A DNA stretch of 64,000 nucleotides from Candidatus Dadabacteria bacterium. Its GTDB lineage: Bacteria > Desulfobacterota_D > UBA1144 > Nemesobacterales > JADFKM01. The notes under the pieces are model-generated. The model was not told where the DNA came from, did not search any database, and saw only the letters and a program-made list of their open reading frames with translations. Shown one piece after another: positions 1 to 64,000 of this stretch. Location: the NCBI GenBank assembly GCA_022564935.1, contig JADFKM010000002.1, forward strand, positions 5,852 to 69,851. Reading direction: 5' to 3'. Position 1 is the first letter of the stretch. Each line of letters begins with the position of its first letter. Made by a program: the position numbers and the translations under genes.

Positions 1-1
1 A

Positions 2-910
2 TCCAAGCTCGAATCCTCGGGATACATCCGAACCCAAAATAACTCTACAGACCTAACGCCAAAGGGGATCAGGAAGATTGGTGAGATAGCGCTGCGGGAC
101 GTTTTCTCCTCACTCATTAGGCACAGGTTCGGTAGTCACGAGACCGCTCAACGGGGCGTCGGCTCCCTTAAAATGGAAAAAACAAAAGCCTACGAGTTCG
201 GAGACCCTTTCAATCTGAACGTGGTAAATACCCTCAGGAACTCCCTTCTCCGTGGCACTAAGGGGAAGCAAATTAACCTTTCCCCTGACGATTTCGAGGT
301 ATACGATTCTGAATTTCATACCCAGTCCACAACCGCTTTGCTCCTGGACTTAAGCTGGTCTATGAGCTTCCAGGGAAGGTTTCCTGCTGCAAAGCGCGTG
401 GCCCTTGCCCTCGACCACCTTATACGCTCGCGTCATCCAAAAGACAATTTCTACATCATAGGCTTTTCCACACGGGCTAAAACGCTCACCGCAAAGCAGC
501 TCGCCCTCACAAGCTGGGACTCAAACGACCCGTTCACGAACATTCAGGAAGCATTACACCTTGCAACACGTCTCGTCTCGAAGCACAAATCCCCAAACAA
601 GCAAATCATCCTCATCACCGACGGTCAGCCCACCGCCTACTACGTAGACGGCTACCTTCAGGTAGAGCTCCCGATGTTCTTCGGAGGCCTGAGTCCCAGG
701 GCGACATTCGAGACTCTTCGCGAGGTAAAGCGATGCACGCGGCAGGGAATCAGAATAAACACCTTTATGCTTGACGACAGCCCGCCTCTTAGGAGGTTCG
801 TGGACGAGATGACGCGCATCAATAAGGGAAGGGCATTCTTCACCTCGCCCAGTCAGCTGGGCAAGTACCTCCTTGTCGACTACTTCAGCAGAAGAAAGAA
901 GATTATATGA
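2..910 (+). CDS. VWA-domain protein, partial (5' end outside the window)
   Basis: The first in-frame ATG is at 173, but the frame stays open to the left edge and the upstream residues (for example LTPKGIRKIG) read as real protein, so this is the C-terminal part of a longer gene. After the ATG comes a von Willebrand factor A domain. The metal-ion-dependent adhesion motif DxSxS is seen as DLSWS about 56 residues after that ATG, and a LITDGQP strand follows later. Proteins of this shape are often encoded next to an AAA+ ATPase of the MoxR/magnesium-chelatase type and probably act with it as a metal-dependent protein-remodelling pair; that is family knowledge, and the neighbour lies outside the window. 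The exact role is unknown. The next gene is convergent. Confidence 0.8.
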   Translation, partial: SKLESSGYIRTQNNSTDLTPKGIRKIGEIALRDVFSSLIRHRFGSHETAQRGVGSLKMEKTKAYEFGDPFNLNVVNTLRNSLLRGTKGKQINLSPDDFEVYDSEFHTQSTTALLLDLSWSMSFQGRFPAAKRVALALDHLIRSRHPKDNFYIIGFSTRAKTLTAKQLALTSWDSNDPFTNIQEALHLATRLVSKHKSPNKQIILITDGQPTAYYVDGYLQVELPMFFGGLSPRATFETLREVKRCTRQGIRINTFMLDDSPPLRRFVDEMTRINKGRAFFTSPSQLGKYLLVDYFSRRKKII

Positions 911-1032
911 TTATCGCCCCTATCCCAGTATTGGAATTAAACCCGTCTTGACCCTACAAACTGCGTTATGATTCCCGGCTACCGTTCCCTCCGAACTTCC
1001 GTTTATACCCACCACGGTAAAGAATGAATCTC

Positions 1033-1947
1033 CTATTTCGCCACCTCGCATTCGACCTTCTTCGAAAGCTTAAAAACACTGTCATGTTGCACGGTGTATT
1101 TCTGCTTGGTATGGTTCCTCGAGCGTATCAACACCTCGTCCGAGCCGCACACAAACGATATGATCCTCGACTCGGAGGGCTTCAGGCCGAGCCCCTCGGT
1201 CCTAATAGTACCAACGCTGACGAATATGGTGGAGCCGAGCTCCTCAATCCTACCTACGGTTCCCTTAAACCAATGGGGCACGTGTATGTGGCCGTTGAGC
1301 CACATATCGACCTTGTATTTTTTCAGCACTTTGGAGAAGCGCTCTGAGTCCCGGATCTGCCTCCGTTTTTGCACCGAAAGTATTATTCCGCTCCCTTCCA
1401 GAGGGGCATGGGTTACAACAACGATGATCTTGTCCTGGTTGCGCTCCACGAGTCCCTTCCACCACTCGAACGTGGAATCGGAGATAATAGTGGGAGAGCC
1501 CCTTTCCTCATCGGACATTAAGATGAAGAGGATGTTCCCCTTAGTGAACTGGTAATAAAAATCCTTGTTTACAAGCTCTCGGTAAAGCTCGCCCATATCG
1601 GATTTCAAATCGTGGTTGCCCGCAATCTCATACCACTCCTTGATGTATGAAGATTTCTTCGCCTCGACATACCACTCATAAACACGGGCTATAGTCCTGT
1701 TAACTATGTCTCCTGCTACGAGGGCGAAATCAATGTCTTTAATGTTGGTATTTACGTCCTCTATGGCCCTTTCGAACTCTATCCTCTGGATGTCGTTTTT
1801 GGGCTGTATGTCGGAGAGCGCCCAGATTACGATCGTGTTTTGAGGGTCTATCGAATAATTCGATATCTCCTCTGAGCTAAGAGGGCCGTGAAAACAGCCC
1901 GCAGCGCTAGAAATAACGAAAAGGATAAGGGATAGGGTTTTCTTCAT
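1033..1947 (-). CDS. Calcineurin-like metallophosphoesterase, predicted lipoprotein
   Basis: A 304-residue metallophosphoesterase. The chosen ATG begins a short signal peptide with a lipobox ending in Cys18 (SSAAGC), which predicts a membrane-anchored lipoprotein. A longer in-frame start at 2001 would overlap mtaB by 44 bases and bury this signal. Metal-site motifs appear in order: D46-I-Q48 (many relatives have DxH here), GD at 79-80, GNHD at 110-113, H180 and GHIH at 219-222. The substrate cannot be told; phosphomonoesters or phosphodiesters in the periplasm are the usual options. It begins 10 bases after the mtaB stop and is probably the last gene of the mnmA-mtaB unit. Confidence 0.8.
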   Translation of the reverse strand: MKKTLSLILFVISSAAGCFHGPLSSEEISNYSIDPQNTIVIWALSDIQPKNDIQRIEFERAIEDVNTNIKDIDFALVAGDIVNRTIARVYEWYVEAKKSSYIKEWYEIAGNHDLKSDMGELYRELVNKDFYYQFTKGNILFILMSDEERGSPTIISDSTFEWWKGLVERNQDKIIVVVTHAPLEGSGIILSVQKRRQIRDSERFSKVLKKYKVDMWLNGHIHVPHWFKGTVGRIEELGSTIFVSVGTIRTEGLGLKPSESRIISFVCGSDEVLIRSRNHTKQKYTVQHDSVFKLSKKVECEVAK

Positions 1948-1957
1948 ATTCGGTGAA

Positions 1958-3247
1958 CTAATGAGACAGCGGCACTCCGAGGGCTTCCTCCCCTCTGACA
2001 TCCACGATACGAGCCTGTATCTGGTCCCCAGGCTTCGGGTCGCCTCCGACGACGCGGACGCTTATGTAGTTCGGCGTCGTTCCTTTTGAGCCCCTCTCGA
2101 CAAGCACCGTCAACACCTCTCCGATAAAACCCCTGTAAAATGAAACTTTCTTCTCCCTGCCAAGCCCCCTCATAACTGCGCTTCTGCGCTTCGCCACACC
2201 GGTTTCTACCTTGCCCGGCATAGTATAAGCAGGGGTGTTTTTTCTCATGGAGTAAGGGAATACATGGAAATAAGTTAGGGCGGATTTTTCGAGCAATATA
2301 TAGGAGTTTGAAAATTCTTCGTCCCCTTCGCCGGGAAAACCGACCATAACATCAGTTCCTATGGCCGCCTGTGGTATTTTCTCGCGTATTAAATCCGTAT
2401 AATGCAAAAAGAGCTCCGGCTTATACCTCCTTCTCATTCTCCTAAGCACATCTGCGTCACCGCTTTGAAGCGCCATATGGAAACTGGGACATATAGTCTT
2501 CGAGTGGGCTACGAAGTCGATCAGCTCTTCACTCATATCGGCGGGGTCAAGAGAGCTCAGCCGTACCCTGGGTACTATTCGTGACTTCTCTATTTCCTCA
2601 AGGAGGCTCAACAGACTGCAGCCTATATCCCTCCCGTAGCTTGAGAGATGGATGCCGGTCAACACCACCTCTTTGTAACCCGCGTCCCTGAGCAGTTCCA
2701 TCCGCCGTATCACCTCCAGAGTGGGAAGGCTCCTCGACCTCCCCCTGGCAAACGGGATTATACAAAAGGTGCACCTGTAATTGCAGCCGTCCTGAACCTT
2801 TAAAAACGCCCTTGTGCGCTCTGAAAACCCTTTAATTTCAGGCGATTCAAACTCCCTTGCGCGAAAAACATCGGAAACAATCACCTTAGGCTTCTGCTGC
2901 TTCGCCCCCTGCATAATCACCTCGGTAAGGAGTAATTTGTCCGCATTCCCCACAATGTAATCAACCCCTTCTACATCCTCAAGCTCATCGGGGGATACCT
3001 GCGCATAGCATCCGGTTACTATAACTACGCCGTCGGGGTTTGCTTTCCTGACCCTGTTTATATAATTCCTTGCCTCGGCGTCCGCCTTGTGTGTGACCGT
3101 GCAGGTGTTGATCACGTAACAATCAGCCCGCTCGGTGAAGGGAACCAGCACGAACTCTTCGGGCGGAAGCATACCCATCACCGCGTTGGTGTCATACTGG
3201 TTGACCTTGCATCCAAGGGTTACGAAAGAGACGCTCTTCACACTCAT
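1958..3247 (-). CDS. mtaB: tRNA t6A37 methylthiotransferase MtaB
   Basis: A 429-residue methylthiotransferase of the MiaB/RimO superfamily. The N-terminal LGCKVNQ signature (around residue 11) is typical of the MtaB (YqeV) branch, which adds a methylthio group to N6-threonylcarbamoyladenosine at position 37 of ANN-decoding tRNAs. The auxiliary iron-sulfur cluster ligands are C13, C49 and C80. The radical SAM CxxxCxxC is C155-C159-C162, and a TRAM-like C-terminal region follows. Its ATG overlaps the mnmA stop as ATGA, so the two tRNA-modification genes are translationally coupled. The MtaB assignment over MiaB rests on the signature and is fairly secure. Confidence 0.88.
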   Translation of the reverse strand: MSVKSVSFVTLGCKVNQYDTNAVMGMLPPEEFVLVPFTERADCYVINTCTVTHKADAEARNYINRVRKANPDGVVIVTGCYAQVSPDELEDVEGVDYIVGNADKLLLTEVIMQGAKQQKPKVIVSDVFRAREFESPEIKGFSERTRAFLKVQDGCNYRCTFCIIPFARGRSRSLPTLEVIRRMELLRDAGYKEVVLTGIHLSSYGRDIGCSLLSLLEEIEKSRIVPRVRLSSLDPADMSEELIDFVAHSKTICPSFHMALQSGDADVLRRMRRRYKPELFLHYTDLIREKIPQAAIGTDVMVGFPGEGDEEFSNSYILLEKSALTYFHVFPYSMRKNTPAYTMPGKVETGVAKRRSAVMRGLGREKKVSFYRGFIGEVLTVLVERGSKGTTPNYISVRVVGGDPKPGDQIQARIVDVRGEEALGVPLSH

Positions 3248-4320
3248 TGAACCTCAGAAATCCACCCGCCGCCCAGCACCATATCGCCATCGTACAATAC
3301 AACGGCCTGTCCGGGGGTCATAGCCCTTTGCCGCTTCTTAAACACGACGACCGCTTTGTTCCCGGGCTGAGTTTTCACAGTAGCCTCGCTTTCGGTATGC
3401 CTGTGCCTTATCCTCGCCTTCACCTCTCTGTGCCCTTTAAGGGGCTCCGTCGCCCAAACCATATCCTTCGCGAGCAGGGTGGTTCTGTAAAGCTCCTCTT
3501 CCCCGCCGACGTAGACCCTGTTTGTCTTCGGCTCTACCTTCACGACATACAGAGGCTTGTCGTTGCCTGAAATTCCAAGCCCCCTTCTCTGCCCCACAGT
3601 GAAGGAATAAACGCCCCCGTGGTATCCCAGCACATTACCGTCCATATCGACGATTTCCCCCTCTCCGCTCTCAACGTCGCTATATGTTTTTATAAAATCC
3701 CTGTAATCTCCGCCGCTCACAAAGCAGATATCCTGGCTGTCCGGTTTATCGGCCACATCAAGACCGAAGCTACAGGCCGCGGCCCTTACTTCTTCTTTGC
3801 TCATCATTCCGAGGGGAAACATTAAACGTGACAGCTCCCTTTGAGTGAGAGGAAAAAGGAAATACGACTGGTCCTTGGAACTGTCAGCCGCCTTAGTGAG
3901 ATAGTACCTTCCGTCGGATTCGCTTTTTTTAATCGAGGCGTAATGCCCGGTAGCTAAAAAGTCGGCCCCCAGCTCCATTGTGCGCTTGAGAAGAAAGTTG
4001 AATTTTACGAACTGGTTGCACAGTATGCACGGGTTGGGAGTGAGTCCTGCGGAGTATTTCTTTATAAAATCCTCGATGATGTATTTTTTAAAAACGCCCA
4101 TGTAGTTCACCACGTAATGGGGGATGCCGATTCTCTCGGCAACTCTTCTTGCATCGCTCACATCTTCAAGGGTGCAGCATCCCGCAGTAGTATTGGCATA
4201 GTCCCAGAGCTGCATCGTCACTCCAATCACTTCGTGACCCTCGTTCTTGAGCAGCGCTGCGGTGGTGGAGCTGTCGACACCCCCGCTCATTGCAACTAAT
4301 ATCTTCTTTTTCTCTCCCAT
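3244..4320 (-). CDS. mnmA: tRNA-specific 2-thiouridylase MnmA
   Basis: A 358-residue cytosolic enzyme that makes 2-thiouridine at the wobble position 34 of tRNA(Lys, Glu, Gln), using ATP and sulfur relayed by other proteins. The PP-loop SGGVDSS is at residues 12-18. The catalytic cysteine pair is C98 (in NPC) and C199 (in DICF), both present. The start at 4320 is chosen because it begins the conserved KKILVAMSGG opening. The frame stays open further upstream, but that would run into the divergent radical SAM gene with unrelated sequence. Its TGA overlaps the mtaB ATG. Confidence 0.92.
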   Translation of the reverse strand: MGEKKKILVAMSGGVDSSTTAALLKNEGHEVIGVTMQLWDYANTTAGCCTLEDVSDARRVAERIGIPHYVVNYMGVFKKYIIEDFIKKYSAGLTPNPCILCNQFVKFNFLLKRTMELGADFLATGHYASIKKSESDGRYYLTKAADSSKDQSYFLFPLTQRELSRLMFPLGMMSKEEVRAAACSFGLDVADKPDSQDICFVSGGDYRDFIKTYSDVESGEGEIVDMDGNVLGYHGGVYSFTVGQRRGLGISGNDKPLYVVKVEPKTNRVYVGGEEELYRTTLLAKDMVWATEPLKGHREVKARIRHRHTESEATVKTQPGNKAVVVFKKRQRAMTPGQAVVLYDGDMVLGGGWISEVQ

Positions 4321-4444
4321 TTCCGGGGAATAAGATACCTGAGAAACGACCTTATCCAAAATCTGTGTATGAGGCGTTTTAACGAAAGGCGCTTCTAAGA
4401 TAAACCTTGCTTTACGTTCCTTTTGTTCTATATAATAAGGATTT
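4321..4444. promoter_or_regulatory. Divergent intergenic region between mnmA and the radical SAM gene
   Basis: A 124-base divergent spacer must carry the promoters of both flanking genes. On the plus strand a TATAAT lies at 4431-4436 (listed separately). On the minus strand a weak TTGGAT with a 16-base gap to TATCTT could serve mnmA; this second call is tentative. Confidence 0.35.
4407..4436 (+). promoter_or_regulatory. Predicted promoter of the radical SAM gene
   Basis: The -10 hexamer is a perfect TATAAT (4431-4436). The candidate -35, TTGCTT (4407-4412), is 18 bases away. The -10 ends only 8 bases before the ATG, so transcription would begin at or just before the start codon. An AAGGA lies 3 bases from the ATG, too close for usual Shine-Dalgarno action. 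Confidence 0.4.
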
Positions 4445-5905
4445 ATGAGAGTACTTCTCGTGCAGCCCCGGCAGGGCACAAGCTTCGGAATAAGTAAAAT
4501 AGTAACCACCGAGCCACTCGGCCTCGAATCCATCGCCTCGCCCATGCTCGAGCGGGGCCACGACGTCCGTATACTCGACCTCAAGGTGGAGAAACCCTCC
4601 AGGCTTGACGAGGAGCTAAGAAAGTTCGCCCCCCAGGCAGTGGGTATCAGCTGCTCTTTTACCACCGACGTATACCCTACCCTCGAAGTAGCATCCCACG
4701 TTAAAAGCAATGGTAAAGACATCTACGTGTTCGTGGGAGGACACCACGCATCCCTGCTGCCCGACGACCTCATGACTTTGGACGTGGACGCAGTGGCAAT
4801 CGGAGAAGGAGAAGTGACCGGGTATGAGCTCATAGGCCAGCTGCAAAATGGCGAAGACCCCTCTCTTGTGAGCGGCGTCATGACCCATGAGAACTTCAAT
4901 TCAGACAATTTTACTCCCAGAGCCCTCATGAAGGATATAAACTCCTTTCCCCCGCCTGCAAGACAACTCACAAAACACCTGTGCCATCACTATCACATGG
5001 GCTTCGACGGCTCCTTGGCCACTATGGAAACCAGCAGGGGCTGTCGGTTTGACTGCAACTTTTGCAGCGTATGGGTGTTCTTCGAAAGAACAGCCAGGGT
5101 GAAAGACCCACAGAAGGCATTGGAAGAGCTAGCGGACATAGAGGAAAAAGAGGTGTTCCTTACTGACGACATAGCATTTGTGAACCGGAAAGAGTCTGAA
5201 AAACTCGCCCTTCTCCTCAAGAACAATAAGATAAATAAAGAGTTCACAGCCGAGACCAGAGCGGATTTGATAGTCAAAAACAAGGACCTTATAAAGTTAT
5301 GGAGAGAGGTGGGGTTAAAGAATATCTTTGTAGGGATTGAAAAGATAGACGACGAGGGATTGAAATCAGTCAACAAACGCATCAAAGCGACGATCAATGA
5401 GGAGGCGCTTGATTTCCTAAAAACGCTGGGGATCAAGGCCCTTGCTACCTTTATTGTAGACCCGGAATTTGATGATGAGGATTTTGACCGGCTCGAAGAG
5501 TACGCAAGCAAAAACGGTCTTATTGCGCCCACCTATACCATACTCACTCCGCTGCCCGGCACACAGGTATACGATCAAAGAAAGCACGAGCTCATAACCG
5601 ACAATTACAAGATGTACGACCTGCTCCACGCAGTCCTTCCGACAAAGCTTCCCTTGGAGCGCTTCTATCACAGGTTTGCCAATCTGTACAACCTTGGCCA
5701 TGCGACTTCAAAGTTCGGCCCTCTGTTTGTTTTAAGATTCCTCAAGAACCTGCGAGGAATGAAATTAAACATCGCTTTTAAGGTGTTTAATCTCATGAGG
5801 ATGATGAGGACTCCTTCCAGCTACATCGAGCCACACTTAGAGCTGGAAAAACTGGCCGCATCCCCTAAGCCCTTCGACGACATACCGGGCACAACTACCC
5901 AATGA
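4445..5905 (+). CDS. B12-binding radical SAM protein, HpnR-like (possible hopanoid C-3 methylase)
   Basis: A 486-residue class B (cobalamin-dependent) radical SAM protein. Residues 1 to about 150 form a B12-binding Rossmann-type domain (MRVLLVQP start, VFVGGHHASL near 96-104). The radical SAM cluster motif is C200-x3-C204-x2-C207. The C-terminal part contains LTPLPGTQ and a segment near LPTKLPLERFY that I associate with HpnR, the enzyme that methylates hopanoids at C-3. That name is inference from remembered family features. No squalene-hopene cyclase or other hpn gene is in the window, so another methylation substrate is possible. It is transcribed alone, divergently from mnmA. Confidence 0.7.
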   Translation: MRVLLVQPRQGTSFGISKIVTTEPLGLESIASPMLERGHDVRILDLKVEKPSRLDEELRKFAPQAVGISCSFTTDVYPTLEVASHVKSNGKDIYVFVGGHHASLLPDDLMTLDVDAVAIGEGEVTGYELIGQLQNGEDPSLVSGVMTHENFNSDNFTPRALMKDINSFPPPARQLTKHLCHHYHMGFDGSLATMETSRGCRFDCNFCSVWVFFERTARVKDPQKALEELADIEEKEVFLTDDIAFVNRKESEKLALLLKNNKINKEFTAETRADLIVKNKDLIKLWREVGLKNIFVGIEKIDDEGLKSVNKRIKATINEEALDFLKTLGIKALATFIVDPEFDDEDFDRLEEYASKNGLIAPTYTILTPLPGTQVYDQRKHELITDNYKMYDLLHAVLPTKLPLERFYHRFANLYNLGHATSKFGPLFVLRFLKNLRGMKLNIAFKVFNLMRMMRTPSSYIEPHLELEKLAASPKPFDDIPGTTTQ

Positions 5906-6251
5906 TCTTTTCCAGAACGCGTGGATTTGAAACCCCGCCCCATTATCGCTCTACCCCTTTCCCCACAGTTTTAAACATACATTTGGGAAACGAGCGGGCC
6001 CGTTAACTCTAATCACTTCCCGCCTGTTCCATCGGTACCGCAGCCGACTCAAGCCCTCAATCTTTTTAATTGACGATTGAAATAATACGAGCGGGTGTTT
6101 AATGCATAGATTGTTGTGAATTCCAAGCTCCGGCGGATTCTCTAAATCCCTTGCTCAAGACAGGGTTTATCAACTAACGCTACAGTTTTTGTCAATGTGA
6201 TTTCGATGTTACGGCAGGTATAATAGGGGTAATGCGAGGGGACTCTTATAG
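5906..6251. other. Intergenic region upstream of purL
   Basis: A 346-base gap with no open frame worth calling. No convincing terminator hairpin follows the radical SAM gene. No tRNA and no purine-riboswitch core was recognised. Close to purL there is a TATAAT and a GAGGGG ribosome binding site. Confidence 0.5.
6219..6224 (+). promoter_or_regulatory. Candidate -10 element of purL
   Basis: A perfect TATAAT in the context GCAGGTATAAT, 27 bases before the purL ATG. No good -35 lies 16-18 bases upstream; a TTGTCA at 6189-6194 is 24 bases away, too far for the usual spacing. The same GCAGGTATAAT string precedes the small membrane-protein gene at 34256. Confidence 0.35.
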
Positions 6252-8456
6252 ATGAGCAACGCCCGGTTCGCCCTTGAGCGCGGTTTGAGCCAAGCGGAGT
6301 ACGAAAAGATCGTCGGCGACCTCGGCAGGGAGCCTAATCAGACTGAAATAGGCATCCTTGCAGCCATGTGGTCTGAGCACTGCTCATATAAAAGCTCCCG
6401 CACACACCTTAAGAGATTCCCGACAACCGGAGAAAGGGTGATTCAGGGGCCCGGTGAGAACGCAGGCGTTGTGGACATAGGCGATGGACTGTGCGCAGTC
6501 TTTAAGATGGAGAGCCACAACCATCCCTCATACATCGAGCCGTATCAGGGAGCGGCCACCGGAGTAGGCGGTATATTGAGAGACATCTTCACCATGGGCG
6601 CTAGGCCGATTGCCCTGCTAGATTCTCTGAGGTTCGGCAATCCCGCGCTCCCCAAAACAAAATACCTCGTTGACGGCGTCGTTTCCGGCATAGCGGGTTA
6701 CGGGAACTGCATCGGCATACCGACGGTAGGCGGAGAGGTGTATTTCGAGGACTGCTACGACGGCAATCCTCTTGTAAATGTCTTCGCACTAGGCGTTTCA
6801 AACACTTCAAACATATTCCGCGGTCTGGCGAAAGGGGTCGGGAATCCCCTCATGTATGTAGGCTCCAAGACGGGCAGGGACGGCATTCATGGAGCAGTTA
6901 TGGCATCCGAGACGTTCAGCGCCGAGGCCGAGGAAAAAAGGCCGGCCGTACAGGTGGGAGACCCCTTCACCGAGAAGCTTTTGCTTGAAGCCTGTCTCGA
7001 GCTTTTTAAGACCGGCGCGGTCGTGGGTATTCAGGACATGGGAGCCGCGGGTCTTACGTCTTCATCGACCGAGATGGCATCGAGGGCCGGAACAGGGGTG
7101 ACCCTTAACATAGACAAAATTCCAATCAGGGAAATGGGTATGAGCCCTTATGAGGTCATGCTCTCAGAATCACAGGAGAGGATGCTGATCGTGGTGGAAA
7201 AGGGTAAGGAGGGTGTCGTAGAGAAAATATTCGAAAAATGGGACCTGGATTTTTCCACGATCGGCGAGGTCACAGGAAACCGGGTCCTCAACATTACCAA
7301 GGGCGGCGCCACCGTAGCGGACCTCCCAATCGAGCTGATTACAGAGCAGGCCCCTACATACGACAGGCCGTACTCGAGGCCAAGCTACCTCGACAGGTCG
7401 AGGATCCTTGACCTCGATTCGATACCCGTTCCCGACGACTTAAACTCCGCTCTGCTTTCTATCCTTTCCTCTCCCAATATCTCTAACAAAAAGTGGATCT
7501 ACGAGCAGTACGACCATATGGTGAGAGCCAACACAATTTGTCCGCCCGGCACCGACGCAGCTGTGATTAGAATTAAGGGCACACGCATTGCCCTAGGCCT
7601 CACAGTGAACTGCAATTCTCGGTACTGCTACCTCGACCCATTCACGGGGTCGATGATCTCGGTGGCCGAGTGCGCAAGGAACCTGGCCTGCAGCGGGGCC
7701 ATGCCTCTGGCCCTGACCGATTGCCTCAATTTTGGAAATCCAGAAAAAACGGATATTATGTGGCAGTTCAAACGGTCGGTGGACGGGATAAGCGAGGCTG
7801 CGGCCGTATTATCAACCCCGGTCGTCAGCGGCAACGTCAGTTTTTACAACGAGACCGGAGACAGCGCCATATACCCAACCCCCACCGTCGCTATGGTCGG
7901 CCTCATTGACGACTATAAAAATACAACGACCCAGTGGTTTCAAAATGAGGGGGACGCCGTGGTAATGATTGGGGACACCGAAGTCGAGCTCGGAGGGAGC
8001 GAATACCTTAAAACTGTGCACAACTTAATCGCAGGAGCCCCACCCCGCTTGGACCTCAATAAGGAGCTCGATTTGATAGCAGTTCTCAAAGAATCAATAG
8101 ACGCAGGCCTGCTGCACTCCGCCCATGACCTATCGGAGGGCGGCCTCGGGACGGCGGTATCGGAGTCATGTTTTAACCCGAAGGCCGTTATAGGGGTCAA
8201 ACTTCACCTTGATTTTGGAATCAGAGAAGACGCCACGCTGTTCTCCGAGACCCAGTCGAGGGCGCTTGTGTCTGTAGATAAAGCAAACTTGAGTGAGCTA
8301 CAGAAGATAGCCGACAAACACTCTACGCCCATGCACGTCATAGGCGAAGTGGGTGGTGACAGACTGAGGATAAAGGAGCTGGTTGACATGCCGGTGGAAG
8401 GCGCCTTCAGGGCCTGGAACACCGGATTTGAAACCAAGTTGAAGACCTATGGCTAA
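6252..8456 (+). CDS. purL: Phosphoribosylformylglycinamidine synthase subunit PurL (small type)
   Basis: A 734-residue FGAM synthase subunit for step four of purine synthesis. It aminates FGAR with ATP, using ammonia supplied by a separate glutaminase PurQ and the small subunit PurS. The length fits the small form that needs PurQ/PurS; neither is encoded in the window. Visible signatures include QGPGENAG (65-72), the SHNHP motif (88-92) and GAATGVGG. The start follows a GAGGGG ribosome binding site about 10 bases upstream. Its end overlaps the purF start by 8 bases. Confidence 0.95.
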
Positions 8457-9855
8457 GATTGGAGAAGAATGCGGAGTCTTCGGTATATTTAACCACGCTG
8501 AGGCCTCCAACCTCACTTACCTGGGCCTCCACGCTCTCCAGCACAGGGGGCAGGAAAGCGCCGGAATCGTAACTTCAGACGGCTCGCTTCTCCATGCCTA
8601 CAGGAGGATGGGGCTTGTATCAGACATCTTCACCGAAGATGCCCTTTCAATACTTCAAGGAAGAAACGCCATAGGTCATGTTAGGTACTCTACATCCGGC
8701 TCAAGCCATCCCAAAAACTCCCAGCCAATAGTAGTGACATACTCTAAAGGGGAGATCGCCATTGCCCACAACGGCAACCTGACAAACGCCAGAACCTTAA
8801 GGGAGGAGCTTGAGGACAACGGAGCCATATTCCAATCCTCAACCGATACCGAAGTGATAGTCCATCTTATTGCCCGCTCAAGGCAGGACTCTCTGATGAA
8901 AAGAGTCGTTGAAGCCCTGACGCTGTGCAGGGGCGCCTACTCCATAGTTTTCCTTTCGCCTGAGTGCCTAATCGCCGTTCGCGACCCATACGGGTTCAGA
9001 CCGCTCGTGCTCGGCAGGCTGGGCAACTCTCACGTGATCGCCTCCGAAACATGCGCATTCGACCTCATCGAAGCTCAATTCGTAAGGGACATCGAGCCCG
9101 GCGAGCTCCTGGTCATCGAGAACAACGTCCTAGAGTCATACAAACCCTTTGCCGAGGTAAAACACGCCCACTGCGTCTTTGAGTTCATCTATTTCTCAAG
9201 ACCCGACAGCTTCCTGTTCGGTGAGAACGTTTATCAGGTGAGAAAAGAGCTGGGCAAACAGCTGGCCCTGGAGCAGCCGGCCGACGCCGATATAGTAATC
9301 GCGGTACCCGATTCCGGCGTCCCAGCCGCTATGGGATTCTCCGAGCAAACCGGGCTTCCCCTCGAGCTCGGTCTATTGCGCAACCACTACGTCGGCAGAA
9401 CTTTTATCGAGCCCCAGCAATCCATCAGAAACTTTGGAGTCAAACTGAAGCTCAACGCCCTCAGGAACGTCCTGTCAGGCAAGAGGGTCGTGATAGTGGA
9501 CGACTCGATTGTGAGGGGCACGACGAGCAGAAAGATCGTGAAGATGACAAGAGACGCGGGCGCCACGGAAATACACATGAGAATAAGCTCCCCGCCGATG
9601 AGGTTCCCCTGCTACTTCGGCATAGATACCCCCGTCAAAGAGGAGTTTGTCGCCAACGGGCTCGACCCGAGTGAGATAAACAAATACCTCACTTCCGACT
9701 CCCTGGGGTATCTATCCCAAGATGGAATGATGAAGGCCGTTTACGCATATAAGTCACTGCAGGACAAAACCTTTTGCAGCGCCTGCTTCACCGGAGCGTA
9801 CCCGATCGAAATTGAAGACTCGAAAATCAAGCAAAAACAGTACCGGTTGTTTTGA
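8449..9855 (+). CDS. purF: Amidophosphoribosyltransferase PurF
   Basis: A 468-residue enzyme for the first committed step of purine synthesis (PRPP plus glutamine to phosphoribosylamine). A short propeptide MAKIGEE precedes the catalytic nucleophile C8, followed by an Ntn glutaminase domain ([10 protein letters not shown]). The PRPP-binding loop is [14 protein letters not shown]. Cysteines in HCVFEF, FPCYFG and FCSAC match the [4Fe-4S] ligand pattern of the Bacillus-type enzyme, which lets oxygen control stability. Overlap with purL suggests translational coupling. It converges with valS, with only 11 bases between the two stops. Confidence 0.95.
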
Positions 9856-9866
9856 AACCAGCCCTC

Positions 9867-12572
9867 TTAACCTATATTGCTCAGGGCTTCCAGGATCTCT
9901 TGGAGCTTTGCTTTTTTGATCGAGAGCTCTTTGAACCTCTCTCTCTCTTTTTCAACCACTTCTTCGGGGGCTCGGTCGATAAAGCTCCTGTTCGAAAGCT
10001 TCTTGCCCGACTGTTCTAGGCTCTTAATGAGTTTCTCTAACTCGCGGTTTATCCTCTCTATCTCCTTGGACACATCTATAAGCCCCTCTACGGGTATAAA
10101 TACTTCGAGACCGCCCACTACCTGAGCAATCGCGTTAGCCGGTTTACCGCCACGCGTTATATTCAGCTCGGCCACCCTGCCGAGATTGGCAATCAAGTCC
10201 CGGCCCGATTCAGCCTTCCCCCTCATTTTCTCATCAGTGGAAAAGAGCGTAACATTCACCGTCGTAGTAGGGTGAAGCCCAACAACCGCCCTAAGGTTCC
10301 TTATGGCCGCGATGATCTCTTTTATGAACTCCACTAAGGCGTAAGCCTCTTCGTCGCACTCCGATTCGTCAAAGACGGGAAAGGAGCTGACCATTATACT
10401 GTCGGCAAGCCCGCCTTCGGGTGATTTCAAATTTACCCCGATGCTCCTGAGTCTCTGGTAAATCTCTTCGGTTATGAAAGGAGACACGGGATGAAGGAGC
10501 TGAAGGGAGTTTAACAGCACCTTTATGAGAACGCTCTGAGTTCTGTATCGCGCAGGGGTATCCTCACCCGTTAATACGGGCTTAACGAGCTCGATGTACC
10601 AGTCACAAAACTCACCCCAGATGAACTGATAAATTGTACGAGCCACCTTGTCGAACTCGTAACTCCCCAGCGAGCTCTCGACCTCACGCACGGTGTAGTT
10701 GAGCCTCGTCAATATCCACCTGTCTACTATTGACGGCTCCGAGGCGCAGCCCTTGCCGGGAGTGTAGCCGCCCAGATTAAGGAACAGGAACCTGGATGCG
10801 TTCCATATCTTGTTCATGAAGTTCCTGTAGCCCTCAATCACCGCGATGGAGAGCTTAATATCCCTTCCTTGAGTAGCAAGGGCCGTGAGAGCGAACCTGA
10901 GCGAGTCTGCCCCGTAGGTGCCCATTATATCCAACGGGTCGATAACGTTGCCCTTTGTCTTGCTCATCTTCTCGCCTTTCTCATCCCTGATAAGACCGTG
11001 AATGTAGACCTCTCTGAACGGCACCTCACCCATAAATTTTAGCCCCATCATTATCATTCTCGCCACCCAGAAAAATATGATGTCAAAGCCTGTGACAAGC
11101 ACGCTTGTCGGGTAGTAATTTCTTAGCTCCGAGGTCTTCTCAGGCCAGCCCAGGGCGGAAAATGGCCACAGGGCGGATGAAAACCACGTGTCGAGCACGT
11201 CCTCATCGCGACTCAGCTCAATATCCACTCCGTAATGCTCCTTAGCAGCGGCTCCCGCGTCCACTTCGCTAAGCTCGACAAACACCTTCCCGTCAGGGCC
11301 GTACCACGCCGGGATGCGGTGTCCCCACCATATCTGACGGGAAACGCACCACGGCTGTATGTTCCTCATCCATTCAAAATATGTGGACTTCCAGCGCTCA
11401 GGGATAAACTTTATCCTTCCCTGCTCAACGGCCTCAATGGCCGGAGCCGCAAGCGCCTTGGCGTCGACATACCACTGGTCCGTAAGCCAGGGCTCGATTA
11501 CAACGCCCGACCGGTCCCCATAGGGAACAACGTGGACGTGCTCGGTGACTTTGTCAACAAGCCCGAGCTTCTCCATATCCATCACTACTGCTTCCCTTGC
11601 CTCGTGACGGTCGAGCCCTCTGTATTTCTCGGGCGCGTTTTCGTTGAGCGATGCGTCCCGGTCGAATATATTGATTTCATCTAATTTGTGGCGCCTACCG
11701 ACCTCAAAGTCGTTAAAATCATGCGCAGGGGTGATTTTTACGGCCCCTGTGCCCTTCTCAGGGTCGGAGTATTCATCGGCAATGATCGGTATGCGCCTTC
11801 CCACAAGGGGGAGTACGACGCTCTTTCCGACCAGACGGGAGTACCTCTCGTCCTCAGGATGAACGGCCACGGCGACATCACCCAGCATGGTCTCGGGCCT
11901 CGTGGTGGCAACGGTGATGTACCGGCCTCCGCCGTCTTCAATCGGGTACCGGAAGTACCACAGACGACCCTTTACCTTCCGCTGCTCCACTTCCAGGTCG
12001 GAGATGGCCGTATGCAGTTTGGGGTCCCAGTTTACAAGACGCTTGTCTTTATAAATCAATCCCTGCTTATAAAGCTCCACGAACACCGTCTTAACCGCAA
12101 ATGAGAGACCCTCATCCATGGTAAAACGCTCTTTTTCCCAATCCGCCGAGGCTCCCAGCCTGTGTAGCTGCGTTAAGATTTTGCCCCCCGAATCCCTCTT
12201 CCACTGCCACACTCGGTTTACGAACGCCTCCCTTCCCAGGTCGTGACGCGTCAGGGAGCTTGCTTCCAGATCCCTTTCCACTACCATTTGCGTGGCAATC
12301 CCCGCATGGTCCGTTCCGGGAACCCACAAGGCACTCATCCCCTTCATCCTCCGGTAACGGACTAGGGTGTCCTGGAGTGTGTTATTAAGCGCATGTCCAA
12401 TGTGTAGAGACCCCGTTATGTTGGGGGGAGGTATAACTATTGAGAAGGTGCTGCTTTTCGGGTCGGATGGAGCGGTAAAGTACCCCTTTTCAATCCAGAA
12501 TTCATACCACTTGCCCTCTACGCTCCCCGGGTTGTACGTCTTTTCGAATTTAGCCGCCGCGCCACCGTCCAT
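9867..12572 (-). CDS. valS: Valyl-tRNA synthetase
   Basis: A 901-residue class I aminoacyl-tRNA synthetase that charges tRNA(Val). The nucleotide-binding HIGH motif is in PNITGSLHIGHA near residue 55, and the KMSKS loop reads KMSKTKG. An editing (CP1) domain with TTRPETMLGD lies between them. The C-terminal region is rich in Lys/Glu heptads (IERINRELEKL), the usual valyl coiled-coil arm. It begins 4 bases after the rpoC stop, so it is probably the distal gene of the rpoBC transcript. Confidence 0.95.
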   Translation of the reverse strand: MDGGAAAKFEKTYNPGSVEGKWYEFWIEKGYFTAPSDPKSSTFSIVIPPPNITGSLHIGHALNNTLQDTLVRYRRMKGMSALWVPGTDHAGIATQMVVERDLEASSLTRHDLGREAFVNRVWQWKRDSGGKILTQLHRLGASADWEKERFTMDEGLSFAVKTVFVELYKQGLIYKDKRLVNWDPKLHTAISDLEVEQRKVKGRLWYFRYPIEDGGGRYITVATTRPETMLGDVAVAVHPEDERYSRLVGKSVVLPLVGRRIPIIADEYSDPEKGTGAVKITPAHDFNDFEVGRRHKLDEINIFDRDASLNENAPEKYRGLDRHEAREAVVMDMEKLGLVDKVTEHVHVVPYGDRSGVVIEPWLTDQWYVDAKALAAPAIEAVEQGRIKFIPERWKSTYFEWMRNIQPWCVSRQIWWGHRIPAWYGPDGKVFVELSEVDAGAAAKEHYGVDIELSRDEDVLDTWFSSALWPFSALGWPEKTSELRNYYPTSVLVTGFDIIFFWVARMIMMGLKFMGEVPFREVYIHGLIRDEKGEKMSKTKGNVIDPLDIMGTYGADSLRFALTALATQGRDIKLSIAVIEGYRNFMNKIWNASRFLFLNLGGYTPGKGCASEPSIVDRWILTRLNYTVREVESSLGSYEFDKVARTIYQFIWGEFCDWYIELVKPVLTGEDTPARYRTQSVLIKVLLNSLQLLHPVSPFITEEIYQRLRSIGVNLKSPEGGLADSIMVSSFPVFDESECDEEAYALVEFIKEIIAAIRNLRAVVGLHPTTTVNVTLFSTDEKMRGKAESGRDLIANLGRVAELNITRGGKPANAIAQVVGGLEVFIPVEGLIDVSKEIERINRELEKLIKSLEQSGKKLSNRSFIDRAPEEVVEKERERFKELSIKKAKLQEILEALSNIG

Positions 12573-12576
12573 GCCG

Positions 12577-15500
12577 TTATTCTTTTACTTGTATAGCTAT
12601 AGGAATTTCAAGTACGGGCACTTCCACCTCGACATCGCTGTATACGGGAAGGCCCGTGCCGGCCGGTATCAGCCTTCCAAGGATTACGTTCTCCTTCAGT
12701 CCCCGCAGTAAGTCGACTTTCCCCTCGCATGCGGCTTCGGTCAGCACCCTTGTGGTTTCCTGAAAAGAGGCAGCAGAAAGCCAGCTGTCTGTGCTCAGGG
12801 ACGCCCTTGTGATTCCGAGAAGAAGCGGCTCGGCAGTCGCGGGCTTTTCGCCTTGAGAAACAACCCTTTCGTTTTCATCAAAAAACATGAGCTTCTCGAT
12901 GGGCTCCCCCACGAGGAACGTCGTATCACCGGGGTCCTTAATCCTTACACGTTTTAACATCTGCCTGACGATCGCTTCAATGTGCTTATCGTTTATCTTA
13001 ACGCCCTGGAGACGGTATACCTGCTGTATCTCATCCACCATGTAGCTTGAAAGGGCCATCTCGCCGCGGATCTTCAATATATCATGAGGATTTACGGCAC
13101 CGTCGACAAGCTGGTCTCCAGCCGACACCCTCTCTCCTTCTCTCACCAGAATGTGCTTGCCCCTCGGGACAAGGTACTCCTTGGAGAGATCCTCATCCTC
13201 ATCTGTGATATCAGGAGAGACGATTATGCGCTTCTTCCCCTTCAGGTCTTTGCCGAAAGCAACGATACCGTCGATTTCCGAAACTACTGCAGGCTCCTTG
13301 GGAATTCTGGCTTCAAAAAGCTCGGCGACGCGTGGAAGCCCCCCTGTAATGTCCTTGGTCTTAGCAGTTTCCCTGGGAATTTTGGCCAGTATATTTCCTG
13401 CGTGAATTACTTCTCCTTCGCTTTTCTCTATGATCGCTCCAACCGGAAGGGAATAGCTGTACGCATCGCTGCTTTTATCTCTCACAACAAGAGCGGGATG
13501 GAGATCGGGGCTCTTGGACTCTATCACGACCTTTCTAAATATACCCGTTACCTCATCAACCTGATCCTTTACGCTTATACCTTCCTCGAGGTCTACGAAC
13601 TCTACCACTCCATTTGCCTCGGCAATGAAAGGAGTATTATAAGGGTCCCACTCCGCAAGGAGTGATCCGTCGCCAACCTTATCATCCTCTTCCACATTGA
13701 GCTTGGCTCCCAGCACGAGCGGGTACCTCTCTCTCTCAAGGCCCCTATCTCCTATGACTGCAATAATTCCCGTTCGGTTAATCACAACCTGCTTGCCTTC
13801 GGCATTCCTAACGGCTTTTACCCCGATAAGCTTGACCGATCCTTCATGCCTGCTCTCAAGCGTGCTCTCGGCGACCCTCTGGCTGGCGGCGCCTCCTATG
13901 TGAAACGTCCTCATAGTAAGCTGAGTCCCAGGCTCGCCTATGGACTGAGCCGCTATTATGCCTACCGACTCTCCTATGTTGGCCAGTTGTCCGGTGGCCA
14001 GATTTCTGCCGTAGCAGAGCTGGCAGATCCCTTGCTTGGACTGACAGGTAAGGACGCTTCTTATCTTGACCTTCTGCAGGCTCCCGGTTTCATCTATAGC
14101 CTGAGCTGCTCTTTCATCAATTTCCTGATTAGCGGCAACTATAACCTCACCGGTATCGAGATCGACTAAGTCCTCTAAAGCTACACGTCCTAAAACCCTC
14201 TCGCCAAGTCTCTCGATTATTTCTCCGGCTTCTATAAGCGTGCTTATCGTTATCCCGTTTATCGTCCAGCAGTCATACTCCTTAATGGTCACGTCCTGAG
14301 CGACGTCAATGAGCCTTCTGGTAAGATAACCCGCGTTGGCCGTCTTGAGTGCGGTGTCGGCAAGACCCTTTCTAGCGCCGTGAGTCGAGATAAAATACTG
14401 TAGAACCGTCAACCCTTCTCTAAAGTTCGATGTGATCGGAGTCTCGATTATCTCTCCGGAAGGCTTTGCCATAAGCCCCCTCATTCCGGCAAGCTGTCTT
14501 ACCTGAGTCTGGCTCCCCCTAGCCCCGGAATCTACCATCATGTAGATTGGGTTTTTACTTGGCACCGTATGATATTTGCCGTTTTCATCCTTTACTTTGT
14601 CAACCGAAAGGGATTTCATCATCTCCTGGGCCACTTCATCGCTTGTCTTAGCCCAAATATCTATGACTTTATTGTATCTCTCGCCGTCGGTTATCAGTCC
14701 CTGAGAATACTGATTCTGAACCTTGAGTATGTCGTCATGCGCGCTCTGGATCATTTCCTCTTTTTGCTCCGGAATCTTCATATCCTCAAGAGAAATCGAT
14801 ATACCGGCCTGAGTAGAGTATTGAAAACCCAGTGTCCTCAGGCGGTCTGCAAGCAAGACGGTGCTCTTTCCGCCCGCCACGCGAAAACAGGTATCAACCA
14901 GCTCTTCGACCGCACGTTTGGTCATGACCTTATTTACAAGCTCAAACGGCACCACCTCGGGCATGATATCATATAAAAGAACCCTTCCTACGGTAGTGTC
15001 CCAAATCCGGTCTTTGATCCTGGCCTTAATCTTGGCATGTATTTCAATCTCGCCCGTTTCATAGGCCATCCTCACCTCTTCATTCGAGGCAAAAGCCTTC
15101 CCTTCTCCCTTTTGAAACGGCATCTCTCTGGTCATGTAATACACACCTAAGACTATGTCCTGAGTTGGAAGGATAATCGGCTTTCCGTGTGCCGGAGAGA
15201 GTATATTGTTTGTCGACATCATCAGGGTTCTACATTCGGTCTGGGCTTCGATGGAGAGTGGAACATGCACTGCCATCTGGTCGCCGTCAAAGTCGGCGTT
15301 GTACGCCGGGCAAACGAGTGGATGTACCTGAATTGCCTTATCCTCGATGAGAATGGGCTCAAACGCCTGAATACTCAGCCTGTGAAGGGTCGGGGCGCGG
15401 TTGAGCATGACCGGATGCTCCTTTATGACCTCATCAAGGGCATCCCACACCACCGGGGCCTCCTGCTCCACCAGCTTTTTCGCAATCTTGATCGTTGCCG

Positions 15501-16668
15501 CATTACCCCACTTCTCGAGCTTCTGATAAACAAACGGTCTGAAAAGCTCCAAGGCCATTTGTTTCGGAAGGCCGCACTGATGGAGTCTCAGCTCCGGTCC
15601 GACGACAATCACCGTACGACCGGAATAATCAACCCTTTTCCCAAGAAGGTTCTGCCTGAACCTGCCCTGCTTGCCCTTGATAATATCGCTCAGGCTTTTA
15701 AGGGGTCGGTGGTTGTGGCCGAGCACCGGTCTGCCGCGACGACCGTTTTCAAACAGCGCATCAACAGACTCCTGAAGCATTCTCTTTTCGTTCCGGACGA
15801 TGATATCCGGGGCTCCAAGCTCGAGGAGCTTCTTTAGCCTGTTGTTCCTGTTAATCACGCGCCTGTAGAGATCGTTAAGATCCGAAGTCGCAAACCTGCC
15901 TCCATCGAGCGGCACAAGGGGCCTCAAGTCGGGGGGCATTACCGGTATCCGGGTCAGAATCATCCACTCCTGTTTATTGCCCGATCCCTTGAACGCCTCG
16001 ACTATTCTCAACCTCTTCGTTGTTCTCGCCCTCTTTACAGGAGAAGTCGAGCTATTCATCTCCTCCCTGAGCTTTACGGAAAGCTCAATGAGGTCGATTT
16101 TCTTGAGCATTTCCCTTATCGTTTCGGCTCCCATGCCCACTTTGAATGTTGGGCCGTACTCCTCAAGCTCCCTGCGGTACTTGTCTTCGCTTAAAACCTC
16201 CCCGAATTTAAGATCTGTCTCCGCCGGGTCGATGACGACATAGCATTCGTAATAAAGCACCTTTTCCAGGTCTTTGAGCGTCATATCCAACAGCATTCCT
16301 ATACGCGTGGGTATACTCCTCAAAAACCAGATATGCGCAACGGGCGAGGCCAGTTCTATGTGCGCCATCCTCTCGCGCCTTACCTTGCTTGAGATCACCT
16401 CTACCCCGCACTTCTCACACGTTATACCCCTGTGCTTTAGCCTCTTATATTTTCCACACAGGCACTCATAATCTTTAATCGGACCGAAAATTTTTGCGCA
16501 AAACAGACCGTTGCGCTCCGGCTTAAACGTCCTATAGTTTATCGTTTCCGGCTTCCGGACTTCCCCAAAAGACCAGGATTTAATTTTGTCCGGTGATGCA
16601 ATGGAAATCTTTACAGCCTCATACTCCGACGGGTTTATCGGCTTTTCAAATAGGGATTCAATGTCCAA
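12577..16668 (-). CDS. rpoC: RNA polymerase beta' subunit
   Basis: A 1363-residue largest subunit of RNA polymerase. The N-terminal zinc ribbon has C69, C71, C84 and C87. The catalytic magnesium loop NADFDGDQM places three aspartates at 459, 461 and 463. A second zinc site is in the C-terminal half ([13 protein letters not shown]). The start codon is TTG, preceded by GGGAGG six to seven bases upstream, and the [10 protein letters not shown] opening matches no earlier frame. It lies 26 bases after rpoB. Confidence 0.97.
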
Positions 16669-16694
16669 GACCTACCTCCCAATATTTTATTCAG

Positions 16695-19600
16695 CTATCC
16701 CTTAGTACTCTCTGAGCCTTGAATGAGATCAACATCAAGTGCCAGAGCCTGAAGCTCCTTTTGCAGCACCTTAAAGGATTCGGGCAAACCCGGCTCAAAG
16801 CTCATGTCTCCTTTAACTATTGAATCAAATATCCGCGTCCTACCAACCACATCGTCCGATTTAACTGTAAGAAACTCCTGAAGTGTATAGGAAGCACCGT
16901 AAGCCTCCAGTGCCCATACTTCCATCTCGCCCAGCCTCTGTCCCCCGAAATGGGCCTTTCCGCCAAGCGGCTGCTGCGTGACCAGGGAATAGGGCCCGAT
17001 CGCCCTGGCATGGATCTTCTCCTCGACGAGGTGATGGAGCTTTAACATGTACATAACCCCGACCGTTACCTTCTGGTCGAAGGGCTCACCCGTGCGGCCG
17101 TCAAAAAGTATCGTCTTCCCATCAGTGGGTATGAAGGTAGTTTCAAGCATCTTCTTTATATCTTTTTCACTCGCCCCGTCAAACACCGGAGATGCTATCG
17201 GCACACCTTGGCTGAGCCTGCGAGCTATGTTGATAATCTCCGTGTCATCAACCTCGTCCAAGGCCTTATCGACCACTTCAGTTCCATAAATATTCTTTAG
17301 CTTTTCACGAATGACGGACGGGCTGAAGTTGTTGTCAATGTACTCGCTGATTTGGGCTCCAAGCTCCTTGGCCGCCCATCCGAGATGGGTCTCGAGGATT
17401 TGACCTATGTTCATTCTCGAAGGCACGCCCAGAGGATTAAGCACCATGTCGACCGGGGTACCGTCCGGAAGATAGGGCATGTCCTCCTCGGGAACCATTT
17501 TGGAAATCACTCCCTTGTTCCCATGCCTGCCGGCCATCTTGTCGCCCACCTGAAGCTTCCTCTTAACGGCAACATAAACCTTAACGACCTTCAGTACGCC
17601 TGGGGGAAGCTCGTCGGGCTTAATAAGTTTTGAAATCTTCTCATCATAGACCCTCTTTATAAGCTCAATCTGGTCGTTGGCGTTCTCGATATTGTTCTTT
17701 ATTTCAGCCTCTAGGACCTCACCGCCCATTATCGAAATATCGGCCAGCTTTTCGAAAGGAATTAAGGCCAAAGTCTCTTTCGTGATCACCTCAGACTTTT
17801 TCAAAACCGTTTTCCTGCTGACGGTGACCTTGCCTGCTGAGGTCTTGCCCAGGATGAGTAACTTGATACTGTCAATCGCGCTCTCTCGCAGAATCTTAAT
17901 TTCATCCTCCCTGTCCTGCTTTAGCTGGGCAATATCATAATCTTCAATGCTCTTTGCCCTTTCATCTTTATCGACCATCCTGGAAATGAGCATCTTCACA
18001 TCTATGACCGTACCGTTAACTCCGGGACCCGCCTTAAGGGAAGTGTCTTTAACGTCGCCCGCCTTGTCTCCAAATATAGCGCGCAGCAGTCTCTCCTCTG
18101 GGGAGAGCTGAGTCTCGCCCTTAGGCGATATCTTGCCCACGAGTATGTCTCCGGAGTTAACATCGGCTCCTACTCTGATGATTCCGCTTTCATCAAGGTT
18201 TCTAAGAGCCTCCTCGCCGACATTGGGGATATCCCTGGTAATTTCTTCCCGACCCATCTTGGTTTCCCTCGCTATACACTCGAACTCTTCGATATGGATG
18301 GAGGTGAATTTGTCTTCTTTGCTGACCTTTTCACTTATGAGTATGGCGTCCTCGAAATTGTAGCCGCCCCACGGCATGAACGCGACCATGATATTTTGTC
18401 CGAGGGCCAGCTCCCCCTCATCGGTCGATGGGCCGTCGGCGATTACCTGCCCCATGTTTACCCTTTGCCCCTTAACCACAATGGGTCTTTGATTCCAGCA
18501 GGTGTTTTGGTTAGAACGCTGGAACTTGGTCAGATTATATATGTCAACTCCGCCCTCTTCGCCGTTTTCATTCCGGCGTATGACCAATCTTGAAGCGTCG
18601 ACATATTCTGCCACGCCGTCGGTTTTAGAAATCACTGTTACGCCGGAATCCTTGGCCACCGTTCGCTCAAGCCCTGTGCCCACAAGGGGCGAGGAGGTAC
18701 GAATAAGCGGAACCGCTTGTCGCTGCATATTAGACCCCATAAGCGCCCTGTTGGCATCGTCGTGCTCAAGAAAAGGAATGAGTGAAGCCGAAACAGACAC
18801 CAGCTGGGACGGGGACACGTCCATAAGCTGGACGTTTTCCCTCGGGGTCATCAGGAACTCACCCTTGTGGCGGGTTGATACAAGGTCCAGCTTGAACCTT
18901 CCCTTCCCGTCGAGGGGAGCATTCGCCTGAGCTATGATATAGTCTTCTTCTTCCAGGGCGTTCATATACACGATTTCTTCCGTCACCCTTGAGTTTTTAG
19001 CCACCCTGTAGGGAGTCAGTATGAACCCGTACTCATTTATCTTGGCGTAGGTGCTGAGACTGGAGATCAAGCCGATGTTCGGCCCTTCCGGCGTTTCGAT
19101 CGGGCATATCCTTCCGTAGTGAGACGAGTGAACGTCTCGAACCTCAAACCCCGCGCGCTCCCTGGTAAGACCCCCGGGCCCGAGGGCGCTAAGCCTCCTT
19201 TTGTGGGTTATCTCACTCAATGGGTTCGTCTGGTCCATAAACTGAGATAGCTGACCGGTAGCGAAAAACTCCTTCACGACGGCTATAACGGTTTTAGGGA
19301 TGAGCAGCTCGCTGGGCATCAAATTTTCCACCGCCTGATAGCTCATCCTCTCTTTAACCGAGCGGGCAAGCCTTTCAAGGCCGTGATAAAAGCGGTCTTC
19401 AATCAACTCTCCCACGGTACGCACCCTTCTGTTACCCAGGTGGTCTATATCATCTGTGGTTCCCCGGCCGCCTTTTAGGTTCAGGAGGTATTGAACCGTA
19501 TATAAAATGTCCTCTTTGATCAGTGTAAGCAGATCATCGGGGACGTTGTGGTTCAGCTTGTGGTTTATCTTTACCCGGCCGACCTTTGAGAGCCTGTAAG

Positions 19601-20816
19601 TGTCGGGATTGAAAAACATGTTGTTGAAAAATTTCTCGGCAACAGCTAGTGTAGGGGGGTCGGTCGGTCTGAATTTCTTGTAAATCTGGGTAATAGCTTC
19701 CTCGGTACTGCTGACTCTATCGGTAATGATAGTGTTTCTGAGAGATGCACTTACAGAGAGGTTGTCGATGAAGAAAACCTTGAACTCTCCTATGCCTTGA
19801 GAGACTAAGGCGTCGAGCACCTCCTGGGTAATCTCCTCGTTGAAATTGATCAAGACCTCCCCGGTGGTTTCGCTTACAATGTCTTGAGCCGCTACCCTGC
19901 CTATTAGGTCTTCAAGCTCAATTGCAATTCTATCGATCTTAGATTCAATGAGTTTATCAATAGTGTTTTTTGTAAACTTCTTTCCCGCCTTTACCAAAAG
20001 GTCTCCGGTCTTAGGATCGACCGTATCTTTTGTAGCGCGCTGGTATGACAAAATATCGGCATCGACGCTTTTATATGCTTCTTTGCCGTCCAAGTACACC
20101 GTTTCAACGGGATAAAATTTGAGAAGAATTTCCTTTGTGCTGTAGCCAAGGGCTTTGAGAAGAACAGAGGCAGGGAACTTCTTTTTCCTGTCTATCCTCA
20201 CCTGAAGGTGGTCTTTCGTATCAAACTCAAAATCCAGCCAGCGACCGTCCTGGGGCACTATACGAGCAGAATAGGACGACTTTCCCAAGGCCTGATCTTT
20301 TTTTTGCTGGTCGAAAAACACTCCTGGAGAACGGTGAAGCTGGCTGACTATAACCCTTTCGGTTCCGTTGATGATAAATGCACCGTTTGAAGTCATAAGT
20401 GGGATCTCCCCGAAATAGACATCTTGTTCTTTGACGTCCCGTATCATACGCTCACCGCCATCCTCAGATGGAGGATCCCATATGATCAGACGAAACTTAA
20501 CATAAAGCGGCGCTACATAGGTGTAGCTCTTGAGCCGGCATTCAATCGAGTCGTATTTTGGCACGTCAAGACGGTAGCTGACGTACTCAAGGGAGGCTCG
20601 TTCATTGTAATCCTCAATCGGAAACACGGTTTGAAATGCCCGTTCAAGACCTTTATTGGTACGTTGAGTAACATCACTGTCTTCAAACTCGGCTTGAAGG
20701 AACTCTTTGTATGACTGCAGTTGAACTTCGAGGAGATGCGGTATTTCGAGCACCGAGGGAATCTTCCCAAAGCTCTTTCTCAGTTTATATGCCTCTATTC
20801 TGTTAAGACTCACCAC
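16695..20816 (-). CDS. rpoB: RNA polymerase beta subunit
   Basis: A 1373-residue beta subunit of RNA polymerase. The rifampicin-pocket region is typical ([20 protein letters not shown]), and the C-terminus has the conserved [20 protein letters not shown] block. The first codon is GTG (a second GTG follows directly), preceded by AGGGGG at a good distance. It is separated from rplL by 135 bases that hold only a small hairpin, so it is probably read together with the L10-L12 genes with partial attenuation or processing between. Confidence 0.97.
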
Positions 20817-20880
20817 TCTCTACCCCCTTTGCGCTGTTTCATATCAAAAAGGCCGAAATTAAAGGAATCCCTTACAAGGA

Positions 20881-20897
20881 AGGGGCATAGTTCCCCT
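20881..20897 (-). other. Small hairpin in the rplL-rpoB spacer
   Basis: An AGGGG/CCCCT inverted repeat with a 7-base loop lies in the 135-base gap after rplL. There is no U-tract after it on the minus strand, so it is not a classic terminator. In other bacteria this spacer carries an attenuator or RNase III site, so such a role is possible but weakly supported. Confidence 0.25.
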
Positions 20898-20951
20898 ACC
20901 AAGCAACGGCTTTAATCACGTGCGGTAATGACGTTGTATCAAAACCTCGAA

Positions 20952-21341
20952 CTATTTTAATTCTACTTTAGCTCCCGCCGACTCCAATTTTTGCTTCATC
21001 TCTTCAGCTTCTTCTTTCTTCAAGCCTTCTTTAATGGTATTCGGAGCGCCTTCGACCAGCTCCTTAGCGTCCTTGAGTCCAAGAGAAGTCATTCCTCGCA
21101 CGGCCTTGATGACCTGTATCTTGTTGTCGCCGATCTCTGAGAGCACCAGATCAAACTCATCCTTCTCAGGGACGGCACCTTCGGTTTCAGTCCCCACACC
21201 GGGCCCTGCAGGCATCATACTGATTTGAGGAGCGGCTTTAATATCAAACTTTTCCTCAATCTCCTTAACCAGCTCCGAGACCTCAAGTATTGTAGCCTTT
21301 TCAAGGTAAGAGATAACGTCTTCTCTAGTTGTATTGGCCAT
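20952..21341 (-). CDS. rplL: 50S ribosomal protein L7/L12
   Basis: A 129-residue stalk protein that binds translation GTPases. It has an N-terminal dimerisation helix region, an Ala/Gly/Pro hinge near residues 43-55 and the C-terminal domain with [20 protein letters not shown]. The ATG follows a perfect AGGAGG nine bases upstream, in keeping with its high copy number in the ribosome. It follows rplJ by 76 bases. Confidence 0.96.
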
Positions 21342-21417
21342 AACCTCAACCTCCTTTGCGGTTATTAAGTATTTGGTTTAGACGAAGAAAGAAAATCATC
21401 ATACGGCTTCTAATTAC

Positions 21418-21954
21418 CTAACCAGCGTTTTCTTCCTTCTCTTTTTTTTCCTTTAAAGCACCTAAGGCGTCTAGAAGCTTGGTTTGAGTTTGCCTCAAAG
21501 CCCCCAGGAAATTCGACACGGGAGAGCAAAGAAGCCCCATAAACTGCGCTAGAAGAACCTCCTTAGAGGGCAACTTGGAAATCTCCTCGATTTCCTCTAC
21601 CGTAACTGCCATACCGTCTATTATTCCACCTTTAAGCACGATCGCCGGAAGCTCCTTTTTCGATTCGGTAATCACTTTGGCAACCGGGGAGGGCTCGCCT
21701 TTTACTATAGCAATAGCCGTGGGGCCGACAAACAGGTCATGGAGTTTTTCCACATCCGTATCCTTGGAGGCAATCTTTAGGAGGGAGTTTTTGACCACCT
21801 TCAACTCGCCCTCGGCCCGCTTAAGATTCCTCCTTACAAGCTCAATCTCCTTTACGGTAAGTCCTTTGTACTCCAGCACGAAAAGAGACGGATTTGTTTT
21901 GAAGGCCTCATTAAACTCCTTTACCAACTCCTCCTTTGCAACTCTAGACAGCAT
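21418..21954 (-). CDS. rplJ: 50S ribosomal protein L10
   Basis: A 178-residue stalk base protein that anchors L7/L12 dimers on 23S rRNA. N-terminal VAKEELVKEFNEAF and central LFVGPTAIAI are family features. The C-terminal helix carrying the L12 binding sites is followed by a Lys/Glu-rich tail. The 76-base leader between rplA and rplJ is where L10 would autoregulate its mRNA in known systems; no specific fold was traced. Confidence 0.95.
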   Translation of the reverse strand: MLSRVAKEELVKEFNEAFKTNPSLFVLEYKGLTVKEIELVRRNLKRAEGELKVVKNSLLKIASKDTDVEKLHDLFVGPTAIAIVKGEPSPVAKVITESKKELPAIVLKGGIIDGMAVTVEEIEEISKLPSKEVLLAQFMGLLCSPVSNFLGALRQTQTKLLDALGALKEKKEKEENAG

Positions 21955-22030
21955 TGGTCAGCTCCTTGGAACCTGGATAATTGATATTACGCATCAAAAA
22001 TTCATCTATTATCAATACTGCGCCAACAAC

Positions 22031-22753
22031 CTACGCGGCCAGTTCAAACCCCTTTAAAGATTCGCGAACACTAGTCAGGTCAACCTTAATCCCCGGGCCC
22101 ATAGTCGAAGAAATCACTATTTTTCTAAGGAAAACCCCCTTTGATGCGGGCGGTTTCCTTTTGGTCAGCGTGTCGATGAATACCAGGAAGTTATCCCTCA
22201 ACTTCTCGGGGCCGAAAGACAACTTGCCGATAGGCACATGAATGACTCCGCCTTTATCGTTCCTCATTTCAATTCTTCCGGCTTTGGCCTCGGTAACCGC
22301 GTTCTGTACTTCAAATGTAACGGAGCCGACTTTGGGGCTTGGCATAAGGCCCCTAGGCCCCAGAACCTTGCCCAGCTTGGCGACAATTGACATTACGTCA
22401 GGAGTGGCTATAGCAACATCAAAATCAAGCCAGTTCTCGTTTAATATTTTCTCGACAAGATCTTCGGCTCCCACGAAATCGGCTCCGCTGCGCTCCGCCT
22501 CGGCCGCCTTGTCTCCCTTGGCAAACACCGCTACCCTGATTTCCTTTCCAATGCCGTGAGGAAGAACCATTGCATTCCTGATCTGCTGCTCAGCATGTCT
22601 GGGATCAATACCCAGCTTTACCGCAACCTCAACGGTTTCATCGAACTTGGCTACACCGGTCTCGACAAGAAGAGCCATAGCCTCCGTTACGGGGTAGAAT
22701 TTTAGCAAATCCACTTTACTTCTGGCTTCTATGTATTTCTTTCCTTTTGCCAT
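22031..22753 (-). CDS. rplA: 50S ribosomal protein L1
   Basis: A 240-residue L1 protein of the ribosomal exit-site stalk, also a translational repressor of the L11 operon in other bacteria. The start is the ATG of [10 protein letters not shown] with a GAGGAG ten bases upstream; a GTG seven codons earlier is less likely. The conserved [15 protein letters not shown] block and FVGAEDL are present. Confidence 0.95.
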
Positions 22754-22830
22754 GCTTCTCTGTCTCCTCAACACTCCCTTGCTTGCTTAAAACTCAAAGC
22801 TCACAGAAGATTCAATACTACGGGCTACGT

Positions 22831-23247
22831 TTATGTGACATCTATGCCCATGCTCTTTGCCGTGCCCAACACAATATTTACAGCAGCTTCAATATCTTCG
22901 GTATTGAGATCGGTGAGTTTTGTTTTCGCTATCTCCTTTACCTGATCCGGTGTAACATTGCCGGCTTTTACCCTTGGAACGTCCCCGGAGCCCTTATCCA
23001 AACCCGCAGCCTTTTTCAGCAGGTACGAGACCGGAGGGGTCTTAATAATATATGAAAATGACCTGTCTGCATATACGGTGACTATCACAGGAAATACCCC
23101 CTCGTTCTTTGAGGTCTCGGCGTTAAAAGCCTTGCAAAACTCCATTATGTTGACTCCCTTTTGTCCCAGCGCGGGACCCACTGGAGGCGAGGGTGTCGCC
23201 TTGCCCGCTTCAACCAGGAGTTTGATCTTACCAATCTCTTTTTTCAT
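22831..23247 (-). CDS. rplK: 50S ribosomal protein L11
   Basis: A 138-residue L11 of the GTPase-associated centre, needed for RelA-dependent stringent control. The proline-rich [19 protein letters not shown] stretch and [11 protein letters not shown] are diagnostic. The start at [10 protein letters not shown] is one base past the nusG stop. The open frame extends upstream into nusG but gives non-ribosomal sequence. Confidence 0.96.
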
Positions 23248-23248
23248 T

Positions 23249-23806
23249 TCAAGTCTTCTCCACCTGAGTAAAATCCAATTGTATCGGAGTCGTTCTGCCA
23301 AATATCGTAACCATTACCTTCACCATGGCCTTATCGAAATTAACGTCATCGATTACGCCTGAGAAATTAGCAAACGGGCCTTCTATAACTTTTATTGTCT
23401 CCCCCTTCTCAAAGCTAACCCTCGGTTTCGGCTTCAGCGTACCCTCTTCAACCTGAGTCTTAATCTTATCGATTTCGCTTTCCTCGATAACGGGCACGGA
23501 ACCGGTGTCTATCTTGCCGTCTTTGAGTTTCCCTCCTACAAAACCTATCACCTTAGGTATATCGCGTATAAAATGCCATGTAACCTCATTCAGCTCCATG
23601 TTAACCAATATATATCCGGGGAAGAATTTTCTTTTTGATATCTTTTTTTTCCCGCCCTTGATCGGCTCGACTACGGTTTCGGTCGGTATAAGAACCTCCT
23701 CCACATCTGCCCCGAGTCCCTCCATCTTCAACTTTTCTTCAATATAAGACTTTACCTTATCCTCAAAACCCGTATTCGTATGAACCACATACCACTTTTT
23801 CGACAT
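23249..23806 (-). CDS. nusG: Transcription termination/antitermination factor NusG
   Basis: A 185-residue factor that binds RNA polymerase and couples it to Rho or the ribosome. The N-terminal NGN domain opens [13 protein letters not shown]. The C-terminal KOW domain contains [11 protein letters not shown]. It sits between secE and rplK in the common order secE-nusG-rplK-rplA. Confidence 0.96.
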
Positions 23807-23829
23807 GATTATTTAAATCTCCACTTCAC

Positions 23830-24033
23830 TCATCCAAGCAAGACCTTAACGGCCATGGAAAAAATAAAATCAATAAATCCCAGGAATCCCGCCAAAATGA
23901 TGGATATCACGATCACGGCCCCGGTAGAGCGCACCGTTTCTTTCCAGGCGGGCCATGAAATACGTTTGAGCTCCAAATTGATGTCCTTGAAGAACTGTGT
24001 TATTAAATCAATTAATTCTCCGAACTTATTCAT
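23830..24033 (-). CDS. secE: Preprotein translocase subunit SecE
   Basis: A 67-residue single-helix SecE. An amphipathic N-terminal segment with LKRISWPAWKET is followed by one membrane helix (ViVISIILAGFLGFIDFIF region). It clamps SecY in the inner membrane. The position directly upstream of nusG and downstream of tRNA-Trp is standard. Confidence 0.93.
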   Translation of the reverse strand: MNKFGELIDLITQFFKDINLELKRISWPAWKETVRSTGAVIVISIILAGFLGFIDFIFSMAVKVLLG

Positions 24034-24047
24034 GATTGTTTCATTTT

Positions 24048-24121
24048 CAGGGCAGGAGGGAATCGAACCCCCAACCGCTGGATTTGGAGTCCAGTGCTCT
24101 GCCTAATTGAGCTACTGCCCT
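24048..24121 (-). tRNA. tRNA-Trp (CCA anticodon)
   Basis: A complete cloverleaf. The acceptor AGGGCAG pairs with CTGCCCT, the D arm is GCTC..GAGC, the anticodon stem CTGGA/TCCAG frames a CTCCAAA loop with anticodon CCA, and the T arm carries TTCGATT. No CCA tail is encoded. It lies between tuf and secE and is probably cut from the same transcript. Confidence 0.95.
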
Positions 24122-24220
24122 TAACCTTTACGTAATATATTATTTCGAGTCCATGCCCGCTAAATTAAATCCCTCACTAATCTATTTCTCTCTCGCTCTT
24201 TGGTGAATATAACCGGCACT

Positions 24221-25405
24221 TTACTCGATAATCTTTGTGACGACCCCGGCTCCAACTGTCCTGCCCCCTTCTCTCACGGCGAACCGCAGCCCCTCTTCCA
24301 TCGCCACAGAAGATATTATGTCCACTTCCATCTGAATGTTGTCCCCAGGCATGACCATCTCTACTCCTTCCGGCAGGTGTATCTGCCCCGTGACATCCGT
24401 GGTGCGAAGGTAAAACTGCGGCCTGTACCCATTGAAAAACGGCGTGTGCCTGCCCCCCTCTTCCTTCTTCAGCACATACACCTCAGCGTTGAACTTCTTA
24501 TACGGCGTTATGCTCCCTGGTAGAGCAAGCACCTGACCGCGCTCCACCTCGTCCTTGTCGACTCCGCGCAACAAAACGCCCGCGTTGTCCCCGGCCACCA
24601 GCTCGTCGAGTACCTTCCTGAACATCTCCAAACTGGTTGCCACCGTCTTGCGGGTCTCGGCAAACCCCACTATCTCTACATCGGCTCCGGCTTTTATCGT
24701 GCCCCTCTCCACTCGGCCCGTCACCACAGTGCCGCGCCCCGATATCGTAAACACGTCCTCTATGGCCATCAAAAACGGCCTGTCCACCTCACGCTTAGGC
24801 TCGGGTATGTACTCATCTACCTTGCTCATCAGCTCAAGTACCCCGTGGTCTTCCTTGCCCCCAGACTCAAGCGTCTTTAGCGCACTTACCCTTACCACAG
24901 GTATGTCATCTCCGGGGAACCCGTACTCGGTCAACAGATCCCTTACCTCCAGATCCACAAGCTCCAGCAGCTCCTCGTCTTCCATCATGTCTACCTTGTT
25001 CAAACACACTACCATCGACGGCACTCCCACCTGACGAGAGAGCAATATGTGCTCGCGGGTCTGGGGCATCGGCCCGTCGGGAGCGCTCACCACCAGAATC
25101 GCCCCGTCCATCTGAGCCGCTCCCGTTATCATGTTCTTGATATAGTCGGCGTGCCCCGGACAGTCCACATGGGCGTAGTGACGCTTCTCAGTCTCATACT
25201 CAACGTGCGCTATGTTTATCGTTATCCCCCGCTCTCTCTCCTCCGGGGCCTTGTCTATCTCGTCAAAATCCACAAGCTCAGCCATGCCCTGCCTGGCAAG
25301 CACAGCAGTTATGGCCGAGGTCAGCGTGGTCTTGCCGTGGTCCACGTGCCCTATCGTCCCTATGTTTAAATGAGGCTTCCCTCTCTGAAATTTCTTTTTT
25401 GCCAT
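24221..25405 (-). CDS. tuf: Elongation factor Tu (first copy)
   Basis: A 394-residue EF-Tu that brings aminoacyl-tRNA to the ribosome. The G1 loop GHVDHGKT, switch motif RGITI, DCPGHAD and NKVD are all present, and the C-terminus is VVTKIIE. An AGGAGGG ribosome binding site is about nine bases before the ATG. Codon choice looks strongly biased, as expected for a very abundant protein. It follows four tRNA genes. A second copy with an identical visible 3' end begins at the right edge. Confidence 0.97.
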
Positions 25406-25453
25406 CTAGCCTTGCCCTCCTGATTCGTTCTCACCCGATGGTCACAACCGTTG

Positions 25454-25529
25454 TGGAGCCCACGAGCGGACTCGAACCGCTGACCTCATCCTTACCAAGG
25501 ATGTGCTCTACCGACTGAGCTACATGGGC
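25454..25529 (-). tRNA. tRNA-Thr (GGT anticodon)
   Basis: The acceptor GCCCATG pairs with CGTGGGC and an encoded CCA follows. The anticodon loop TTGGTAA between CATCC and GGATG gives anticodon GGT, reading ACC/ACU. It is the last of four tRNAs before tuf. Confidence 0.95.
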
Positions 25530-25539
25530 CCTAGGTCCC

Positions 25540-25616
25540 TGGAGCGGGAGACGGGATTCGAACCCGCGACCCTCAGCTTGGAAGGCTGATGCTCTAGCCA
25601 ACTGAGCTACTCCCGC
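25540..25616 (-). tRNA. tRNA-Gly (TCC anticodon)
   Basis: The acceptor GCGGGAG pairs with CTCCCGC, with encoded CCA. The anticodon stem TCAGC/GCTGA holds loop CTTCCAA with anticodon TCC, reading GGA/GGG. Confidence 0.95.
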
Positions 25617-25683
25617 AAATCTCACGTTTAGTAAAGGGGTAGGAGTACCATCCATTTTTGATATAATATTCTTAAAGTTCATG

Positions 25684-25769
25684 TGGTGGGGATGGCAGGA
25701 TTCGAACCTACGTAGGCGTAAGCCGGCAGATTTACAGTCTGCTGCCTTTGTCCACTCGGCCACATCCCC
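25684..25769 (-). tRNA. tRNA-Tyr (GTA anticodon)
   Basis: An 86-base class II tRNA with a long variable arm. The acceptor GGGGATG pairs with CATCCCC and CCA is encoded. The anticodon stem GCAGA/TCTGC holds CTGTAAA with anticodon GTA. Confidence 0.95.
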
Positions 25770-25822
25770 TAATATGTGACATTTTGGTATTTGTGCGCTA
25801 CGGTAATACATATCTTTCAACA

Positions 25823-25897
25823 TGGAGCTGGCGAAGGGATTTGAACCCCCGACCTGCTGATTACAAGTCAGCTGCTCTACCACTGAGCTACGCCAGC
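25823..25897 (-). tRNA. tRNA-Thr (TGT anticodon)
   Basis: The first tRNA of the cluster. The acceptor GCTGGCG pairs with CGCCAGC, and CCA is encoded. The anticodon loop CTTGTAA between GCTGA and TCAGC gives anticodon TGT, reading ACA/ACG. Confidence 0.95.
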
Positions 25898-25954
25898 TAC
25901 AGATTTGAGGTATAGAGGATATAGGTCGTAGAACTCCATAACACGAAGCTAATT

Positions 25955-25984
25955 ATTATAGCATATTTTAATGAAATAAGTCAA
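25955..25984 (-). promoter_or_regulatory. Strong predicted promoter of the tRNA-tuf-rpoBC unit
   Basis: On the minus strand, -35 TTGACT and a perfect -10 TATAAT are separated by 18 bases in an AT-rich setting, with TGC just before the -10 as an extended element. Transcription would start near 25948, about 50 bases before the first tRNA. It is the best promoter seen in this block and could drive everything down to valS. Confidence 0.75.
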
Positions 25985-26013
25985 ACAATTAGTTAAACAA
26001 ATTTTTATCGCAC

Positions 26014-26445
26014 CTAAAACACCGAAGCCATGATGTTGGCAGTGGCCACCTTCTCTTTCTCCACCCTGGCAATTCCCTGAAGTATCCACATCTTGGCTCT
26101 GCTCCTGAGTATTTGCACTTCAAACTCAACTTCGTCTCCTGGGCTGACCGGTTTTCTGAACCGCACTTTATCGATACCTACAAGTGCGGGGCCCTTGTCC
26201 CTCAGTTCTTCCGGGTTCGATTTGCAAACTAATATCCCCCCTACCTGCGCCATAGCCTCTACGATAATCACGCCCGGAACCACCGGGTTTGAGGGAAAAT
26301 GTCCGCGAAAGAAATCCTCTTCGGCTCTAAAAAGCCTCCGGGCCACGATACTTTTTCCCGGCTCGATTTTAACCACACTGTCGACAAATAAAAACGGCTC
26401 TCTATGGGGAATGTACTCTTTAATATCATCTATATCCATTATCAT
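26014..26445 (-). CDS. fabZ: 3-hydroxyacyl-ACP dehydratase FabZ
   Basis: A 143-residue hot-dog-fold dehydratase of type II fatty acid synthesis. The active-site H49 is in GHFPSNPVVPG and E63 in EAMAQ. The start is the ATG of MIMDIDDIKEYIPHR; a GTG at 26490 that overlaps the skp stop as GTGA would add 15 residues, and another ATG lies at 26439. It is the last gene of the lysS-lolCD-bamA-skp unit. The lpxD and lpxA genes that often flank fabZ are not here. Confidence 0.92.
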   Translation of the reverse strand: MIMDIDDIKEYIPHREPFLFVDSVVKIEPGKSIVARRLFRAEEDFFRGHFPSNPVVPGVIIVEAMAQVGGILVCKSNPEELRDKGPALVGIDKVRFRKPVSPGDEVEFEVQILRSRAKMWILQGIARVEKEKVATANIMASVF

Positions 26446-26486
26446 AAATGCACCCGAATCACCTCTATGGGTATCTAGAGGGCAGA

Positions 26487-27002
26487 TCACTTCTTTGAAT
26501 CATACTCTTTGATTATATCATCTGTAATATCGGCCTCTTTTGACCCATATACCACTCCCCCCTCGGTCTTTTCAAGAACTATAGTATAGCCCTTATCATC
26601 ACCGTACTTTTTCAGCACCTTCTCTACATCTCTAAGTATTTTCTCGGTTAGCTCAAAATCTTTCTTCTGGAGCTCTTCACGGAAATCCGCCCGCATCCTC
26701 TTCAGCTCTTTCTCTTTCTTTTCTATGTCCTCGGCCAATCTTTTCCTGGACTCATTGTCCATAATGCCTTCCTTGGAAAAGAACTGCTTTTTCAGTTTAT
26801 CGACAGCGGCCTGTTTCTGGTCAATGATGGCCTTTCTTTTGTTGAAATCCCTCTCAAAAGCGTCTTTAGCCCTTCTGCCGGCCTTTGAATCTCTGATAAC
26901 ACGCTGGATGTCTAAATACCCTACCTTGGGTGCCGATTGGGCGTAGCACACGCCGACCATTAACAAAACAATGCCAAATGTGAATGACAAAACCCTTTTC
27001 AT
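26487..27002 (-). CDS. skp: OmpH/Skp-family periplasmic chaperone
   Basis: A 171-residue secreted protein. A signal peptide of about 21 residues ends near CYAQS. It is followed by KVGYLDIQRVI and a long Lys/Glu-rich coiled coil (roughly residues 50-130), the tentacle domain that holds unfolded outer-membrane proteins. It lies 21 bases downstream of bamA, the usual partner. Confidence 0.9.
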   Translation of the reverse strand: MKRVLSFTFGIVLLMVGVCYAQSAPKVGYLDIQRVIRDSKAGRRAKDAFERDFNKRKAIIDQKQAAVDKLKKQFFSKEGIMDNESRKRLAEDIEKKEKELKRMRADFREELQKKDFELTEKILRDVEKVLKKYGDDKGYTIVLEKTEGGVVYGSKEADITDDIIKEYDSKK

Positions 27003-27023
27003 TAATTCTAAACCCCCTGGTTT

Positions 27024-29321
27024 CTAGAATAAGTTTCCTACGGTAAACTGCACTTCGTATTTGTCCTCATTCAAAAGTCTCTTGCCGATAGGAAAACCGA
27101 CTTCCAACCTCAGGGGACCGAATGGGGATACCCATTTTATCCCGAACCCGAAATCTCTCCTCAGGTCGGAAGGATCTAAGCTAAAATCTTCACTATCGCT
27201 AAACACATTACCTGCGTCAAAAAACAAAACTCCCTTCAATCCAAACTTAGGCACCAGCGGGAATATGAAGTCGGCCTGAAATAAAATCTCCTGGGTGCCG
27301 CCTATTATGACAAAACCTCCATCGTCGGTAGGAACCCTCGGACCTACCCTCCTGAATTCAAATCCCCTCAGGGAATCCGGTCCGCCGAGGAAGAATCTCT
27401 CGGAGATTACTAGATCATCGCCGGCATTTCGCAGGTCAATCAGCCCGTACCTGCCGGACACGGTAAAGACCGTTCCCAAAGGCAGTGGTATAAAATACCT
27501 GGTTAAAAAAGTATATCTTACAAAATCGGTGTCTCCACCAAAAACGCTTCCGGCAAACTCCACCAAACCCCTGGCTATTATACCTTTCGACGGATCTAAA
27601 ACGTTATTTCTTGTATCCCAGACAAACCCTAACCCCGCGCTGCTTATAGACCTATTAGATTCCTTTATTATCAGCCGGGCATCTCCAGTTACCTCGCCAA
27701 TATCCACACGCTCAAACCTGTATGAGACCCTGGCTATGAGAAATCGCCAAATCCTCCGCCCGATAAGTAAGCTTCCTCCAAAGGCACTCCTCTCAAAATC
27801 CCTAAACTCTCTGTCGGTATTGAAAAATGTAGTCTCCAAAGTCCAGTCTGTATCCATGAAGTTCGGGTCCTGATAGTTGAGCAAAAACACCCTGGTTACG
27901 CCGCCTATTTGGGCTGAAAGGGAAAGCCTCTTCCCGTATCCTAAAAAATTAGACTCCTGAATCTGACCAGCAAAAATAAACGTTTCAACAGAGCTGAAAC
28001 CCCCTGCGATGCTGAAAAAACCCGTAGACTTTTCCGCTACCCTCACCCTGATGTCAAGCTCATTCTCGGTGCCCTCAACCCGCTCCGTCTCAATCTCTAT
28101 ATTGTCTTCAAAAAACCCCAGCCTGAAGACACGCCGCTGAATTGCCTGAACTTTTGAGGAATGGAAAAGCTCTTGTTCTCCAATGGGAATCATCCTTCTT
28201 ATTACCTTGTCTCTGGTTCGAGTATTCCCAACAATATCGATTTTCCTTATCGTTACCTCAGGGCCTTTCTCAATGTAGAAGGTCACCGACACCGTGGAGC
28301 TGCTCTGATCCTTTTGGAATCTCGGGTCCACGTTTGCAAACGCGAACCCGCGGTTTCCGTAATACACGGTTAGAGCAGTAAGATCCGCAGACAATTTCGC
28401 ACTGCTGAAATGTTCATCGCTCTCCAGGCTAAGCAGACCTTCCAAATCGTCTTTAAAGCCCATTATATCCCCGGAAAAATCGATGCGCTCAACCGAGTAT
28501 CTATTATTTTCTTCAATCCTGAACGTTACGACAAATCCGTCTATGTCTTTATCATACTCGATCTCAGGCTTGCTTAACTTTACGTCTATATAACCCCTAT
28601 CGAGATACTTGATCCTAATGCGGTCTGAGTCCCTTTCGATCTCTTCATGATTGTAAAGTCCCCGCTCAGTAAAATAAGAAAGGAACCACCGGGGTTTTGA
28701 ATAAAGCCCCTTTTTAAGCTTCTTTGATTTGATGGCGCTGTTTCCCACAAACCTAACCTTTTTTATAAAGGCCTTCTTGCCCTCTTTTATATCGAATATA
28801 ACGCTTACCGTCCCTTCCCCCTTAGGCTCAATCTCCACGTCTACTTCAGTGCCTACGTACCCCTGCGTTGAATACAGCTTTTTTATTGCATCCAGGCTCT
28901 TGTTGACCTTAGCAAGCTCAATGATTCTCCCTTCCCTCAAGTTTATTACTTCTTCGATATCGTCATCATCTATCTTCTTAGCGCCTCTGATCCTTATGTC
29001 GACAACCACCGGTTTTTCACTGACCCTGTATATTAGAATCAAGCCATCGGGTGTTCTCTCCACCTCGGCAGACACGTCCTCGAAGAAACCCAATTTGTAA
29101 ATAGACTTTATGTCCTGCCTTACCATTTCGGCAGAGAGAGGCTCACCAACCTTCGAGCCGATCCGGCTTGCTATGACGCCTGCTTCAATCCTCCTGTTGC
29201 CGAAAATCTGAATAACTACGATATCCTGCTCCCCGGAAGCGAAGCTTGGGATAACAGCCGAAAGGATTAAGAGCCCAATTACAGATAACTTTATTCTCTT
29301 GGGTGCGAAATTAATTTTCAT
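27024..29321 (-). CDS. bamA: Outer membrane protein assembly factor BamA
   Basis: A 765-residue Omp85 protein that folds beta-barrels into the outer membrane. A signal peptide (cleavage after about residue 28, SFASG) precedes five POTRA-like repeats covering roughly residues 30-415. The barrel follows, with the conserved RGF box (SLRGFEFRRVGPR) and a terminal phenylalanine (TVGNLF). Its start overlaps the lolD stop by 11 bases. Confidence 0.95.
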   Translation of the reverse strand: MKINFAPKRIKLSVIGLLILSAVIPSFASGEQDIVVIQIFGNRRIEAGVIASRIGSKVGEPLSAEMVRQDIKSIYKLGFFEDVSAEVERTPDGLILIYRVSEKPVVVDIRIRGAKKIDDDDIEEVINLREGRIIELAKVNKSLDAIKKLYSTQGYVGTEVDVEIEPKGEGTVSVIFDIKEGKKAFIKKVRFVGNSAIKSKKLKKGLYSKPRWFLSYFTERGLYNHEEIERDSDRIRIKYLDRGYIDVKLSKPEIEYDKDIDGFVVTFRIEENNRYSVERIDFSGDIMGFKDDLEGLLSLESDEHFSSAKLSADLTALTVYYGNRGFAFANVDPRFQKDQSSSTVSVTFYIEKGPEVTIRKIDIVGNTRTRDKVIRRMIPIGEQELFHSSKVQAIQRRVFRLGFFEDNIEIETERVEGTENELDIRVRVAEKSTGFFSIAGGFSSVETFIFAGQIQESNFLGYGKRLSLSAQIGGVTRVFLLNYQDPNFMDTDWTLETTFFNTDREFRDFERSAFGGSLLIGRRIWRFLIARVSYRFERVDIGEVTGDARLIIKESNRSISSAGLGFVWDTRNNVLDPSKGIIARGLVEFAGSVFGGDTDFVRYTFLTRYFIPLPLGTVFTVSGRYGLIDLRNAGDDLVISERFFLGGPDSLRGFEFRRVGPRVPTDDGGFVIIGGTQEILFQADFIFPLVPKFGLKGVLFFDAGNVFSDSEDFSLDPSDLRRDFGFGIKWVSPFGPLRLEVGFPIGKRLLNEDKYEVQFTVGNLF

Positions 29322-29994
29322 CTATGATTTTTCCATCCAATAGCCTGATTCTTCTATCAAGCCTGACGGCTATAGTAACGTCGTGCGATACCAGAACAAT
29401 GGTAATTCCATACTCTTCGTTTAACTGTAAGAAAAGATCCATTATAGAGCTTCCCGTATCCTGATCAAGGTTGCCCGTGGGCTCATCGGCAAGAATAACT
29501 CTGGGTCTCAGAACGCAAGCCCTGGCGATTGCAACTCTTTGCTGCTCCCCGCCTGAAAGCTCGCCCGGCCTGTGAGACAGTCTGGCGCCCAACCCGACAC
29601 GCTCCAGCATACCCACAGCCGACTCCTCCATTTCCCTTCTTTCCATACCCCCTATCAGCCCCGGCATCAACACGTTCTCAAGGGCGCTGAATTCAGGAAG
29701 CAGGTAGTGGAACTGGAAAACGAAACCCAGCTCGCGGTTCCTGAAATACGCAAGCTCTTGATCTGTGCGCGCAAATATCTCTTCCCCATCGTAAATAACA
29801 TCCCCCTCAGTCGGCCTGTCCAGAGTGCCTAAGACATGGAGAAGAGTGCTCTTCCCAGAGCCGGACACTCCCATCACTCCAACCGTCTCTCCCCGCTTCA
29901 CCTTCATCTCAATCCCGTTAAGAGCCGCCACCTTAGAGTCGTTAGTGTCATACACTTTGCGTAGGTTGCGTGTCTCGATAATGTACTCGCTCAT
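29311..29994 (-). CDS. lolD: Lipoprotein-releasing ABC transporter ATPase LolD
   Basis: A 227-residue ABC ATPase. Walker A is GVSGSGKST (about 42-50), the signature is LSGGEQQR and Walker B ends VILADEPT. With LolC it lifts lipoproteins out of the inner membrane. The ATG overlaps the lolC stop (ATGA), so the two are coupled. The MacB-type family is broad, but this context makes LolD the best name. Confidence 0.9.
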
Positions 29995-31292
29995 TCGTAC
30001 CTCAATGCTTCTACCGGATCCTTACGCGACGCCTGAAACGAAGGGTACAACGTTGCAAGAAAGCAAATGACTAAACTTGCCAAACCCACGTATATAAAAT
30101 AAAGTGGCTCTATTTTAACAGGAAACTCAGAAATTGGATAGACCCTGGGGTCAAACGGAATAAGTTGTTTTACAACATCGTACGTTGCTATAGCGTATAG
30201 CATTCCATAACCCACTATGCTCCCTAGAATTGTGCCCACAGAGCCTATGATCATTCCGTCTACCATAAATATCCTCATGATCCCGCCCTGGGTTGCTCCC
30301 ATGGCGCGAAGAATCGAGATGTCCTTACCCTTTTCCATAACCACCATAGTGAGCGTGCTCACAATGTCCAGGGCGGCGACAAGAATGATGAGCCCAAGAA
30401 AAATCCCAATGGCTATTCTCTCAAGCCGCAGCGCCCTGAAAAGGCTCTTATTCACATCTTCCCAATTCCTGGAATAGAACGGATAGCCCAGGCTGCTCAT
30501 AATGGCCTGGCCGATCTCGTAGGATTTATAGATATCGTGCACCTTAACCTCAACGCCTGTGGCTCTGTTCTCCATGCCGAAGAACTTTTTCGCGTCCAGC
30601 AGGGATACGTATGCCAGGGATGAATCATACTCGAACATGCCGTAATCGAAGCTCCCGACAACCTCAAATTTCTTAATCTTAGCCTGGAGACCCATCGGGC
30701 CCAGTTTTCCAAATGGGGATACAAGATCGACAATACTGCCGATACCCACACCCAGGTTCGAGGCCAGCTCATGTCCGATTATTACCGGAGGGCGCCCGGA
30801 CTGTGTCTCACCTCCCAATTTAAGAAGAATCTCCCTGCCGAGCTTTGCCAATACGGCATCATCAACTTTGCTTTCCCCAGTGAAGGTGCTTCCCTTTCCT
30901 ATTGCCGTTTCAATATTAGTAACACTACCCGCATTCACTGGGTCGATGCCCCTTACCACCGTTCCAACAACGGTAGTCTCGCCCACCAGCATCGCCTGGC
31001 CGTAGATAAAAGGGCTCACACCGGCGACGCCCGGGAACTTCTTTACCTTCTCTACAACATCGAGGTAGTTTTCCATAGCGCCGTCATAGCTCAACACCAC
31101 GAGATGGGAGTTCACTCCGAGGATTGTCTCCTTTAACTCCTCCTCGAACCCCCTCATTACGGCCAGCACCACATTGAGGGCCATAACGCCTATAAACACA
31201 CCCAGGATGGATATAAGGCCGATGATAGAGATGAACTTTTGCCTTCTCTTGGATCTCAGGTATCTAAGGCCTATGAAGAACTCATATTTCAT
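29991..31292 (-). CDS. lolC: Lipoprotein-releasing ABC transporter permease LolC/E
   Basis: A 433-residue permease with an N-terminal membrane helix after KRRQKFIS (residues 20-45), a large periplasmic domain and three C-terminal helices with the FtsX-like block ([17 protein letters not shown]). Only one permease gene is present, so it probably acts as a homodimer (LolF-like) with LolD. Its ATG overlaps the lysS stop. Confidence 0.9.
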
Positions 31293-32752
31293 TCCGGTCT
31301 TAAGTGAGGGAAAAACAGCACTTCCCTGATAGACGGCACATTGGACAGTAGCATTACCAGCCGGTCAATGCCCACTCCGGCGCCGGCGGCTGGGGGCATC
31401 CCGTGCTCGAGCGCCGTGATAAAGTCCTCATCCATCTCGTGCACTTCCTCCTCGCCCTTTGCCTTCATCTCTAGCTGTGCCATAAACCGAGCTCTTTGGT
31501 CAACCGGGTCGTTTAGCTCAGAAAAGGCGTTAGCGTACTCGCGTCCGTTTATAAACAGCTCGAAACGGTCTGTTAACTCCGGGTTCTCGGAGTTCCTGCG
31601 CGCCAGCGGGGATACGTCCAGGGGAAAACCGAAAACAAAGGTGGGGTTTACGATTTTATCTCCGAGTACACTCTCAAAAATCTCCACCAAGGCCTTTCCC
31701 CTTATCCCCAGGTGGTTAATTCCCAGTGAATCGGCTTTCTTGAAAAGCATATCTTCGCTATGAAGTACCTCGGCGCCAACGATCTCCTCCAAACTTGCCA
31801 TAATGCTCACCCTCTCCCATGGAGGGTTCAGGTTTATTAGCGTTCCCTGGTATTCAAACTCGAGCGTACCCAGTATAGTTTCAGCCACATAACAAAACAA
31901 CTCCTCTATCAGGCTCATCAGGTCTTCGTATGTAGCGTAGGCCTGGTAAAGCTCCATAATTGTGAATTCGGGGTTGTGCTGGTTCGACAGTCCCTCGTTC
32001 CTGAACGACCTGCCGATCTCGTAGACACGCTCAAACCCGCCCACAAGGAGCCTCTTCAGATACAGTTCGGGAGCAACCCGCAGGTAGAGCTCCATATCCA
32101 ATGCGTTGTGATAGGTTTTAAACGGCTTTGCCGCCGCTCCGCCGGCTATCGGATGGAGGATGGGGGTTTCGACCTCGAAGAAGTCCCTGTTGTCTAAGAA
32201 GTGTCTTATCAGCTTGATTATCTTCTGTCTCCTGATGAACGTTTCCTTCACTTCGGGATTGGCAATCAAATCGAGGTAGCGCTGCCTGAACCTTATCTCG
32301 ACGTCTTTGAGGCCGTGCCATTTTTCAGGCAGTGGGCGAATGGATTTTGTGAGAAGCTTAACAAATTTAATGTTTACGGTCAGCTCGCCTGTCTTGGTCT
32401 TAAAGAGGCTCCCCTTAATGCCGACAATATCCCCTATATCTATTATCTTCTTAAAAAAGTCGAGCTGCTCCGGGCCCGCTACATCCTTGCGCAAATATCC
32501 CTGAATCCTCCCCGACCCGTCGGTGATGTGCAAGAAAATGCTCTTGCCGAAATCTCTTATGGCAACAACGCGCCCGGCTAGCGCAAACTCATCTTTGAGC
32601 TCATCGAGCTGCTCCGGAGAGCTATCGCCGTGGGCCGAATTGAGCTGCGCAGTACTGTGAGAGGGCTTAAAGTCATTGGGAAAGGGATCTATTCCCCGCT
32701 CCGTCAGCTCGTCAATCTTTTTCTTACGCTGGTCTACTAAGTCGCTTTCCAT
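31289..32752 (-). CDS. lysS: Lysyl-tRNA synthetase (class II)
   Basis: A 487-residue class II enzyme. The N-terminal OB-fold anticodon domain ([16 protein letters not shown]) is followed by motif 2 ([18 protein letters not shown]) and motif 3 ([15 protein letters not shown]). It is the first gene of the lolC-lolD-bamA-skp-fabZ unit. No Shine-Dalgarno is visible, and a promoter -10 lies only 12 bases upstream, so its mRNA may be almost leaderless. Confidence 0.95.
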
Positions 32753-32764
32753 ATTAGGGTATTC

Positions 32765-32793
32765 TTTCTACCTCAAAAGATTTTTTGCGTCAA
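32765..32793 (-). promoter_or_regulatory. Predicted lysS operon promoter
   Basis: The -35 TTGACG and -10 TAGAAA are 17 bases apart on the minus strand. The -10 ends 12 bases before the ATG, which leaves a leader of only about six bases. Confidence 0.5.
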
Positions 32794-32909
32794 GGGAACA
32801 GATACTCGCCCCGGACGCCTCAACCCTTGCGGCAATGCAGATTTCTCTGTTCTGTGAACCATCATCTTTGCAAAATAAAAGCGTATGGCACAAAGTCCCG
32901 ACCTAGGGT

Positions 32910-34097
32910 CTAATTACCTAAAGCAGCGTTAAAATCGGCTCTCTCCCTCCCGAACAATCCGAAAAGCGCAAATCCGAAAAGGCAAACCATCCCTGCAAGT
33001 ATATACATTAACATGTACCCCCAATACTCCGCCACATAACCGTAAGCGAAAGAGCCGAACATACCACCCACGCTGAATGACATGCTGCATATTGAAAAAG
33101 CCTTTCCCCTTTCCCCTTCCTCCGCAAGATCGATTACAAGGGCGTACACTGAAGGATATGCAAGACCGTGGCTGATGCCGAACAAGACCCCGAGGGGAAT
33201 AAACTCTATCGTTCTCGTTACCAACCCCAGCCCGATTATGCTGAGCGCAAATAAAAGCATCGAGGGAACGGCCGCCCTCTTCTTCCCGAACCTGTCGGGA
33301 ATCCACCCTCCAAATACCCTCACAGCAAGCACAGCGCAGGTGTAAGAGATAAAGAATACATCGAACCTGTCGAGACCGATATCGACGGAATAGACGGGAA
33401 GGAAATTGAGGGCAGGGATGAAACCCGAGCCGGAAATAAGCAGCGCGGCTGCGGCTATCCCCACACCGCGTCTTCCGAGCGTGCCGAGAATGGTTCCTTC
33501 AGTTCCCCCGAACTTGCTCAAACTGGGCTCGTTTACAAAAGCCGCGATAATGAAAGAGAGCAAGCCGAAGGCGAAAACAAAGAGGAAAAAGCCCTCAAAT
33601 CCCACCGCCTGAATCAACATATTACCCACAAATGGGGCAAGGGCGTAATTCACAATCGTAAAAGCGCCGAAAATACCAAGCGCCTGGCTCCTTTTCGAAG
33701 CGGGCGTAAGGTCTGCGGTAAGCACCCCGGCTGAAACGAAGCAAAGCGAGAACGCTGCGCCGTGGGCCACCCTGAGCAAGGGGAAAAATGGGTACAATTC
33801 TGTCATATATGCGAACGGAAGGGTGGTAAGCGCCATCACAAGTCCCCCAATGGCCAGGAACCAACGCCTGCCTACCCTGTCCACAAGCACCCCAACCGCA
33901 AGGGTCGAAAACAGGGTGCTGAGCCACATAATCCCAGTAATAAACCCAATATCGGACTCAGTTCCCCCAAGCTCTTTTATACGCAGGGGCAGAAGGAGAA
34001 AAGAATGGAAATTGAAAAAGAAGAAAAATACAGAAATGATTACGAGGACGAACGGGAGGTTTAATAGTGATTTAGGCGCTCGGGCGCTTTCAGTCAT
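32910..34097 (-). CDS. Major facilitator superfamily transporter
   Basis: A 395-residue protein with about twelve hydrophobic membrane segments. The loop 2-3 motif is VLVDRVGRRW (motif A, near residue 70) with a related GGWIPDRFGKKR in the second half, which is the two-fold MFS repeat. Such short, 12-helix transporters include drug and sugar effluxers, and the substrate cannot be read from sequence. ATG is preferred over a TTG one codon earlier. It is divergent from the small membrane-protein gene and stands alone. Confidence 0.85.
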   Translation of the reverse strand: MTESARAPKSLLNLPFVLVIISVFFFFFNFHSFLLLPLRIKELGGTESDIGFITGIMWLSTLFSTLAVGVLVDRVGRRWFLAIGGLVMALTTLPFAYMTELYPFFPLLRVAHGAAFSLCFVSAGVLTADLTPASKRSQALGIFGAFTIVNYALAPFVGNMLIQAVGFEGFFLFVFAFGLLSFIIAAFVNEPSLSKFGGTEGTILGTLGRRGVGIAAAALLISGSGFIPALNFLPVYSVDIGLDRFDVFFISYTCAVLAVRVFGGWIPDRFGKKRAAVPSMLLFALSIIGLGLVTRTIEFIPLGVLFGISHGLAYPSVYALVIDLAEEGERGKAFSICSMSFSVGGMFGSFAYGYVAEYWGYMLMYILAGMVCLFGFALFGLFGRERADFNAALGN

Positions 34098-34218
34098 CAA
34101 TCCTTGCTTTCTCCCCGGTCAAATCTTGGAAAATCGGAGATAAATATAACTCTCTAACATAGACATAAGTAAATCTCTTATCGGCCATAAAAGGGCTTAG
34201 TGTTTCCTCAAGCGCAGG

Positions 34219-34224
34219 TATAAT
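34219..34224 (+). promoter_or_regulatory. Candidate -10 element for the small membrane-protein gene
   Basis: A perfect TATAAT, 31 bases before the ATG, in the context GCAGGTATAAT shared with the purL upstream region. The hexamer 16-17 bases upstream is a poor -35. Confidence 0.3.
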
Positions 34225-34255
34225 CTTCAGCCTGCTTTTTCTCCGGTTTCACAGA

Positions 34256-34717
34256 ATGGGTCATGGTGCCAAATTTTTTCCTGTAAGGGGACACGATTTG
34301 ACCGACAGATTTAATTCACTTTTAAAAGAAAAACTTCTTGCCTACAGGAGCAACGTGCTGATAGACGCTTTGCTATTCATTATTACGCTTGGATTTTACA
34401 GCTTCATCTGGCAGCGAAGGAAAATCGGTTTTGTAAACACCCTGCGCACCGAAGAAGAATTTACCTGCTCGAAATGGATAAACCTCACATTACAAACCTG
34501 CGGGGTCTACCATTTTTACCACCAAATCACCATCGGCAGGACTATTCGACAAATCCTACGAATGCACGGAATAAACGGCACAGAAGAAAGCTCATCCGTC
34601 CTAGACTGGGTAATGTGTATAATTAGCGCCGGGCTGATTAACGATATAATTCACCAAAGAGACATAAATGTATTAGTTGAGAAACCCTCAAGGGAAATTG
34701 AGCCTAAACCCGACTAA
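34256..34717 (+). CDS. Small membrane protein, DUF4234-like
   Basis: A 153-residue protein of unknown function. A hydrophobic segment near residues 35-52 ends in TLGFYSFIWQRRK. A second related stretch (QTCGVYHFYHQITIG) and a third (VMCIISAGLINDII) follow. The repeated aromatic xLGxYxxxW pattern recalls DUF4234 membrane proteins; this is family memory, not a search result. There is no clear ribosome binding site. Its TAA overlaps the stop of the convergent pyrC gene. Confidence 0.6.
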   Translation: MGHGAKFFPVRGHDLTDRFNSLLKEKLLAYRSNVLIDALLFIITLGFYSFIWQRRKIGFVNTLRTEEEFTCSKWINLTLQTCGVYHFYHQITIGRTIRQILRMHGINGTEESSSVLDWVMCIISAGLINDIIHQRDINVLVEKPSREIEPKPD

Positions 34718-36000
34718 ACCGAATAGACCACTTCACCCCCCACAATCGTCCAAAGCACACGCCCGGTGAGCTCGGCGCCGTGGAAGGGGGTGTTCTTACC
34801 CTTGGATAAGAACGTAGCTCTGTCTACGGTAACGAGCTCGTGCTCATCGAATATTACCACATCGGCCGTGGCTCCGACTCTTATAGAGCCCTTAGGGATG
34901 CCCAAGACTTGGGCGGGCTTGACGGTGAACTTTTCTATCATCTCGGGCAACGTCAAAACCCCGTCTCTCACCAGTTGAAGAGATACCTGTAAGGCGGTTT
35001 CAAGTGCGGATATACCGAACGGCGCAAGGTCAAACTCCACCTTGATTTCATCTTCGGTGTGGGGGGAATGGCTGGTCGCAATCACATCGATAGTCCCGTC
35101 ACGCAAACCCTCCTTCAGCGCAACAACATCAGCCTCGGTTCTAAGAGGCGGACTTACCTTCGCCATAGTGTCATATCCGATGACCGCCTGCTCAGTGAGA
35201 CCGAAGTGATGGGGAGCGGCTTCAGCAGTTATATTGCACCCCCTTTGCTTTGCCTCCCTGATGAGTCTCACTGCCCCTTTTGTGGAAACGTGGGAGATAT
35301 GGAGCCTTGCTCCGGCGAGCTCGGCAAGGGAAATGTTCCGTGAAACCATAACCTCTTCTGAGGCCGAGGGCACCCCCTTGAGTCCCAGCATAGTCGAGAT
35401 ATATCCTTCGTTTGCCACGCCTCCAGTGGCCAAGTCCACATCCTGACAATCTGTAATTACGGGAATATCAAACGCCTTTGTATATTCCATAGCAAGGCGC
35501 ATTACGCGCGAGTCCATCACGGGGTATTGAGCATCCGTAACTCCGACGCAGCCGGCTTCTCTCATCTCCCCAATCTCAGCAATGTAGGCTCCCTCAAGGC
35601 CCTTGGTGATGGCGCCTATCGGCAGTACGTTCACTACGGCCTCTGTCCTTGCCTTGAAGAGTATGTATTCGGTAACCGAGGCGTTATCGTTTACCGGAAC
35701 GGTACTGGGCATGCACACAACGGTCGTGAAACCCCCGGCGGCCGCGGCCATGCTGCCGGTGCGCATAGTCTCTTTATGCTCGTACCCCGGCTCACCGAGG
35801 TTGGTGTGCATATCGATGAACCCAGGCGCCACAACTTTGCCAGCGGCATCGATGACCCGGGTCTCTGCGTCCTTTTCAATCGTTTTAGTCCTCTCGGGGT
35901 AGGAATGGATTATTCCGTCATCGATCAGGATATTCCCCCTGCGATTGACTCCCGAGGAAGGGTCGACTATATTGCCCCCTTTAATAAGAATCCTCATCAC
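34714..36000 (-). CDS. pyrC: Dihydroorotase homologue, probably inactive (PyrC'-type)
   Basis: A 428-residue type I dihydroorotase-fold protein that keeps the whole scaffold (GFTTVVCMPST, KVSPPLR, LAPFGISALE). Several catalytic residues are changed. The zinc motif DxHxH reads D63-M-H65-T-N67, the usual LREPG is LGEPG, the HxED site is D184-C-Q-D187, and the TDHAPH box is TSHSPH with S310 in place of the catalytic aspartate. H237 remains. Similar dead copies (PyrC' or PyrX) are structural partners of aspartate transcarbamoylase, and here the start overlaps the pyrB stop as ATGA. An active enzyme would have to be elsewhere. Confidence 0.85.
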   Translation of the reverse strand: MMRILIKGGNIVDPSSGVNRRGNILIDDGIIHSYPERTKTIEKDAETRVIDAAGKVVAPGFIDMHTNLGEPGYEHKETMRTGSMAAAAGGFTTVVCMPSTVPVNDNASVTEYILFKARTEAVVNVLPIGAITKGLEGAYIAEIGEMREAGCVGVTDAQYPVMDSRVMRLAMEYTKAFDIPVITDCQDVDLATGGVANEGYISTMLGLKGVPSASEEVMVSRNISLAELAGARLHISHVSTKGAVRLIREAKQRGCNITAEAAPHHFGLTEQAVIGYDTMAKVSPPLRTEADVVALKEGLRDGTIDVIATSHSPHTEDEIKVEFDLAPFGISALETALQVSLQLVRDGVLTLPEMIEKFTVKPAQVLGIPKGSIRVGATADVVIFDEHELVTVDRATFLSKGKNTPFHGAELTGRVLWTIVGGEVVYSV

Positions 36001-36929
36001 GACAGACTCCCGGTGGATACTACGTACAGCATGGCCATTCTTACGGCAATGCCGTTAGCGACCTGATCCAAAATAACCGATTGATTAGCATCCGCCACTT
36101 CACTAGAGAGCTCAACGCCTCTGTTGATAGGCCCGGGGTGCATTACCAGAACATCTCCGTCCGTCAGCTTTAACCTCTCTTGAGTAAGACCGTAAAACTT
36201 CGAATACTCCCTCAAGGAGGGGAACATCCCTCCCTCCTGACGCTCACGCTGGATCCTCAACATCATTACCACATCGACTCCATCTAGGGCCTCATCGAGG
36301 TTGTAAAACACCTTCACGCCAAAGTCCTCAACATACGACGGGATCATTGTGGGAGGCCCGGCCACCCTGACCTCCGCCCCAAGCTTCAAGAACCCCCAGA
36401 TATTCGAGCCCGCAACGCGGCTGTGCAAGATGTCCCCTACAATGAGTACCTTAAGTCCCCTTATATCTCCCTTTATTTCCCTGACGGTAAACAGGTCCAG
36501 AAGCGCCTGGCTTGGGTGCTCATGCGACCCGTCTCCAGCGTTAATAATGGATGAGTTCAGCTCCCTGGCCAGAACCCACGGCGCCCCGGACATAGAGTGC
36601 CTTATCACAATAACGCTCGCTCCCATGGCCACGAGGTTTCTCGAGGTGTCAAGAAGGGTCTCGCCTTTTACAATGCTGCTCTGGCTAAGAGAGAAATTAA
36701 GCACATCGGCGCTAAGCCTCTTCTCCGCAATCTCGAACGAAGAGCGCGTCCTTGTGCTCGGCTCGAAGAACAGGTTCACAACCGTGGCGCCCCTAAGCAC
36801 GGGAACCTTCTTCACGTCCCTTGTGGAAACCTCTTTCATCGACTCGGATGTGTCTAGAATATGGGTGATCTCTTCGGAAGACATATCTTTGAGTCCGAGA
36901 ATATGTGCCTTTTTAAACACGAGACTCAC
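35997..36929 (-). CDS. pyrB: Aspartate carbamoyltransferase catalytic subunit PyrB
   Basis: A 310-residue transcarbamoylase that makes carbamoyl-aspartate in pyrimidine synthesis. The carbamoyl-phosphate motif FEPSTRTRSSFE (near 55-66) and HPSQALLDLFT are intact, as is HPGPINRGVE near the C-terminus. No regulatory pyrI is adjacent. Overlaps at both ends (with pyrR upstream and pyrC downstream) couple the three genes. Confidence 0.95.
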   Translation of the reverse strand: MSLVFKKAHILGLKDMSSEEITHILDTSESMKEVSTRDVKKVPVLRGATVVNLFFEPSTRTRSSFEIAEKRLSADVLNFSLSQSSIVKGETLLDTSRNLVAMGASVIVIRHSMSGAPWVLARELNSSIINAGDGSHEHPSQALLDLFTVREIKGDIRGLKVLIVGDILHSRVAGSNIWGFLKLGAEVRVAGPPTMIPSYVEDFGVKVFYNLDEALDGVDVVMMLRIQRERQEGGMFPSLREYSKFYGLTQERLKLTDGDVLVMHPGPINRGVELSSEVADANQSVILDQVANGIAVRMAMLYVVSTGSLS

Positions 36930-37459
36930 TCTCCATGAACGATGACTTCATCCCTCCCATCAAGCTCCTCAAGCAGCACTTTTACGGTTTGGGCTGCAGA
37001 TGTGTCAACGGTCGCTCCCACGTAGTCGGCATGTATAGGCAGCTCTCTGAGACCCCTGTCTATGAGCACGGCAAGCTGAATGGAGTCCGGTCTTCCGTAG
37101 TCCATTATCGCCTCCATTGCAGCACGAGCCGTTCTGCCGGTATATAGGACGTCGTCAACGAGAACCACGGTTTTGTTATCCACGTTAAAAGGAATATTAG
37201 TTCTCTTAACCTCGGGCCACTGGGATTTTCTCCTCAGATCATCTCTGTACAGGGTGATGTCCACAACTCCTATCAGCGGTTTTTCTTTTGCCGTATGTTT
37301 TATACCGACGGCGATTCTTTCGGCTATGTGAACCCCCCTAGTCCTTACGCCTATAATTCTTAAGTCCTCAACCTGAGAGTTTCTGGCAACAATCTCACAC
37401 GCGATCCTCGTGACAGCTTCCTTTATGAGCTCAGGTCCCATGACGGTTTTTGTACACAT
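36926..37459 (-). CDS. pyrR: Bifunctional pyrimidine regulator/uracil phosphoribosyltransferase PyrR
   Basis: A 177-residue phosphoribosyltransferase-fold protein. The PRPP loop is VVLVDDVLYTGRTARAA, preceded by a GVRTRGVHIAERI helix typical of PyrR. In other bacteria it binds pyr mRNA and causes attenuation in response to UMP. Only 9 bases separate it from the gene upstream, and no attenuator was seen here, so regulation may act at another site or at translation. Its end overlaps pyrB. Confidence 0.92.
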   Translation of the reverse strand: MCTKTVMGPELIKEAVTRIACEIVARNSQVEDLRIIGVRTRGVHIAERIAVGIKHTAKEKPLIGVVDITLYRDDLRRKSQWPEVKRTNIPFNVDNKTVVLVDDVLYTGRTARAAMEAIMDYGRPDSIQLAVLIDRGLRELPIHADYVGATVDTSAAQTVKVLLEELDGRDEVIVHGE

Positions 37460-37468
37460 ACCTAAAAG

Positions 37469-37828
37469 CTACCTGCCTCTATCATAAACGCTCGATCGCT
37501 CCCCCTCGCATTCTTCCTGGAAGTAGAAGTCCTTTTGATACTTTCCGTAAAAATCTGCCGTATCGAAATATATGATCGTCCCATACACCTTAGAGCCGGA
37601 CACCCGAACGTAAATCTCCCTTTTCTCTCTGGGTACGTTAAGGGTATCGAGCCTGTCGTTCATTTCCGTTTGAACATAAGTTGCACCATATTTTTTGTAC
37701 AGATCAACCGCCCCTTTGCAGGTTCCGGGAAGAGCTATGTAGCCTTTATACATAATCGGCACCGTTTTAAGCCCCACTATTAACACGACTATCAATACAA
37801 GGATTCCTGCTGCTGTTTTAAAGCTCAA
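37469..37828 (-). CDS. Small single-pass membrane protein of unknown function downstream of lepB
   Basis: A 119-residue protein. It starts with TTG, preceded by a strong GGGAGG. One N-terminal membrane helix (about residues 5-24) is followed by KTVPIMYKGY and a soluble domain. Small proteins of this shape, sometimes grouped as DUF4845, often follow signal peptidase I genes; that likeness is suggestive only. It lies 43 bases after lepB and 9 before pyrR. Confidence 0.65.
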   Translation of the reverse strand: MSFKTAAGILVLIVVLIVGLKTVPIMYKGYIALPGTCKGAVDLYKKYGATYVQTEMNDRLDTLNVPREKREIYVRVSGSKVYGTIIYFDTADFYGKYQKDFYFQEECEGERSSVYDRGR

Positions 37829-37871
37829 CTTCTGCCTCCCTTATAAATTGATCTTACATAAAGCATAAACA

Positions 37872-38813
37872 CTATTGAACGATAGAGCCTATTCTTCCCC
37901 ACCTGATAATGTCATAAAAACTGTTGTGATTGGAATTTATGGACAAATGGATGATAAATGCTTTGCCGACAACATTGCTTAAGGGAGCAAAACCCCACCA
38001 GCGGCTGTCCCTGCTGTTATCCCTGTTATCACCAATTAAGAATATAGAACCCTCGGGAATTTTTGATACCGGGATCTTAGTTCCCTTCTGGGTTCTTTCC
38101 TTATCCTTATTGTATATCACAGTGTGCAGATTGCCGAAAAGGTTTTCACTGTACCGGTCTTTTATATCGTCCTGACCGGGCATAAGGGTATAATCACCTT
38201 CATAAGAGAGCGGAACCTCCACCCCGTTAATAACCAGGTTTCTACCCTTAATATCAATGCTGTCCCCAGGCAGCCCTACGACCCGCTTTATGTAATGTTG
38301 ATTTTTCTTCGAAGGGTCTCTTTCGGGGTTCGGGTATATAAACACAACAACATCTCCCCTCTTTATGTCACTAAGAGGGGGGATGATTAATGTGTCGGTA
38401 AAGGGAATTTTCACACCGTAGATAAACTTATTAACCAGAAGATGGTCACCTATCAGAAGCGTAGGAATCATTGAACCCGAAGGTATCTTGAACGGCTGAA
38501 ATATAAATGCTCTTATAAACAGGGCAAGGAGAACAGCCATGAGAAGAGACTCTATATTTTGGCGGATTTTAGATTTCTTGAATTTCAGAAGGTGTTTATC
38601 AACGGCTTCTTTCAGGTCGTTAACCCTTCCCCCCAGCTCTTCATAGTCGCTATCCTCAAGAGCCCTTTGGGTTTCTCGTATCATTAACTCAACACGGCCG
38701 GCCGCCGCGGAATCAACTTTAGAAGAGTGATCCTTGAGCAGCTTTTTAGCCTCTTTAAGCGCAGAGCTGGCTTTGGTATTTAGATTTTTTTGTTCCGAAC
38801 CGGGGATTTCCAT
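37872..38813 (-). CDS. lepB: Signal peptidase I with N-terminal helical extension
   Basis: A 313-residue leader peptidase that cuts signal peptides of exported proteins. The catalytic S114 is in PSGSMIPTL and the general base K176 in KRVVGLPGD. The box GDNRDNSRDSR is also intact. One membrane helix (about 87-104) precedes the catalytic domain. Residues 1-80 are an unusual soluble, charged, helical extension rich in Lys/Glu/Ala, somewhat like the C-terminal lid of DnaK. A strong promoter ends 12 bases before the ATG, and no ribosome binding site is visible. Confidence 0.93.
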   Translation of the reverse strand: MEIPGSEQKNLNTKASSALKEAKKLLKDHSSKVDSAAAGRVELMIRETQRALEDSDYEELGGRVNDLKEAVDKHLLKFKKSKIRQNIESLLMAVLLALFIRAFIFQPFKIPSGSMIPTLLIGDHLLVNKFIYGVKIPFTDTLIIPPLSDIKRGDVVVFIYPNPERDPSKKNQHYIKRVVGLPGDSIDIKGRNLVINGVEVPLSYEGDYTLMPGQDDIKDRYSENLFGNLHTVIYNKDKERTQKGTKIPVSKIPEGSIFLIGDNRDNSRDSRWWGFAPLSNVVGKAFIIHLSINSNHNSFYDIIRWGRIGSIVQ

Positions 38814-38825
38814 CGCAGAGTCTTG

Positions 38826-38854
38826 ATTATATATCGGTATAAGGGTTCTTGCAA
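38826..38854 (-). promoter_or_regulatory. Strong predicted lepB promoter
   Basis: On the minus strand, TTGCAA, a 17-base spacer and a perfect TATAAT. The -10 ends 12 bases before the lepB ATG, so the leader is about five or six bases. It lies in the 159-base spacer after relA. Confidence 0.7.
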
Positions 38855-38972
38855 CATCAGCTCTTACCGACTGTATTTAATATAGTTGCCCGATGTAATC
38901 CATACATTCAATCAAAAAGTAAACGGTTTTGGTTAAGTTCATTGCCCTTAGGCGTATTATTAGGTCTCATTC

Positions 38973-41129
38973 CTAGGCCTCTGTGACACGTTCAACCAAC
39001 AACACGCCTTTTACTCTTCTGATCGAGCTCATAATCCCTTCAAGCTGCTTGAGGTCGGACACGGTAACATCGAAGGTCCCTAGGGCCATGTCGTCGGCCG
39101 TCGTGTGAATTTCGGCCATCGAAATGTTTACCTCAGATGTTGCGATCGAATTCGATATGCTGGAAAGCATGCCGGGCCGGTCTGAGCATGTTACGACTAT
39201 CCTGGCAATCCACTTTGTTTTAGCGGTCGCATCCCACTCTATTTCTATCTTCCTCTGCGGGTCGACATTGAGTATTTCAGGACAATTGTGCCTGTGTATT
39301 GTGATACCCCTTCCGCGAGTGATATACCCCTCAATAGGCTCCCCGGGCAGCGGAGAGCAACAATTGCCCAACCTCACGAGGATGTTGTCGTATCCTTTTA
39401 CAATCACTCCCCCTTGGGTTTCGCTCACCAATGATTTGACTATTCTCTTTATTCTAGATTCTTTTTCAGGCTCTTTTTCCTGCTCCTCTTTGGGCAGTAC
39501 CGACCTTATCAGCTCATTAACGGTGATGCTTCCAAATGCAACGGCCACATATAACTCTTCGGCATCCTTTACGGACAGGTTTGAGATATGAGAATCCAGC
39601 TCGCCGCTCTTCAACATGGATTGAAAATCAAGGCCTTTCTGCTTGAATTTTCTCTCTACTATGGATTTTCCCATAACCTTCGCCTGTTTTCTCTCCTCAG
39701 TCCTCAGCCAGGAGCGTATTCTGGTTTTTGCGCGTGAAGATACTACGAACTTCAACCAGTCACGACTCGGCACCCTGTCCCTCGAAGTCGTTATCTCCAC
39801 TTTGTCTCCGCTTCTAAGATTATAATCAAGCGGCACTATCTTACCGTTAACAACCGCCCTCGAGCAGCGGTTTCCAACCTCGGTATGAATGGCGTAGGCA
39901 AAATCCACGGGGGTTGACCCGGAGACCAGCTCCTTAAGGTCGCCCTTCGGGGTGAAAACGTAGACCATATTACTCGGCAATAGGTCTCCCTTTATCGCCT
40001 CGAGGAACTCGGAGGGGTCCTTAATGTCCTTCCACTCAAGCAGCTTTCTCAAATTTGCGTATATCTTGTAGCTCTCACCCTCTTCTACTTCCCCTTCCTT
40101 ATACTTCCAATGGGCGGCTATACCGTACTCGGCTATCTCGTGCATCCTGTCGGTCCTTATCTGAACTTCCATCCTTTCCCCGAAGGGACCCATCACACAT
40201 GTATGAAGCGACTGGTAGCCGTTGCTCTTCGGTAGTGCTATGTAGTCTTTAAACCTTCCAGGCACGGGTTTCCAGGTCGAATGTACGGCGCCGAGGGTCT
40301 GGTAGCACTTCTTTGTGTCGTCTGTGATGATTCTAAAGGCGATTACGTCATGCAGCTGATCGAGTTCGATATCAAGGGCCTTCATTTTGTTGTAGATTCC
40401 ATATAAGTGCTTAAATCTACCCGTAATCTCGGCAGTTATACCAAATTCATCAAGTTTTCCTTTAAGTATTTCAGAAACTTCCTTCACATACTTTTCCCAC
40501 TCTCCCCTCTTCGAGGCCACAATCTCGGAAAGCTGAAGATACTCCTGGGGTTGGTTAAACCTGAATGCCAAATCTTCGAGCTCAGTCCTTATCCAGTATA
40601 TTCCCAACCTGTGAGCCAAAGGGGCATATATATCCAGAGTCTCCCTCGCAATCCTCTTGCGTTTTTCCTCATGCAGAGGCTCCAGTGTGCGCATATTGTG
40701 CAGCCTGTCGGCAAGCTTGATAAGCACAACCCTGATGTCCTTGGCGGTGGCAAGGATAAGTTTCCTGAAGCTTTCGGCCTGCTTGGCAATTTTTGAGCTA
40801 ACGGGAAGCTTGCTTATCTTGGTAACGCCATCCACGAGAGATGCGACTTCAGAGCCAAAGAGAGAGTCAATGTCCTCAAGGGTCGTCAACGTGTCCTCGA
40901 CGGTGTCGTGAAGCAGGGCGGTAATTATAGTAGGTACACCCAATCGCATTTCAGCCAGAATACCGGCTACCTCGAGCGGGTGGCTCAGGTAAGGCTCCCC
41001 CGAGCTGCGCTTTTGACCGGCGTGCACCTTTGCGCTGTATACATAAGCCTTTTTAAGCTCCTCTATATCTTCATCCTGAAGAGGGAGATAGGTGCTTAGC
41101 TTTTCAACTACATCATTTAAACGTAACAT
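38973..41129 (-). CDS. RelA/SpoT family (p)ppGpp synthetase/hydrolase
   Basis: A 718-residue long-form Rel protein. The N-terminal HD hydrolase domain is intact (H in YLSHPLEVA and HD in LLHDTVEDT near residue 75). The synthetase domain has GRFKDYIALPKSNGYQSLHT. A TGS domain (VYVFTPKGDLKEL) and a C-terminal ACT domain (RIVVTCSDRPGML) follow. It is therefore probably bifunctional, both making and degrading the stringent alarmone. It follows gmk by 38 bases; rpoZ, often found between them, is absent. Confidence 0.93.
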   Translation of the reverse strand: MLRLNDVVEKLSTYLPLQDEDIEELKKAYVYSAKVHAGQKRSSGEPYLSHPLEVAGILAEMRLGVPTIITALLHDTVEDTLTTLEDIDSLFGSEVASLVDGVTKISKLPVSSKIAKQAESFRKLILATAKDIRVVLIKLADRLHNMRTLEPLHEEKRKRIARETLDIYAPLAHRLGIYWIRTELEDLAFRFNQPQEYLQLSEIVASKRGEWEKYVKEVSEILKGKLDEFGITAEITGRFKHLYGIYNKMKALDIELDQLHDVIAFRIITDDTKKCYQTLGAVHSTWKPVPGRFKDYIALPKSNGYQSLHTCVMGPFGERMEVQIRTDRMHEIAEYGIAAHWKYKEGEVEEGESYKIYANLRKLLEWKDIKDPSEFLEAIKGDLLPSNMVYVFTPKGDLKELVSGSTPVDFAYAIHTEVGNRCSRAVVNGKIVPLDYNLRSGDKVEITTSRDRVPSRDWLKFVVSSRAKTRIRSWLRTEERKQAKVMGKSIVERKFKQKGLDFQSMLKSGELDSHISNLSVKDAEELYVAVAFGSITVNELIRSVLPKEEQEKEPEKESRIKRIVKSLVSETQGGVIVKGYDNILVRLGNCCSPLPGEPIEGYITRGRGITIHRHNCPEILNVDPQRKIEIEWDATAKTKWIARIVVTCSDRPGMLSSISNSIATSEVNISMAEIHTTADDMALGTFDVTVSDLKQLEGIMSSIRRVKGVLLVERVTEA

Positions 41130-41167
41130 GTGTTAACAGATCAAAGCCTGCTCGGATATTCAAATCT

Positions 41168-41734
41168 CTACCTTTTTTTCCTCTCAGCTATAACTATCCC
41201 CTCCAAGGCCTCGACTGCCTCGTCCAAGTCGTCATTAACAATAATATAATCATAGCTTTCTCTATTTTCCATCTCTTCATTAAACCTCTTAAGTCTAACG
41301 TCAAGCCTGTCGTCCTTTCCGGCTTTCCTCCTCCGAAGCCTTTCGGTCTGTGTGTTTAACGAAGGAGGGGCTATAAAGATATAAACCCCCTTTCCGTATC
41401 GTTTCTTGATGCTTCCCACGCCCTGCTCATCGACCTCAAGTATAAGATCCGAGCCATGTTTAAGGAATATCTCGATCTCGCTTAATGGAGTTCCGTAAAG
41501 ATTTCCGTATACATTCGCCCATTCGGCAAACTCCCCGTTGGCGATCATTTCCTCAAAGTGGCGCTCATTGATGAATTTGTAGTCCACTCCATCCCTTTCT
41601 CCGGGTCTGGGCTTGCGGGTCGTGTACGAAATAGAATATCTAAGACCCCGCACCCCGCTAAGGAGTTGTTTCACGAGCGTCGTCTTGCCGCTCCCGGACG
41701 GGCCGGATATAACAAAAAGTATGCCCTCTTGCAT
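41168..41734 (-). CDS. gmk: Guanylate kinase
   Basis: A 188-residue kinase that converts GMP to GDP. The P-loop is GPSGSGKTT (11-19) and the GMP-binding TTRKPRPGERDGVDY segment follows. It feeds GTP metabolism next to the (p)ppGpp enzyme encoded just downstream. No strong ribosome binding site or promoter was seen ahead of it. Confidence 0.95.
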   Translation of the reverse strand: MQEGILFVISGPSGSGKTTLVKQLLSGVRGLRYSISYTTRKPRPGERDGVDYKFINERHFEEMIANGEFAEWANVYGNLYGTPLSEIEIFLKHGSDLILEVDEQGVGSIKKRYGKGVYIFIAPPSLNTQTERLRRRKAGKDDRLDVRLKRFNEEMENRESYDYIIVNDDLDEAVEALEGIVIAERKKR

Positions 41735-42145
41735 ATATGACGATTCTCAGCCGCCTAAACCCTTTACGTTAGGATAATCTCGCGGCTTTTCCAACGATTT
41801 CAGATAATTAATTTACAATTATCACACAATTTGGCAAGTATATGCGCGTACTATCAGAGAGAAACAAATCAGCTCTTAATTTCGGAATCCGCCTGAAAAA
41901 GGGGATATCTGGGATGGGGATGGTACTCGTCATTAGGCAAATGTTTAGTGATATGGAAGTGGAGCGCATCATAACTACGGCGATATACAAAAATCCCTGG
42001 GCATATTCATTAAACCCGAAAGCCTTTTGTCTTAAATAAGTAGAATCGTCCATCGGAGCCCTTCATAAAAACAGGCTTTTACCTCTAAAAATATAGCAAC
42101 AGCACTCATATCATCTCAAGACAATGAGCCAGGATAGTGCATAAG
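41735..42145. other. Intergenic region between gmk and the mannose-1-phosphate guanylyltransferase
   Basis: A 411-base AT-rich gap. It should hold the gmk promoter; a TTGCCA with a 16-base gap to TAAATT on the minus strand is a weak candidate. A 65-codon plus-strand frame at 41842-42039 has no ribosome binding site and no recognisable features, and I do not call it. No clear terminator follows the downstream gene. Confidence 0.4.
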
Positions 42146-43234
42146 CTAAACAACATCGCTCCATTCTTTTTCGAGTATTTCCACCAATTCCTTCACCGAT
42201 TGGGACTTGGATTTATCCAGCACCAGAATGGCGTCCCCGGTGTCCACCACTATCACGTTACGAAGACCGACAATGCCGACCGGCTTATCGCCTCCTATGA
42301 CCAAACAACCTGAGGAATCAACCGAAATTCCGTCACCGAGCATCACGTTTTCACTTGCATCCCTGCGTAGATACACGTCCAGCGCCTCCCAACTGCCCAA
42401 GTCGCTCCAGGGATAGTCCACGGGAATTACCACCGTATCCGTGGATTTCTCAAGCAGAAGCTTGTCTATAGACCCGTCTTCGACCGTGGAATAAAAATTC
42501 TCAATTGCGCCCTCTGCCCCATCTCCGCCTATTCCCTCCTCAAGCTCAGTTAGAGAGGTCCTCCACTCGGCGAGGGTCATTTTGATCTCCTCAAGCACCC
42601 TCTTTGCTTTCCACATGAACATACCGCTGTTCCAATAGTACCCGCCCTCCTCAAGATAAGACCTTGCCTTTTCGATATCGGGCTTCTCGGTGAACTCAGA
42701 GACCATTCTTACCTCATGTGCGTCAATCTTACTGATTAACTCACCCGACCTTATGTAACCATAACCGGTCTCAGGACTCTTTGGCTTGAGGCCGAACATA
42801 ACAAGCGGACTCGCCCCTGAGGGCAGCTTGGTATCCAAAACCTTCTCTCCGACCATCACCGCTTTATTGAACGCTTCTTCGTCGCCTACCGCATGGTCTG
42901 AGGGAAGAACCAGCATCGCCGCCTCAGGGTCAACTGAGCTCAAATGTGCGGCGCCGAGCGCTATGCAGGCACATGTGTTTTTCCCCACAGGCTCAAGGAT
43001 TAAGTTTTGTTTAGGCAGCTCGGGGATTTGTATCAAGGTCTGCTCCGCGTACCTCCGGACGGTGACTATCAAAACATTCCCGATAGGCACAATGGGAAGA
43101 ACTCTGTCCACCGTGTGCCTCAGCATCGTTCTATCCCCTATAAGGGATAGGAACTGCTTGGGCTTACTCTTCCTTCCCAGCGGCCAGAATCTCTTCCCCT
43201 CCCCGCCAGCCATAATGAGAACGTAGATTCGCAT
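42146..43234 (-). CDS. manC: Mannose-1-phosphate guanylyltransferase
   Basis: A 362-residue nucleotidyltransferase that makes GDP-mannose for glycans. The N-terminal signature is MAGGEGKRFWPLGRKSKPKQFL. Later features include VLPSDHAVGD, FTEKPD and PVDYPWSDLGSWEAL. The length fits the short type without a fused phosphomannose isomerase domain. It stands alone, divergent from metF. No Shine-Dalgarno is visible. Confidence 0.9.
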   Translation of the reverse strand: MRIYVLIMAGGEGKRFWPLGRKSKPKQFLSLIGDRTMLRHTVDRVLPIVPIGNVLIVTVRRYAEQTLIQIPELPKQNLILEPVGKNTCACIALGAAHLSSVDPEAAMLVLPSDHAVGDEEAFNKAVMVGEKVLDTKLPSGASPLVMFGLKPKSPETGYGYIRSGELISKIDAHEVRMVSEFTEKPDIEKARSYLEEGGYYWNSGMFMWKAKRVLEEIKMTLAEWRTSLTELEEGIGGDGAEGAIENFYSTVEDGSIDKLLLEKSTDTVVIPVDYPWSDLGSWEALDVYLRRDASENVMLGDGISVDSSGCLVIGGDKPVGIVGLRNVIVVDTGDAILVLDKSKSQSVKELVEILEKEWSDVV

Positions 43235-43295
43235 AGAACAGCCATTCCGATATTCACCGGCTCGGAAAGCACAAAGCTACACCATCACAGTTGAT

Positions 43296-43327
43296 TTGAC
43301 AAACATAACCCGCACAGAAAAATTATA
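43296..43327. promoter_or_regulatory. Overlapping divergent promoter elements, metF and manC
   Basis: In the 96-base divergent spacer a consensus -35 TTGACA (43296-43301, plus strand) points at metF, with only a poor -10 at the right distance. On the minus strand an extended -10 TGGTATAAT (TATAAT at 43322-43327) points at manC. The two would overlap, so the genes may compete for polymerase. Confidence 0.35.
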
Positions 43328-43330
43328 CCA

Positions 43331-44215
43331 ATGAAATCTTTTGAAGATCTCTTGGCCTCTAAACCTACTATTATAACGGTTGAGGTCACACCTCCCAAGG
43401 GAGCCGATTCCCAGGAAATCATCGGACGGGCAAAAAAACTCAAAGGGCTTGCCGACGCCATCAACATTACTTCATGCCCAATGGCTAAGCTGAACATGAG
43501 CTCGGTGGTCTTCGGCCATCTGCTAAAAACAACCCTCGACATAGACGTTCTCGTGAACGTAACGACCAGAGACCGGAACATTCTGGGCATTCAAAGCGAG
43601 CTGCTGGGAGCCCATGCCCTGGGGATCAAAAACCTGGTATCCCTCAAGGGAGACAGAATGAGCATCGGGGATTTCCCTGACAGCGCAGAAGTGTTCGAGG
43701 TCAACTCTATCGAGCTGCTGGGTATAATAAAAAACCTCAACACGGGTCTTGACGCCCTTGGAAGAGGGATTAAAGGCGGAACCGACTTCTTCTCCGGAGC
43801 CGTGCTAAACCCCAACAACCTAGCCTCAAAAGACAACCTTCTTAGAAGAATAAAGAAAAGGCAGCAGCTCGACGTGAAGTTCTTTTTGACCCAGCCGCTC
43901 TATTCCATAGACAAGATACTCGCCTTCGGAGACTTAGTGGGAAATACGGACATTCCCATTATTTTAGGCATCCTACCGCTCAAAAGCCGCAAAATGGCCG
44001 AAACCATATCCAAGGGACTGCCGGGGGTCGAGATTCCCACGCGCATTCTCGATAGAATTAGCGAGCTTCCCGATGAAGACATAAGGAGCTATGCGCTTGA
44101 GAACAGCCTGACAAAAATGGAAAAGGTCAAAGACAGCTTCGCCGGCTTTCACATCATGACGGCCGGAGACCTGACCTACGCAAAAAACCTTATAGAGCTT
44201 TTCAACAAGAGTTGA
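43331..44215 (+). CDS. metF: Methylenetetrahydrofolate reductase
   Basis: A 294-residue flavoprotein of the MTHFR barrel family that produces 5-methyl-THF for methionine synthesis. VEVTPPKGADS near the start, NVTTRDRN, LLGAHALGIKNLVSLKGD and FFLTQPLYS match the reductase domain. The sequence looks closer to the reductase half of fused YitJ-type proteins than to enteric MetF, but no homocysteine methyltransferase domain is attached. It has no ribosome binding site, and its stop lies just before the methyltransferase start. Confidence 0.88.
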   Translation: MKSFEDLLASKPTIITVEVTPPKGADSQEIIGRAKKLKGLADAINITSCPMAKLNMSSVVFGHLLKTTLDIDVLVNVTTRDRNILGIQSELLGAHALGIKNLVSLKGDRMSIGDFPDSAEVFEVNSIELLGIIKNLNTGLDALGRGIKGGTDFFSGAVLNPNNLASKDNLLRRIKKRQQLDVKFFLTQPLYSIDKILAFGDLVGNTDIPIILGILPLKSRKMAETISKGLPGVEIPTRILDRISELPDEDIRSYALENSLTKMEKVKDSFAGFHIMTAGDLTYAKNLIELFNKS

Positions 44216-44220
44216 AGTAC

Positions 44221-44904
44221 ATGCCCGAGACAGAGCCGCTTTTCACTAAATTAGCCGGAAACTACGACCGTCTAAACAGCATATGCAGCTTAGGGATAGA
44301 TGCATCGTGGAGAAAGAGGCTTGCCGCCGAGATTGGGCAGTGTCAACGCGTCCTCGACGTCGCCACAGGGACGGCGGAAGTGTGCATTGAAGTGGCCAGG
44401 AAGTGGCCCGATGCGAAGATAACGGGTATCGATCCGAGTTCCCATATGATCCGTATTGCGGAGGAAAAGACGCGAAAATTAGGCCTTGAGGGGAGAATCG
44501 ATCTGGTTGAAGGCTCCGCAGAGAACCTGCCGTTCGAGGACGGCTTATTCGACGCCGTGACCATAGCGTTCGGCATCAGGAACACCGTCGATCCGCTGCT
44601 TTCATTGAGAGAGATGGCCAGGGTGCTGAGGCCCTCAGGAAGTATCGGGGTGCTCGAATTCGCGGTGCCCTCTAACTCGTTGTTCTCACCCATTTATATG
44701 TTCTACATGAGAAACGTCATACCGCTGCTCGGCTCAATATTTGGCTGCAGGCCGGAGTACCGATACCTTGCCGAATCTATTCCAAGTTTTCCACAGCGCA
44801 CAGAGTTTGCCGAGCTCATGAGGGACGCCGGCTTCGAGCCGCCACGATGGTTTGAACTCACCCTGGGAATAGTAGTTCTCTATTCGGGGGTCAAGGCATC
44901 TTAG
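44221..44904 (+). CDS. UbiE/MenG-type C-methyltransferase
   Basis: A 227-residue class I SAM-dependent methyltransferase. The SAM motif is VLDVATGTAEV, followed by ITGIDPS, and the quinone-methylase features DAVTIAFGIRN and LREMARVLRPSG are clear. It probably methylates demethylmenaquinone or a ubiquinone precursor. The ATG with AAGAG about nine bases upstream is preferred; a TTG three codons earlier overlaps the metF stop. Its stop overlaps that of the convergent luciferase-like gene by 4 bases. Confidence 0.85.
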   Translation: MPETEPLFTKLAGNYDRLNSICSLGIDASWRKRLAAEIGQCQRVLDVATGTAEVCIEVARKWPDAKITGIDPSSHMIRIAEEKTRKLGLEGRIDLVEGSAENLPFEDGLFDAVTIAFGIRNTVDPLLSLREMARVLRPSGSIGVLEFAVPSNSLFSPIYMFYMRNVIPLLGSIFGCRPEYRYLAESIPSFPQRTEFAELMRDAGFEPPRWFELTLGIVVLYSGVKAS

Positions 44905-45914
44905 CGGCCGAATATCTCCAGTATGGCCTTCTGGTATTCCCCCACCTCGTCGAAGTCCAGGTAGTAATGGGGAGCGCTCAATATGGGCAGGTCTACGTAC
45001 CGCCTGTATTCCTGAACCCTCCTCCTGCATTCTTCAACGTCCCCTACAACGGCAAAGGCTCTGACCATTTCATCGCTTACGTTCTTTATCATGGAATCTA
45101 GGTCTTCTTTAAAGAAGGCCTCACGGATTAAAGCGGCCTCCCGCTCGAAGCCGTGCAGCTTAAAAGGGGGTGCATAAGTCTTGACCGTCGCATAAAAAGC
45201 AATGGTTCTTCGAGCGGCATCCTCCGCCCTCTTCCTGTCCTTAGAGGGAGCGCATGTGATTATGGACGAGAGAGTAAAGTCCCCTCTATCCCTGCCCGAT
45301 ACCTCAAGTCCCGATTTGATGCTTGGGCACACCACCTCCTTCAAATACTTTAGAGCGCACACAACATGCCCGATGTAGCCGTCGGCCACGGCACCCGCAG
45401 CCTTTGTCATGTTCTTCCCCACACCCGCTAGGAATATAGGTATGTCCGTCCTGGCTGGTTCGAATGCCCTGTGATAACCCTTGAGGTCTATGTCGTAGTA
45501 CTCCCCCTTATAGGTAACGGCCTCTCCCCGATGGACACCCTCGAACATCAACCTCAATAACTCTATATACTCGCTTATCCTTTTGACGGGCTTACCGTGT
45601 GAGATACCGTGCCACAGCTCGTTCGTACGCTTCGCCCCGCTCCCTAGACCGAGTACGAGCCTGCCTCCCGAGATCTCGTCGATGTCAAAAGCGGTAAGGG
45701 CCATTAGGAGGGGGGTTCTGGTAAAAGCAAGCGCTACTGCCGTGCCGAGCTTGACAGTGCTCGTGTGAAGGGCTGCGGCCGCAAGCTGCCCGAAGGAAGT
45801 CCTGTAAAGCTCGGTAGCCCAGACGGAGTCAAAGCCCGCTGCTTCGGCGTCACCTGCAAGCCGTGCTATTCCTGAGATGGTGTTTGAATCCAGTATCAGG
45901 CCGGTTTTCTCCAT
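44901..45914 (-). CDS. Luciferase-like (LLM) flavin/F420-dependent oxidoreductase
   Basis: A 337-residue bacterial-luciferase-fold protein. Landmarks are AGFDSVWATELY near residue 28, KLGTAVALAFTRTP, a GRLVLGLGSG loop and IFLAGVGKNMTKAAG. Such proteins use FMN or coenzyme F420 to oxidise varied substrates; neither cofactor nor substrate can be fixed here, and no F420 genes are in the window. There is no ribosome binding site. Upstream lies the 654-base non-coding region. Confidence 0.82.
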   Translation of the reverse strand: MEKTGLILDSNTISGIARLAGDAEAAGFDSVWATELYRTSFGQLAAAALHTSTVKLGTAVALAFTRTPLLMALTAFDIDEISGGRLVLGLGSGAKRTNELWHGISHGKPVKRISEYIELLRLMFEGVHRGEAVTYKGEYYDIDLKGYHRAFEPARTDIPIFLAGVGKNMTKAAGAVADGYIGHVVCALKYLKEVVCPSIKSGLEVSGRDRGDFTLSSIITCAPSKDRKRAEDAARRTIAFYATVKTYAPPFKLHGFEREAALIREAFFKEDLDSMIKNVSDEMVRAFAVVGDVEECRRRVQEYRRYVDLPILSAPHYYLDFDEVGEYQKAILEIFGR

Positions 45915-46046
45915 AATAACCCGCTCGATAAAACGGCATCAACAATCTTACAGACTAAAATATAATGGGAAAAACGCGTTTAATACAAAATCAACGGCAC
46001 GCAATGCTGACAAACAATCTGAAAATTACTGCCGGATAGATCTTGC

Positions 46047-46100
46047 GGAGCCATATCTGCAATTAAAACAGGTGGAGCCATATCTACAATTAAAACAGGT
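46047..46100. repeat. Tandem 27-base direct repeat (two copies)
   Basis: Two head-to-tail copies, 46047-46073 and 46074-46100, differ at a single base. The unit begins GGAGCCATATCT and ends AAAACAGGT. It looks like a recent slippage or duplication event. Confidence 0.9.
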
Positions 46101-46317
46101 ATGGTAGCCGTAAAAGCTTAAACCTTGCCAGTTCCTGTTTAATGACCATGATATCTCTCTCGACAGCGGTTTTTAAAATTAACAAGACCGATATAGCGGC
46201 CTTACTTCTCTGGCTCTAGCCCGGATTCGCAAGTAGGTCTAAATTCTCATAAAAACAACTATCCGCTTCGTTGTAAGACACTGTTCAAACCTCCGGTTTT
46301 TTAAGTATAGGGTAGCA

Positions 46318-46332
46318 CTTCGCTAAGCGAAG
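46318..46332. repeat. Perfect 15-base palindrome
   Basis: CTTCGCT and AGCGAAG arms around a single A. No U-tract follows at once on either strand, so a terminator role is doubtful. It could be an operator or a relic. Confidence 0.5.
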
Positions 46333-46568
46333 GCAAAGCATCCAATGGCACTACAGGGACAAAACCCCTCGCGTTCTCTGGTTTGTATATGCCCCCGTAG
46401 CTTTAGTCGATCTATCTCCCGAGTTGCTCATGGGCATCTATGAAAGTCGGGGTTTGCGACTTTATTTTAGGATTAATTTCAGGGCAGGCGCAAGACTATA
46501 CCTTAAAATTTACTCTGCTAATTTTTTTCAGCTTACAATGAACTTAACAATGTGTGACAGAATCCTCA

Positions 46569-47132
46569 TCAAGTGCTTTCCTGAATCACCTCACTCAGAA
46601 GCCGGGTCAGCGCCTCCTCCTTATACCTGATGCTCTTAAGGATCTTTTTCGCCCTTGCTGATAGGCGCCGATAGCCCCAGAGTGCCCGCCGCTTGGTCTC
46701 CTGCCAACCCTCACGCCGGGAATAGAACGTTAGGTTGACGTCGAAATAGGAGATGCCGTCCGCATCCTTGAGCAAATCGGAGCGGGGGTCGCCGCCCTTC
46801 TCATGGTAGGTTACCAGACGGCAAGCCTCTTCCACGACGCTCCGCTCCACGCCGCACGCAACCAGAATCGGGCGCAGTATTTCAGCCCCATTGCGGGCAT
46901 GGGCGGCCTTGAAAGCGTCGTAATCGTAAAAGTCCGCACGTTTTACCTTGGTCTCCTCGATTGCCCGGTCAATGTCATGAGCCAGCGCCGCAATCTGCAA
47001 TGCATAGTCGGCATTCGGGTCTAGGTGTAACAGCCATGCCAGCGTGTTATCAGCATGACGCGGGTCCTCAGGCACCCGGGAGCCAGCGATTATCAAACGA
47101 ATTTTCTGTTTTGCACAATCGATGCTATCCAT
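46569..47132 (-). CDS. HD-domain-like metal-dependent hydrolase
   Basis: A 187-residue protein. The HD-superfamily ligands can be placed: H26 (PRHADNT), H52-D53 (LAHDIDRA), H110 (TYHEKGGD) and D123/D125 (LKDADGISYF). Function unknown; HD proteins hydrolyse phosphate esters or nucleotides, and this one has some DUF4202-like flavour. The ATG at 47132 lies inside the end of the upstream fusion gene (8-base overlap), which implies coupled translation and perhaps a shared pathway. A longer start 17 codons upstream adds unrelated residues. Confidence 0.75.
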   Translation of the reverse strand: MDSIDCAKQKIRLIIAGSRVPEDPRHADNTLAWLLHLDPNADYALQIAALAHDIDRAIEETKVKRADFYDYDAFKAAHARNGAEILRPILVACGVERSVVEEACRLVTYHEKGGDPRSDLLKDADGISYFDVNLTFYSRREGWQETKRRALWGYRRLSARAKKILKSIRYKEEALTRLLSEVIQEST

Positions 47133-48453
47133 CGCGGGTAATAATGACCCTACGCAGGGTCTCGAGATTCGTGACCACGGCAATCAGGGCCAGCACGGGC
47201 AGTACCAGATTTGTCACCGCGCCTAGAAAGATAAGAAACACACGCACATCCCGGCCCAGGCGCAACTCGGCCCTGCCTCCGGCTGCGATGCGCGAGCGCA
47301 TCAGGCTGTCGTACTTGTCCGCCGTGTAACTCAGCATGAACGAGCCGATGATGGCCATAAAACCGGTGAGCAAGATCCAGCCGTTCGCTTCGGTAGCCAG
47401 GATGTGCCAAGTCAAGCCAAGCAGAAGAAAGGCGTCAGCGTAGCGGTCCAGCACCGCGTCGAACCAGCCGCCATAGTCGCTGCACTGATACTTGAGCCTG
47501 GCCACTTCGCCATCGGAACCGTCAATGATGGATGCGAACTGCGCTAGTACACCACCCAGGAGCAGGGCGAGATACCCGCCCATTGCAAACAGTCCTGCAG
47601 CAAGTAGGGAGCACAGAAAAGAGAACAGGGAAATTTGATTGGGGGTGATATTATATTTGGCCAAATGGCGGGAAAACCTCAAGGAGATGGGGCGGTTTAA
47701 ATAACGCGATACAGGCCCGTCATTAAACTTGTTACGGAGATTATCTAGGAGTGCCTTTTCCGCCTTCCTGAAGGTCACAGAATCATCTACATCTATCCAG
47801 AAACCGCTCGTATAGATCGCTTTAGCTTGTCCCTCGGCGGCCAAATTCCGTACCGCCCTGGACAAGGTGGTGCAGCCGTTTTTTTCTTTACATCGCTCCA
47901 GTGCATTAAAAATGGCAGAGGAGCAGAGGAAAACACCGGTATCTAAGGCGTTGAAGTCAGTCAGTCCCTTGCCGATATCACTGATCTTCCCATCTTCCAC
48001 CTTTACGCGGGTAACTTCCTCTATAACGATGAAGGGGTTCCTGGTGTCTGCGTCGACCCCGAGTGCGATCTCCCCATCGGCCAAGGTAAACGCTAACAAC
48101 TCACGGGCAAGGGACGGATCAAAGAGGTGATCCGCCATGAGCAGCAAAAACGGCTCACTCAGATGCTCCCGCGCCGTAAACACCGAAAGACCGTTTCCTT
48201 TTTCCCAATCGTCATTAACCAGCGTCGTAATACGAATCGAAAGACGAACCGACAGCCGGTTCAAGAAATCACGAACACGGTCCCCATTGTAGCCGGTAAC
48301 CACATAAAACTCATGCACCCCTGCCTCCATGGCTGAGCGGATGACCCGTTCAATCAAGGGGACGCCCAGGATAGGAATGAGGGGTTTGCTGTCATACCTG
48401 TGCTGCAGCCGACTACCCCTACCCGCCGCGATAATCAGGCACTTGATATCCAT
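47125..48453 (-). CDS. Fused NTP transferase/CDP-alcohol phosphotransferase (IPCT-DIPPS-like)
   Basis: A 442-residue two-domain protein. Residues 1 to about 235 form a sugar-nucleotidyltransferase domain (LIIAAGRGSRL, SKPLIPILG, LLMADHLFD, VKVEDGKISDIGKGL, ALDTGVF). Residues 245-442 form a membrane CDP-alcohol phosphotransferase with the full D-x2-DG-x2-AR-x8-G-x3-D-x3-D motif from D311 to D336 and several hydrophobic helices. The same domain order and many of these strings occur in inositol-1-phosphate cytidylyltransferase/di-myo-inositol-phosphate-phosphate synthase of thermophiles such as Archaeoglobus. The product here (a soluble solute or an inositol-type lipid) is inference. A GAGGAG touches the ATG. 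Confidence 0.82.
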   Translation of the reverse strand: MDIKCLIIAAGRGSRLQHRYDSKPLIPILGVPLIERVIRSAMEAGVHEFYVVTGYNGDRVRDFLNRLSVRLSIRITTLVNDDWEKGNGLSVFTAREHLSEPFLLLMADHLFDPSLARELLAFTLADGEIALGVDADTRNPFIVIEEVTRVKVEDGKISDIGKGLTDFNALDTGVFLCSSAIFNALERCKEKNGCTTLSRAVRNLAAEGQAKAIYTSGFWIDVDDSVTFRKAEKALLDNLRNKFNDGPVSRYLNRPISLRFSRHLAKYNITPNQISLFSFLCSLLAAGLFAMGGYLALLLGGVLAQFASIIDGSDGEVARLKYQCSDYGGWFDAVLDRYADAFLLLGLTWHILATEANGWILLTGFMAIIGSFMLSYTADKYDSLMRSRIAAGGRAELRLGRDVRVFLIFLGAVTNLVLPVLALIAVVTNLETLRRVIITRDG

Positions 48454-48536
48454 CTCCTCAGTTGTTGATAAGGAATTTTGATTTGCGATATTATTTTTGA
48501 ACGAGCTTTTGTTACGGTTACGAGCCGGAGGAATTA

Positions 48537-49343
48537 TCAGGACTTTTCTTCCTCATTCTCAGAGCCTTCGCCGTCCTCGGACCCCTCACCCTCTTCGGTG
48601 GTTTCTTCTCCGGCATCGGCTGTAGGTGCTTGCTCTCCGACATCTTTAGCATCGGCTGGCTCGGGCTCTTCTGGAGATTCCTTGAGGGATTCCTCTTGAG
48701 GTTGCTCCGCAGCGGGAGCTTCAGCCTCGGCCGGGTCTTCTCCAGCTTCTGCATCGGGCGCGCCTTCAGCATCGATAAGCCCGAGCTCTTCGGCGGATTC
48801 TACCTTGGAGCTTTTGGCACGTTTCGGTTTTTTCTCTGAAGGCTGCTCTTCGGCCTCAGAGGCTCCCTCTTCTATCGGTGACTCCTGCGCCGAAGGCTCC
48901 GTCTCTAGAGCGGCTTCGGTTTTTTGTTCTGCCTTAGCTCCGGCTTTAGCTTTCGACCTCTTCTTCTTCTCAGGCTCGGGCTCGTACTCTTCTTCAACAA
49001 GCTTGATCAACGATATGGGGGCGTTATCACCTCTCCTGAACCCCAGTTTTACGATCCTAGTATAACCGCCCGGCCGTAATTTAAAGTGCGGAGCAATCTC
49101 TTCGAACAGCTTCTTGAGCACTTCTTTGTCCTGAATATCGGCTGCGGCCCTCCTCCTGGCATGCAGAGTTCCCTGCTTGGCAAGGGTTATAAGCTTCTCG
49201 GCGAACCTGCGCAGCTCTTTTACCTTAATGTCGGTAGAGTGTATCTTCCCAAGACGGAAAAAATCGGTGGCCATGTTCCGCAGCATAGCCCTTCGGTGTT
49301 CTGTAGTTCTGCTGAGTTTTCGTCCCGCTCTTCTGTGTCGCAT
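48537..49343 (-). CDS. rplQ: 50S ribosomal protein L17 with long acidic C-terminal tail
   Basis: Residues 1 to about 118 are a normal L17 ([20 protein letters not shown] start, [13 protein letters not shown]). The remaining 148 or so residues, from [10 protein letters not shown] on, are low-complexity and rich in Glu, Ala, Pro and Ser, ending EEEKS. Most L17 proteins stop near 120-140 residues, with modest tails in some phyla. The frame is continuous and acidic throughout, so it is not a frameshift artefact. It is the last ribosomal gene of the cluster and lies 29 bases after rpoA. Confidence 0.93.
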
Positions 49344-49372
49344 GTGATTTCCTCCGAACTCCTGCGCAGGTC

Positions 49373-50407
49373 TTATACAGTAGCTGTGCTCTCGCTCGCT
49401 CTCCTGGACTTTTCAGCTTCAAATACATCTTTATTAATAGTCATACCGAGAGAAAACCCCATCTCGGTCAGCCTTTCCTTAATCTCAAGCAGCGAACGCT
49501 TCCCGAAATTTTCCAGGTTGAGAAGCTGTTCCTCCGTTTTCTGAATCAATTCGCCTGCATACTCAATTTGAGCCTTTCTCAAACAGTTCAGTGACCTTGC
49601 CGAGAGGTCAAGGTCGTCTATTACCAGGAACAGCACCTCCTCAGTACCTTTAACATCCAAGGTATCGTCGGCTTGGGGTATTTCATCCATTTCCTTTTCA
49701 TCGAAGTTGATATAAACTGATAGCTGCTCTCTGAGTATCTTTGCCGCATAGGCTAAAGCGTCCTCAGAAACTATTGTGCCGTTAGTCCAGACCTCCAGAG
49801 TCAGCCTCTCGTAATCCGTTCTCCTGCCCACCCTCGCGTTTGTAACCACGTAGTTAACCCTGCGCACGGGTGAATACAGGGCGTCTATGGGTATAACGCC
49901 TATGGATCTTTGCTCGTGGGCTCTTCTCTCAACCGGTTCGTATCCGCGGCCCATATCGACCGTCATCTCCATTTCGATCTTCGACCCCTCGGATAGAGTC
50001 ACTATAATGTGTTCAGGATTGAGGATTTCCACCTGATGAGTTGTGATGATGTCCCCAGCGGTGACCTCACACTCGCCCATGGCGCTAATGCGAAGTATCT
50101 GTTGCTCATAAGTATGCATCAACATCTGCACGCCTTTGAGATTAAGAACAATTTCAGTGACATCCTCTTTAATCCCCGTTATGGTGGAAAACTCATGAAG
50201 TACCCCTTCGATCTTTACAGAAGTTATGGCCGGGCCCTGAATAGATGAGAGGAGCACTCTGCGCAAGACGTTGCCCAGGGTTACGCCGTACCCACGCTCA
50301 AGGGGCTCGCATATAAACTTCCCATAATTAGGAGTAGAATTTCTAACATCTTTTTCAAGATTTTTGGGTTTAATAAGTTCCTGCCAATTCCTCTGAAATT
50401 CCTTCAC
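49373..50407 (-). CDS. rpoA: RNA polymerase alpha subunit
   Basis: A 344-residue alpha subunit. The N-terminal assembly domain contains [17 protein letters not shown]. The C-terminal DNA-binding domain has [21 protein letters not shown] and [13 protein letters not shown]. The start codon is GTG with GGGAGGG just upstream. It sits between rpsD and rplQ as usual. Confidence 0.96.
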
Positions 50408-50469
50408 TTTTCCCTCCCAATTAATATTGTCTATATTTTGAGTAAAAATTGTCTTAGAGAATTCAAACG

Positions 50470-51108
50470 CTAAACCTTGGAATAAAATTCCACAATTAAT
50501 TGCTCTTCAATAGGAATGGTTACATCCGCCCTTGTAGGGAGCCTCGTAACTGTCCCTTTATAATATTCTTTATCCAGCTCAAGCCAGTCGGGGAAGCCTC
50601 TCCTTTCAAGCAGCTCAAGCGACATGTTCACTCTGTCCATTTTCTTGCTCTTGGACTCAAGCTCAATGGAATCGCCGGCACTTACAATGTAAGAAGGAAT
50701 ATTCACCCTCTTTCCGTTTACCCTTATATGACCGAACCTGACCATCTGCCGGGCCTCTTTCCTGGAACTGGCGAACCCAAGCCGGTAGACAACATTATCC
50801 AGGCGGCTCTCAAGCCTCACAATTAGAACTTCGCCGGTGACTCCTTTTGTGCGGGCGGCTTTCTCAAAAAACCTCCGGAACTGCCCTTCGGTTAGGCTGT
50901 ACATCCTCTTCACTTTCTGCTTTTCCCTCAGCCTGATGCCGAAATCGGTAACTTTTATGCGGCCGCGGGCATGACCATGCTCCCCCGGGGGCTGGTCGGG
51001 GCGCTTCTCCACCGCACACTTATCCGTGTAGCATCTCTCGCCCTTCAAAAAAAGCTTCATCCCTTCTCTTCTGCAATGCCTGCAAACCGCTCCGATATAT
51101 CTAGCCAA
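50470..51108 (-). CDS. rpsD: 30S ribosomal protein S4 (zinc type)
   Basis: A 212-residue primary 16S rRNA binder. The N-terminal zinc knuckle has C9, C12, C26 and C31, so this is the C+ form. The S4 RNA-binding domain contains [21 protein letters not shown]. The start is TTG with GGAGG about eleven bases upstream. It follows rpsK by 85 bases. Confidence 0.95.
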
Positions 51109-51193
51109 TTATCACTCTTCCTCCATGTGTGTCATAGGGAAACCTATGAACTAAATCCTTGAGTCGAAAAAAAATATTATGTCCTAGCATCGA

Positions 51194-51577
51194 TTATACC
51201 CTTCTCCTTCCGGGGGGCCTGCAGCCGTTATGAGGAATAGGGGTAACGTCTTTGATTAAGGTGATTTTAAGCCCTGCCGCCTGCAGAGACCTTATCGCAG
51301 GCTCCCTTCCGGGCCCGGGGCCCTTTACATACACCGACACCGTTTTCATTCCCTGAGAAACGGCCCTTCTGGCAACGTCTTCGGCGGCCATCTGGGCTGC
51401 AAACGGTGTGCCTTTTCTCGTTCCCTTGAACCTCCTGGTACCGCCGCTGGCCCAGACAATCGAGTTCCCCTGCTTGTCGCTTATTGTTACAATTGTGTTA
51501 TTGAACGTCGCCTTGATATGCACCAAGCCTTCTTCAACGAACTTCTTGGTTTTTCTCAACGATTTTTTCTTAGCCAT
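51194..51577 (-). CDS. rpsK: 30S ribosomal protein S11
   Basis: A 127-residue platform protein of the small subunit. [15 protein letters not shown] near the start and the basic C-terminus [11 protein letters not shown] are diagnostic. It follows rpsM by 14 bases. Confidence 0.97.
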
Positions 51578-51591
51578 TTCCTAATACGCTC

Positions 51592-51972
51592 CTAACCTTT
51601 GATCTTCTTCTTTTTCGCAATGGCCGTTCCTCTGGGACCCTTCCTTGTTCTTGCGTTTGACTTTGTTCTCTGTCCCCTAGTCGGAAGGTTGACCTTGTGC
51701 CTAAGGCCCCTGTAGGAGCCTATTTCTATCAAGCGCCTTATATTCTGCTGAACATCCTGTTTTAGGTCGCCCTCGACCATATAGTGTTTCTCTATTATAT
51801 CCCTTATTTTAGCTATTTCGTGATCGGTCAAATCATTGGAGAGCTTAGAGGGATCCACGCTCGCCTGCTCAACTATATTCTTCGAGCTGTTACGACCGAT
51901 ACCGAATATATATGTAAGCCCTATCTCAATCTGCTTGGAACCGGGTATGTCGACTCCGGCAATTCTAGGCAT
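51592..51972 (-). CDS. rpsM: 30S ribosomal protein S13
   Basis: A 126-residue head protein that contacts tRNA and L5. [21 protein letters not shown] and [23 protein letters not shown] are typical. It lies 12 bases after rpmJ. Confidence 0.97.
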
Positions 51973-51984
51973 AGTTCTCCCCTC

Positions 51985-52098
51985 CTAACCCTGCTTCTGC
52001 TTGTGTCTTTTGTTTTCGCATATCACCCTGATTATGCCCTTTCTTCTTATGATCTTACATTTATCACAAATCTTTTTTACAGAGGCTCTAACCTTCAC
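51985..52098 (-). CDS. rpmJ: 50S ribosomal protein L36
   Basis: A 37-residue protein that is easy to miss because it is short and starts with GTG. It opens [14 protein letters not shown], and the zinc ligands C11, C14, C27 and H32 are all present, with a basic end RHKQKQG. It lies between infA and rpsM, its standard place. Confidence 0.93.
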
Positions 52099-52115
52099 TA
52101 TTTAGCTCTCCAGAA

Positions 52116-52337
52116 TCATTTTTTCAACCTGTACGTTATCCTGCCCTTTGTGAGGTCGTAAGGGGAAATCTCAATCTTCACCTTATCCCCGGTCAAAATC
52201 CTTATAAAATGTGTTCTCATCTTCCCCGACACATAGGCAAGCACCTGATGACCCCCCTCAATTTCAACTTGAAACATAGCATTAGGCAATGACTTTATCA
52301 CCTTTCCTTCAAATTCTATTCTCTCTTCTTTTTTCAT
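52116..52337 (-). CDS. infA: Translation initiation factor IF-1
   Basis: A 73-residue OB-fold protein that binds the A site of the 30S subunit during initiation. [20 protein letters not shown] and [17 protein letters not shown] match the family. It lies 6 bases after map and 17 before rpmJ. Confidence 0.96.
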
Positions 52338-52343
52338 ATAACT

Positions 52344-53111
52344 TTAGTTCTGCATTTCAGTCAATATAATAGGGCCATCTTCACCGATGGCGACAGTGTG
52401 CTCAAAATGCGCGGAAAGAGTGCCGTCCCGAGTAACAGCCGTCCACCCGTCATCCCTTATTTCCACGTCGGGCTTACCGATATTGACCATCGGCTCAATG
52501 GCCAGAACCATACCGGCTTTAAGCCTCACTCCCTTACCCCAGTTTCCGTTCTCAGGGACATAATTGGGCACCTGAGGCTCTTCATGCAGGTTCTTGCCGA
52601 TACCATGACCCACAAAAGCAGTTACTACGGAAAACCCCTCACCCTCAACATGGATTTGAATTGCCTTGGATATATCGAGAAGCCTGTTAGAGGGCCTGGC
52701 TTGCTCGATACCCTTGTATAGCGATTCCCGTGTAATCCTGAGAAGCTTACGGGCGTAAGGAGATACCTCTCCAATGGGAACGGTTACTGCCGAATCGCTG
52801 TAATAGCCGTCAATAAAAGCGCCGAAATCCATGCTGACAATGTCGCCCCCTTTGAGAACTCTCCGTTTGCTCGGAATCCCGTGAACTATTTCGTTGTTAA
52901 TCGCAAAGCACACTGAACCGGGGAAGTTTCTATACCCTTTGAATGCGGGTTTCGCTCCCATCTTTCTGGCATACTCCTCAGCCAATTTGTCCATATCCCA
53001 CGTTGAAATCCCTTCTACAGCTTCAGTTTGCAGGATCACGAGCACTTCGCTCACGATTTCCGAGGCGCGACGGATCATCTCTATTTCCCATTTATTCTTT
53101 ATGTATATCAT
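52344..53111 (-). CDS. map: Methionine aminopeptidase, type I
   Basis: A 255-residue enzyme that removes the N-terminal methionine from new proteins. Metal ligands are visible in VSMDFGAFIDGYYSDSA (two aspartates), GHGIGKNLHEEP (histidine), LAIEPM and HFEHTV (glutamates). It lies 7 bases after adk in the usual secY-adk-map-infA order. Confidence 0.96.
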   Translation of the reverse strand: MIYIKNKWEIEMIRRASEIVSEVLVILQTEAVEGISTWDMDKLAEEYARKMGAKPAFKGYRNFPGSVCFAINNEIVHGIPSKRRVLKGGDIVSMDFGAFIDGYYSDSAVTVPIGEVSPYARKLLRITRESLYKGIEQARPSNRLLDISKAIQIHVEGEGFSVVTAFVGHGIGKNLHEEPQVPNYVPENGNWGKGVRLKAGMVLAIEPMVNIGKPDVEIRDDGWTAVTRDGTLSAHFEHTVAIGEDGPIILTEMQN

Positions 53112-53118
53112 ACGCTTG

Positions 53119-53688
53119 TCAATTGAGAGAACCGAGTATCGATTCTATTCTTTCGAACACCTCTTTAACGGCGCCTATCCCGTCCACTTCCATAAGCTTT
53201 CCGGCACTGGCGTAATAACCCTTAATGGGCTCGGCTTGTTTCCTGTACACACTCAGCCTGTTGGAGGCCACGTCGGCGCTGTCGTCACCTCTACCCTCAA
53301 TCTTCTGACGTTCTCGGATTCTATTCAAAATCTCAGTGTCATCAACTTCTATTGAAATAACGGCGTCAATCCCTAGGCCGGCGCCCTCAAGAACACTGTC
53401 AAGGGCACGGGCTTGCGGTATTGTCCTCGGGAACCCGTCCAGCATGAAACCCTTATCCGAACCGGAATTAGTGATCTGTCCTTTTATAATGTCTATGACA
53501 ACATCGTCGGGAACCAGCTCTCCTTTATCCATGAAGGATTTTGCCTTTTGGCCGAGCTCCGTGCCGTTCTTGACGGCGGCCCTGAGTATATCTCCAGTAG
53601 CTATGTGCACCATGTTGTACTTCTGCGTTACGAGGGACGCCTGGGTGCCCTTTCCTGCTCCCGGGGGACCAAAAAGTATTATTTTCAT
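53119..53688 (-). CDS. adk: Adenylate kinase, short-lid form
   Basis: A 189-residue kinase that balances AMP, ADP and ATP. The P-loop is GPPGAGKGTQA (7-17), with DGFPRT for the AMP site. The lid region is short (RERQKIEGRGDDS), with no zinc-binding insertion, so it belongs to the short form rather than the usual 214-residue bacterial form. It lies 42 bases after secY. Confidence 0.94.
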   Translation of the reverse strand: MKIILFGPPGAGKGTQASLVTQKYNMVHIATGDILRAAVKNGTELGQKAKSFMDKGELVPDDVVIDIIKGQITNSGSDKGFMLDGFPRTIPQARALDSVLEGAGLGIDAVISIEVDDTEILNRIRERQKIEGRGDDSADVASNRLSVYRKQAEPIKGYYASAGKLMEVDGIGAVKEVFERIESILGSLN

Positions 53689-53730
53689 ACTCTCGCAACT
53701 CCTTCCAGTAATAGCCTACCTTCGCAACTT

Positions 53731-55050
53731 TTACATTCCAAATCTACGGGGTCCTTTCATCCCTTTCTTCTTAATAAAACCCTCGTAGCTATGTGTAATC
53801 AAAAATGATTCGATCTGCTGAACGGTATCGAGCGTTACCCCCACAACGATCAGCAAAGAAGTGCCGCCGAAGAAAAACGGCACGTTAAAAGGCCTCTCTT
53901 GAAGGATTGAGGGCAGTACGCACACCGCAGCCACATACATAGCCCCGATAAAGGTAATTCTGCCCAAGATCTTCTCAATATATTCGGCAGTCTTCCTTCC
54001 CGGCCTAATGCCCGGAATGAACCCGCCGTTCTTTCTGAGATTATCAGCCAAATCGTCTGGATTGTATATTATTGCAGTGTAGAAATAGGCAAAGAATATG
54101 ATCAAAACGGCATAGACGGAATTGTATAAAAAACTGTCGCGCAACAAAAGGTCTGTAAAATCTCTCAAAAACGGTATATTGACATAGGCAAGAATGGTAG
54201 CCGGGAAAAACATCAGGGATGAAGCAAAGATAGGAGGAATAACACCGGCGGTGTTGACCTTAAGGGGTAGAAACGAAGCCTGCCCCCCATAGACCTTCCT
54301 TCCAACAACCCGCCGGGGATATTGTACGGGAATCTTCCTGTATGATCGCTCGACATACACTATCGCTCCAACCACAAGAACCAAGAAACCAATCAAAAGA
54401 ACTATCCCGAACACCATCATCTCCCCGGTACGAACAAGCCTGGCGAAGTCCCAAATCGCACCCGGCATTCCAACGAGAATGGAAGCGGCTATGATCAGTG
54501 AAATTCCGTTGCCGATTCCCCTCTCGGTAATCTGCTCCCCTATCCACATCACAAACATTGTACCGGCAGTAAGCGTAATCACCGTTGTTATCCTGAAGGC
54601 CCAGCCGGGATTCCTCACCATCACGACGTCTGAGCCGAAACCGGCTTCCATGGTCGCAGCTATCATAAATCCCTGGAGGAGGCAGATCAGTATCGTTCCA
54701 TACCTGGAGTACTGGTTGATTTTCCTTCTTCCGGCCTCGCCTTCTTTCTGCATAGCTTCAAGGGTTGGGAAGGCCTTTACCAAAAGGGACATTATGATTG
54801 AAGAAGTTATGTAAGGCATGATACCCAAGGCAAATATCGAAGCCCTTTCCAGCGCTCCGCCCGAAAAAAGGTTCAATAGGTCGAATATAGTGCCGCTCTG
54901 CTGATCAAATATACTTATAACGGCATCGGTATCTATGCCCGGAGTGGGTATAAACACGCCAAGGCGGTACACAACCAGCATCATAGCGGCAAAAAGCAAT
55001 CTTCTGTTTAATTCCGGGATCTTAGGTATAGCCCCGATGCTGGTGCTCAT
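53731..55050 (-). CDS. secY: Preprotein translocase subunit SecY
   Basis: A 439-residue channel protein with ten membrane helices, the core of the Sec translocon together with SecE. The plug region near GGALERASIFALGIMPYI and the C-terminal cytoplasmic loop EGFIKKKG are typical. Its ATG overlaps the rplO stop by ATGA. Confidence 0.96.
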   Translation of the reverse strand: MSTSIGAIPKIPELNRRLLFAAMMLVVYRLGVFIPTPGIDTDAVISIFDQQSGTIFDLLNLFSGGALERASIFALGIMPYITSSIIMSLLVKAFPTLEAMQKEGEAGRRKINQYSRYGTILICLLQGFMIAATMEAGFGSDVVMVRNPGWAFRITTVITLTAGTMFVMWIGEQITERGIGNGISLIIAASILVGMPGAIWDFARLVRTGEMMVFGIVLLIGFLVLVVGAIVYVERSYRKIPVQYPRRVVGRKVYGGQASFLPLKVNTAGVIPPIFASSLMFFPATILAYVNIPFLRDFTDLLLRDSFLYNSVYAVLIIFFAYFYTAIIYNPDDLADNLRKNGGFIPGIRPGRKTAEYIEKILGRITFIGAMYVAAVCVLPSILQERPFNVPFFFGGTSLLIVVGVTLDTVQQIESFLITHSYEGFIKKKGMKGPRRFGM

Positions 55051-55478
55051 AGAACTTCGGCTTTACCTCCGCGCTCTTCCAATTTAGCGACGGCGGTTTT
55101 ACTGAATCGGTTGGCTTTAACTGTAATAGTAGTTAGAAGCTCGCCTTGGCCGAGTATCTTTACGGGCCTTTTCCCGCTTATAAGTCCAGCCTCGCGCAAT
55201 TGCTCCGTAGAGACCTCTTCACCGTCCTTAAAGTTGTTCAGCTCCCCGACATTGAGCACATCGTATACGGTTTTAAAAGGGTTATGGAAGCCCCTCTTCG
55301 GAACCCTTAGCTTTAGCGGGCTTTGTCCCCCTTCGAACCAGGGGGGAACACCGCCACCGGAACGCGAGTTCTGCCCCTTATGACCTCTGCCGCTCGTTTT
55401 ACCATGTGAAGCGACACCCCTGCCCAGTCGTTTTCTTTTTTTTGTAGCCCCTTCCGGGGGAGCGAGTTTGTTTAGCAT
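55047..55478 (-). CDS. rplO: 50S ribosomal protein L15
   Basis: A 143-residue protein. The basic, glycine-rich N-terminus (KRLGRGVASHGKTSGRGHKGQ, split here by Gly repeats) and FEGGQSPL are diagnostic. It directly follows rpsE after 29 bases, which leaves no room for rpmD. Confidence 0.96.
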   Translation of the reverse strand: MLNKLAPPEGATKKRKRLGRGVASHGKTSGRGHKGQNSRSGGGVPPWFEGGQSPLKLRVPKRGFHNPFKTVYDVLNVGELNNFKDGEEVSTEQLREAGLISGKRPVKILGQGELLTTITVKANRFSKTAVAKLEERGGKAEVL

Positions 55479-55507
55479 ATAATCCGTTTCCTGTTCGTTG
55501 AATCTAC

Positions 55508-56032
55508 CTAACTGAGCCTGTAGTACTTCGGGAGATCCAAATTCTCTATCTCTTTACCCCGTAATCTCGCAATTTCCTGGGGGGTTTTCAGCCTCTTGAG
55601 TGAATTAATCGTCGCCCCCACCACATTTAAGGGGTTGGTAGAGCCAATAACCTTAGAAAGGATGTCGTTAATGCCCGCAAGCTCCACAACACTCCTTACA
55701 GCGCCCCCGGCAATAACCCCGGTTCCGGGCGAAGCCGGCCTGAGCATAACTGTGCTGGAGACGTGGGTTCCAGTGATTTCGTGAGGTATAGTAGAGCCAT
55801 GCATGGGAACCCTTATAAGTTCTTTCTTCGCTTTATCTATGCCTTTTCTAATGGCATCGGGGACTTCATTGGATTTACCCAATCCGACCCCTATTATGCC
55901 TTCACCGTTGCCGACGACCACAAGGGCGGTGAAGTGGAACCTCTTGCCGCCTTTGGTCACTTTGGCCACTCTCCTGATATGAACTATCTTTTCTTTTAAG
56001 TCGAGACCGCTTGGATCAATTCTCTCGTTCAA
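55508..56032 (-). CDS. rpsE: 30S ribosomal protein S5
   Basis: A 174-residue small-subunit protein important for decoding fidelity. [20 protein letters not shown] and [13 protein letters not shown] are conserved. The start is TTG with GGGAGG upstream. Confidence 0.96.
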
Positions 56033-56093
56033 TAAACCTTTACCTCCCGTACATAGAAGGGATATTTATTCTTACCGTTCTTCAATTTTTCAA

Positions 56094-56468
56094 CTAAAAT
56101 TTCAAACCGCCTTCCCTTGCAGCATCGGCAAACGCCTTTACCCGACCATGAAAGGCATATCCCCCCCTGTCGAATCGTACCGTTGCTATGCCCTTCTCAA
56201 GGGCTTTTTCAGCAAAATATTTTCCAAACTTCTTGGCCACATCCACCTTCTTCAATTTCTTATCCTTAGCAATCTTCTTCACTTCGGGACTGAGTGTCGA
56301 AATTCCCAAAAGTGTAGCTCCTTGCTCATCATTAATGACTTGAGCGTAAAAGTGTTTGGACGATTTAAATACGCAGAGCCGCGGAATGTCCCGTCCTCCG
56401 GCGACTTTTTTTCGAATCCTCCGGTGCCTTACCAGTCGCATTTTGTTTCTACTCTTTAACTTAATCAC
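56094..56468 (-). CDS. rplR: 50S ribosomal protein L18
   Basis: A 124-residue 5S rRNA binder. RHRRIRKKV near the start, RLCVFKSSKHFYAQVI and the C-terminal FDRGGYAFHGRVKAFADAAREGG are family features. The GTG start follows the rplF stop directly and has AGAGGG upstream; an ATG nine codons later is less likely. Confidence 0.95.
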   Translation of the reverse strand: MIKLKSRNKMRLVRHRRIRKKVAGGRDIPRLCVFKSSKHFYAQVINDEQGATLLGISTLSPEVKKIAKDKKLKKVDVAKKFGKYFAEKALEKGIATVRFDRGGYAFHGRVKAFADAAREGGLKF

Positions 56469-57026
56469 TTACTGAGTCCCTCTGCTCACTCCCGCTTTAC
56501 CGGCCTTAATCCTCAACACCTCCCCCGTATACCTTAGCCCTTTTCCTTTATAAGGGTCGGGGGGCCTGAGCTTCCTGATTCTCGCGCTAACCTCACCCAC
56601 TAACTCTTTATCGATGCCCTCGACTATAAGCCTTGTGCCTCGCTCTTCGATGGTGGCTTTAATGCCCTCAGGCAGTTTGAACTCTACGGGATTGGAATAC
56701 CCTATGCTTAGCTTGATGGTGTTTTTATCCGCCTCCTCGACCCTGTAGCCGGTGCCTACAATGTCCAGTGATATTGTGAATCCCGCCGATGTTCCCTGAA
56801 CCATATTCGCCACAAGGCCGCGCGTCAGGCCGTGCAGGGACTTGCTCTTCTTTCCATCGCTACGCCTGCTTACCCTTACCTCGTCCCCCTCCACCGCTAC
56901 ATCGATACCCTCGGGCAGCGGCTTCGAGAGCTTTCCCTTCGGGCCGGATACCTCGACTGATCCACGGGTCACATTAACCACGACTTCTTTAGGAATCTTA
57001 ATAGGCTTTCTGCCGACTCTGGACAT
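56469..57026 (-). CDS. rplF: 50S ribosomal protein L6
   Basis: A 185-residue protein near the factor-binding site. MSRVGRKPIKIP, the central GYRVEEADKN and RIRKLRPPDPYKGKGLRY are diagnostic. It lies 15 bases after rpsH. Confidence 0.97.
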   Translation of the reverse strand: MSRVGRKPIKIPKEVVVNVTRGSVEVSGPKGKLSKPLPEGIDVAVEGDEVRVSRRSDGKKSKSLHGLTRGLVANMVQGTSAGFTISLDIVGTGYRVEEADKNTIKLSIGYSNPVEFKLPEGIKATIEERGTRLIVEGIDKELVGEVSARIRKLRPPDPYKGKGLRYTGEVLRIKAGKAGVSRGTQ

Positions 57027-57041
57027 TTTTTCGCTCTTACC

Positions 57042-57434
57042 TCACCATACAGTCGCTAAAATTTCTCCGCCGATACCCATCTTACGAGCACTCATGCCGG
57101 TCATAACCCCTTTTGAGGTGGAAAGTATTGCTATTCCCATCCCACCCTTCACTCTTGGAATCAAGCTCTTACTCACATAGGTCCTTAGGCCGGGCTTGCT
57201 TACCCTCTTGATTTCGGCAATTACCGAGGCGTTTTCATCGGTATATTTCAGATCAACCACAATCTTCTTTGAAAGCCCCTCACCGACCTCCCTATAATCT
57301 TCGATATAACCTTCGTCTTTTAACACCCTGACTATATCTACTTTTATGTTTGAAGCCGGAATGTCAACCGATTTCTTATCGGCGGAGATTCCATTCCTTA
57401 TCCTACTCAACATGTCGGCTATAGGGTCGGTCAT
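57042..57434 (-). CDS. rpsH: 30S ribosomal protein S8
   Basis: A 130-residue 16S rRNA binder that represses the spc operon in other bacteria. The start is the ATG of MTDPIADMLSRIRNG with GGGAG five bases upstream; an in-frame TTG four codons earlier is rejected. The C-terminus STSKGVMTGMSARKMGIGGE is typical. Confidence 0.96.
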   Translation of the reverse strand: MTDPIADMLSRIRNGISADKKSVDIPASNIKVDIVRVLKDEGYIEDYREVGEGLSKKIVVDLKYTDENASVIAEIKRVSKPGLRTYVSKSLIPRVKGGMGIAILSTSKGVMTGMSARKMGIGGEILATVW

Positions 57435-57467
57435 TATATCTCCCAAACAAAATGATAGGAACGCCGC

Positions 57468-57653
57468 TTACAAACTGGCCTTCCTAACTCCGGGTATGTT
57501 CCCAAAGTTTGCCTCTTTCCTGAAACATATCCTGCAAATGTTAAACTGTCGGATAAAAGCCCGGGGCCTTCCACATATCTTACATCGGCTCCTGGCTCTC
57601 ACCTTGAACTTCGGTGTTCTCTTTGACTTTTCTATAAGGGCTTTTCTCGTCAT
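57468..57653 (-). CDS. rpsN: 30S ribosomal protein S14, zinc type (type Z)
   Basis: A 61-residue short S14. CKICG and CRICF form the zinc ribbon, and the tail [11 protein letters not shown] is typical of the short form found in most phyla outside the enteric proteobacteria. Confidence 0.96.
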
Positions 57654-57666
57654 GAATTTATTGCTC

Positions 57667-58230
57667 TCAGTTTTGCTGCCTCTTTTTGAACGGAAACCCG
57701 AGGCTCTTTAACAACTCAAGAGCCTCATCTCCTGTCTTCGCCGTGGTCACAAACGTAATGTTCATACCCTTTATTTTATCGACCTTGCTATATTCAATCT
57801 CGGGGAATATTATCTGCTCCTTTAAACCGAGTGTATAGTTGCCGTTCCCGTCAAATGCTTCGAGAGACAGTCCCCGAAAGTCCCTTAGTCTGGGAAGAGC
57901 CAGGTTCACAAGCCTATTGAGGAACTCGTACATCATGACCCCTCTCAAAGTAACTTTGCACCCTATCTTCACCCCCTCCCTCAGCTTAAAACCGGCTATA
58001 GATTTCCTGGCAGCCGTAATGACGGGTCTTTGACCGGCAATAATCGCCATCTCCTCTACGGCTTCGTCGATGACCTTCCTCTCCCTGCCGGCATCGGTGA
58101 GCCTTCCCAGACCCATGTTCAACACAACTCTCTCGATGCGGGGAACCTGCATGGTGTTTTTATATTTGAAAGCCTTCATTAAGGCAGGAATTGTCTTTTC
58201 CCTGTACCGGGTTTTCAATCTAGGCGTCAT
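57667..58230 (-). CDS. rplE: 50S ribosomal protein L5
   Basis: A 187-residue 5S rRNA binder that bridges the subunits. [31 protein letters not shown] and [15 protein letters not shown] are diagnostic. Its ATG shares one base with the rplX stop. Confidence 0.97.
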
Positions 58231-58592
58231 TACCCTTTAATCTCCTTCCCCGTTCTTTTGCTGTACCTGAGCTTTTCGCCGCTTGGAAACAACTTGCGTC
58301 CTACCCTGGTAGGTTTTGCGCTTTCAGAGTCGTAGACCATCAGATTTGAGATATGTATCGGGGCCTCTTTATCCACGATGCCCCCGGTGGGGTTTTTCTG
58401 TGTCGGCTTTGCGTGTCGTTTCACGATGTTGAGTTTTTCCACAATCGCAGCGTTCTTATCCCTCAACACACTTAAGACCTTACCGGTTCTACCCTTTTCC
58501 TTTCCGGCATTTACATACACGGTATCCCCTTTCTTGATACTGAACTTACGCCTAAAGCTACTTGCCTTGACACTTTTGCTCCTCGAAGGCAC
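58230..58592 (-). CDS. rplX: 50S ribosomal protein L24
   Basis: A 120-residue assembly initiator with a KOW motif ([21 protein letters not shown]). The start is a GTG one base past the rplN stop, with GGAGGTG seven bases upstream. A TTG seven codons earlier would overlap rplN. The N-terminus is a little longer and more basic than in many homologues. Confidence 0.94.
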
Positions 58593-58593
58593 C

Positions 58594-58962
58594 TCAAACC
58601 ACCTCCGGCGCAAGTGAGATAATTTTCATAAATCCCTTAAAACGAAGCTCCCTGGCTACGGGGCCGAACACGCGCGTGCCAATGGGCTCATTTTCTTTAT
58701 CGATAATTACCGCCGCGTTGTCGTCGAACCTGACGTACGAGCCATCGGGTCTTCTCTGCTCTTTCCGAGTTCGAACAATCACCGCTCTGTAAATATCGCC
58801 CTTCTCCACTTTAGAGCTAGGAAGCGCCTGCTTCACTGAGACCACAATCACATCTCCGAGCCTCGCGTACTTTCTTGAAGACCCCCCGAGCACCTTTATA
58901 CAATAAAGCCTTTTTGCCCCTGTATTATCGGCACTTTGAAGATAAGAGGTCGATTGAATCAC
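58594..58962 (-). CDS. rplN: 50S ribosomal protein L14
   Basis: A 122-residue subunit-interface protein. [17 protein letters not shown] and [17 protein letters not shown] are diagnostic. The start is GTG, overlapping the rpsQ stop as GTGA. Confidence 0.97.
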
Positions 58963-59267
58963 CCTTGAGCCCCTCCTTCACTTTCAATCATCGATAAGTC
59001 ATCCTCACCTACCCCTCCGGCCCTTTCAATTATATTGTTCACCCGCCACCTTTTGGTGCGGCTTAGAGGCCTGCTCTCGATAATGAACACTTTATCTCCA
59101 ACATTACACTCGTTGCGCTCGTCGTGAGCCTTGAAACTGGATGTCCTTTTTATAGGCTTTTTATACCTTTTGTGCTTTGTTATTATGGTAACGTCAACTA
59201 TCACGGTCTTATCCATTTTGCTGCTTCTTACAATGCCGACTCTGGTTTTCGCTTTGCCTCTGCTCAT
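58959..59267 (-). CDS. rpsQ: 30S ribosomal protein S17
   Basis: A 102-residue OB-fold 16S rRNA binder. [16 protein letters not shown] and the [16 protein letters not shown] segment are typical. The C-terminal tail past RVNNIIERA is slightly longer than the usual 85 residues and acidic. Confidence 0.95.
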
Positions 59268-59275
59268 ATACCGCT

Positions 59276-59476
59276 CTATCTCCTGATTTCTAGTTCTCTT
59301 TCCCTCTTCACAGTAAGAATCCGGGCGAAGTCTTTTTTCAGCAGTCCCATTCTCGCCACGTTTGTAGACCGCTGGGTAGCAAATTGAACCCTGAGATTGA
59401 ATATCTCCTGCCGCAAGTCATCCTCTTTCTTAGCTAATTCTTCATCGGTCAGGTTTCTGAATTGTTCTGCATTCAT
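59276..59476 (-). CDS. rpmC: 50S ribosomal protein L29
   Basis: A 66-residue helical hairpin at the peptide exit. LTDEELAKKEDDLRQEIFNLR and the RILTVKRERE end are diagnostic. The start at MNAEQF lies one base past the rplP stop. Confidence 0.95.
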   Translation of the reverse strand: MNAEQFRNLTDEELAKKEDDLRQEIFNLRVQFATQRSTNVARMGLLKKDFARILTVKRERELEIRR

Positions 59477-59477
59477 G

Positions 59478-59897
59478 CTACAAAACTCCCTCCTGCCTGA
59501 GAACAACCCGGGTTTTCACAGGAAGCTTGTGAGTTGCAAGCCTGAAAGCCTCCCTGGCGACATCTTCGGTGAGACCGCTAATTTCGTACAGCATGGTTCC
59601 CCTTTTTATCGGGGCTATATATCCCGCAACGTCCCCTTTGCCCTTACCCATCCTCGTTTCGGCAGGCTTCTTTGTATAGGGCTTTGCCGGGAACACACGT
59701 ATCCACAGCTTGGCCCCCCTTCTCACGTGCCTCGTTATGGCGATACGGGCCGCTTCGATCTGGCGGGAGGTCAGTCTTCCGCACTCAAGGGACTGAAGTC
59801 CGAACTCGCCAAATGATAGAGAGGCCCCTTTGGTAGCCTTCCCGCGAATTCTGCCCTTGTGCTCCTTTCTGTATTTAGTTCTCGATGGCTGAAGCAT
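59478..59897 (-). CDS. rplP: 50S ribosomal protein L16
   Basis: A 139-residue protein near the A-site t[22 protein letters not shown] and [26 protein letters not shown] (a typical basic loop) are clear. It lies 23 bases after rpsC. Confidence 0.97.
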
Positions 59898-59920
59898 ATC
59901 TTTGCCCTACAATACCCTTA

Positions 59921-60568
59921 TTACCGCTTTGCTTTTTTCTCAATGACCTCTCCTTTAAAAATCCAAACCTTTACTCCTGTTACTCCATAAGTGGTTTTGG
60001 CTTCTGCAAAACCGTAATCGATATCCGCCCTGATAGTTGCAAGGGGCACTCTGCCCTCTCTGTACCACTCTTTGCGGGCAATTTCAGCCCCTCCAAGCCT
60101 TCCTGAAACCATGATCTTGATCCCAAGGGCGCCGAGGCGCATGGCAGAAGATATTGACCTCTTCATAGCGCGCCTGTAAGCAATGCGTCTTATAAGCTGC
60201 AGTGCTACATTTTCGGCTACAAGTTGGGCGTCTATCTCGGGTCTTCTTACCTCCCGGATATCGAGGTAAGTGTCCTTCCCGGTCAACTTATTTAATCTTT
60301 GTTTCAGCAGCTCTATTTCCTGGCCCTTTCTCCCGATTATCATCCCGGGTCTGGCGGCGTGGATTATAATCCTCACCCTTTCCGAAGCCACCCTTTCTAT
60401 CTCTATCCTGCTCACTCCCGACTGGTAAAAGGACTCTTTTATGATCTTTTTAATATTTAGGTCTTCATGCAGGAGCTCCGCATATTTTCGTTTCTCAGCA
60501 AACCATTTTGAATCCCAGCTCCTTGTGATACCGAGTCTAAACCCTACAGGGCACACTTTCTGTCCCAA
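59921..60568 (-). CDS. rpsC: 30S ribosomal protein S3
   Basis: A 215-residue protein at the mRNA entry site. [20 protein letters not shown], the KH motif around [12 protein letters not shown] and the C-terminal [15 protein letters not shown] are diagnostic. The start codon is TTG, with AGGAGG nine bases upstream. Confidence 0.97.
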
Positions 60569-60571
60569 ATC

Positions 60572-60910
60572 CTAGACCTCCTTTTCATCCAGCACTATGG
60601 TAATATGAGCGGTTCTTTTTATTATGCGGAAAGCCCTTCCCATCGCCCTTGGGCGAAACCTCTTGGAACTGGGGCCGGGGGAAGCGCTGGCTTCGGTTAC
60701 CACCAGGTCTTCAGGCTCCGAGTACCCCTTTTCATAAGCGTTGGCCACAGCTGACTTTAAGAGCTTAGCAACCACAGGTGCGTTCCGTTTTCTCAGGGAA
60801 GAGAGTATTGCAAAAGCCTGCTCCACGCCCATACCCCTTATCAGGTCAAGAACCAGCCTCGCCTTTCTAGATGAAGTTTTTACGTATTTATGAACGGCTT
60901 GTGAAACCAT
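60572..60910 (-). CDS. rplV: 50S ribosomal protein L22
   Basis: A 112-residue protein lining the exit tunnel. KYVKTSSRKARLVLDLIRG and the tunnel-loop region SPGPSSKRFRPRAMGRAF are typical. It lies 17 bases after rpsS. Confidence 0.96.
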   Translation of the reverse strand: MVSQAVHKYVKTSSRKARLVLDLIRGMGVEQAFAILSSLRKRNAPVVAKLLKSAVANAYEKGYSEPEDLVVTEASASPGPSSKRFRPRAMGRAFRIIKRTAHITIVLDEKEV

Positions 60911-60927
60911 AACTGTTACTTAAAAAG

Positions 60928-61212
60928 CTACCTTCTTGACACCCTCGACCTCTTATCACCCGCATGACCGGTAAAGGTGCGCGTGGGAGAAAACTCGCCA
61001 AGCTTATGCCCCACCATATGCTCCGTGATGTAAACCGGAATAAATTTCCTGCCGTTGTGCACCGCAAATGTAAGGCCGATCATATCAGGGGTAACCATAG
61101 AGGACCTCGACCAGGTTCTAATCACTTTCTGATCCCCCGATTCTTTGGCCCTCTCAACCTTCTTAGCAAGCTTAGGGTCAACATATGGGCCCTTTTTATT
61201 TGATCTTGGCAT
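60928..61212 (-). CDS. rpsS: 30S ribosomal protein S19
   Basis: A 94-residue head protein. [29 protein letters not shown] and [19 protein letters not shown] are diagnostic. It lies 14 bases after rplB. Confidence 0.97.
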
Positions 61213-61226
61213 ATATTCTCCTTAAA

Positions 61227-62069
61227 TTAATCCATTCCATAGCCTATTCTTCTTCGTTTAACAATGTATTTATCCGTTCTCTTGTTCCTCCGGGTCTTTT
61301 TACCAATGGTGATCCATCCCCAGGGAGACACCGGATGGGGGTTTCCCTTGGTCGCCTTGCCCTCTCCTCCTCCATGAGGATGATCCACTGGGTTCATAGC
61401 GACCCCCCTGACCTTGGGTCTTCGCCCCTTGTGCCTGTTCCTGCCCGCCTTTCCTATCACAACAAGCTCATGCTCTATGTTGCTCACTCTCCCAATCGTA
61501 GCCATACAGCTAAGGTGAATCAGCCTTATCTCATCGGAGCACAGCTTAATCTGCGCATAGTTGCCTTCTTTTGCAACCAGATGGGATGAGCTTCCGGCGG
61601 AGCGGGCAAGCTTCCCTCCGGCTCCTGGCTTAAGCTCGATGTTATGTACGACGGTTCCCAGGGGGATGTTCCTCAAGAGAAGAGCGTTCCCCGCAGAAAT
61701 ATCGGAATCGGTTCCTGAAATCACTAGGTCACCGACACTCAAACCGTCGGGAGCGATGATGTATCGCTTTTCGCCGTCGGAGTAGTAAAGCAGGGCTATT
61801 CTGGCCGAGCGGTTAGGATCATACTCGATTGTAGCCACTTTCGCAGGTATGTTGAGTTTGTCCCTTTTAAAATCGATTATTCGGTAAAGGCGTTTGTGAC
61901 CACTCCCCCTGTGCCTGGAAGTGATGCGTCCTTGAAAATTCCTTCCCGTGTGCTTACGGAGCGGGACAGTGAGGGGCTTGTAGGGCCTGGTAGCGGTAAT
62001 CTCGGAGAAATCTAGGCCCGTCATAAATCTTCTGCCCGGAGTGACAGGTTTGAACTTTTTTATACCCAT
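61227..62069 (-). CDS. rplB: 50S ribosomal protein L2
   Basis: A 280-residue core protein near the peptidyl-transferase centre. The C-terminal [18 protein letters not shown] block with its conserved histidine, and [18 protein letters not shown], identify it. It starts 3 bases after rplW. Confidence 0.97.
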
Positions 62070-62072
62070 CGA

Positions 62073-62360
62073 CTAAACTCCCTCAAAAAACTCAATGGTG
62101 CCTTCTTTTAATTTCACATAGGCCTTCTTGCAGGGCGACGTTCTGCCTACAACCCTTCCAAACCTCTTAACACTTTTGCCCGGAGTAACAAGCGTTCTTA
62201 CCTTGTCGACCTTGACGCCGAAGAGGTTTTCAACGGCCTTTTTTATCTCTTGTTTATTAGCCTTACCGTCAACTGAAAACACGTAACAGTTATTTTCTCT
62301 CAAATTTGTGGATTTCTCAGTAACAAGCGGCTGTTTAATGATATGGGTGGGATGCTTCAA
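62073..62360 (-). CDS. rplW: 50S ribosomal protein L23
   Basis: A 95-residue protein at the tunnel exit. [13 protein letters not shown] and [18 protein letters not shown] are typical. The best start is a TTG that overlaps the rplD stop (TTGA), with a perfect AGGAGGT nine bases upstream inside rplD. An ATG further upstream would overlap rplD by 37 bases and add a non-conserved leader. Confidence 0.93.
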
Positions 62361-62980
62361 TGGGCTAAGACCTCCTGAACTTTCCTTACACACTCTTCAG
62401 TCATAACAAGGGTATCAAACCTCAGAAGATCGTACACATTCAGGCCACCCGACTTGATAACCTTGACCCGCTTGAGGTTCCTCGCGGATTTAAGCAGAAT
62501 CTCATTGTCCTGCTCAATGACTATCAACGCCCGAGCTAAATCGAATGCCTCAATAAAATCAACAACCTGTTTAGTCTTTATTTCCGAGTAGTTAAAATCC
62601 TTTACCACAAACAGCGACCCATCAGTGTATTTGAGAGTAAGAGCGCTCAGCAAAGCGCTTTTCCTTACCTTTTTCGGAAGTCCTATAGACCAATCTTTAG
62701 GCTTAGGGCCGAACGCCACGCCGCCCTTTCGCCATTGCGGGGCGCGGGTCGTGCCCGCGCGAGCCCGGCCGGTGCCTTTCTGGCGCCACGGCTTCTTCCC
62801 GCCGCCGCTAACCTGGCTCCTTGTCTTAGTCGATGCGGTGCCCGAGCGCATGCGGGAGCGCTGCCAATTTACGACGTAATACAAAAGGTGCTCTTTTACA
62901 GGCGCTGCAAACACAGCAGGGTCGAGCTCAATAGTGCCGACCTTTTTCTTCTTCAAATCATATACGCTGCATTCAGGCAC
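62357..62980 (-). CDS. rplD: 50S ribosomal protein L4
   Basis: A 207-residue tunnel protein that also represses the S10 operon in other bacteria. The conserved loop [20 protein letters not shown], followed by [12 protein letters not shown], is clear. The start codon is GTG, one base past the rplC stop. The GC content around the loop (about 62710-62840) is higher than nearby. Confidence 0.96.
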
Positions 62981-62981
62981 T

Positions 62982-63629
62982 CTAATTTCTTCTCTTTGTC
63001 GTGTGTTTGAGTACTACCACCGAGCCGTTTGGCCCGGGAACAGAACCTCTAATGAGTAATATGTCGTTCTCAGGGTCCACCTTTACAACAGTCAAACCCT
63101 GAACAGAAACCTTCCTATCACCCATATGGCCCGGCATCTTCTGTCCCTTCCAAACCCTGGAGGGCCATGAATGCTGACCGATCGAGCCCGGTTTCCTGTG
63201 AGACATTCCACCATGAGAGTCGGGCTGTCCGGAGAAACCGTGTCTTTTCATTACGCCGGCAAACCCCTTTCCCTTGGATTTTCCATACACATCCACAATG
63301 TCTCCGCCTTTAAAAATATCGGCTTTTATCACATCGCCCAAGTTGTAATCATCAATGTCTCCGCCCAACAGGCCAAACTCTCTCAGCACCCGCAAGGGAC
63401 GGGTGCCCGCCGATTTGAAGTGACCGGCAATTGGCTTTGAAACCCTCTGCGCTTTTAGCTCCTCAAACCCCAGCTGGAGGGCCTCGTAACCATCGGTACC
63501 AGTGGTTTTCATCTGAACGACGTAGCAAGGGCCGGCCTTTATAGCGGTAACCACCTCCACGATGCCGTTATCGAGAAAGGTCTCTGTCATTCCAAGTTTT
63601 CTTCCAATTAATCCTTCAATCATCTCCAT
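62982..63629 (-). CDS. rplC: 50S ribosomal protein L3
   Basis: A 215-residue core protein. GLIGRKLGMTETF, the MKRHGFSGQPDSHGGMSHR loop and KMPGHMGDRKVSVQGL are diagnostic. The ATG shares one base with the rpsJ stop; a second ATG two codons later is also possible. Confidence 0.97.
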   Translation of the reverse strand: MEMIEGLIGRKLGMTETFLDNGIVEVVTAIKAGPCYVVQMKTTGTDGYEALQLGFEELKAQRVSKPIAGHFKSAGTRPLRVLREFGLLGGDIDDYNLGDVIKADIFKGGDIVDVYGKSKGKGFAGVMKRHGFSGQPDSHGGMSHRKPGSIGQHSWPSRVWKGQKMPGHMGDRKVSVQGLTVVKVDPENDILLIRGSVPGPNGSVVVLKHTTKRRN

Positions 63630-63949
63630 TATGAACCCGTAAGTTTAATTTCAACCTCCACTCCCGATGCCAAATCCAGCTTCATAAGAGCGTCGATGGT
63701 CTGTTGAGTCGGCTCCAGTATATCAACGAGCCTCTTGTGAGTCCTCACCTCAAAGTGCTCTCTCGAGTTCTTATCGACGTGAGGAGAACGGAGAACGCAA
63801 TACCTGCTGATATGCGTAGGCAAAGGAACGGGTCCCGCTATCCTGGCCCCCGTCCTTTTGGCGGTCTCCACTATCTCTTTTGCAGACTTGTCGAGCAGCC
63901 TATGGTCGAACGATTTTAATTTAATTCTTATTTTTGCAGCGCGATTCAT
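63629..63949 (-). CDS. rpsJ: 30S ribosomal protein S10
   Basis: A 106-residue protein, also known as Nus[24 protein letters not shown] and [13 protein letters not shown] are diagnostic. It is the first gene of the S10 cluster and lies 20 bases after the second tuf gene. Confidence 0.97.
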
Positions 63950-63961
63950 TGCTTAAGCATT

Positions 63962-64000
63962 CCGGCACTTTACTCGATAATCTTTGTGACGACCCCGGCT
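63962..64000. repeat. Exact repeat of the tuf 3' end (copy of 24213-24251)
   Basis: 39 bases identical to the end of the first tuf, including 8 bases past the stop codon; the identity ends there. This is the edge of a duplicated gene, not a mobile element. Confidence 0.95.
63970..64000 (-). CDS. tuf: Elongation factor Tu (second copy), partial, 3' end only
   Basis: Only the last ten codons are inside the window. They encode the same end (VVTKIIE) as the first tuf and are base-for-base identical to it. The position before rpsJ matches the str operon order fusA-tuf-rpsJ. Confidence 0.9.
   Translation of the reverse strand, partial: AGVVTKIIE

Follow-up and report, generated by a model that had tools for sequence, protein, structure and literature searches.

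A putatively mobile IPCT-DIPPS operon with a candidate HD-type DIPP phosphatase in Dadabacteria and other bacteria and archaea

Organization of the locus

The window, that is, the whole stretch of 64,000 nucleotides analyzed here, comes from a Candidatus Dadabacteria assembly of 2.0 Mb in 104 contigs. It carries on the minus strand a bifunctional IPCT-DIPPS gene (P0001; 47125-48453; 442 aa), identified on the basis of NF041135, the solved structure PDB 4mnd and a structural model, and the gene for an HD-domain hydrolase (46569-47132, minus strand; 187 aa) that is predicted to be a DIPP phosphatase. Both genes lie where the preliminary description of this DNA had placed them, and the overlap that it had reported between the end of IPCT-DIPPS and the beginning of HD can be read in the sequence: it spans 8 nt (47125-47132, minus strand), with the stop codon TAG at 47127-47125 located within the start of the HD gene, whose ATG is at 47132. 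This overlap is predicted to couple the translation of the two genes. Upstream of IPCT-DIPPS, at a distance of 83 nt and on the same strand, the ribosomal cluster ends in an rplQ-type gene (48537-49343, minus strand), which in the window occupies the slot where most other genomes have MIPS; its product has an acidic Ala/Glu-rich tail that extends ~150 residues past the ribosomal protein L17 core. On the other side, ~650 nt without a convincing gene (45915-46568), where the G+C content falls to 0.44, separate the HD gene from an F420-type luciferase-like gene. No RNA element or RNA family match was found at the locus, this region included, and the promoter-like matches at the locus were uninformative.

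The IPCT-DIPPS protein

The 442-residue protein is matched over its full length as a fusion of an N-terminal CTP:inositol-1-phosphate cytidylyltransferase (IPCT) domain (residues 1-237; 47743-48453, minus strand; Pfam NTP_transf_3, 3e-18) with a C-terminal membrane CDP-alcohol phosphotransferase (DIPPS) domain (residues 245-442; 47128-47721, minus strand; Pfam CDP-OH_P_transf), the latter modeled as a helical membrane domain. The phosphotransferase signature, read directly from the sequence (47446-47523, minus strand), is complete, D311-G-S-D314-G-E-V-A-R-(8)-G328-W-F-D332-A-V-L-D336, and each of its signature residues is at least 95% conserved among 101 full-length relatives. Within the IPCT domain, G11-x-G13-x-R15, K23-P24, D108-H109, D221, and D223 are conserved in these 101 relatives, and G11, G13, R15, K23, D108, D221, and D223 each reach at least 95% conservation; the same applies to the arginines R401 and R404 of the RDVR acceptor-phosphate motif (RxxR). 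The preliminary description had proposed this fusion of a cytidylyltransferase-type domain with a CDP-alcohol phosphotransferase carrying the full D311-D336 motif, and every motif that it named is present.

The protein matched NCBIfam NF041135 with an E value of 1.1e-88 and 298 bits; since this misses the 580-bit cut-off of what is a Thermococcales equivalog, a cut-off exceeded by the Thermococcales-type archaeal locus L205 with a score of 663, we assign the protein to the wider IPCT-DIPPS family alone. The best solved relative by sequence is the IPCT-DIPPS of A. fulgidus (4mnd; E value 1e-54), and the AlphaFold model (pLDDT 91) matched the same structure with Z 37.9 and rmsd 2.7 over 401 aligned residues, followed by AF2299 (Z 29.7) and the inositol-1-phosphate CTP transferase of T. 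maritima (Z 28.9). The likeness to IPCT-DIPPS noted earlier is borne out, with 4mnd ranking first by sequence and by fold; the protein groups with IPCT-DIPPS and not with choline- or sugar-phosphate enzymes. Judged by its sequence, it is a full-length IPCT-DIPPS with all motifs intact.

Judged by sequence, the acceptor may also be another molecule (glycerol-3-phosphate, lipid); in Archaeoglobus, enzymes of the IPCT and CDP-alcohol phosphotransferase types act in the synthesis of glycero-phospho-inositol as well. With an acceptor other than inositol-1-phosphate, the HD protein would dephosphorylate a product that is either glycero-phospho-inositol or the head group of an inositol lipid. In favor of this possibility, a role in inositol lipids has been proposed for a cluster of the Prevotella type that combines an NTP transferase, a CDP-alcohol phosphotransferase, a HAD hydrolase, and MIPS (PMC9246714). 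We regard it as unlikely: the whole-length likeness is to the DIPP synthase 4mnd, R401 and R404 preserve the RxxR motif, an arginine of which binds inositol phosphate at its phosphate group in PIP synthases (PMC4634129), and the gene neighborhoods contain no conserved lipid gene.

The HD-domain protein

The HD protein matched the Pfam families HD (2e-6; 28.4 bits vs. a 22-bit cut-off) and DUF4202 (PF13875; 2e-16; 60.7 bits vs. a gathering cut-off of 35.1). Among 46 relatives, H26, H52, D53, H78, H110, and D125 do not vary at all, and D123 hardly varies. The metal ligands noted earlier (H26, H52-D53, H110, and D123/D125) are intact, and the invariant H78 is a ligand that had been missed. The arrangement H..HD..H..H..D is the ligand pattern of dinuclear HD enzymes, MIOX and PhnZ among them. 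The model of the protein (pLDDT 96) has an all-helical HD fold; its nearest solved folds, none of them close, are uncharacterized HD hydrolases, the pyrophosphohydrolase YpgQ, and small alarmone hydrolases. The best Foldseek match of the model was no better than 5e-3, so that the substrate is not nameable from the fold alone, and searches of solved structures with the HD sequence and its profile returned nothing useful; what sequence and fold indicate is no more than membership in the broad HD superfamily, which includes pyrophosphohydrolases, alarmone hydrolases, and phosphodiesterases.

Canonical DUF4202 proteins (L132-L161), present in 37 of 369 gammaproteobacterial genomes, have none of the six HD ligands (28 of 28 aligned; the positions are occupied by Y, Q, H, L, K/R, and A), and neither a conserved partner nor a linked IPCT-DIPPS was found in their neighborhoods. 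Since all six ligands and a conserved partner are lacking there, the IPCT-linked HD proteins are, on these alignments, a separate and metal-competent subfamily, apart from canonical DUF4202. The canonical proteins themselves appear to be a non-metal offshoot of the HD fold. Literature searches for DUF4202, for DIP in combination with HD domains, and for Dadabacteria in combination with inositol yielded nothing relevant.

Conservation of the gene set

A scan of 84,980 species genomes yielded 66 loci with close IPCT-DIPPS relatives (51-78% identity) in a wide range of bacteria, including Gammaproteobacteria, delta-type proteobacteria, Nitrospirota, Planctomycetota, Actinomycetota, Bacteroidota, Acidobacteriota, Nitrospinota, Sumerlaeota, Neomarinimicrobiota, SAR324, Aminicenantes, and others. 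Of 63 assessable loci, 59 have the HD gene directly downstream of IPCT-DIPPS, and of 60 assessable for MIPS, 49 have it directly upstream; once two duplicates are removed, the counts are 57 of 61 and 49 of 58. This operon MIPS belongs to the type found in M. tuberculosis (1gr0, 3e-114). Among archaea, the HD gene stands beside IPCT-DIPPS in all eight close loci (8/8; synthase identity 53-55%), two of which also contain MIPS within the stretch read. The HD gene is, in other words, conserved beside IPCT-DIPPS in many phyla and in archaea; the pairing emphasized in the preliminary description stands, but in most cases MIPS joins its two genes to make an operon of three.

Reading frame and co-occurrence of the two genes are likewise conserved in many genomes. 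The reading frame of HD relative to IPCT-DIPPS is the same in 66 of 72 pairs, nearly all of which overlap, and the pairwise distances of the two proteins are correlated across 68 loci (rho 0.87), a value that none of 999 permutations equaled. Among the 369 Gammaproteobacteria, 10 of the 11 genomes with a full-length IPCT-DIPPS have the HD type (Fisher p ~1e-17), and one further genome has a doubtful match to it; in the gammaproteobacterium G080, the HD gene and the synthase are found on different contigs. All 21 carrier genomes with a match contain exactly one HD copy. DUF4202/HD occurs in only four of 60 relatives of the window genome, in each case adjoining IPCT-DIPPS; of two other IPCT-DIPPS carriers among these relatives, one is cut off by a contig end and one has a HAD fusion. 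A few operons (L079, L090, L172) have no HD gene nearby. Chance pairing of IPCT-DIPPS and HD is rejected by frame, order, and co-occurrence.

Additional genes accompany some of these loci. A PfkB-family kinase gene follows the HD gene in three of them (L060, 7872-8738; L063, 5861-6727; L097, 1277-2146) and is fused in front of HD in a fourth (L054, 7435-8826); the nearest solved structure of this kinase is 3w4s/4xf6, which we take to be the myo-inositol kinase of Thermococcus, and this suggests a putative inositol kinase for salvage. Some Gammaproteobacteria (L173-L177) have an operon-type MIPS followed by a stand-alone IPCT-like protein of ~250 aa without the DIPPS domain; CDP-inositol may feed another product in these genomes.

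Inositol supply and probable lateral transfer in Dadabacteria

The source of inositol-1-phosphate that the preliminary description implied is found in the window genome, where a MIPS gene adjoins rpsI (G000:C62). Of the 57 Dadabacteria genomes searched, 52 encode elsewhere a MIPS of their own, of another type than the operon MIPS; this accounts for the absence of operon MIPS from the Dadabacteria copies (0 of 4 loci where this could be judged). Hosts that already possess a MIPS seem to take up or retain the module without it. The window genome also contains a second pair of genes (L005, 1195-3291; G000:C95), one for a nucleotidyltransferase of 258 aa and one for a protein of 437 aa that combines a degenerate N-domain with a CDP-alcohol phosphotransferase; pairs of this type are kept together in most Dadabacteria relatives. 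Together with the near-universal MIPS, this pair looks like the native inositol pathway of the class.

In the phylogenetic tree, a quick reconstruction without bootstrap based on metagenome bins whose short contigs are possibly misplaced, the Dadabacteria copies (the window, G031/G040, G045, and G008) take four separate positions among other phyla, and their genomic contexts, where readable, differ. These separate positions point to repeated transfer of the IPCT-DIPPS/HD unit into Dadabacteria, as a putative history consistent with the earlier suggestion that the pair may be acquired.

Proposed pathway and function of the HD protein

The unit is probably a horizontally acquired module for a solute of the di-myo-inositol-phosphate (DIP) type, with the HD protein as its DIPP phosphatase. 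The host MIPS would convert glucose-6-phosphate to L-myo-inositol-1-phosphate, the IPCT domain would combine inositol-1-phosphate and CTP to CDP-inositol, and the DIPPS membrane domain would join CDP-inositol with a second inositol-1-phosphate to DIPP; the HD protein, produced by coupled translation, would then strip the terminal phosphate from DIPP and release DIP, a removal that would render the pathway irreversible. From the gene set and its homologs we infer these substrates, this product, and the DIPP phosphatase role of the HD protein; the "trimming" by the HD enzyme that had been proposed earlier would be best read as removal of the terminal phosphate from DIPP.

The product of DIPPS is phosphorylated, and the missing step is therefore expected to be that of a monoester phosphatase; to our knowledge, no gene has been assigned to the DIPP phosphatase of DIP producers. 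In one locus (L039), HD is fused to the end of IPCT-DIPPS; in another (L012), a fused HAD hydrolase fills the HD position behind IPCT-DIPPS, and a HAD gene homologous to it lies 2 nt downstream of IPCT-DIPPS in the archaeal locus L196. Hadal Thaumarchaeota have an extra inositol monophosphatase near IPCT-DIPPS (PMC7265257). The fusion, the HAD substitutions, and the nearby monophosphatase together argue for a phosphatase function of the HD protein. The window genome also contains two IMPase-family genes, which could perform the last step instead of HD.

Two other functions of the HD protein were considered. As a house-cleaning or regulatory hydrolase it would cleave CDP-inositol, CTP, or pyrophosphate, or recycle DIP as a phosphodiesterase, in keeping with its nearest folds among YpgQ, alarmone hydrolases, and uncharacterized HD hydrolases; this is quite improbable, since the replacement of HD elsewhere by a fused or adjacent HAD phosphatase or an IMPase (PMC7265257) fits a monoester phosphatase, and a dedicated step is in line with the single copy per genome and with the fusion of HD to IPCT-DIPPS. 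The second possibility is a MIOX/PhnZ-like di-iron oxygenase with inositol as its substrate. The invariant H..HD..H..H..D pattern is shared with these dinuclear enzymes, and PhnZ (4mln, Z 10.0) does appear in the fold list among many HD folds; yet it is not among the best matches, and such an enzyme would destroy the operon's own substrate and leave the HAD substitution unexplained, so that we consider this function very improbable. Returning to the DIPP phosphatase, we see about an even chance that a self-contained, mobile operon of MIPS, IPCT-DIPPS, and HD phosphatase has spread DIP synthesis among inhabitants of cold and moderate marine sediments, in many bacterial phyla and in archaea, with HD as the dedicated DIPP phosphatase and hence a new activity of HD proteins.

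Habitat and significance

DIP is treated as a solute of hyperthermophiles. The bacterial carriers do not look hyperthermophilic by tRNA G+C content (57-62%) and amino-acid composition, a crude index of growth temperature. DIP genes have been reported in Thaumarchaeota of the cold deep sea (PMC7265257, PMC8397731, PMC10773090) and in marine SAR116 bacteria (PMC12262181), and their occurrence outside thermophiles is therefore not new. IPCT-DIPPS is likewise already known; what is new is that it occurs in a mobile form coupled to HD, and in many lineages whose features do not suggest hyperthermophily, and no description of an HD-linked, mobile IPCT-DIPPS operon was found in the literature. The HD gene offers a concrete candidate for the DIPP phosphatase. 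If this holds, an activity would be assigned to an unstudied HD family, and a heat-linked solute pathway would move as a whole between microbes of the deep sea and of sediments, to which DIP likely offers osmotic or pressure protection.

Comparison with known systems

The IPCT-DIPPS of A. fulgidus and Thermococcales (4mnd, NF041135) shares with the window protein the same two-domain architecture over the full length, the motifs, and the fold (Z 37.9); at ~31% identity, however, the window type forms a separate clade, and the downstream HD gene that it possesses is lacking in Thermococcales. The HD protein shares a family score with Pfam DUF4202 (PF13875; 61 bits vs. a 35-bit cut-off), whereas canonical DUF4202 proteins score >150 bits and have neither the metal ligands nor the linked IPCT-DIPPS that characterize the window HD protein. 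The operon logic resembles that of the Bacteroides inositol-lipid cluster of MIPS, PIPS, and PIP phosphatase (PMC9246714), as a synthase and a CDP-alcohol phosphotransferase combined with a dedicated phosphatase; in contrast, the Bacteroides cluster uses CDP-diacylglycerol and a PgpA-like phosphatase, without IPCT fusion or HD protein. Thaumarchaeota from deep-sea and hadal sites, with their DIP genes (PMC7265257, PMC8397731, PMC10773090), are a similar case, in that non-thermophilic marine microbes have acquired IPCT-DIPPS and have a phosphatase gene close to it; yet that phosphatase is an inositol monophosphatase and not an HD protein, and the system is archaeal, whereas the HD-coupled form extends across many bacterial phyla.
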